IMG/VR virus record: IMGVR_UViG_3300021519_000062
Location: 1 to 25,848 of that record
Length of the DNA stretch: 25,848 nucleotides
From: a virus
Strand: one strand, 5' to 3'
A model generated the notes under the pieces. It saw only the letters and a list, made by a program, of their open reading frames with translations, made no database searches and was not told the DNA's origin. Positions 1-25,848 of the stretch are shown here, piece by piece. Within the stretch, counting starts at the first letter, position 1. Every line of letters starts with the position of its first letter. The translations under genes were made by a program, and so were the position numbers.

Positions 1-1
1 C

Positions 2-283
2 AATCCGAATAAATATAACAAACTGGAGTTGAACTTGCAGAAAAGAGCCCGTAGTATACTTGACGAATTAGACACGTTAATCGTACACAAAGATCGTGAA
101 AATCTTGTGGAAAGCCGTGCCACCCACGTTATCCAGGGTGCTATTAATTTAATCAACTATATTCGCGAGAACTATGATGCTGAGCAAGCAGGAGAACTTG
201 AGCGTAGATTGCTTAACAGTATCCGTACCCAGGAACCGGAAAAGTTCAAGCGTGGCGTTAGACGTCTACGTAGCGACTATTAA
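2..283 (+). CDS. Hypothetical protein, probably cut by the left window edge
   Basis: The reading frame is open from base 2 to the TAA at 281-283. The first possible starts inside the window are TTG codons at 29 and 35. GGAG at 25-28 touches the TTG at 29, which is too close to serve it, and is 6 bases before the TTG at 35. I therefore think the true start lies left of the window, though a TTG start at 35 is possible. The visible product is about 90 residues, highly charged and predicted to be helical, with an Arg/Lys-rich C-terminus ending GVRRLRSDY. No family recognised. Its stop codon runs into the late-promoter-like octamer AATAAATA at 282-289, so it seems to end one transcription unit. 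Confidence 0.6.
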   Translation, partial: NPNKYNKLELNLQKRARSILDELDTLIVHKDRENLVESRATHVIQGAINLINYIRENYDAEQAGELERRLLNSIRTQEPEKFKRGVRRLRSDY

Positions 284-289
284 TAAATA
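282..289 (+). promoter_or_regulatory. T4-type late promoter octamer AATAAATA
   Basis: AATAAATA fits the NATAAATA form of the T4 late promoter (TATAAATA). It overlaps the preceding stop codon and lies 23 bases before the ATG at 313. It would drive the 313-4170 block. Confidence 0.55.
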
Positions 290-312
290 GCTAATTAACT
301 AGGAATTAACAG

Positions 313-1257
313 ATGAAAACCACAGATTTAGCACCAAACAAAATTGAAGAAGCCCCAATGGGTGCTTTGAGTAAAGTTGGAAATTATGTAGGATCTAAGC
401 TATCCACTTTTGCCCCTGACCTTGCTGCAAGATCTACCGGAAAATTAAACACCGGTGCAGTTGCAAATAAAGCATGGAGTGGTTATCAGAGCTTTTTAGG
501 TCAAACAGGCGAAAAGCCAACAACATCAAATATTATATTATGGTTACAACATAATAAGTATTCACCAGATGCTATCAAGGCCGCTGAGACTGTGTTAAGA
601 GATGCCGCTAGAGCAGCCGGGCAAGCTACCAAAGATGCCGCTGCAAAACAAGCAGAAAAAGACAATCCACAATTACAAACATTTTCCGAACCAGCAATGG
701 GCGGAGCCTCAGCAAATCCGCCACCGGATGACATCGCAGAAAGTAAAAAACCAATGCATCATTTAGATATGATGCGTAGCTACTTAGATATCCTACGCGA
801 GTCCGACGATATAGTAGATGAAGCAGTTAAGTTCGCTAATGTTAGTCCAAAGACAGCATCACAAGCAATTATGGCGGCCGCTCAGGCTCAGGCCAAAGCG
901 CAATATGCACAACAACCAGCACCTGCCGCAACAGCAACTCCAGCACCTGCCGCAACAGCAGAACCAGCGGCACCTGCCGCAACAGCACCTGCCGCAACAG
1001 CACCTGCCGCACCGTCTGATGCACGTACAGATGCTGGTGCGCCAGACTTGCATTCGTTTGCTTCAAACTTCCACGAAGAACTGTTAGCTTCAAAATCAAA
1101 TGATCCTAAAACACGTAATTTACTAACAGCACTTGAGGCATATTTAGATACGTCGGAACCACTGAAAAAAGCCGCGGAGAGTCTTAACTTCTCGGAATCT
1201 TTTAATCCTGGAAAAATGTTGCAAAAGAAAGTTACCAAACTTACACGTATCAAGTAA
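313..1257 (+). CDS. Putative virion protein with Ala/Pro-rich repeat region
   Basis: 314 residues, not recognised as a named family. The ATG at 313 follows AGGA at 301-304 and a late promoter octamer, which suggests a late structural role. The N-terminal ~110 residues are mixed and helical. A low-complexity Ala/Pro/Thr stretch at about residues 195-240 is built from near-identical APAAT units, so it is probably an unstructured linker. The C-terminal ~75 residues (from about DLHSF) are predicted helical and end in a basic tail. Two L/I-x-E sites, IAE-S and LRE-S, occur near the middle. T4-type prohead proteases cut after L/I-x-E, so processing during head maturation is possible but unproven. 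It is followed by a nucleotidyltransferase/ligase block, and a head-internal or scaffold-like role is a guess from that context. Confidence 0.7.
   Translation: MKTTDLAPNKIEEAPMGALSKVGNYVGSKLSTFAPDLAARSTGKLNTGAVANKAWSGYQSFLGQTGEKPTTSNIILWLQHNKYSPDAIKAAETVLRDAARAAGQATKDAAAKQAEKDNPQLQTFSEPAMGGASANPPPDDIAESKKPMHHLDMMRSYLDILRESDDIVDEAVKFANVSPKTASQAIMAAAQAQAKAQYAQQPAPAATATPAPAATAEPAAPAATAPAATAPAAPSDARTDAGAPDLHSFASNFHEELLASKSNDPKTRNLLTALEAYLDTSEPLKKAAESLNFSESFNPGKMLQKKVTKLTRIK
919..1011 (+). repeat. Tandem 15-bp coding repeats (Ala-Pro-Ala-Ala-Thr units)
   Basis: The 18-mer GCACCTGCCGCAACAGCA occurs at 919-936, 943-960, 970-987 and 985-1002, and a partial copy is at 1000-1011. The last three overlap on a 15-bp period. 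The copies are in frame and encode PAAT-type units of the 313-1257 protein. Nucleotide identity this high suggests recent slippage or unequal recombination that changes linker length. Confidence 0.9.
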
Positions 1258-1274
1258 AAATAAACGGACTATAA

Positions 1275-2069
1275 ATGTATCAATTGTTATATGAAGGTGG
1301 TAATGCAATTCCAACAAGTAGTCCGGTTAATCAGGAAGATGTGCCTACGGTAATTGCTATTGCTAAACGCGAAATGCCGCAAGGTCTTTTAAAGAACCTG
1401 CAAGCTGATATTGGTAGTGCTGGCTTTAAAGGTGTTCCTAGTGGCGACATTGACCTAATGGTTGAAGCCCAAGACTTGGTTGTTATATTTAAAACCGAAG
1501 ATGATAAAAAAGATCCAGTTCTTGCCGCCAAGAAATCTATGCAGACTTGGTTTACAGCAAAAAGTATTGAAGCCAATGTTAACGGCCGTAATGTTAGTAT
1601 TGGCATAAAATATAAACCTGCAGCAGGCGGGCAAGGCTACGCACAAGTAGACTTAATGGTTATACATGATGTTAATATTGTTGCACCCTGGCATCAACAC
1701 GGTCCACGTGGCATGTACAAGGATACTGGCTTTAAAGGACAACAGAACTTTGTATTAATGGCCAGCATCGCTAAACATCTCAATTTAAAGTTTGATCCGT
1801 TTGGCGCAAAATTAATTAACCGTGATACCAATGAAGTAGTTGGTCGTACACGTAAAGAAGTTGCTAAAATTTTACTTGGCCCAAAAGCAAAAGAAGATGA
1901 TCTTAACAGCGTTGGCACTATGCTTGCCGCATTGGAAAGTGATCCTGACAAAGATAGTAAGTTAGCCCAAGCCAAACAAGATCAGGCCAAAGGACTACTA
2001 ACATTGCCCGAAGCATCGCCCACCCCGGGAACAGCCGCGTGGTTTAGAAAGATGGGCCATGCGTTATGA
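1275..2069 (+). CDS. Nucleotidyltransferase-fold protein (pol-beta-like superfamily)
   Basis: 264 residues. The nucleotidyltransferase signature is visible: G47-S48, then the metal-binding pair D58-x-D60 in the stretch PSGDIDLMV, and a third acidic residue, D126, in YAQVDLMVI. This G-S...D-x-D...D layout is that of the DNA polymerase beta / MNT superfamily, which moves nucleotidyl groups onto nucleic acids, proteins or small molecules. The substrate cannot be read from the sequence. The N-terminus MYQLLYEGG contains L-Y-E followed by G, which matches the L/I-x-E cleavage consensus of T4 prohead protease near the start of an internal head protein. The gene overlaps the next nucleotidyltransferase by ATGA (2066-2069), so they are translationally coupled. 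Fold assignment is fairly sure; function is unknown. Confidence 0.72.
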   Translation: MYQLLYEGGNAIPTSSPVNQEDVPTVIAIAKREMPQGLLKNLQADIGSAGFKGVPSGDIDLMVEAQDLVVIFKTEDDKKDPVLAAKKSMQTWFTAKSIEANVNGRNVSIGIKYKPAAGGQGYAQVDLMVIHDVNIVAPWHQHGPRGMYKDTGFKGQQNFVLMASIAKHLNLKFDPFGAKLINRDTNEVVGRTRKEVAKILLGPKAKEDDLNSVGTMLAALESDPDKDSKLAQAKQDQAKGLLTLPEASPTPGTAAWFRKMGHAL

Positions 2070-3082
2070 AAATAAGAGATATCATCCTTGAAGGTGGGTG
2101 GGATACTACTCTGACCCAGAACACCGTACTACATCCTAAGATCGTTGCAGTGGCTTTACAAGTAGTGGACAAGTTTGTCTCTGACTTTAATAAATTATAT
2201 GCCGGACAAGTTGGAGAAATACAGCGCGGTAGACCAACTGGATCCAGCGCCCATCACGAAATTGACACGCAAGAAGATCCAACTAAAGTATACGGCGACA
2301 TTGACTTACAAATGATTGCACCCGAAGCTGAAGGACAAGGTTATACACAGTTCACAGCACAGTGGAATAAGTTAACTGATGATTTTGTTAAAGCCGGACA
2401 TGCACCGTATGTAGACACAAGCGAGAGCAAGCCAGGTCATCCTATATTCCAAGTTGGACCAAAGCAATTTGTACAAATAGATTTTATGTGGCACCCAGAG
2501 AGATTACGTAAATGGGGCGCCAGTCGTGTGACTCCTGAGCGCGGAGTAAAAGGATTATTGCATGGTAATATGTTTAGTGTACTAGGCGAACTACTTGACC
2601 TAAGCATACAACATGCTGGTGTACAATTAAAAGTGATTGATGGTCAACATGTTCCCTTTAGCAAACAAAAAGGTGCAGAAGTTGTTACGGTATCAACAGA
2701 GCCAAGCACTTTTATCTACGACATATTTGCGTACGAAGCGCAACAGCTTGGAATTAAAAAACCCAAGGTTGACTCTATACTAAAACGATTCCCGGGCAAT
2801 GATCTAGATGATGTTAAGATTAGTAAACTAGTCAATGGCATCAAAGGTTTTGCACGTAGTTGTGAAGCAAACGGAATGTTTGGCCAAGGCGACTTAACTA
2901 ACTTTACATCAGCAAGAGATTTCCTAAATAAGTTCTGGAATCGATATAATGAAAAAGCACAAATTGATATTGCTGGCAAGAAACGCGATAAGGCACAAAC
3001 ACCAGATGCCATAGCAAGAGCCAATAGTGATAGAGAAAAGATACAGCAAGGGCTTGACATGGTAAAAGGATTATTCGCATGA
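2066..3082 (+). CDS. Second nucleotidyltransferase-fold protein
   Basis: 338 residues. It carries the same three-part signature as the gene before it: G59-S60 in GRPTGSSAHHEI, D78-x-D80 in VYGDIDLQMI, and D139 in FVQIDFMW. It is therefore another pol-beta-type nucleotidyltransferase, longer and otherwise divergent from its neighbour, with about 200 extra residues that are mostly predicted helical. The N-terminus MKIRDIILEGGW fits the pattern of T4 internal-protein leaders: M-K, then an acidic residue, a hydrophobic pair, x, E and a small residue, with an I-L-E/G cut site. It overlaps both neighbours by ATGA. Chemistry is inferred from the conserved residues; the target (tRNA, protein or small molecule) is unknown. 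Confidence 0.72.
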   Translation: MKIRDIILEGGWDTTLTQNTVLHPKIVAVALQVVDKFVSDFNKLYAGQVGEIQRGRPTGSSAHHEIDTQEDPTKVYGDIDLQMIAPEAEGQGYTQFTAQWNKLTDDFVKAGHAPYVDTSESKPGHPIFQVGPKQFVQIDFMWHPERLRKWGASRVTPERGVKGLLHGNMFSVLGELLDLSIQHAGVQLKVIDGQHVPFSKQKGAEVVTVSTEPSTFIYDIFAYEAQQLGIKKPKVDSILKRFPGNDLDDVKISKLVNGIKGFARSCEANGMFGQGDLTNFTSARDFLNKFWNRYNEKAQIDIAGKKRDKAQTPDAIARANSDREKIQQGLDMVKGLFA

Positions 3083-4170
3083 AACTAGAATTTATCAACA
3101 GAATTTTAGTTGAAGCTAGAGCAGGCGCACAACCTCATCCAGAAGATAGTATATTTGACGGTGCCGCAGCAGCTAATACAGCACTAGAAAGTTTAAATTA
3201 CGTAATCAAAAATCCACAATCCATTACAATTAAATTTGATGGATTCCCGGCATTGATATTTGGTCGTTTACGTGATGGCAGATTCACAGTACAAGACAAG
3301 TATATGTTTGATGCCAAATATTTTGCCGATAGTCCGCAAGCATGGCAACAATATGATAGCCAAAAGAAATCAGGTAAACTACGTCCAGACCTATACACTA
3401 AGTTGACCAATATTTGGAAAGGACTTGAACAAGCAGTAGGATCAAGTCCCGGCTTTTTCTGGGGAGACTTGTTATGGTGGGAAACATTGTCACCAATTAA
3501 AGGAAAGTTTGTATTCAAACCAAACGTAGTTGAATATCGTGTGCCTGTTAAAAGTAAATTAGGAACACAGATAGCAGGTAGAGTTGGTGGCGTGGTTGTA
3601 CATCAATACTTTGCCGATGAATCTGCATCACCGGTGCAATGGAACGGTAAAGGACTTGTACTTGATGGCTCGGTTACTATACTAACACCAAGCACAGGCA
3701 TTACATTTACATTGAACGATCCAGTACAATTATCAAAAGGTGCCAAGGCTGCTGTTAGCCAATACGGCAAAGTAACAGAGGATTTCCTCAACGGCCTTGA
3801 TGGGGTTGCTAGGCAAGCTATACAAAAATATTGTAACAAACGTATTACGGGACAAACTAATTCTGAATTGGTTGATTGGTTGCGAGAACCAGCAAATATT
3901 AGTGCAAAGCAATTTAAAACCTTAGTAGGTGAAGAAGGCAATGGTTACTTGTCTCAACAAATTAACGGAGTCAAAGGGCTATTCCTTATATGGAATGCAA
4001 TCTACGCATTTAAAGAAAACCTGGCACAACAGCTAGAACAGCAAGTGCAGGGGCTTGAGCAATGGGTAGGAAATAAGCAAGAAGGTGAAGGTTTTGTGTT
4101 TAACACCCCGCACGGGCTGGTTAAACTGGTGCAACGAGGTACTTTTAGCCAGGCGTTGTTTGCTAAGTAA
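3079..4170 (+). CDS. Ligase-superfamily (KxDG) nucleotidyltransferase-like protein
   Basis: 363 residues. Motifs of the covalent nucleotidyltransferase (DNA/RNA ligase and capping enzyme) superfamily are present: K52-F-D-G55 in TIKFDGFPAL (motif I, with the lysine that would be adenylylated), FFWGDLLWW at about 126-134 (possible motif III), E337-GFVF near the C-terminus (motif IV) and LVK349LV (motif V). It resembles, from memory, a phage family of unknown function (DUF6267) with the same KxDG and EGFVF signatures. The gap between motifs III and IV is unusually long, about 200 residues, so this is not a standard ligase. The N-terminus has L-V-E/A at residues 10-13, a possible prohead-protease site. 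It ends the 313-4170 block. Confidence 0.68.
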   Translation: MKLEFINRILVEARAGAQPHPEDSIFDGAAAANTALESLNYVIKNPQSITIKFDGFPALIFGRLRDGRFTVQDKYMFDAKYFADSPQAWQQYDSQKKSGKLRPDLYTKLTNIWKGLEQAVGSSPGFFWGDLLWWETLSPIKGKFVFKPNVVEYRVPVKSKLGTQIAGRVGGVVVHQYFADESASPVQWNGKGLVLDGSVTILTPSTGITFTLNDPVQLSKGAKAAVSQYGKVTEDFLNGLDGVARQAIQKYCNKRITGQTNSELVDWLREPANISAKQFKTLVGEEGNGYLSQQINGVKGLFLIWNAIYAFKENLAQQLEQQVQGLEQWVGNKQEGEGFVFNTPHGLVKLVQRGTFSQALFAK

Positions 4171-4202
4171 CAACCCATAATACCCCTAATTTTTTTATCT
4201 TG

Positions 4203-4210
4203 TATAAATA
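4203..4210 (+). promoter_or_regulatory. Consensus T4-type late promoter TATAAATA
   Basis: Exact match to the T4 late -10 octamer, in a non-coding gap, 39 bases before the ATG at 4250. A strong ribosome-binding site, AAGGAG, lies at 4237-4242. With the terminator at 4665-4694 it makes the 4250 gene a self-contained late unit. Confidence 0.75.
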
Positions 4211-4249
4211 AAAGTATGCAGAGATGCACTTATATTAAGGAGATTTAAA

Positions 4250-4645
4250 ATGGCAATTTTTACACGTACAGCAGGTGATGCACAAGGCGTTAACAACGTT
4301 GATGCAACAACAGCAGGTGCTTTAGGCACAATCGTAGCAACAGGTTTAACAAAGAACCCAACAGCAATTAAGATTACTTTGGCAAACAGCCAGGTGTTCA
4401 CAGCAGCTGAAAGTGGTACAGGCGGCGCAGTAGAAACAATTTTACGTTCTATCGCTATCGATTCCACAATCGTTATGTATCAAGCTGATACATCACAGTT
4501 GAGCGTTCTAGTTGAAGCAACAGGTAGCGCAACAGCAACTATACAAACACGTATCCAAGCTCTTGGTAACGTAGGTGTAGCAGCTAACGTATATTGCGGC
4601 CTGGGTGTTGCAGTAGCCAGTTCAAACGGTTTCAAACTAGCTTAA
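4250..4645 (+). CDS. Small Ala/Thr-rich putative virion structural protein
   Basis: 131 residues, rich in Ala, Thr, Val and Gly, with few charges and alternating beta-strand-like stretches. There is no signal peptide or convincing membrane segment. AAGGAG at 4237-4242 lies 7 bases before the ATG. The gene stands alone between a perfect TATAAATA late promoter and an intrinsic terminator, an arrangement expected for an abundantly made structural protein such as a head decoration or tail component. The family is not recognised, so the role is inferred only from composition and transcriptional layout. Confidence 0.72.
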   Translation: MAIFTRTAGDAQGVNNVDATTAGALGTIVATGLTKNPTAIKITLANSQVFTAAESGTGGAVETILRSIAIDSTIVMYQADTSQLSVLVEATGSATATIQTRIQALGNVGVAANVYCGLGVAVASSNGFKLA

Positions 4646-4664
4646 TAGTTTAAAAACTAAAATA

Positions 4665-4694
4665 AAAGAAGCACTTCTCGTAAGTGCTTTTTTT
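4665..4694 (+). terminator. Rho-independent terminator
   Basis: An 8-bp stem (AAGCACTT at 4669-4676 with AAGTGCTT at 4682-4689, loop CTCGT) is followed by a T-run to 4694. An A-run before the stem makes it potentially bidirectional. It ends the unit of the 4250 gene. Confidence 0.88.
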
Positions 4695-4700
4695 ATGGCC

Positions 4701-4708
4701 GATAAATA
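4701..4708 (+). promoter_or_regulatory. Late promoter octamer GATAAATA
   Basis: It matches NATAAATA directly after the terminator and ends 8 bases before the ATG at 4717. A T4-type start about 6 bases downstream would give an almost leaderless transcript. Confidence 0.5.
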
Positions 4709-4716
4709 CTTGTATC

Positions 4717-5151
4717 ATGTCAAATGCCGGTATATATTTTTTCACAGGTTACAGTCTAGTAGACATTACACCCACTGGCGTGATACGTAATACATCACCA
4801 GATGCCATTGATAGAGATCAACAACGCAACTGGGAAACAGTATTACAATGCATGGGGTTACGTACACAGCCACAGAATATACAAAATCCAGTATCCTCTA
4901 TGATTGATATAGAATCAACGGAGTTTGGAGATTTCTATAAAGGCAATCAAACAGTTTGGATGTGGCAGTGGACAGTTGAAGCTACTGGCATTTATGATTT
5001 GCAAAATAAGCCACTCGGCGGACTTATGCAAGACTTTGAACAAGTACCTATAATCACTGGACTTGATGAAACAGCCAGGTTTATACTACCAATTTTCTAC
5101 CCATATGGTACTATTAAAAATATATACTTCAAACAAAGTACATTGAGCTAA
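4717..5151 (+). CDS. Conserved T4-like phage hypothetical protein
   Basis: 144 residues from ATG 4717 (MSNAGIYFFTGYSL). The frame is open further upstream to a GTG at 4684, but that codon lies inside the terminator stem, so the ATG after the late promoter is preferred. No Shine-Dalgarno sequence is visible. The protein is Trp/Tyr/Phe-rich, including QTVWMWQWTVEA, and appears soluble. It resembles, from memory, a conserved protein of marine T4-like phages with an NWET...LRTQP core, but I know no function for it. A late promoter and structural-gene neighbours suggest a virion or assembly role. Confidence 0.72.
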   Translation: MSNAGIYFFTGYSLVDITPTGVIRNTSPDAIDRDQQRNWETVLQCMGLRTQPQNIQNPVSSMIDIESTEFGDFYKGNQTVWMWQWTVEATGIYDLQNKPLGGLMQDFEQVPIITGLDETARFILPIFYPYGTIKNIYFKQSTLS

Positions 5152-5154
5152 ATA
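5147..5154 (+). promoter_or_regulatory. Late-promoter-like octamer GCTAAATA
   Basis: GCTAAATA followed by C overlaps the stop codon of the 4717 gene. The same CTAAATAC core recurs at 6247-6254 and 11372-11379, each time just before an intergenic leader. It is a variant of NATAAATA with C at position 2. Confidence 0.4.
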
Positions 5155-5253
5155 CTAGTTGATGCTACGGCACCATTATGGCTCATCCTCAAGGCACACA
5201 CAGGCTTAACTAAGAATTGCGTCGCTAACCACTATAAAGCGAGAACTGGTATT

Positions 5254-5511
5254 ATGGCGTATGAAATTGAAAAAAAGAGCCTTGAGGCGCACGTAGAAAT
5301 TTGCGCTGAAAGGTACAGTAACTTGGAAACAAAATTTAATAATCTCGAAACTCGCATGGATTCACTTGAAAGCCATATTCTCGAAATTAAAGACAGTATC
5401 GGACAAGTATCAGATGCTGGAAGTAGCAGAATTATCACAATTGGAACAACAATATTTGGTGTTCTTTTAACGGCAGTATTAGGTGTAGTAGTTCATTTAG
5501 CAACCAAATGA
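5254..5511 (+). CDS. Small coiled-coil membrane protein
   Basis: 85 residues. Residues about 5-50 form a heptad-like coiled coil (LEAHVEICAERYSNLETKF and following), and residues about 58-82 (IITIGTTIFGVLLTAVLGVVVHLA) form one transmembrane helix next to a short C-terminal KL-type end. The expected product is a tail-anchored membrane protein with a cytoplasmic coiled coil. Similar small proteins occur in T4-like phages. Holin, spanin or membrane-remodelling roles are possible but nothing here decides. There is only a weak ribosome-binding site. A 102-base leader with a late-promoter-like octamer at its start precedes it. The next gene starts inside its stop codon (ATGA, 5508-5511). Confidence 0.78.
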   Translation: MAYEIEKKSLEAHVEICAERYSNLETKFNNLETRMDSLESHILEIKDSIGQVSDAGSSRIITIGTTIFGVLLTAVLGVVVHLATK

Positions 5512-5717
5512 AAATAGTCGAATTACTCAATAATGTCCAAATTGGCATTAATAACGAACAGGCTGACTTACTAGGTCGATTTCAACACGAACCTAACATA
5601 TCAAAAAATAAGCTCAATTTGAGAGAGCAAGAGATAGCAAATCAACTAACGGCACAAGACATCTTGTTACGCCGGAATGAAAATGGCCAGATCACGTACA
5701 AGAAAAAAATCCGGTAA
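5508..5717 (+). CDS. Conserved small hypothetical protein (MKIVELLNNV type)
   Basis: 69 residues, hydrophilic and helical, with a very basic end (ITYKKKIR). It starts by ATGA overlap with the membrane protein gene, and its 3' end overlaps the start of the next gene by 35 bases. The pattern of a MKIVELLNN start, an IANQL centre and a YKKKIR end resembles, from memory, small proteins of T4-like cyanophages without known function. No catalytic motif seen. Confidence 0.7.
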   Translation: MKIVELLNNVQIGINNEQADLLGRFQHEPNISKNKLNLREQEIANQLTAQDILLRRNENGQITYKKKIR

Positions 5718-6219
5718 CAACACACGCCCGGTAGTAGTTCCCCAGGATGTAACAACAGCCGCGTCAGATTATATTACGCAGTGGACTAAACACGAATTAC
5801 ATAAACTACAACGAATTGAAACCTCCCCAATATGTATACCAACAAAAAATGGATACAAAATTGGCCTGTATTCCCTAAAAGTATTCCCCAACAAAACATG
5901 CGAAGTATACGATCATAATGCAGAATATGTACACACCTTTGAAAACAAGATCAGTGCTGTATTATATGCAATTTTAACAATAAAACGCAGGTATGCAGCC
6001 GCCCAAGAAATTATACATTTGGATACTGAAATAAATAAGAACTATACAGATATGTTAGCTTTTCGTAGAAGTATAAATTGTGCATTACAGCGTAAAGATT
6101 ATGATACAGTCGACGTTAAAGTAGCAAGGTTAGAAATTGCAGAAACCAAGCTAACTTTAGCTCGGGACCAAGTAGCAAAAGTACATAAACATGCTAAATG
6201 GCATAAGATTTGGCAGTAA
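5683..6219 (+). CDS. Conserved T4-like phage hypothetical protein
   Basis: 178 residues from ATG 5683 (MARSRTRKK). GGA at 5674-5676 is well spaced for this start but touches the alternative ATG at 5677. The N-terminus is strongly basic. A middle region reads PICIPTKNGYKIGLYSLKV and then CEVYDHNAEYVHTFENK, followed by a long helical C-terminal half with NKNYTDMLAFRRSI. The organisation recalls a conserved cyanophage protein, but no function is known to me. The basic N-terminus may bind nucleic acid (inference). Followed by a short AT-rich gap and a late-promoter-like octamer. Confidence 0.72.
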   Translation: MARSRTRKKSGNNTRPVVVPQDVTTAASDYITQWTKHELHKLQRIETSPICIPTKNGYKIGLYSLKVFPNKTCEVYDHNAEYVHTFENKISAVLYAILTIKRRYAAAQEIIHLDTEINKNYTDMLAFRRSINCALQRKDYDTVDVKVARLEIAETKLTLARDQVAKVHKHAKWHKIWQ

Positions 6220-6245
6220 GTAAAGATTTAAAAAAATTGTAATAC

Positions 6246-6253
6246 ACTAAATA
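6246..6253 (+). promoter_or_regulatory. Late-promoter-like octamer ACTAAATA
   Basis: ACTAAATA followed by C, 29 bases before the ATG at 6283 and in a non-coding gap. Identical to the octamer at 11371-11378. Confidence 0.45.
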
Positions 6254-6282
6254 CATAATATAAAGTTTAGGAATAAAACATC

Positions 6283-6987
6283 ATGAGACTCTCCGAAATG
6301 CGAACCGAAGTAACACCACAGAAAATTAACAAAGTTATGGAAAGCCGTTTTGGATTTCAAATTGACTATGATAATTTAACGTATGCTAAAGCACAACGTC
6401 TAAGTAAAGCATTGGGCGAAAACATTGTGTCAATTAAGAAATCCTTTGGCGCACACACAGCAGAAAAAAATGCCAAATACATGGAGTTAATGCTTGTTAA
6501 AGAAGGCATTGACAAATGGATGGGATCAGAGCAAGGTTTATTTGAATCTGAGATGGGTCGTAGCGAGGCTGTACTGGCTGCTAAAGACATCGTTGACAGT
6601 ATTCAAGACATGTTAGAGAAAATTTCTAAAGTACAGAACGAACAAGTTCCTGCACTAATTGACACTATTCGTGACCAAATTGGTAGCGAACAAGCTGAAG
6701 CATTTAAAGGTGCTATTAGCCCAACCCTAGCAGAACTATACACAGCATTAAGTCAAGCACGTGAAACAAGCGACACATCAGTTCGCGTACTGTCCGGCGA
6801 AACTCCTCCGGCAACAGACATGAGCTTGGGTGGTGCAGATGCTGGTATGCCAGGCGCAGAAATGGATCCAATGGCAGCTGAACCAGCCGCTCCAGAAGGT
6901 ATGGATAGCGATTTTGATGCTGACGGGTTTGATGCAACTGATGCCGCTGCAGGCGGTGAAGAAGAATTAGGTCGCGAACGTCGTTAA
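6283..6987 (+). CDS. Putative virion structural protein (cyanophage-type, acidic tail)
   Basis: 234 residues. Residues 1-165 are helical, with a characteristic stretch around RSEAVLAAKDIVDSIQDML and then PALIDTIRDQIGSEQAEAF. This resembles, from memory, virion structural proteins of T4-like cyanophages. Residues about 185-234 are low-complexity, rich in Ala, Met, Asp and Glu, and end EEELGRERR. A late-promoter-like octamer precedes the gene, and one base separates its stop from the next start (6989), so the two genes are probably co-translated. The assignment to a virion is recollection plus context, not demonstrated. Confidence 0.7.
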   Translation: MRLSEMRTEVTPQKINKVMESRFGFQIDYDNLTYAKAQRLSKALGENIVSIKKSFGAHTAEKNAKYMELMLVKEGIDKWMGSEQGLFESEMGRSEAVLAAKDIVDSIQDMLEKISKVQNEQVPALIDTIRDQIGSEQAEAFKGAISPTLAELYTALSQARETSDTSVRVLSGETPPATDMSLGGADAGMPGAEMDPMAAEPAAPEGMDSDFDADGFDATDAAAGGEEELGRERR

Positions 6988-6988
6988 T

Positions 6989-7414
6989 ATGCGTATCAAA
7001 GAAATTATTAATGAATCAGATCTAATAGAACTCGATGTAATCGAAGACGAGGCAGATACTCGCGGTGACTCGTCTTTAATAACTACACTAGAGTGGCTTC
7101 GCAACGAAGCTAATCAAAGTGGTGCTGTAACTCCGCGTGTTAAAGTTGACACAGTAATTGATCGTGTACGTGCTATTCCTGGTAACGAAGCATTTAACTT
7201 TGCTGCCTTAGAAGCCGCCCATGAACACAATGATACTGTAAAAGGCTTAATTAAAGATATCAAAGACGATGACCATACTGGTTCAAAGTACGTATATCTA
7301 GCACCACCTGAAAATACAATTGATAATTCAGACCCATTGGGTGCTTCCACAGCCGCTCCGGGCGATCCAGCCAAAGTTGTTAGCCAAATGGCTAAACGTG
7401 CTGCCTCCAACTAA
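6989..7414 (+). CDS. Putative virion or head-associated protein with capsid-targeting-like N-terminus
   Basis: 141 residues. The N-terminus MRIKEIINESDL has the same pattern as the 2066 protein (MKIRDIILEGGW): M, basic, I, basic, acidic, I-I, x, E, then a small residue. That fits an I-x-E/S prohead-protease site. The rest is acidic, with a central helical part (RVKVDTVIDRVRAI) and KYVYLAPPENT, and a small-residue-rich C-terminus. Family not recognised. It directly follows a probable structural gene and is followed by a sigma70-type promoter that starts a different unit. Confidence 0.68.
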   Translation: MRIKEIINESDLIELDVIEDEADTRGDSSLITTLEWLRNEANQSGAVTPRVKVDTVIDRVRAIPGNEAFNFAALEAAHEHNDTVKGLIKDIKDDDHTGSKYVYLAPPENTIDNSDPLGASTAAPGDPAKVVSQMAKRAASN

Positions 7415-7417
7415 TAG

Positions 7418-7446
7418 TTGACAATAAATTTAAAGTAAGCTATACT
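7418..7446 (+). promoter_or_regulatory. Near-consensus sigma70-type promoter
   Basis: TTGACA at 7418-7423, a 17-base spacer and TATACT at 7441-7446. This is a perfect -35 and a 5-of-6 -10 at optimal spacing, placed just after the 6989 gene stop. It would be read by unmodified host RNA polymerase and so predicts early expression of the microprotein and iscU-kinase-iscA cassette. Confidence 0.8.
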
Positions 7447-7465
7447 TTATGTATAGTAGTACATC

Positions 7466-7473
7466 CATAAATA
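7466..7473 (+). promoter_or_regulatory. Late promoter octamer CATAAATA
   Basis: NATAAATA match 20 bases downstream of the sigma70 -10 box and 26 bases before the ATG at 7500. The same cassette may therefore be transcribed both early and late. Confidence 0.5.
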
Positions 7474-7499
7474 TTAATAACATTTAAAGGAGTATTACT

Positions 7500-7616
7500 A
7501 TGTTAGATACACTATTTTGGTTGGCAATTGGCGCATTTGTAGGTTGGAATTTTCCACAGCCGTTTTGGGCTAAGATTATTCAAGAGAAAATCCAAACAAT
7601 GATTGCAAGAAAATAA
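7500..7616 (+). CDS. 38-residue membrane microprotein
   Basis: It starts at ATG 7500 with a strong AAGGAG (7487-7492) spaced 7 bases. The product begins MLDTLFWLAIGAFVGW, continues through NFPQPFWAK and ends in a basic helix (MIARK). Residues about 3-17 can form a short membrane helix followed by a Trp/Pro interfacial segment and an amphipathic basic tail. No family recognised. The good ribosome-binding site, a sigma70 promoter and a late promoter argue that this is a real gene despite its size. It is the first gene of the iscU cassette unit, 15 bases before iscU. Confidence 0.75.
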   Translation: MLDTLFWLAIGAFVGWNFPQPFWAKIIQEKIQTMIARK

Positions 7617-7631
7617 TTTTTAGTACAGAAA

Positions 7632-8006
7632 ATGGCATACTCAGAAAAAGTAATTGATCACTACGAGAATCCTCGTAATGTGGGCTCGTTTGATAAAACA
7701 GATAATGACGTGGGAACTGGTATGGTAGGCGCACCGGCCTGCGGTGATGTAATGAAACTACAAATAAAGGTGGAAGATGGCATTATCACAGATGCGAAAT
7801 TTAAAACTTACGGATGTGGCTCTGCAATCGCTAGCAGTTCGCTCGTCACTGAATGGGTCAAGGGCAAAACGCTGGAGCAAGCAGGAAGCATTAAGAATAG
7901 TGAGATTGCGGAAGAACTCGCATTACCGCCAGTCAAGATTCATTGCAGTATACTTGCGGAAGATGCGATCAAAGCCGCAATAGCAGATTATAGAAGTAGA
8001 CACTAA
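7632..8006 (+). CDS. iscU: IscU-like Fe-S cluster assembly scaffold
   Basis: 124 residues, full length for IscU. This scaffold builds [2Fe-2S] clusters from sulfur supplied by IscS, then hands them on with HscA/HscB help. All key residues are present: C37, D39, C62, H104, C105, and the HscA-recognition motif LPPVK at 98-102. Long stretches (MAYSEKVIDHYENPRNVGSF; KIHCSILAEDAIKAAIADY) match what I recall of E. coli and other proteobacterial IscU, which suggests recent acquisition from a host. No good Shine-Dalgarno; the start matches cellular IscU exactly. Its stop overlaps the kinase start (TAATG, 8004-8008). The middle of the gene has somewhat higher GC than its neighbours. Confidence 0.95.
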   Translation: MAYSEKVIDHYENPRNVGSFDKTDNDVGTGMVGAPACGDVMKLQIKVEDGIITDAKFKTYGCGSAIASSSLVTEWVKGKTLEQAGSIKNSEIAEELALPPVKIHCSILAEDAIKAAIADYRSRH

Positions 8007-8467
8007 TGCCAACTGCATATATTTTAGTCGGAGTTCCTGGGTCTGGTAAAAGCACTTGGGCAAGTAATCAAGAATGGTTTAAGGATTGCTCGTACATTTC
8101 TACAGACTCTTGGATACACCTTGAAGCCAACAAACAAGGGAAAACATATAGCGAGGTATTTACTGACTATATGCCCAAGGCCGTTCATATCATGACCGAA
8201 CATGTGATCCTTGCTAGAGAAGCAGAAGCAGATATTATTTGGGATCAAACTAGTACAACTATTACTAGTCGTAAAAAGAAATTTAATATGCTACCAAATT
8301 ATAAAATGATTGCGGTAGTGTTTCCTACACCTGATCCATTGGAACTTAGTATTCGATTAAAAAATCGGCCAGGTAAAGAAATCCCACAGGATGTACTTAA
8401 TAGCATGATTGATGGATGGGAAGAACCAAGCGCCGATGAAGGTTTTGATGAGATTTGGCTGACATGA
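8006..8467 (+). CDS. P-loop kinase, similar to the kinase domain of T4 polynucleotide kinase
   Basis: 153 residues. The Walker A motif is G9-VPGSGKST-17 near the N-terminus. An acidic residue at D34 (YISTDSW) sits where T4 Pnk has its catalytic Asp35. The C-terminal [12 protein letters not shown] resembles the Pnk lid region. T4 Pnk phosphorylates 5'-OH RNA/DNA ends and also has a C-terminal phosphatase; this protein is kinase-only. The position of Pnk Arg38 is occupied by Ile37, so the substrate may differ. The gene overlaps iscU at its start (TAATG) and iscA at its end (ATGA, 8464-8467). A kinase lodged between two Fe-S genes is unusual. Confidence 0.82.
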
Positions 8468-8784
8468 TTACATTAACGGAATTGGCCGCTAAAAAAGTAT
8501 CAACAAACTTACAAAAACGTGGTAAGGGGTTGGGAATTAGGCTTGGTGTAAAAACTACCGGATGCAGTGGCTTAGCCTATGTAGTCGAATATGTAGACAC
8601 CCCGGCTGAGGTAGATGTACATTTTGTTAGCCAAGATATTCAGATATTTGTTGATCCCAAAAGTCTTGCATATTTAGATGGTGTAGAATTAGACTGGGTT
8701 CGCAATGGACTCAATGAAGGGTTTGATTTTAAAAATCCTTTAGAAAAAGATCGATGCGGATGTGGGGAGAGTTTTCGCATATGA
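8464..8784 (+). CDS. iscA: IscA/HesB-type A-type Fe-S carrier
   Basis: 106 residues from the ATGA overlap at 8464. The frame is open upstream to a TTG at 8455, but the ATG gives the usual IscA N-terminus MITLTELA. The three cluster-binding cysteines are present: C34 in TTGCSGLAY, and C98 and C100 in the C-terminal CGCGESF. A-type carriers receive Fe-S clusters from the scaffold and pass them to target enzymes, so IscU plus IscA is a functional pair. HesB/IscA-like genes are known from aquatic phages, whereas a linked full IscU is less familiar. The next gene starts inside its stop (ATGA, 8781-8784). Confidence 0.93.
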
Positions 8785-9866
8785 TGTTAGTGTATAGTGA
8801 TAGCAACATTATTGATACTCAGTGGCTCCCTAATATAAAGTTCAACCAAGAATACATTGTTTGCCATAGTTTTGAAGAATACCTAAACACACCAGCTGAC
8901 ATAAAAATAGCATTTACCACACATCGTTTGCATTGTGACTACGATGTTAACTGTCCAGCATATCAAGGTTTTGAAGATAAAATAAATCAACTTAGTGCCA
9001 TTAGCAAGTTTGTATTTACATTTGAAAGTGAATTACACAATTTCCATTGGAAGATATGGGAGAAGTGCCATCACAACAATGTATACTGGTTATTACCCGG
9101 TGCAGTAAACGACAGAGAAGATATTAACAGCCATATCATTTATTGGGGAGACTGGTTTAAAACAACATCATCTCTATATAAGCAATTGCCCAACAAGTTA
9201 GCAGAGTTAACTCCGTATGCCAATAAACCTTTTATGTTTGATGCATTGCTTGGTGTTATAAAGCCACATAGAGATTTTGTATATAGCACAGTTAAGTTTC
9301 ACAATCTCGATGATAAGTTTATAATGACCTATGGCGGCAAGTGGCAAGATACAGAATTTTATGCTAAAGATTATTTTATTTGGGAACCAGAATGTGTGCC
9401 AACTGGTCCAGTTATTGGAACAGCAGATGCTGTGCATTACTGTGGTATATACACAGGGTTAAGCAGAGTAATTCCCTTAAAGGTATTCAATGATACAGCG
9501 TATAGCATTACTACAGAAACAGATTACGACAATACATTAAGTTTCTTCAGTGAAAAAACAGCCAAGCCGTTGGTTGCACGTAGATTGTTTATTGCATTTA
9601 CTGGTTATAAATTTTTACAGAATTTACGTAACTTAGGATTCCGCACGTTTGGAAATGTAATTGACGAAAGCTATGATTTAATTGAAAATGATAACGACCG
9701 ATATCTTGCGGCGTTTGATCAAGTACGTCTTCTATGCAATGCAAATCAATCTGACATACTTGAACAGATAAAACCTGCACTAGAACATAATTATAATTTA
9801 ATTATGAATACAGACTGGAATTCTCGTGCCGCAAATCAAATAACCGATACAATTAATTGTGTTTAA
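8781..9866 (+). CDS. Conserved phage protein, possible glycosyltransferase
   Basis: 361 residues from ATG 8781, which overlaps the iscA stop; an ATG at 8754 lies further inside iscA and is less likely. The C-terminal part has FFSEKT (S257-T260)[13 protein letters not shown], then NLGFRTF...DESYD. In other phages and bacteria I associate the pattern SEKT-x-KP...LGF-x-TF...IDESYD with glycosyltransferase-like proteins. The N-terminal ~200 residues are Tyr/Trp/His-rich and not recognised. There is no membrane segment. If it is a glycosyltransferase it could modify host or virion glycans; the neighbouring SGNH hydrolase gene would fit that. The assignment is tentative. Confidence 0.6.
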
Positions 9867-10599
9867 TACGTTCTGTTATTATTTGTGCCCACTTACTCTG
9901 AGCTTCTGCACCAGGATGAAACTTATCATCCTGCCAACTATCTAATTCCTTGGCAAGTTCAAATACACCATCCTTTTGTTCGTTGGTAAAAATCCAACGA
10001 CTGAAATCAAGTTCGTCAACTAAGAACTGTAGATCTGGGTATCGGTAAACCCCAAAGTCTCCGTTCTTACTGACACGCTCTTCGGTGGACCAGTAATTAA
10101 CATAACTCATAAAATGATATGGTATTTTTTTAGCAACTAAAAAGTTTTGCAGCTTAACCATCTCCATTAAGTTTATTGTTCCTAGACTTAATTCGCTACT
10201 TACTTTATACATCTCTTTAAACATTTGTTTGGCCACAGGATGATTATTCCATGTACCTACACCGCCGCCGCTAAAAATGTATCCTAACTTATTATCGGGC
10301 AATCTACGATAAAATCCATAACTGTCAAACAGTTCATTCCATGCCGGATCTTCAATGCTGGTTAAGTAATCTAATCGACTAACACCAGACCACATTACTA
10401 GCACATGATCTGGACGATTTTTTAATACAGACCGTATTATGCTATCACAAATATATTGATTGCCAGCGGCCGCTTCTGCAACAGAGTAACATTGATCAGC
10501 TGGATTCAGTTCTTGGAAGTACCTGGGCCAACATATATTTGGGCCACCTGGGAAATCGGGCCACTGGGTAAAACTACATCCAGATATGAGTATATTCAT
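9853..10599 (-). CDS. SGNH/GDSL-type hydrolase (copy 1, lone minus-strand gene)
   Basis: 248 residues. SGNH features are: G7-CSFT near the N-terminus (block I nucleophile S9), AAAG46-N47, VMWSG, and D225-x-x-H228 (DKFHP) as the C-terminal catalytic pair. This family hydrolyses esters, often acetyl groups on glycans. It is a clear paralog of the 17462 protein: both have FSGG, YVNYW, IDFSRWIF-type and FHP blocks. It is the only convincing minus-strand gene in the window and its 3' end overlaps the plus-strand 8781 gene by 14 bases. There is no Shine-Dalgarno; a late octamer on the same strand (10612 to 10605) ends 5 bases before the ATG, implying a leaderless late mRNA. Confidence 0.85.
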   Translation of the reverse strand: MNILISGCSFTQWPDFPGGPNICWPRYFQELNPADQCYSVAEAAAGNQYICDSIIRSVLKNRPDHVLVMWSGVSRLDYLTSIEDPAWNELFDSYGFYRRLPDNKLGYIFSGGGVGTWNNHPVAKQMFKEMYKVSSELSLGTINLMEMVKLQNFLVAKKIPYHFMSYVNYWSTEERVSKNGDFGVYRYPDLQFLVDELDFSRWIFTNEQKDGVFELAKELDSWQDDKFHPGAEAQSKWAQIITERIKHN

Positions 10600-10604
10600 G
10601 TAAA

Positions 10605-10612
10605 TATTTATT
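10605..10612 (-). promoter_or_regulatory. Minus-strand late promoter octamer AATAAATA
   Basis: The plus strand reads TATTTATT, so the minus strand reads AATAAATA. It ends 5 bases before the minus-strand ATG (10599). It overlaps the first bases of the divergent plus-strand -35 box by two bases. Confidence 0.55.
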
Positions 10613-10639
10613 GACTGCCGATAGGTGGTATGTTATAAT
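10611..10639 (+). promoter_or_regulatory. Extended -10 sigma70-type promoter, leaderless
   Basis: TTGACT at 10611-10616, a 17-base spacer and TATAAT at 10634-10639 with an extended -10 TG at 10631-10632. Seven bases separate the -10 box from the ATG at 10647, so transcription should begin at or next to the start codon. There is no ribosome-binding site. Confidence 0.82.
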
Positions 10640-10646
10640 AGTTGCT

Positions 10647-11375
10647 ATGATTACCCACAAATATGATTATACTCCAATAAGCAGAACTACAGTAGATGGC
10701 AAGAGACATTACTCTTTACCGGATGGCGCAAAAGTCCCTTCAGTTACAACAATCCTTGACCGTACTAAATCCGAAGAGAGCAAACAAGCACTTGATAATT
10801 GGCGCAAACGTGTAGGTACTCAACAAGCCCAACAAATTACTACAGAAGCAGCCAATCGTGGTACACGTATGCATAGCTATCTTGAAATGTATATCCAACA
10901 AGATGAACTAAAACCCTTGCCACCAAATCCCTATGCCCACCCAAGTTGGTTTATGGCTGCTGAAGTTATTCTTAAGGGATTGACTAATGTAGAAGAATTT
11001 TGGGGCAATGAAGTTCCTGTATATTATAGTGGGTTATATGCTGGTACCACCGATTGTGTGGGGCTGTGGAATTGTCGTACTGATAAAATAGCCAAGCCAG
11101 CAATTTTAGATTTTAAGCAAACCAACAAGCCCAAGAAACTTGAATGGATTGGCGACTATTTTATACAATTAGCGGCATACGCACAAGCACACAACAATAC
11201 GCACAATACTAAAATTAACACTGGGGTAATTTTAATGGCAGTACAGCCTAAATTACTCCCGGACAATACGTATACGACCCCAGAATATCAGGAATTTGTT
11301 ATTGATGGTAAAGATTTTGACTACTGGACAGACGAGTGGACCAAAAGGGTGGAGTTATACTATCTAACTAACTAA
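10647..11375 (+). CDS. PD-(D/E)XK exonuclease (RecB/Cas4-like fold)
   Basis: 242 residues from ATG 10647. A TTG at 10611 in the same frame is the promoter -35 box and is not the start. The RecB-family nuclease core is visible in order: H76 in RGTRMHSYLE, E122, D136 in AGTTDCVG, D155-F-K157 in ILDFKQT, and the QxxxY motif Q174-LAAY178. These bind metal and cut DNA. Phage members act as exonucleases in host DNA breakdown or recombination. The sigma70-type promoter predicts early expression, in contrast to the divergent late hydrolase gene. It is not part of a CRISPR locus; no array or other cas gene is nearby. Confidence 0.9.
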   Translation: MITHKYDYTPISRTTVDGKRHYSLPDGAKVPSVTTILDRTKSEESKQALDNWRKRVGTQQAQQITTEAANRGTRMHSYLEMYIQQDELKPLPPNPYAHPSWFMAAEVILKGLTNVEEFWGNEVPVYYSGLYAGTTDCVGLWNCRTDKIAKPAILDFKQTNKPKKLEWIGDYFIQLAAYAQAHNNTHNTKINTGVILMAVQPKLLPDNTYTTPEYQEFVIDGKDFDYWTDEWTKRVELYYLTN

Positions 11376-11378
11376 ATA
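11371..11378 (+). promoter_or_regulatory. Late-promoter-like octamer ACTAAATA
   Basis: It overlaps the exonuclease stop codon and lies 29 bases before the tail-fibre ATG at 11408, the same distance as the identical octamer at 6246 has to its gene. Confidence 0.5.
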
Positions 11379-11407
11379 CTTAAATATCGTTAGAGGTTAA
11401 ATTAAGT

Positions 11408-12772
11408 ATGGCTATTGTTCAAATTTCGCAAATACAATTACGTAGAGGGTTACACGATGATCTACCACAATTAGCTTCGGCTGAGATGGGATGGAGCATT
11501 GATACACGTCAGTTATTCATTGGCAACGGCACTCTTGCCGAATTTGCCCCAATTGAGGGCATAACAGAGATCTTAACTGAGCACAGTGACTTTTTAAGTT
11601 TTATTACTAGCTATCAGTTTAAAGGTACAGATTCAGGATATACTAGCCAGACTGGTATTGATGAAACGCACCCTGTTACACGTAGCCTACAAACTATCCT
11701 AGATGAAGCAGTTATCAGTGTACGTAGTTTTGGTGCCAAGGGCGATGGAGTAACAGATGACACAGCCTCCATAACTCGTGCTATACAGCAAATTTACACA
11801 GCAGCACTTAATCAAACACAAAAACAAGTACAGCGTACAATTAAATTTCCAGCTGGTACATATAAAATTACCAGCGCATTACCTTGTCCTCCAAACTTGA
11901 CTATAACAGGCGATGGCAAAAATAATACTGTTATATCCGCTACTACCGGATCAGTATTTTACACCTGCGATAGTTTGTACCAAACAAGCTCTCTTGGGAC
12001 AAACGGCGCAACAATGCCGGGGTTTATAACAGCATCAGACATAACTTTACTAACAAATGCTGGAACTAGTCCAGTGTTACCAATTGACAGCACCAATGAT
12101 GTAGTATTCAATCGTTGTGGAATAACTGGACCAGCTGGGGTTACTAATTTAGTATCCATTAGTAGTACTTCAACTACCGCATTGGCATTATCATTCAACA
12201 ATTGTACGTTAACCGGGGGTATTGGCGGTATTGGATTTGCTGGATATGCAAACGGCGTTCGAGTCAGTGGATGTACTTTCTCGGGTCAAACAACATATGG
12301 TATTGATTGCGATAGCACAAAGGTATCTGGACTAATTGATGAAAACAATTACTACACCAACGTTCCTACTCCTGTACGAAATTTAACAGGCAACAACTAT
12401 AGTTACGGTAGTATTACATCAAACACCGCAGTAGATTTTGGCGGCGTATACAGCGGGTCAGCAAAACAGGGTACTGGTCGTACTGTGGTGTATGCGGCGG
12501 CAGGCAATGTAATTTATGGTCTTGGTACATCTACTATTACAACATTGGCCAATGGTGCTGGCACCATAGATTATCAAATTACAACAGGATCAAACTTTAG
12601 GTTTGGTACTTTTAAATATAACAACAGCGGTGGAGTAGTATTATTTGATGATGAATATACAGAACCTACATCAAGTATTGGCGCAAATTTGTATGCCACT
12701 TCAAGTGGCCTATTAAGTTGTACCGTTGCCAGCGCCTCAACCTTAAAATATAACATTAAACAATTCGTATAA
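11408..12772 (+). CDS. Tail fibre/tailspike with pectate-lyase-type beta-helix
   Basis: 454 residues. The N-terminal ~45 residues (IQLRRGL...AEMGWSIDTRQLFIGNGT) match a module seen at the start of many phage fibre and receptor-binding proteins. Residues about 105-118 (VRSFGAKGDGVTDD) are the hallmark of the pectate lyase superfamily, and the following region (PAGTYKIT, then repeating short beta-strand segments to about 330) fits a right-handed parallel beta-helix. The C-terminal ~120 residues are likely the trimerising or binding tip. It may bind or degrade host surface glycans; no catalytic residues can be assigned. A late-promoter-like octamer and AGAGG (11392-11396) precede it. Confidence 0.85.
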   Translation: MAIVQISQIQLRRGLHDDLPQLASAEMGWSIDTRQLFIGNGTLAEFAPIEGITEILTEHSDFLSFITSYQFKGTDSGYTSQTGIDETHPVTRSLQTILDEAVISVRSFGAKGDGVTDDTASITRAIQQIYTAALNQTQKQVQRTIKFPAGTYKITSALPCPPNLTITGDGKNNTVISATTGSVFYTCDSLYQTSSLGTNGATMPGFITASDITLLTNAGTSPVLPIDSTNDVVFNRCGITGPAGVTNLVSISSTSTTALALSFNNCTLTGGIGGIGFAGYANGVRVSGCTFSGQTTYGIDCDSTKVSGLIDENNYYTNVPTPVRNLTGNNYSYGSITSNTAVDFGGVYSGSAKQGTGRTVVYAAAGNVIYGLGTSTITTLANGAGTIDYQITTGSNFRFGTFKYNNSGGVVLFDDEYTEPTSSIGANLYATSSGLLSCTVASASTLKYNIKQFV

Positions 12773-12773
12773 C

Positions 12774-13223
12774 ATGTTTCAACAACCGGCTGAAGATCGA
12801 TTGAGATCTTGGCGTGATTTTCGAGCAACAATAGAACCACTTCAATTGGAGAACGCTTTAGCCCAGACTGCAGAGTACTGGGCAAGTGCTCCTTTTGTCC
12901 CGTATTATCTGGACGAAAGCAATCCCACAATGTGGCCAAATCCCTGGGAATTAATTAACGAAAATACGTATTGTGATGTTGCAAAATGTCTTGGAATAGT
13001 TTATACTATATCATTAACAGAACATAAAAAGAATTTAGATGTTGAATATCGGGTATATGTTGATCATAAAAAAAATTACCTATATAATTTAGCTTGGTTT
13101 GCTCAAGGAAAATATATACTTAATTTGATTGACGGAATGGTCGTAAATATCAAACAGCTCGATGATTCATTTGAATTAAAGCATACATACACCGCAGTAG
13201 ATTTACAATTAGATAATTATTAA
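12774..13223 (+). CDS. Conserved phage protein of unknown function
   Basis: 149 residues, starting one base after the tail-fibre stop. It contains RLRSWRDFR, a Trp/Pro-rich WPNPWELINENTYCD segment, then CLGIVYTISLT and a C-terminal LKHTYTAVDLQLDNY. I recall close relatives in T4-like cyano- and pelagiphages, without a known function. It looks soluble, globular and mixed alpha/beta. It sits between the fibre gene and nrdA, and could belong to either functional group. Confidence 0.75.
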   Translation: MFQQPAEDRLRSWRDFRATIEPLQLENALAQTAEYWASAPFVPYYLDESNPTMWPNPWELINENTYCDVAKCLGIVYTISLTEHKKNLDVEYRVYVDHKKNYLYNLAWFAQGKYILNLIDGMVVNIKQLDDSFELKHTYTAVDLQLDNY

Positions 13224-13232
13224 GAGAACTCA

Positions 13233-15533
13233 ATGACAACAATTCAAGTAACGAAACGAGAAGGCCACAGGGAAAATTTAAATTTAGAGAAGCTACACAA
13301 GGTAGTTTTTTGGGCCACGCAAGGCATCACTGGCGTTAGCGCCAGTGAAGTAGAAATTAAAAGCCACATCCAGTTTTACAACGGAATCAAAACAGCAGAT
13401 ATCCAGGAAACACTGATTAAAAGTGCCGCAGACTTAATTTCGGAAGAAACACCAAATTATCAATATGTAGCTGGTCGTTTGATCAACTATCATTTACGCA
13501 AACAAATTTACAATAGTTATGACCCATGGCCACTAATTAAATTAGTCAAGCTCAATGTAGAATCGGGATTTTACGATCGTGCATTGCTTGAAGCGTATAC
13601 AGAAGAAGAATGGAATACATTAGATTCGTTTATCCATCACGATCGTGATGAAAACTTTACCTATGTGGCCATGGAACAATTCCGTGGCAAGTATCTGGTG
13701 CAGAATCGTGTCACTGGTGAAATATTTGAAACACCGCAAATGGCCTATATGCTTATTGCGGCAACATTGTTTCAAACATATCCAACCGAAACACGATTAA
13801 AGTGGGTGCGTGATTACTATGATGCTATCAGCTTATATGACATTAGCCTACCTACTCCTGTTATGGCTGGTGTACGTACTCCACAAAAACAATTTAGTTC
13901 CTGTGTATTAATTGAAACAGGCGATAGCCTAGATAGTATCAATGCCACAGCAAGTAGCATAGTTCGTTACGTTAGCCAAAAGGCCGGTATCGGAATTGGC
14001 GCTGGGCGCATCCGTGCCCTCGGTAGTCCCATCCGCAATGGAGATGCATATCATACTGGTGTGATCCCTTTCTATAAACATTTTCAAACAGCCACCCGTA
14101 GTTGCAGTCAAGGTGGTGTGCGTAACGGTGCCGCAACATTGTATTATCCAATTTGGCACTATGAAGTAGAAGACCTTCTTGTATTGAAGAATAACAAAGG
14201 CACAGAGGATAATCGTGTACGCCACATGGATTACGGCGTCCAATTCAACAAATTAATGTACGAAAGACTCATCTCTGGAGGCGAAATTACATTGTTTAGC
14301 CCCCACGATGTACCTGAAATGTACGAAGCCTTCTTTAATGATCAAGATAAATTTAAAGAGTTATACGAGCGAGCAGAACGTAGTACGAAGTTGCGTAAGA
14401 AAACCCTCAAAGCAATTGAGTTATTTGGTAAGTTTATGCAAGAACGCAAAGACACCGGACGCATTTACTTACAAAACGTAGACCATGCAAATACTCATAG
14501 CCCATTTGATGAATCAGTTGCGCCAATCAAAATGAGCAACCTTTGTGGGGAGATTGACCTACCCACCGTGCCATTAAACGATGTCAACGACGAGGATGGT
14601 AGGATTGCGCTCTGTACCTTGAGTGCGATCAATTGGGGCAATGTAAAAAGCCCACATGACTTTGAGAAGATGTGCCGCCTAGCTGTACGTGGTTTAGATG
14701 CATTATTAACTTATCAGAACTATCCAGTCCGAGCAGCAGAACTAGCAACAAAAGAATTTAGACCATTAGGCGTGGGTATTATTAATTTTGCCTATTTCCT
14801 GGCAAAGAACGATGTTAGTTATTCAGATCCAAAAGCACTGGCGTTAGTAGACGAGTATGCTGAGGCATGGAGTTATTACTTACTCAAAGCCTCAGCTGAT
14901 CTCGCCGTTGAACAAGGTGCCTGCACCCGTTGGAAAGATTTAAAATCAGCAAAAGGTCAATTACCAATTGACACACGAAAAATTGAAGTTGATGAATTAG
15001 TACCACATCAAGAACGCATGCCGTGGACAGAATTACGTGAACAAATCAAGGCTACTGGTCAGCGTAATGCTACCCTAATGGCTATAATGCCGGCGGAGAC
15101 AAGTGCTCAAATTAGCAACGCCACAAACGGTATTGAGCCCCCACGTAGTTATGTTAGCATTAAGGGCAGTAAGCATGGACAATTGCGTCAAGTTGTTCCA
15201 GAGTTCCGTAGACTGAAAAACAAATACGAATTACTTTGGGATCAAAAGTCGCCCGAAGGCTACTTGAAGATTTGTGCCGTCCTACAAAAGTATATTGATC
15301 AAGGTATTAGCATTAATACAAGTTACAATCCAAGATTTTACGATGATGAAAAGATCCCAATGAGTGAAATGTTGGGACACTTGATTATGTGTTATAAGTA
15401 TGGCACCAAGCAATTGTATTATTTTAATACAATGGATGGGCAAGGCGAAATTGATGTTAATAAGCCCAGTGCTGAACTTAGTGTTGAGACCACTGCAGAA
15501 GACCAAGAAGAGTGCGATAGCTGCGTGATATGA
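13233..15533 (+). CDS. nrdA: Class Ia ribonucleoside-diphosphate reductase, alpha subunit
   Basis: 766 residues, normal NrdA length. It reduces NDPs to dNDPs. An N-terminal ATP-cone (about 4-95) implies dATP/ATP allosteric control. Catalytic residues line up with E. coli with an offset of one: C224 and C461 (active-site pair), N436, C438 (thiyl radical) and E440 in MSNLCGEI, and Y729-Y730 (radical relay). The C-terminus ends ECDSCVI, giving the shuttle pair C761/C764 as CxxC, which passes electrons from glutaredoxin. It starts 9 bases after the previous stop with a weak AAGAGAA ribosome-binding site and overlaps the next gene by ATGA (15530-15533). Together with nrdB (16335) and the glutaredoxin (18227) it gives a complete dNTP supply module. 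Confidence 0.97.
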   Translation: MTTIQVTKREGHRENLNLEKLHKVVFWATQGITGVSASEVEIKSHIQFYNGIKTADIQETLIKSAADLISEETPNYQYVAGRLINYHLRKQIYNSYDPWPLIKLVKLNVESGFYDRALLEAYTEEEWNTLDSFIHHDRDENFTYVAMEQFRGKYLVQNRVTGEIFETPQMAYMLIAATLFQTYPTETRLKWVRDYYDAISLYDISLPTPVMAGVRTPQKQFSSCVLIETGDSLDSINATASSIVRYVSQKAGIGIGAGRIRALGSPIRNGDAYHTGVIPFYKHFQTATRSCSQGGVRNGAATLYYPIWHYEVEDLLVLKNNKGTEDNRVRHMDYGVQFNKLMYERLISGGEITLFSPHDVPEMYEAFFNDQDKFKELYERAERSTKLRKKTLKAIELFGKFMQERKDTGRIYLQNVDHANTHSPFDESVAPIKMSNLCGEIDLPTVPLNDVNDEDGRIALCTLSAINWGNVKSPHDFEKMCRLAVRGLDALLTYQNYPVRAAELATKEFRPLGVGIINFAYFLAKNDVSYSDPKALALVDEYAEAWSYYLLKASADLAVEQGACTRWKDLKSAKGQLPIDTRKIEVDELVPHQERMPWTELREQIKATGQRNATLMAIMPAETSAQISNATNGIEPPRSYVSIKGSKHGQLRQVVPEFRRLKNKYELLWDQKSPEGYLKICAVLQKYIDQGISINTSYNPRFYDDEKIPMSEMLGHLIMCYKYGTKQLYYFNTMDGQGEIDVNKPSAELSVETTAEDQEECDSCVI
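13327..13348 (+). other. Perfect 9-bp hairpin inside nrdA
   Basis: TCACTGGCG (13327-13335) pairs fully with CGCCAGTGA (13340-13348) around a TTAG loop. It lies within codons 32-39 of nrdA, in the ATP-cone part. It is GC-rich against an AT-rich background. There is no T-run, so it is not a terminator. Confidence 0.7.
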
Positions 15534-16348
15534 AAACCCCTAGTTTGTTAGTTGCCGTTGGCTGTTCATGGGTCGCCGCCAAAGCGATTGATACAGAGCC
15601 AACGGCACTAACCTTTGATTGGGATCATGTTGAAGATCCGGCATTTGTGGAAAAACACAGCTTCGCTGGGTTATTGAAGCAGAAGCTTGGATTGGACCAA
15701 ATACATTTTATTGCCTCTTCGGGTGATAGTAACCAAGGGCAAGCTAGAAAATTAATTGATTTTTTAGAACATAACAAAGAACAATATTCTAAAATTTTTG
15801 TTCTTTGGGGCATCACTAGTATCTATCGTTGGGAAATGTATAGTAATACTACAAACCAACTTGAACCGTGTATTCTGCGATCTAAGAACAAAGATTTACT
15901 TGAAGAGTCGGAATATTATTTTAAACATTTTTGGAATAAAGAAAATTCTCTTAGAGATCTAGGTAGACAGATATTACTAGTTGACGCTTATCTAACGATG
16001 CATTCGATTGATCATTTATTTTTTAATAGTTTTGATCCTTATACATTGGATAATTTAAATATTACTTCAATTACGGATAGTACGTTCTATAAAATTAAAG
16101 AATCCCATAATGATATGTTAAGTTTGCTTTGTGCTAAACATGATGTTACAATTAGTAGCTCTAGTGTGCCGTGGCTCAACATACTAAGAAAAACACCAGC
16201 TGAGCAATTTCATAATAACACAATAAAAAACTTACAAGCCAAAGGATTACTTGATTGCTCTACTGCACATCCAACAGTCCGGGCACACGCCGATATAGCC
16301 ATTGGGCTACACGATTATATAAAAGGACATAACAATGAGCGTATTTGA
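15530..16348 (+). CDS. Divergent SGNH/GDSL-like hydrolase (copy 2)
   Basis: 272 residues. The N-terminal VAVG11-CS13-W resembles SGNH block I, SSGDSNQG is a possible block II/III region, and FVLWG is followed by a C-terminal STAH247-P. The expected D-x-x-H is replaced by S-x-x-H, with D242 two residues earlier, so activity is uncertain. It is less similar to copies 1 and 3 than these are to each other. It sits between nrdA and nrdB, overlapping nrdA by ATGA and nrdB by 14 bases. That breaks the usual nrdAB pair but keeps the unit translationally coupled. Confidence 0.72.
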   Translation: MKTPSLLVAVGCSWVAAKAIDTEPTALTFDWDHVEDPAFVEKHSFAGLLKQKLGLDQIHFIASSGDSNQGQARKLIDFLEHNKEQYSKIFVLWGITSIYRWEMYSNTTNQLEPCILRSKNKDLLEESEYYFKHFWNKENSLRDLGRQILLVDAYLTMHSIDHLFFNSFDPYTLDNLNITSITDSTFYKIKESHNDMLSLLCAKHDVTISSSSVPWLNILRKTPAEQFHNNTIKNLQAKGLLDCSTAHPTVRAHADIAIGLHDYIKGHNNERI

Positions 16349-17465
16349 TGCAAAACAAACTAAACACCATACAGAGAAACTAGCATTTTTAGATGAGACT
16401 GGCCCTGTTACTATTCAACGTTATGAAACAGTAAAGTATAAGCAATTTGACAAGCTAACTGATAAGCAATTGGGTTTCTTTTGGCGCCCAGAAGAAGTAG
16501 ATGTGCTACGCGATGCCAAAGACTTCAAGGAGTTGACTGAGTATGAACAACACATTTTTACAAGTAATCTTAAACGACAGATCCTTTTGGACTCTGTGCA
16601 AGGCCGTAGCCCTAATCTCGCTTTTTTACCTCTTGTATCAATTCCCGAATTGGAAACGTGGATTGAAACTTGGGCATTCAATGAAACCATTCACTCACGT
16701 AGCTACACTCACATTATTCGCAATGTCTATTCTGATCCTAGCAAGATATTTGATGAGCTCCTTGATATAGAAGAAATTGTTGCCTGTGCAAAAGAAGTGA
16801 GTCGGTATTACGATGCCTTAATCAATGATAGTTTATGGTATCAAATACTTGGGCAAGGCGTACACACAGTCAACGGTAAAAAAGTAACTGTGGATTTATA
16901 TGAACTTAAAAAGAAACTATGGCTCGCAATTAATTCGGCAAATGCACTTGAAGGAATACGATTTTATGTAAGCTTCGCTTGTTCGTGGGCATTTGCCGAA
17001 CTAAAGAAGATGGAAGGCAATGCCAAGATTATTAAACTTATATGTCGTGATGAAAATCTACATCTTGCAAGCACACAAACATTAATTAAATTGCTACCAC
17101 AAGACGATCCTGATTTTGCAAAAATTCAAAAAGAAACAATGCAAGAATGTACAGATTTGTTCTTACTTGCAAGTCAACAAGAAAAAGACTGGGCCAAGTT
17201 CTTGTTTAAAGACGGCAGTATGATCGGACTCAATGAAGTATTGTTGGCCCAATACATTGACTGGCTAACCTGCAAACGAATGACAGCAATTGGTCTTGAT
17301 TGCGGCATTAAGCCCAATGGTAGCAATCCTCTTCCGTGGACAGCAAAATGGATTGCAGGAAGTGATGTACAAGTTGCTCCCCAGGAAACTGAAATCACTA
17401 CATACGTGATTGGCGGTACTAAACAAGACGTTGATGGTAATACCTTTAAGGGCTTTAGTTTGTGA
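16335..17465 (+). CDS. nrdB: Class Ia ribonucleoside-diphosphate reductase, beta subunit
   Basis: 376 residues. It carries the diiron-tyrosyl radical cofactor that starts catalysis in NrdA. The iron ligands and radical residue line up with E. coli NrdB at an offset of two: D86, E117, H120, Y124 (radical), E206, E240 and H243. The block HSRSYTHIIRN and the block RDENLHL are typical. This is therefore a standard tyrosyl-radical enzyme, not a Phe- or Mn-only variant. AAAGGA at 16321-16326 serves the ATG. Its stop overlaps the GTG start of the next SGNH gene (GTGA, 17462-17465). Iron dependence fits with the phage also carrying Fe-S genes, though the diiron site does not need IscU directly. Confidence 0.97.
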   Translation: MSVFDAKQTKHHTEKLAFLDETGPVTIQRYETVKYKQFDKLTDKQLGFFWRPEEVDVLRDAKDFKELTEYEQHIFTSNLKRQILLDSVQGRSPNLAFLPLVSIPELETWIETWAFNETIHSRSYTHIIRNVYSDPSKIFDELLDIEEIVACAKEVSRYYDALINDSLWYQILGQGVHTVNGKKVTVDLYELKKKLWLAINSANALEGIRFYVSFACSWAFAELKKMEGNAKIIKLICRDENLHLASTQTLIKLLPQDDPDFAKIQKETMQECTDLFLLASQQEKDWAKFLFKDGSMIGLNEVLLAQYIDWLTCKRMTAIGLDCGIKPNGSNPLPWTAKWIAGSDVQVAPQETEITTYVIGGTKQDVDGNTFKGFSL

Positions 17466-18205
17466 AATTGTATGCCATTGGGTGTAGCTTTACCAATGGC
17501 CATCAACTTGCAGGTCCCGTGGGCGGTTGGCCATTGATCGTTGCTAACTCATTAAATGCAACACTAATTAATAATGGGCAATCAGCCGCAGGCAATACCT
17601 ATATAAGTCATAAACCTATATTAGACAATGTCAGTGCAGATTTAGCATTGGTTATGTGGAGTGGACTAACACGCAAAGATCTTGTAGTGGATTGCACCAA
17701 CCGCGTATTGATGTCGGTGTTAGATCAATACGGATACGTTGCCCCCGGCAACGAAAAAACAAAATATGTTTTTAGTGGCGGCATACGTGGTAGCTGGGAA
17801 AATAATTCATTTATTAAAGAAATATTTAAACCTCTTTACAAAGTTAGCAATGAACGTACAATGGCACAAGATACATTGCTTAATATCATTCAATTACAAA
17901 GTTATTTTAACCAAAACAAAATAAACTACATTATGAGTTCGTACGTTAACTATTGGACCGCGCAATCGCAAGTAGCTGATATTGATTTTGGAATTGGACA
18001 ATTTACAGATCTACATTATCTAATAGATCAAATTGACTTTTCTCGTTGGATATTTTTAAACGATAATAAAGACGGAATATACGAACTAGCAAAGCAAACA
18101 CCATTGGGTTTTCAATCAGATAATTTTCACCCGACGTATGCAGTACACGAGCAGTGGGCTGATTTGGTATTGAAAACTTTAAGCCAGAGAAACCTCCTGT
18201 CATAA
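17462..18205 (+). CDS. SGNH/GDSL-type hydrolase (copy 3)
   Basis: 247 residues from GTG 17462, which overlaps the nrdB stop; the product then begins MKLYAIGCSFT, in line with copy 1. SGNH features: S9 in GCSFT, SAAG44-N45, VMWSG, and D220-x-x-H223 (DNFHP). It is a clear paralog of the minus-strand 9853-10599 protein, with shared FSGG, KVSNE/KVSSE, YVNYW and IDFSRWIF/LDFSRWIF blocks, so one arose by duplication and moved strand. It probably removes ester groups from a glycan; the target is unknown. No signal peptide. Confidence 0.85.
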   Translation: MKLYAIGCSFTNGHQLAGPVGGWPLIVANSLNATLINNGQSAAGNTYISHKPILDNVSADLALVMWSGLTRKDLVVDCTNRVLMSVLDQYGYVAPGNEKTKYVFSGGIRGSWENNSFIKEIFKPLYKVSNERTMAQDTLLNIIQLQSYFNQNKINYIMSSYVNYWTAQSQVADIDFGIGQFTDLHYLIDQIDFSRWIFLNDNKDGIYELAKQTPLGFQSDNFHPTYAVHEQWADLVLKTLSQRNLLS

Positions 18206-18226
18206 TTACATAATAAGGAACGAAAA

Positions 18227-18481
18227 ATGTTAACAGTTTATTCAAAAAATAGTTGTCCTTTTTGTGTACAAGCAAAAAGTTTATTGCAGTTAAAAGGTAT
18301 TGAGTACGAAGAAATTAAAATTGACGAAAGCTCTGAAGCACGTGAATTTATAGTCGGGGAAGGACATCGTACAGTTCCACAGATTTATAAAGATGGTAAG
18401 TTATTAGTTGAAGGCGGGTTTCAAGGATTAAAGAAACAATCCGACGACTTTTTCAAAAATTTAAAGGATAATCAATGTTAA
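18227..18481 (+). CDS. Glutaredoxin
   Basis: 84 residues, the size of a monocysteine-rich small glutaredoxin. The active site is C10-P-F-C13, the cis-proline motif T49-V50-P51 contacts glutathione, and EGGF follows at 62-65. It should reduce the C-terminal CxxC of NrdA using host glutathione, completing the ribonucleotide reductase module. It has its own ribosome-binding site (AAGGA, 18215-18219). The last bases overlap the start of the next gene (ATGTTAA, 18475-18481). Confidence 0.94.
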   Translation: MLTVYSKNSCPFCVQAKSLLQLKGIEYEEIKIDESSEAREFIVGEGHRTVPQIYKDGKLLVEGGFQGLKKQSDDFFKNLKDNQC

Positions 18482-18762
18482 TATCTAAGGGCTATAGTGC
18501 CAATGATATACTCTGTTTTAAACTAACAAACGGAGAAGAAGTAGTTGCAAAACTAATAGAAGAAAAACCTGACTGTTTTGTGGTCGCTAGACCCTGTACA
18601 GTTATTCCTAGCCAACAAGGACTGGGACTCATGCAAACCCTGATTTCCGGCGAACTAAATACTAATATAAGCCTGAATAAAATGCATATCATTATGCATA
18701 GTCCAGTTATTAGTGATATTGAAAAACACTATATTAAAACTACTACCGGGCTTCAGCTATAG
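18475..18762 (+). CDS. Small conserved phage protein, Sm-like in appearance
   Basis: 95 residues. The segment ILCFKLTNGEEVVAKLIEE followed by FVVARPCTVIP looks like the strand-turn-strand start of an Sm/LSm small beta-barrel, and I recall similar short proteins in T4-like phages. No RNA-binding motif can be confirmed. Starts within the end of the glutaredoxin gene, so it is translationally coupled. It is followed 15 bases later by the PAAR gene with its own ribosome-binding site. The function is unknown. Confidence 0.68.
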   Translation: MLISKGYSANDILCFKLTNGEEVVAKLIEEKPDCFVVARPCTVIPSQQGLGLMQTLISGELNTNISLNKMHIIMHSPVISDIEKHYIKTTTGLQL

Positions 18763-18777
18763 TTAAGGAATCCTAAT

Positions 18778-19152
18778 ATGCCAGCCCCACTGCCAGTTGC
18801 CACAGTACTTGACAATGTAGATCCAGGTCTTAATGTACCCACAGCACCTCATGGTCCTTCGCCGTTTGGTGTAATTGGTAAAGTATTAAAAACCCCTGGC
18901 GGCCGTCCGGTATTAGCAATGGGTAAATTTGTATCTACTATGGGAGATTTTATTGGACTGCACGGAAACCCGGCCTTTATTAAAATACCAGGATACAATC
19001 CATTGTGCGCGGTTGGGGAGTCGGTTATTGCTCTTAACGTTTCTACTAGCGTTCTAGTCAATGGTCGATTTGTTGCAAAAATTGGTAGTATTTGCAGTTG
19101 TACTCATGTCCTAGTAGGACCCGGCGCACCCACAGTACTTGTTGGACGATAA
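18778..19152 (+). CDS. PAAR-type baseplate spike tip protein
   Basis: 124 residues. It has Gly/Pro-rich repeats with conserved turns (GKVLKTPGGRPVLAMGKF, NGRFVAKIGSICSCTHV) and ends GPGAPTVLVGR, typical of PAAR-repeat proteins. These form a sharp cone, usually metal-bound, at the tip of the contractile-tail spike (as T4 gp5.4 does), so it supports a contractile-tail assignment. Cysteines and a histidine in SICSCTH are candidate metal ligands. AAGGA at 18764-18768 serves the ATG. The next structural gene starts 2 bases after the stop. Confidence 0.87.
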   Translation: MPAPLPVATVLDNVDPGLNVPTAPHGPSPFGVIGKVLKTPGGRPVLAMGKFVSTMGDFIGLHGNPAFIKIPGYNPLCAVGESVIALNVSTSVLVNGRFVAKIGSICSCTHVLVGPGAPTVLVGR

Positions 19153-19154
19153 AG

Positions 19155-21026
19155 ATGGCCTCAGCCCTACAGCTTACTGCAACAGCAACTATTATTAACG
19201 GCCATGGCCTGGCAACAAATTTTGATGTACTATCTCAGATTGGAATATTCCAATCTCAACCAACGCTCTCATCAATGAGCAATATATTTGTTAATGCTAC
19301 TAGTCTTAATGCCAACATAGCCAGTACGATTGTTCCTATATTAAGTACAATTGGCACTGGAGCAAATCAAGGGCAATTTCTATTGGATTTGTATCCTTCA
19401 AATGTGTCGCCGGTATGTAATGCAAACATCCCAACGTATAGTGGCGTATTAAAACGTGTCAGTGGTGCAGTACAAGCACAAGCAACGGGCCCATTTTCCC
19501 ATGGTATTGCCGGCTTTGCAAATTTATTCAGTTTGTGCAATGGACATGCCTTTCAAGTATTTGACACAGTTGCATCAATTAAAATTTTACAAAATAAAAC
19601 ATATGGTCAAAGCGGTCTAAACTTTACTGGTCAACTTGATTTAGCAACAGGCGGCGTTGGAAAAAACGGTGCTTTATTAGCGGACGTAATCGAAGGTTGG
19701 GGAACAATGTATGATACTACACATCTTAACCTAATCAGCGACCCATATGTGTTTGGGCAAAATTTATTAAATCAAGGATTATCAGATTATGGTAATCTAG
19801 GTAAAAAACTAACAGCTACAGGGTTAGATATTACTGATATTACAAAAATTCCAACAACAGTTACAGTTGTTAGCACCCAACCAAGTACAACAACTATCAG
19901 CTCAGAAGTCGGAGAAGTTGTTTTGCCTACTGTAGAAAATGTATACAGTACAAATACAGTTACTGGTAATAGTATTGATGTTATTAAATCTGTCTATGCG
20001 TCAATCACCGGAAACGATCTTATTTCAATACTAATAGCAACCGGTTTTACGGGCCCAACTACAAATTTAAAAACACTAGCCGATTTCTTAGATTTTAATA
20101 AAGTAGTTTCCCCGGACTTGGGTATTCAATTAAATCCATTGGGTATCACTAACTTTGAAGAATTTGGGAATTATATTCATAGTAGAGTTGGTCACGGATC
20201 TTTTATATCATGGAAATCATTGGCTGAAACCCTGCGTGATATTGAAGTGCCGCAATTAGTAAACGCCGCGCCGACCACCAGTGAAACAAATGTATTATCG
20301 GCCAGTACAATTAGCACTCTACGATCGGTCACTGGTTCCGGGTCCGGCGTGTTAACCAATCATGTTATAGCAGATTATCTTGGAGCCTGCGCTGGCATGC
20401 CATATGCTCCAATGTTTACAACAATAAACAATGAATACGATGGATTGATTACACCGGTACAAACTGCGGTACAAAAATTAGATCAGTCTGTTATAGATAC
20501 TTATAATACTTACATAGCAACCGGCGGTGATGGAACCGGTGAATCAGCACCGGGCGCAGGTGATGGAACACCACCCGGAATTATCCATTCTGAGTGGGTG
20601 GAATCAAATGTAGCATTGGTACAAGCATCTCTAAATAATTTACCCCAGGCAGTTATTGCAGATAGTCAGACAGCGTTTCATACAATGCTTGATCATTTGA
20701 ATATGGAAGTAATAAACATAAACAAAGCCGACGGCACATTTACTGCGGCTTTTTCTCCATCGGCGCAATTAAAATCGTTTGGTGAAACAATTGGATCTAC
20801 AGCGTCGGACAGAAATCGTTTAGAAACTTACCAATTTTTTGCCAACTTAATCACCAATGATGATCATGGTGATGTAATTAGATCGGTTATTGCTGAAACA
20901 ATGAATGCTGGTGTATTGGCAACAACAGGAATTGCATTGTCAAATGACCCACAGCCAATGACATCATTGGCGTCTGCACAAGCCCAGGGAATTTCAATAA
21001 CGGACTACTTAACGCAGAATAAGTAG
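19155..21026 (+). CDS. Large putative tail/baseplate structural protein
   Basis: 623 residues from ATG 19155, the first start after the PAAR stop; the frame is open upstream but only inside the PAAR gene. The first ~240 residues are Ala/Asn/Thr-rich and repeat-like, with LQLTATATIINGHG near the start. The middle is Thr/Ser/Val-rich (about 245-285). A Gly-rich linker (TGGDGTGESAPGAGDGTPPG) lies around residues 457-476, and a helical C-terminal domain of about 145 residues follows. No enzyme motif seen. Coupling with the PAAR gene suggests a spike, hub or tail-associated protein. I do not recognise the family. Confidence 0.75.
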   Translation: MASALQLTATATIINGHGLATNFDVLSQIGIFQSQPTLSSMSNIFVNATSLNANIASTIVPILSTIGTGANQGQFLLDLYPSNVSPVCNANIPTYSGVLKRVSGAVQAQATGPFSHGIAGFANLFSLCNGHAFQVFDTVASIKILQNKTYGQSGLNFTGQLDLATGGVGKNGALLADVIEGWGTMYDTTHLNLISDPYVFGQNLLNQGLSDYGNLGKKLTATGLDITDITKIPTTVTVVSTQPSTTTISSEVGEVVLPTVENVYSTNTVTGNSIDVIKSVYASITGNDLISILIATGFTGPTTNLKTLADFLDFNKVVSPDLGIQLNPLGITNFEEFGNYIHSRVGHGSFISWKSLAETLRDIEVPQLVNAAPTTSETNVLSASTISTLRSVTGSGSGVLTNHVIADYLGACAGMPYAPMFTTINNEYDGLITPVQTAVQKLDQSVIDTYNTYIATGGDGTGESAPGAGDGTPPGIIHSEWVESNVALVQASLNNLPQAVIADSQTAFHTMLDHLNMEVININKADGTFTAAFSPSAQLKSFGETIGSTASDRNRLETYQFFANLITNDDHGDVIRSVIAETMNAGVLATTGIALSNDPQPMTSLASAQAQGISITDYLTQNK

Positions 21027-21066
21027 GGTTTTAATGGTGGTTTTTAGCCCAGAACCTTTACTTATG

Positions 21067-21120
21067 TTGACTTTTAGAAACTAATATAGTAGTATAACTA
21101 TATAGATATGTTTGTAAATA
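21067..21120 (+). promoter_or_regulatory. Candidate composite promoter with palindrome
   Basis: A TTGACT (21067-21072) with only a weak -10 at the right distance (TAGTAT, 21090-21095) is followed by a 7-bp inverted repeat (ATATAGT 21084-21090 / ACTATAT 21097-21103) and by TGTAAATA at 21113-21120, a late-like octamer. At least one promoter for the lysis cassette is likely here, but which is uncertain. Confidence 0.4.
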
Positions 21121-21124
21121 TCTA

Positions 21125-21154
21125 ACGCCTATTAAATGGCGTAATAAAAGGAGG
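21125..21154 (+). promoter_or_regulatory. Leader hairpin and strong ribosome-binding site of the lysis gene
   Basis: A 5-bp stem (ACGCC 21125-21129 / GGCGT 21138-21142, 8-base loop) is followed by AAGGAGG at 21148-21154, 7 bases before the ATG at 21162. This is the best Shine-Dalgarno in the window. The hairpin may stabilise the mRNA 5' end. Confidence 0.6.
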
Positions 21155-21161
21155 AACTACT

Positions 21162-21881
21162 ATGAGAACGATAATTCAATCGATCGTTGCAGTATTAGCC
21201 CTAACCGTAATAGCACCCGGTTATGCAAATGATACAAAAGTTGAAGTACCAGGTCAGAGCTTTTTTGAAAACAGAGGCTTCGTGAAATTACACAATGACC
21301 AACCCAGCATTACTCGCCAAGCATATGATAGTGCCAGCGAAAAGATACACACAATAGTAGATACAATTACTACACCGTTAATTCAATTTGACCCAAAAGA
21401 ATTTACTTGCTTGGCACGTAATATTTTCTTTGAAGCCGCTAATGAACCCGAAGAGGGTAAAGTAGCCGTGGGTTTAGTTACAATCAACCGCGTCAATGAC
21501 GGTAGATTTAAAAACACAATTTGTGGAGTAGTTGATCAAAAGCTGTCCATGGACATTCCTAAAACTCAAATAATTGAGAAGAAGGCTGCGTTCCTTGGCA
21601 ACACAACAGAATCAAAAACAGTATGGAGCAAGCTAACAATTTGTCAATTTAGCTGGCGCTGTATGTTTGTTAATAATCCAAAATCTCAAGACCAACGTTG
21701 GTTAGAGAGCCAAGAAATTGCAAAAACATTACTGGCAGATCCGTCGAGTTATGAAAGATGGAGAACAAAGTATGTTAGGGCATTATATTTCCACGCAACC
21801 GGAATTAGACCACCTTGGGCCAACCAGAAAAAACCAGTGGATAAAATTGGTGGGCATATTTTTTACTCTGAAAAGATTTAA
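21162..21881 (+). CDS. SleB/CwlJ-type cell wall hydrolase (secreted lysin)
   Basis: 239 residues. An N-terminal signal sequence (residues about 4-22, IIQSIVAVLALTVIAPGYA) suggests Sec export. The hydrolase_2 (SleB) domain spans about 80-236: ARNIFFE91-AANEP with the likely catalytic Glu, GLVTINRV, CQFSW (161-165), and the C-terminal FHATGIRPPWA and HIFYS. This family cleaves peptidoglycan glycan strands. In a phage it is most simply an endolysin exported without a holin, or released after signal-anchor release. Very strong ribosome-binding site. The next gene begins inside its stop (TAATG, 21879-21883). Confidence 0.9.
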   Translation: MRTIIQSIVAVLALTVIAPGYANDTKVEVPGQSFFENRGFVKLHNDQPSITRQAYDSASEKIHTIVDTITTPLIQFDPKEFTCLARNIFFEAANEPEEGKVAVGLVTINRVNDGRFKNTICGVVDQKLSMDIPKTQIIEKKAAFLGNTTESKTVWSKLTICQFSWRCMFVNNPKSQDQRWLESQEIAKTLLADPSSYERWRTKYVRALYFHATGIRPPWANQKKPVDKIGGHIFYSEKI

Positions 21882-22483
21882 TGTTTTTTAAAAATCAAAA
21901 TTGCTTGTTGGGACTGAAAGAAAAATATCAATCCCGTAGTTTTACAGCAAGCGAGTTTACTCGATTAATCCGCAGGCAATTCCCAGCTGCGGATTTTTCC
22001 TTTCGTACTCGCAGAGATTATGCAGTTGATCCAGACATGGTTATCGTTGCGGGCAGTTACGATTATTACTATGATCAGCAAGGATTACCACATACAGAAA
22101 TTACACTATGTTATCACCCTGAACAAGAGTTATATCTAGGGTCCTGTTTAAATTGGGAACAAATTAGTTTTGATATTGCAGAGTGTATAGGCCACGAGCT
22201 TGTACATCGTAAACAGCATAAAACTAAAAGTAAGTTGGCATCCTACATTAGTCAATTAAGTGATCCTGAGAAAAAAGTAGAGCAAGAATACCTTGGCGCC
22301 GAAGAAGAACTAGAAGCATATGGTTTTAGCATTGCCGCAGAATCAATAACATTTAATAAAGAATATCACTCCTGTACAATGTATGTAATATATGCAAATA
22401 CATTTGACAATGATCATTCAGTAGTAGTAAAATTAGAACAGCAAATTGTTAAATACTTAATACAACTAACTGGAGTTCGATAA
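21881..22483 (+). CDS. Zincin-like metallopeptidase
   Basis: 200 residues. H105-E-L-V-H109 in ECIGHELVHRKQH is an HExxH zinc-binding and catalytic motif, and a glutamate cluster at E141-E143/E145 in GAEEELEAYG could supply the third ligand, as in gluzincins. It has no signal peptide or membrane segment. I do not recognise a named family. It is coupled by TAATG to the SleB lysin and by TAATG to the next small gene, so it may help break down the host envelope or process a virion protein; both are guesses from context. Confidence 0.75.
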   Translation: MFFKNQNCLLGLKEKYQSRSFTASEFTRLIRRQFPAADFSFRTRRDYAVDPDMVIVAGSYDYYYDQQGLPHTEITLCYHPEQELYLGSCLNWEQISFDIAECIGHELVHRKQHKTKSKLASYISQLSDPEKKVEQEYLGAEEELEAYGFSIAAESITFNKEYHSCTMYVIYANTFDNDHSVVVKLEQQIVKYLIQLTGVR

Positions 22484-22713
22484 TGAGCAAGGTAACAGAA
22501 ACCGGCCAAGCAACAGAAGCGCCAGACGTTTACGAAACAGAAATATGTGACGACGATTACGGATTTATCCTTGCGGCAGATGGCAGTTTAAAATCTGTAT
22601 TTTTACCGGACAGCGTTCCGTTTAAGGCTCCAAAAAATGTGTCACGCATCTTGAAGGTGTTTGGCATACGTGATATTTCGCAGGTTGACACAGGGGACGA
22701 CACGTTACACTAA
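22483..22713 (+). CDS. Small conserved phage hypothetical protein
   Basis: 76 residues, acidic. The central stretch GFILAADGSLKSVFLPDS, then PPK-like APKNVSRILKVFGI, recalls a short protein conserved among T4-like phages without known function. It overlaps the preceding stop (TAATG, 22481-22485). It is the last gene before the repeat-rich non-coding segment. Confidence 0.72.
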   Translation: MSKVTETGQATEAPDVYETEICDDDYGFILAADGSLKSVFLPDSVPFKAPKNVSRILKVFGIRDISQVDTGDDTLH

Positions 22714-22814
22714 GTTAGCGGGTACTAACGTTAGCGGGTACTAACTATCATGTCAGTAACCACTAACGTTAGTGGGCACTTACCTACGTTAAATTTGGGT
22801 TAGTAAGCACTAAC
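22714..22814 (+). repeat. Five 16-bp iteron-like GTTAG-N6-CTAAC elements
   Basis: Copies: 22714-22729 and 22730-22745 (both GTTAGCGGGTACTAAC, head to tail), 22752-22767 (GTCAGTAACCACTAAC), 22768-22783 (GTTAGTGGGCACTTAC) and 22799-22814 (GTTAGTAAGCACTAAC). Each is itself an inverted repeat with GTTAG and CTAAC arms, suggesting a dimeric DNA-binding protein. The junction of copies 3 and 4 makes a perfect 14-bp palindrome at 22761-22774. The segment is non-coding. Confidence 0.9.
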
Positions 22815-22822
22815 AAAAATGT

Positions 22823-22884
22823 CCAACGAAATCAATGACTTACAGCACCATAAAAAACCAATGAAATCAATGACTTACAGCACC
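22823..22884 (+). repeat. Two 27-bp direct repeats upstream of a promoter
   Basis: Copies at 22823-22849 and 22858-22884 share CCAA(C/T)GAAATCAATGACT and then TACAGCACC, differing at one base, on a 35-bp period. They end 9 bases before the -35 box at 22894, so they are candidate operators or activator sites. Confidence 0.88.
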
Positions 22885-22893
22885 TGATTTCGG

Positions 22894-22922
22894 TTGCGGA
22901 GAAAATCCATTTCAGCTATAAT
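22894..22922 (+). promoter_or_regulatory. Sigma70-type promoter, leaderless
   Basis: TTGCGG at 22894-22899, a 17-base spacer and a perfect TATAAT at 22917-22922. The ATG of the GIY-YIG gene follows 6 bases later with no ribosome-binding site, so the mRNA probably starts at the start codon. Confidence 0.72.
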
Positions 22923-22928
22923 ACTATT

Positions 22929-23255
22929 ATGGAAATGCAAAAAGCGAAGCGCAAAAGACGACAGGACACTAAACATGCTGTCTACTGTATCACTAATACA
23001 GTAACGAAACAGCAATATATTGGTATCACTGTATGCGGCAGTCAGGTGCGTAAGGCGTTGAAAATACGCATACAAAAGCACATACGCCGCGCCCTTACTG
23101 AAAACAAAGACTGGGCTCTGTGCAAGTCGATACGCAAGCATGGCGCTGAAGTCCACACTTACGGATTGATGGAAATCGTGCGTGGACGCAAGCCGGCTCA
23201 TACACGTGAACGCGAGCTGATAGCCAAGTTGAAGCCGGCATTGAATACGCACTAA
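22929..23255 (+). CDS. GIY-YIG nuclease-domain protein
   Basis: 108 residues. The GIY-YIG signature appears as A18-V-Y in HAVYCITN and Y30-I-G in QQYIGIT. Downstream are a helical Arg/His stretch (KIRIQKHIRRA), then RERELIAK, whose Glu fits the metal-binding residue, and a final PALN. The domain is complete but there is no added DNA-binding domain, so it may be a stand-alone endonuclease of homing or host-DNA-degrading type. It begins with a very basic tail (KAKRKRRQ). GC is about 50 percent, above the left part of the window. The placement after a leaderless sigma70 promoter suggests early expression. Confidence 0.85.
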   Translation: MEMQKAKRKRRQDTKHAVYCITNTVTKQQYIGITVCGSQVRKALKIRIQKHIRRALTENKDWALCKSIRKHGAEVHTYGLMEIVRGRKPAHTRERELIAKLKPALNTH

Positions 23256-23260
23256 AACGG

Positions 23261-23289
23261 TTGTCCAGAAATTCAAGTTCGTATATAAT
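23261..23289 (+). promoter_or_regulatory. Sigma70-type promoter for the 23324 gene
   Basis: TTGTCC at 23261-23266, a 17-base spacer and a perfect TATAAT at 23284-23289. It is 35 bases before the ATG at 23324, with GGAG at 23311-23314 as ribosome-binding site. Confidence 0.7.
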
Positions 23290-23323
23290 ATACACTTACA
23301 CTAGCGAAACGGAGAAACAAACC

Positions 23324-23695
23324 ATGCGCGAATACACCAAAGTTGAAGAACTCCAGTCCCACTACAGCGACTTCCACAAAGATGTGTATGGTTTCCGACC
23401 ACGCAGTTCCACTGATGAACAGTGGAATTCGGAAGTGTGGCTCAGTGGTGAGATCGACGGTCTCCATGAGTATCTGCGGATACTGGGTTCCACCCCGCAG
23501 GGTCGTGTTCAATTGCGTGAGATGGGTTTCTGCACTGACGACAAAGAAGCGGATGAGGAGTATGCAGCCGCTGAAATCCGTGCTCGTGAGGAAGAAGAAG
23601 CCCGTTATGCTGAAGCGGATCGCCAGGATGCGGTGTTGGCTGAACTGTTGGCCCCGCCGACTGAAGCAGAACAATTTGAACTGGATATGAAATAA
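23324..23695 (+). CDS. Conserved phage protein with DFHKDVYGFRPR motif
   Basis: 123 residues from ATG 23324 (MREYTKVEEL). A frame-extended start at 23261 overlaps the -35 box and is rejected. The segment DFHKDVYGFRPR near residues 15-26 recurs, from memory, in small early proteins of many phages; function unknown. The C-terminal third is a long, very acidic helix rich in Ala, Glu and Arg. GC is about 52 percent, clearly above the structural region. Its stop overlaps the next start (TAATG, 23693-23697), so it heads an operon of small genes. Confidence 0.78.
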   Translation: MREYTKVEELQSHYSDFHKDVYGFRPRSSTDEQWNSEVWLSGEIDGLHEYLRILGSTPQGRVQLREMGFCTDDKEADEEYAAAEIRAREEEEARYAEADRQDAVLAELLAPPTEAEQFELDMK

Positions 23696-23865
23696 TGAAA
23701 GTTTATTGTGTAATAGGTTCGAGAGATTATCATGGATCATCTGAGCCCTACGGTATATATGCTGATGAGAAACGTGCCGAGGCGGTGTGTGTTGAATTGA
23801 ATGCGCGTGGGAAACGATTTAATACAAATTACGAAGTTTCCGAATACGAAATAATCGAGGAGTAA
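23695..23865 (+). CDS. Small hypothetical protein (56 residues)
   Basis: It begins at the TAATG overlap with the previous gene. The product begins MKVYCVIGSRDYHG and continues with SEPYGIYADEKRAEAVC, then an alternating C-terminus ending EYEIIEE. This is the pattern of small phage proteins with a beta-alpha-beta look whose role I do not know. The terminal Glu-Glu codons GAGGAG (23857-23862) also form the ribosome-binding site for the next gene. Confidence 0.68.
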   Translation: MKVYCVIGSRDYHGSSEPYGIYADEKRAEAVCVELNARGKRFNTNYEVSEYEIIEE

Positions 23866-23870
23866 TAATA

Positions 23871-24032
23871 ATGGAATCAGTCTCAACCCTTAAATATTTC
23901 TTAACAGATGACGATTTATCTGTTCCGCATGTGTGTGGTGTCTTAGCCCAACATTTTGGTAAGTGTCCTGCGTGTGAGGCAATAGAGAAACGATGGGCTG
24001 AAGAAGACCGTCATGTTGAGTCCTGCGTGTGA
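23871..24032 (+). CDS. Small Cys-motif protein, probably shortened by a frameshift
   Basis: 53 residues, with good GAGGAG spacing to ATG 23871. It contains one CPAC motif (KCPACEA at 31-37). A second copy of the underlying DNA, TCCTGCGTGTGAGGC (23966-23980 and 24021-24035), lies near the stop but in another frame. Two bases (TG) appear to be missing between GAG and TCCT. If restored, the frame would continue ECPACEAVMTPKKDMK to the TAA at 24064-24066, which overlaps the next ATG in the same TAATG style as neighbouring genes. The intact form would be a two-CPxC zinc-ribbon-like protein of about 65 residues. Sequencing error is not excluded. Confidence 0.6.
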   Translation: MESVSTLKYFLTDDDLSVPHVCGVLAQHFGKCPACEAIEKRWAEEDRHVESCV

Positions 24033-24065
24033 GGCTGTTATGACCCCGAAAAAGGATATGAAATA

Positions 24066-24245
24066 ATGAGTCTTTATACATACGGTGTGTATCGTGCAGG
24101 GAAGTTGATCTTTTCCAGTGAACCCATGTCGGAGGCTGATGCTGAAGCTTCCGCTGAGTGGGCGCGATTGTTGCAACCTGATGATGATGTGGTGGAAGTT
24201 AATGAGTGTGAAGAGGATTGGGTAGACTTTGATCATCAAGATTAG
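24066..24245 (+). CDS. Small acidic hypothetical protein (59 residues)
   Basis: It begins MSLYTYGVYRAGKLIFSS, has an Ala/Glu-rich helix in the middle and a strongly acidic end (EEDWVDFDHQD). It is preceded by AAGGA (24052-24056). Family not recognised. Its stop codon TAG runs into GGAGTTAAAGA, the same junction sequence that separates the downstream paralogs, so it is directly upstream of the small-gene array. Confidence 0.65.
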   Translation: MSLYTYGVYRAGKLIFSSEPMSEADAEASAEWARLLQPDDDVVEVNECEEDWVDFDHQD

Positions 24246-24255
24246 GAGTTAAAGA

Positions 24256-24495
24256 ATGAATAAGAGAATTGAAGCATTGAAAGCCCTTGCCACCAAAGAA
24301 GTGTGGAGCGAGAACCAATATAACGGTGCTCCGGAGTTTAATGGATACGAATTGGATCCTGTAAAGTTTGCCCAGTTAATTGCTCAGGAGTCTATTGTAG
24401 ATTTTTACAGACGATATCTAGATATTTGTAGCGAGGAAGATATTACTGTTCAAGTTGAACGATATGTGAAAGAACATTTTGGAGTCAAAGAATGA
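24256..24495 (+). CDS. Small paralog 1 of the MNxRI...KFAELI...HFGVEE family
   Basis: 79 residues. It starts MNKRIEALKALA, has KFAQLIAQES at about 47-56 in the middle and ends VKEHFGVKE. Genes 24492, 25069 and 25529 share the start, the K-F-A-x-L-I core and the HFGVE end, while the segments between differ strongly in sequence and length. I recall such proteins as frequent in T4-like aquatic phages; the function is unknown. Helical throughout, no catalytic motif. It overlaps the next member by ATGA. Its GGAG (24245-24248) is outside any coding frame, unlike later members. Confidence 0.75.
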   Translation: MNKRIEALKALATKEVWSENQYNGAPEFNGYELDPVKFAQLIAQESIVDFYRRYLDICSEEDITVQVERYVKEHFGVKE

Positions 24496-24747
24496 ACGAA
24501 CGAATTAAAAAACTTGTAGTTAAGGCTAATGGTTATTGGGAATACGGTGACCATAATATGCCATCAACCGTATGTTTTAAAGAGGCAGATTTAGAAAAGT
24601 TCGCCGAGTTGATTGTTGCCGAAGCCAGGCTTCGACGAAGCGGTTACTGTATTACAAAAAAGATTCATGGGTGACCTTAATCGGGAAGATATGGAAGTGC
24701 GCCGATGCATTGCAGACGTTAAGAAACATTTTGGAGTTGAAGAATGA
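24492..24747 (+). pseudogene. Small paralog 2, apparently frameshifted
   Basis: The first frame (24492-24674) starts MNERIKKLVVKA and has LEKFAELIVAEA at about residues 34-45, then runs RLRRSGYC... into a TGA at 24672-24674, giving 60 residues and no HFGVEE end. The next frame from about 24616 is open to 24747 and ends DVKKHFGVEE, the family end, followed by the ATGA junction. A +1 shift near the sequence GAAGCCAGGCTTCGACGAAGC (24621-24641, where GAAGC, GCTTC and GAAGC alternate) would restore a normal member. A real frameshift in that short inverted repeat, a programmed shift, or a sequencing error are all possible. Confidence 0.65.
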
Positions 24748-24878
24748 ATGATGAATTGAAAGCAATTGCCGTTGAAGCCGGAGCACCAGAGGAAATGTTG
24801 AATGCTCTTTGGTTCAATGTATTTTGCCAGAAGTTTGCATACTTGGTAGCTGAAGAATTGGTAAAGGAAAACGAATGA
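24744..24878 (+). CDS. Small paralog 3, shortened (44 residues)
   Basis: It starts MNDELKAIAVEAG and has CQKFAYLVAEELVKENE at 28-44, so the family core is present, but the HFGVEE end is missing. It starts in the ATGA of the previous member (24744-24747) and ends in an ATGA overlap with the next gene (24875-24878). It may be a natural short variant. Confidence 0.65.
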   Translation: MNDELKAIAVEAGAPEEMLNALWFNVFCQKFAYLVAEELVKENE

Positions 24879-25072
24879 AAATACTTAATACTGGTGCGGA
24901 TGTAATCAAAAACGGTAAAGGGTTATATAATATCCTCTACAACGGAGAAACAGTGGCACTTAATTTGCAGTATGAAGTGGCTCTTGAACTTGCCCTTGAT
25001 AGAACTCAGCTAAACGCCCTGATGCCAACTATGGCACGTAATAATGTATTTTATCTCAGGAACGCGGCATGA
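24875..25072 (+). CDS. Small unrelated hypothetical protein inside the array
   Basis: 65 residues, beginning MKILNTGADVIKNGKGLYN and ending MARNNVFYLRNAA. It lacks the family start, core and end. It is predicted to be mixed alpha/beta. It overlaps its neighbours by ATGA on both sides (24875-24878 and 25069-25072), so it has been inserted into or retained within the array without breaking translational coupling. No function assigned. Confidence 0.68.
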   Translation: MKILNTGADVIKNGKGLYNILYNGETVALNLQYEVALELALDRTQLNALMPTMARNNVFYLRNAA

Positions 25073-25317
25073 ACGAACGTATTAGACAATTTGAGTTAGA
25101 GTCACACATTGATGTTTATGCTCTCGGTAAGGATCGAGCAAAATGGGAATCTGTTTTGCAAAAGTTCGCCGAGTTGATTGTGAAAGAATGTATCAACGTT
25201 TGTGAGCCTGTTTTAGACGAGCCCTACGAAGATATGAGTGAGTTTGGCAAAGGGTTGGTCGAAGGACAGGATGTTGCAGTAGAAAAGATTAAGAAACATT
25301 TCGGAGTTGAAGAATGA
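25069..25317 (+). CDS. Small paralog 4
   Basis: 82 residues, the most typical member. It starts MNERIRQFELES, has LQKFAELIVKECINVC at about 30-45 and ends KIKKHFGVEE. The segments between (HIDVYALGKDRAKWE; EPVLDEPYEDMSEFGKG) are unlike other members. The GGAG in its 3' end (25303-25306, encoding part of the FGVEE tail) also serves the next gene. Confidence 0.76.
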   Translation: MNERIRQFELESHIDVYALGKDRAKWESVLQKFAELIVKECINVCEPVLDEPYEDMSEFGKGLVEGQDVAVEKIKKHFGVEE

Positions 25318-25532
25318 ACGAAGTTTTAGTAAACCTGCTGTCTAATCGAGCAGTAAGATTGGGTGAGCACTCTTGGCAATGGGCCAAGAAAAAGACTGGC
25401 AATCCTTCCTTGAAAAATTCTGTGACTTCTCGTATGTTTCGGTCCGATCTTGTAGAAGTGGTCGGTGCAGAAATGAAACTTACTGCTATGGGTCGTATAC
25501 AAGCAGAACAACATTTCGGAGTTGAAGAATGA
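25314..25532 (+). CDS. Small paralog 5, divergent
   Basis: 72 residues. It keeps the MNE start and the QHFGVEE end, but the K-F-A-E-L-I core is replaced by SDLVEVVGAEM and the interior is basic (KKKTGNPSLKN). It is therefore either a diverged member or a different protein joined to the family ends. ATGA overlaps on both sides. Confidence 0.68.
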   Translation: MNEVLVNLLSNRAVRLGEHSWQWAKKKTGNPSLKNSVTSRMFRSDLVEVVGAEMKLTAMGRIQAEQHFGVEE

Positions 25533-25741
25533 ACGACCGAATTCGAAAACTATGTTCTCAGGCAATATCAGATGTTGATGGTATCCAAAACCCTGATACG
25601 CAAGATATGTATATTCCGGACTGCTTTGCCGAAAAGTTCGCCGAGTTGATTATTCGAGAATCTATTGAAGTGATGATAAAAAATGATTATCATGGTGAAT
25701 GGCTAGGCGAGAAAGTAAAAGAACATTTCGGAGTAGAATAA
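25529..25741 (+). CDS. Small paralog 6
   Basis: 70 residues. It starts MNDRIRKLCSQA, has AEKFAELIIRESIEV at about 34-48 and ends KVKEHFGVE, one residue shorter than the standard tail. The stop overlaps the next start (TAATG, 25739-25743). The 3' GGAG at 25730-25733 again precedes the next gene. Confidence 0.75.
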   Translation: MNDRIRKLCSQAISDVDGIQNPDTQDMYIPDCFAEKFAELIIRESIEVMIKNDYHGEWLGEKVKEHFGVE

Positions 25742-25848
25742 TGAAAGCATATAAGACCAGTATCAAGGAAGTGTTCAGTGATGATCCCAACAGTCCATTC
25801 TGGCAACGACTAAAGGCCAGTCCTGGATATACGAAATTTGAAGATGAC
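25741..25848 (+). CDS. Partial gene at the right window edge
   Basis: 36 residues are visible, starting MKAYKTSIKEVFSDD; the gene continues past the window. It is not a family member by its start. No function assigned. Confidence 0.6.
   Translation, partial: MKAYKTSIKEVFSDDPNSPFWQRLKASPGYTKFEDD

Follow-up and report, generated by a model that had tools for sequence, protein, structure and literature searches.

The freshwater T4-like phage represented by the 25.8-kb fragment analysed here (the window) carries on its plus strand a three-gene unit, P0001–P0002–P0003, each product of which begins with a conserved sequence resembling the head-packaging tags of T4, and this suggests that the phage injects a fill-and-seal repair kit along with its DNA. 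We tentatively favour reading the trio as a head-packaged, injected polymerase/ligase end-repair unit, at a likelihood that we place a little short of even. The gene unit and its fusions, the computed folds of P0001 and P0003, the invariant active sites and the conserved leader are direct results of the computation.

Gene organization and nucleotidyl-transfer motifs

The three open reading frames lie where the sequence-only reading had placed them, each adjacent pair overlapping by ATGA (Table 1), and its description of nucleotidyl-transfer motifs in all three genes holds. The catalytic residues do not vary among 73 non-redundant homologs of P0001, 46 of P0002 and 83 of P0003, so that the motifs exceed what chance would give. 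In P0001 the PolX motif GS...SGDxD...D is conserved at G47, S/T48, S56, G57, D58, D60 and D126, of which G47, D58, D60 and D126 are invariant, while in P0002 the invariant set is G59, S60, D78, D80 and D139. P0003 displays motifs I, III, IV and V of the covalent nucleotidyltransferase (ligase/capping) superfamily, with K52, D54, G55, D130, E337, G338 and K349 invariant, although motif III presents an aspartate (D130) where glutamate is usual.

That the genes act as one unit, as had been proposed, is borne out by synteny and by fusion, P0001 and P0003 being fused in seven loci and neighbours in most others. In some relatives P0002 is fused to what we take to be a GNAT-like domain, and DUF6267, the family of P0003, is found adjacent or fused to an NMNAT/cytidylyltransferase-like (HxGH) nucleotidyltransferase.

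Table 1. Positions in the window of the trio, its motifs and putative leaders, and two nearby genes (↓, predicted cut).
Feature	Position	Strand	Remarks
Upstream gene	313..1257	+	Possible leader MKTTDLAPNKIEE↓AP and Pro/Ala/Thr-rich linker (motif listing); possible co-cargo
P0001, 264 aa	1275..2069	+	Predicted family X DNA-polymerase-like (palm and thumb) nucleotidyltransferase
P0001 putative capsid-targeting leader, MYQLLYE↓GG	1275..1295	+	Cleavage-type site in 95 distinct homologs
P0001 motif GSAGFKGVPSGDID (GS 47–48, GDID 57–60; catalytic D58, D60)	1413..1454	+	D58, D60 invariant in 73 sequences
P0001 third catalytic Asp, D126 (QVD 124–126)	1650..1652	+	Invariant in 73 sequences
P0002, 338 aa	2066..3082	+	Probable Pol-beta-type nucleotidyltransferase, distant P0001 relative
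P0002 putative capsid-targeting leader, MKIRDIILE↓GG	2066..2092	+	58 distinct homologs
P0002 GS...GDID motif (GS 59–60, GDID 77–80; D78, D80)	2240..2305	+	Invariant
P0002 third Asp, D139 (QID 137–139)	2480..2482	+	Invariant
P0003, 363 aa	3079..4170	+	DUF6267; modelled fold of ATP-dependent ligase adenylation domains
P0003 putative capsid-targeting leader, MKLEFINRILVE↓AR	3079..3114	+	Site upstream of HxED in 113/113 distinct homologs
P0003 motif I, KFDG 52–55 (K52, putative nucleotidyl-accepting lysine)	3232..3243	+	K52, D54, G55 invariant in 83
P0003 motif III, GDLL 129–132 (D130)	3463..3474	+	D130 invariant in 83
P0003 motif IV, EGFVF 337–341 (E337)	4087..4101	+	E337, G338 invariant in 83
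P0003 motif V, LVKLV (K349)	4117..4131	+	K349 invariant in 83
Syntenic gene	6989..7414	+	Leader MRIKEIINE↓SD; possible co-cargo

Predicted folds

Structure prediction, which the sequence-only reading had put forward as a check, gave P0001 a Pol-beta-superfamily fold and P0003 a ligase-superfamily fold. The AlphaFold2 model of P0001 (pLDDT 91) has the palm and thumb of family X DNA polymerases. In Foldseek it had 125 PDB matches at E ≤ 1e-3, the best 50 of which are all PolX (E 2e-6 against Pol lambda), and the top 50 matches listed by VIA are likewise all PolX, the best of them being the minimal ASFV PolX (Z 9.5, rmsd 3.3, 153 residues aligned of a 174-residue chain). Since every listed structural match is a PolX, an antitoxin-type MNT identity for P0001 is less favoured. 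Four related records gave sub-threshold matches to the Pfam PolX-thumb model (3e-4 to 5e-3 per record), and the one that was mapped falls in the predicted thumb. Because the PolX palm and thumb profiles gave the family no match above cut-off (best thumb E 3e-4 per record; palm none, with 0 matches to the PF14792 model in 22 records), we call P0001 PolX-like and not a member of PolX. For this unannotated PolX-like family, viral contigs yielded at least 453 relatives, and no bacterial homologs of P0001 were found.

P0002 is graded a probable nucleotidyltransferase on the strength of its motif and of its profile similarity to P0001, with which it scores 41.2 in hhalign against 23.8 for the best of 40 controls, the catalytic-triad columns of the two proteins coinciding in the alignment. 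Neither protein belongs to a known family in Pfam, PHROGs, NCBIfam or PADLOC, and tblastn found no relatives of either in annotated phages; profile searches against PDB chains gave no meaningful match for any of the three proteins.

P0003 is a clear member of Pfam PF19782 (DUF6267, function not assigned; E 4e-28, 99.3 bits against a cut-off of 27), a family that turns up in 469 records of the phage collection, cyanophages for the most part; the search for bacterial homologs of P0003 found one MAG contig. The top VIA rows place its AlphaFold2 model (pLDDT 91) in the superfamily of ATP-dependent RNA/DNA ligases and capping enzymes, all 40 being ligases (T4 Rnl1, Z 6.9; archaeal DNA ligase, 6.6) headed by a Naegleria RNA ligase at Z 7.9, a value within the range where unrelated folds may also score. 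An adenylation-domain fold is thus indicated by VIA, whereas Foldseek alone gave weak matches (best E 0.17). The predicted protein has neither an OB domain nor a DNA-binding domain, and its closest folds are RNA and not DNA ligases; among viral models the first matches beyond its own family are again RNA ligases (Atu_ph07, E 1.4e-3), while the PF09414 RNA_ligase model had 0 matches in 19 records.

N-terminal leaders

A consensus (L/I)-x-E↓(G/A) occurs at the same N-terminal position in all three families, which is the T4-type pattern of (L/I)-x-E followed by a cut before a small residue, as in T4 IPII (MKTYQEFIAE↓AR). The P3 residue is L79 I11 V5 and P1' is G92 S3 for the 95 P0001 homologs; the corresponding counts are I26 L26 V6 and G58 for the 58 of P0002, and L84 I25 V4 and A68 G32 for the 113 of P0003. 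The leaders of P0001 and P0003 lie outside the confidently folded part of the models, residues 1–16 of P0003 having pLDDT below 50 and being predicted to be unfolded. All seven P0001–P0003 fusions retain a leader-type site at the domain junction, and the GNAT–P0002 fusions have one at the N-terminus and another at the junction. As a control, 28-residue windows were taken from the rest of these proteins, and 32% of them contain any such (L/I/V)-x-E triplet. Across the genomes of the long contigs, N-termini show no enrichment of the loose motif; a tight pattern, chosen partly post hoc, was observed 14 times against 0.9 expected. In T4, ten such leader residues of IPIII suffice for packaging (PMC9026906).

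The suggestion that the products are packaged is therefore strengthened by a conserved, cleavable-type leader, which goes beyond the evidence first offered for it. A gp21-type protease is encoded in six of the 12 related long contigs, and the Gp23 capsid protein is also encoded in related long contigs; head-shell genes are not seen within the window itself. The HxGH nucleotidyltransferase beside DUF6267 has leaders close to those of T4 (MKNFSSFLTE↓AD in S-CREM2, MKSFFQFLSE↓AQ in S-SM2 and MKKFSAFLTE↓AE in S-RIM2), and its family has been detected by mass spectrometry in virions of S-CREM2 (PMC10665884, Table 3) and S-SM1 (PMC3037559). Another S-CREM2 virion protein, gp156 (PMC10665884, Table 3), is a PF01909 nucleotidyltransferase. 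A further candidate, S-CREM2 gp160, was discarded as a virion-detected DUF6267 protein, its sequence not being DUF6267-like. Cyanophage DUF6267 proteins carry no leader, which means that not every member of the family would be packaged; the DUF6267 protein of Methylophilales phage Melnitz, by comparison, has an N-terminus that resembles a leader.

Possible roles of the trio

In the scheme that we favour, P0001, P0002 and P0003 would be made as precursors with an N-terminal capsid-targeting leader of 7–12 residues and would enter the prohead core, where a gp21-type prohead protease would cut them after (L/I)-x-E; the trimmed proteins would stay in the mature head and leave it together with the genome. 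Once inside the new host, ahead of phage gene expression, P0001 (perhaps with P0002) could then extend a 3' end or fill a gap, and P0003, having activated itself with ATP on Lys52, could seal the break. Packaging and cleavage, enzymatic activity, the joint reaction and its substrate are what we infer. Both DNA and RNA are possible substrates, because the nearest structures to P0001 are PolX and those to P0003 are RNA ligases; we lean towards DNA, in the form of gaps or ends in the incoming genome left by packaging or by host nucleases, because P0001 is PolX-like in its palm as well as its thumb and would accompany the DNA. Several points weigh against this scheme: the likeness of P0003 to ligases is one of fold only, its motif III has an aspartate, its predicted structure lacks OB and DNA-binding domains and stands nearer to RNA than to DNA ligases, and a T4-like phage generally has a DNA ligase and a polymerase of its own. 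A broader version, in which many T4-like aquatic phages inject a PolX and ligase end-joining kit, trimmed from precursors in the head and sometimes made as a single polyprotein that the prohead protease divides, to mend the incoming genome against host nucleases ahead of all phage gene expression, and so possess a virion-borne NHEJ-like system, is speculative, and we hold it to be rather unlikely.

The packaged trio might instead repair RNA at the onset of infection, with P0001 and P0002 restoring nucleotides lost from tRNA ends and P0003 resealing tRNAs that anticodon nucleases of the host have cut, a possible reading to which we give somewhat under one chance in three. The RNA ligases nearest to P0003 argue for it, as does the missing OB domain, a feature shared with some RNA ligases. 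To our knowledge, phage RNA repair enzymes are expressed early and are not packaged, which counts against RNA repair, as does the thumb-bearing DNA polymerase character of the best P0001 matches; nor are end-healing kinases or phosphatases co-conserved in the related loci. The pairing of a phage RlaP, a Pol-beta nucleotidyltransferase for which tRNA-end restoration has been proposed, with an RNA ligase is a described one (PMC7824862); however, the Pfam RlaP model matches neither P0001 nor P0002 at E ≤ 1 and is also missing among the matches listed for their relatives (25 of 33 families for one list). Enzymes of the Pol-beta and ligase superfamilies can also attach NMP to molecules that are not polynucleotides. 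The trio could be injected in order to modify host protein or small molecules, by AMPylation, UMPylation or NAD-type chemistry, much as T4 Alt, a packaged enzyme, modifies host RNA polymerase (PMC9026906). The association of DUF6267 with an NMNAT/cytidylyltransferase-like enzyme and of P0002 with a GNAT-like domain would suit such a role, but the P0001–P0003 fusion and the polymerase thumb better suit polynucleotide ends, and we consider it improbable.

Slightly less probable still is that the N-terminal site is no packaging signal and that the enzymes work in the cytoplasm during replication. The leader tests are drawn from sequence, and both the leaderless cyanophage DUF6267 proteins and the unenriched loose motif fit this view. 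Against it stand the shared position and consensus in three families, the placing of the leader outside the confident fold and its reappearance at the new N-terminus in fusions, together with the virion detection of the leader-bearing protein that adjoins DUF6267 in relatives.

Relation to known systems

The trio appears to be a new variant on the known themes of PolX with ligase, RlaP with Rnl and T4 internal proteins. Like RlaP and Rnl of large phages (PMC7824862), it couples a Pol-beta-superfamily nucleotidyltransferase with a ligase, but it has no Pfam RlaP match, its P0001 is PolX-like with a thumb, its ligase is DUF6267 and not Rnl1 or Rnl2, and it bears a packaging-type leader. With ASFV PolX and the viral DNA ligase, or Pol lambda/mu and Ligase IV, it shares a polymerase and an ATP-type ligase fold, P0001 aligning over nearly the whole ASFV PolX chain; it differs in the absence of significant sequence similarity, of OB and of DNA-binding domains in P0003, in being restricted to phages and in having genes that either stand apart or are joined across a cleavage-type site. 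T4 IPI–III and Alt resemble it in their short hydrophobic leader with (L/I)-x-E before A/G and in the virion structural genes nearby, Alt likewise being an enzyme, whereas the trio comprises other enzymes, a polymerase- and ligase-type three-gene unit whose packaging is predicted from sequence. Cyanophage DUF6267 (T4-GC 71) shares the Pfam family and active-site motifs of P0003 and lies beside the cytidylyltransferase T4-GC190, a virion-detected nucleotidyltransferase of the different HxGH fold; unlike P0003 it has no leader, and P0001 and P0002 relatives are not found in annotated phages.

Our analysis offers a functional hypothesis for DUF6267 and for the PolX-like family. It also suggests a rule, namely that (L/I)-x-E↓(G/A) at residues 5–15 predicts head-loaded, injected proteins of T4-like environmental phages. 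Were the repair role true, any host defence that cleaves incoming DNA or RNA would face repair enzymes already made, a form of counter-defence.

Flanking genes

Two elements of the context proposed in the sequence-only reading are weaker. The gene at 8006 is a genuine AAA_33 P-loop kinase, but it is missing from all 31 related loci with at least 6 kb downstream, which removes it as an RNA-healing partner and as part of the system. A late promoter upstream of the trio likewise finds no support, the T4-late-promoter motif TATAAATA occurring once in the window (3.2 expected by chance), at 4203–4210, downstream of the trio and upstream of the next gene. As regards the two possible co-cargo genes, homologs of the upstream one occur in few related loci, while the syntenic gene is found downstream in 30 of the 31.

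The trio of coupled genes

The window, 25,848 bases long, is a viral contig from a T4-like aquatic phage, and the three adjacent genes that the sequence-only reading had described as coupled do overlap by ATGA.

Features of the window
Position	Strand	Feature
29		upstream gene, syntenic in 77 of 87 loci
900-1020		repeat coding for Pro-Ala-Thr in tandem (gcacctgccgcaacagca), inside the 313-1257 gene that precedes the trio
1275-2069	+	P0001 gene
2066-3082	+	P0002 gene
3079-4170	+	P0003 gene
4250, 4684, 5677, 6283, 6989		downstream genes, syntenic in 29-30 of 31 loci
7632-8006, 8455-8784		IscU/NifU-like and HesB/IscA-like iron-sulphur genes
9853-10599	-	SGNH-type by look, one of three scattered paralogs starting GCSF/GCSW
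15530-16348	+	second such paralog
17462-18205	+	third such paralog
24256-25741		array of short genes, apparently tandem paralogs, most starting MN(E/K/D)RI and ending HFGV(E/K)E

P0003 belongs to DUF6267 (Pfam) and phrog_455 (PHROGs), both of unknown function, while P0001 and P0002 match nothing in Pfam, PHROGs, NCBIfam or PADLOC, nor, by tblastn, in an annotated phage collection that holds 469 DUF6267 records and shows this family to be widespread among cyanophages. Viral contigs contain at least 453 relatives of P0001 and at least 232 of P0002 (alignment queries) and at least 34 of P0003 (single-sequence query). A search of 84,980 bacterial and archaeal genomes gave no relative of P0001 and one of P0003, in a MAG.

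Predicted folds

The nucleotidyltransferase signature noted earlier in P0001 is borne out by its predicted model (pLDDT 91.0), for which the best 50 of 125 PDB hits at E<=1e-3 (Foldseek) are all family X polymerases. It aligns with ASFV PolX at Z 9.5 over 153 residues of the 174-residue chain, and with Pol lambda, TdT and Pol beta at Z 9.2, 9.0 and 8.7. Four related records give sub-threshold PolX-thumb profile matches; the single match that was mapped runs from about P0001 residue 163 onward, within the thumb. GS and SGDxD are spaced as in Pol beta. P0002 aligns with P0001 at an hhalign score of 41.2, whereas none of 40 controls, column-shuffled or reversed, scores above 23.8. The three Asp columns of the two families line up, and P0002 is by sequence a probable, not proven, nucleotidyltransferase.

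On the models, the assignment of P0001 is clearer than that of P0003 (pLDDT 91.3, residues 1-16 below 50), whose Foldseek hits are all weak, the first being the adenylyltransferase domain of a tRNA ligase at E 0.17. The 40 top rows of its structural alignment are nevertheless all RNA and DNA ligases, as the ligase-type reading had anticipated, with capping enzymes just beneath: Naegleria RNA ligase (Z 7.9, 182 aligned, rmsd 3.9), T4 Rnl1 (6.9), DNA ligases (about 6.0-6.6) and capping enzymes (4.2), although a Z below 8, taken alone, may reflect a common arrangement. Since this list is homogeneous and the motifs KxDG / GD / EGF / K are invariant and in the expected order, P0003 likely belongs to the ligase/capping-enzyme fold group.

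Linkage and fusions

The genes co-occur across related loci in the order 1-2-3 (97 loci), 1-3 (77) or 2-1-3 (13), counts which indicate linkage rather than frequency because the loci were all picked by the presence of these genes and many of them overlap as parts of one contig. P0001 and P0003 form a single ORF in seven loci, and in some others P0003 is fused with an HxGH nucleotidyltransferase (FGRMNPPTxGH; PHROG cytidyltransferase families). Such DUF6267 fusions to a cytidylyltransferase/NMNAT-like domain (L046, L054, L058, L130 and others) are a curious pairing of a ligase-type enzyme with an NMNAT-type fold. At L060-L062 and at L042, L114 and L150, P0002 is joined either with a GH19 chitinase/lysozyme domain or with one that we take, from our own reading of the sequence, to be a GNAT-like acetyltransferase.

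N-terminal leaders

Homologs of all three families start with a short hydrophobic stretch leading to (L/I/V)-x-E, after which a small residue usually comes; the stretch is a putative capsid-targeting leader. P3 is L79 I11 V5 in 95 distinct P0001 sequences (then G92 S3 after the E), I26 L26 V6 in 58 of P0002 (G58) and L84 I25 V4 in 113 of P0003 (A68 G32). The P0003 site lies within 28 residues upstream of HxED in 113/113 distinct homologs, against a background of any such triplet in 32% of windows taken from the rest of these proteins. All seven P0001-P0003 fusions carry a leader-type site at the internal junction, and GNAT-P0002 fusions begin, at their new start, with a leader (MRAREFVVE|SN, MKIREVIVE|SI; | marks presumed cleavage) while retaining E|GGW at the domain junction. 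A strict pattern, picked after examples had been seen, marks 14 protein starts across three related long contigs and the window, where 0.9 would be expected; with a loose motif, protein starts in the long contigs are not enriched.

T4 IPII begins MKTYQEFIAE|AR. The first ten residues of IPIII are enough to direct a protein to the inside of the T4 head, and internal-protein propeptides are cut off by proteolysis in the prohead (PMC9026906). Genes for a gp21-type protease and Gp23 occur among related long contigs. In Melnitz (L226:4929-6014), the gene upstream of DUF6267 has the leader MQGFKTFLSE|AK, and TDILIGNMRFSLKIG within its protein looks similar to a PD-(D/E)xK nuclease motif.

Cyanophage DUF6267 adjoins the cytidylyltransferase T4-GC190. 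The cyanophage DUF6267 proteins themselves carry no leader; near-T4 leaders occur on T4-GC190 family proteins of S-CREM2, S-SM2 and S-RIM2, and that of P-HM1 is without one. Detection in virions is on record for the T4-GC190 family, in S-SM1 (PMC3037559) and, together with gp156, a PF01909 nucleotidyltransferase, in S-CREM2 (PMC10665884 Table 3); the authors allow for carry-over in CsCl purification. NMNAT-like proteins are reported from S-SCSM1 and S-CBWM1 virions (PMC9602691).

Proposed function

The simplest account of the trio is a unit that would be packaged in the head, injected, and act by fill-in or tailing followed by sealing. Its substrate may be the DNA of the incoming genome, a choice we hold tentatively, at a little short of even chances. 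Cut RNA is a somewhat less likely target: P0001 points to DNA, while the predicted fold of P0003 is closest to RNA ligases, and RlaP plus Rnl, the Pol-beta nucleotidyltransferase and ligase pair already described from phages, works in RNA repair (PMC7824862). Neither P0001 nor P0002 has an RlaP match in the Pfam results. Action on other targets is unlikely. The AAA_33 Pnk-like kinase at 8006, proposed in the sequence-only reading as an RNA-healing partner of the three genes, is present in 0 of 31 related loci and falls away as such. Both iron-sulphur genes that flank this kinase occur downstream in 23 of the 31 loci.
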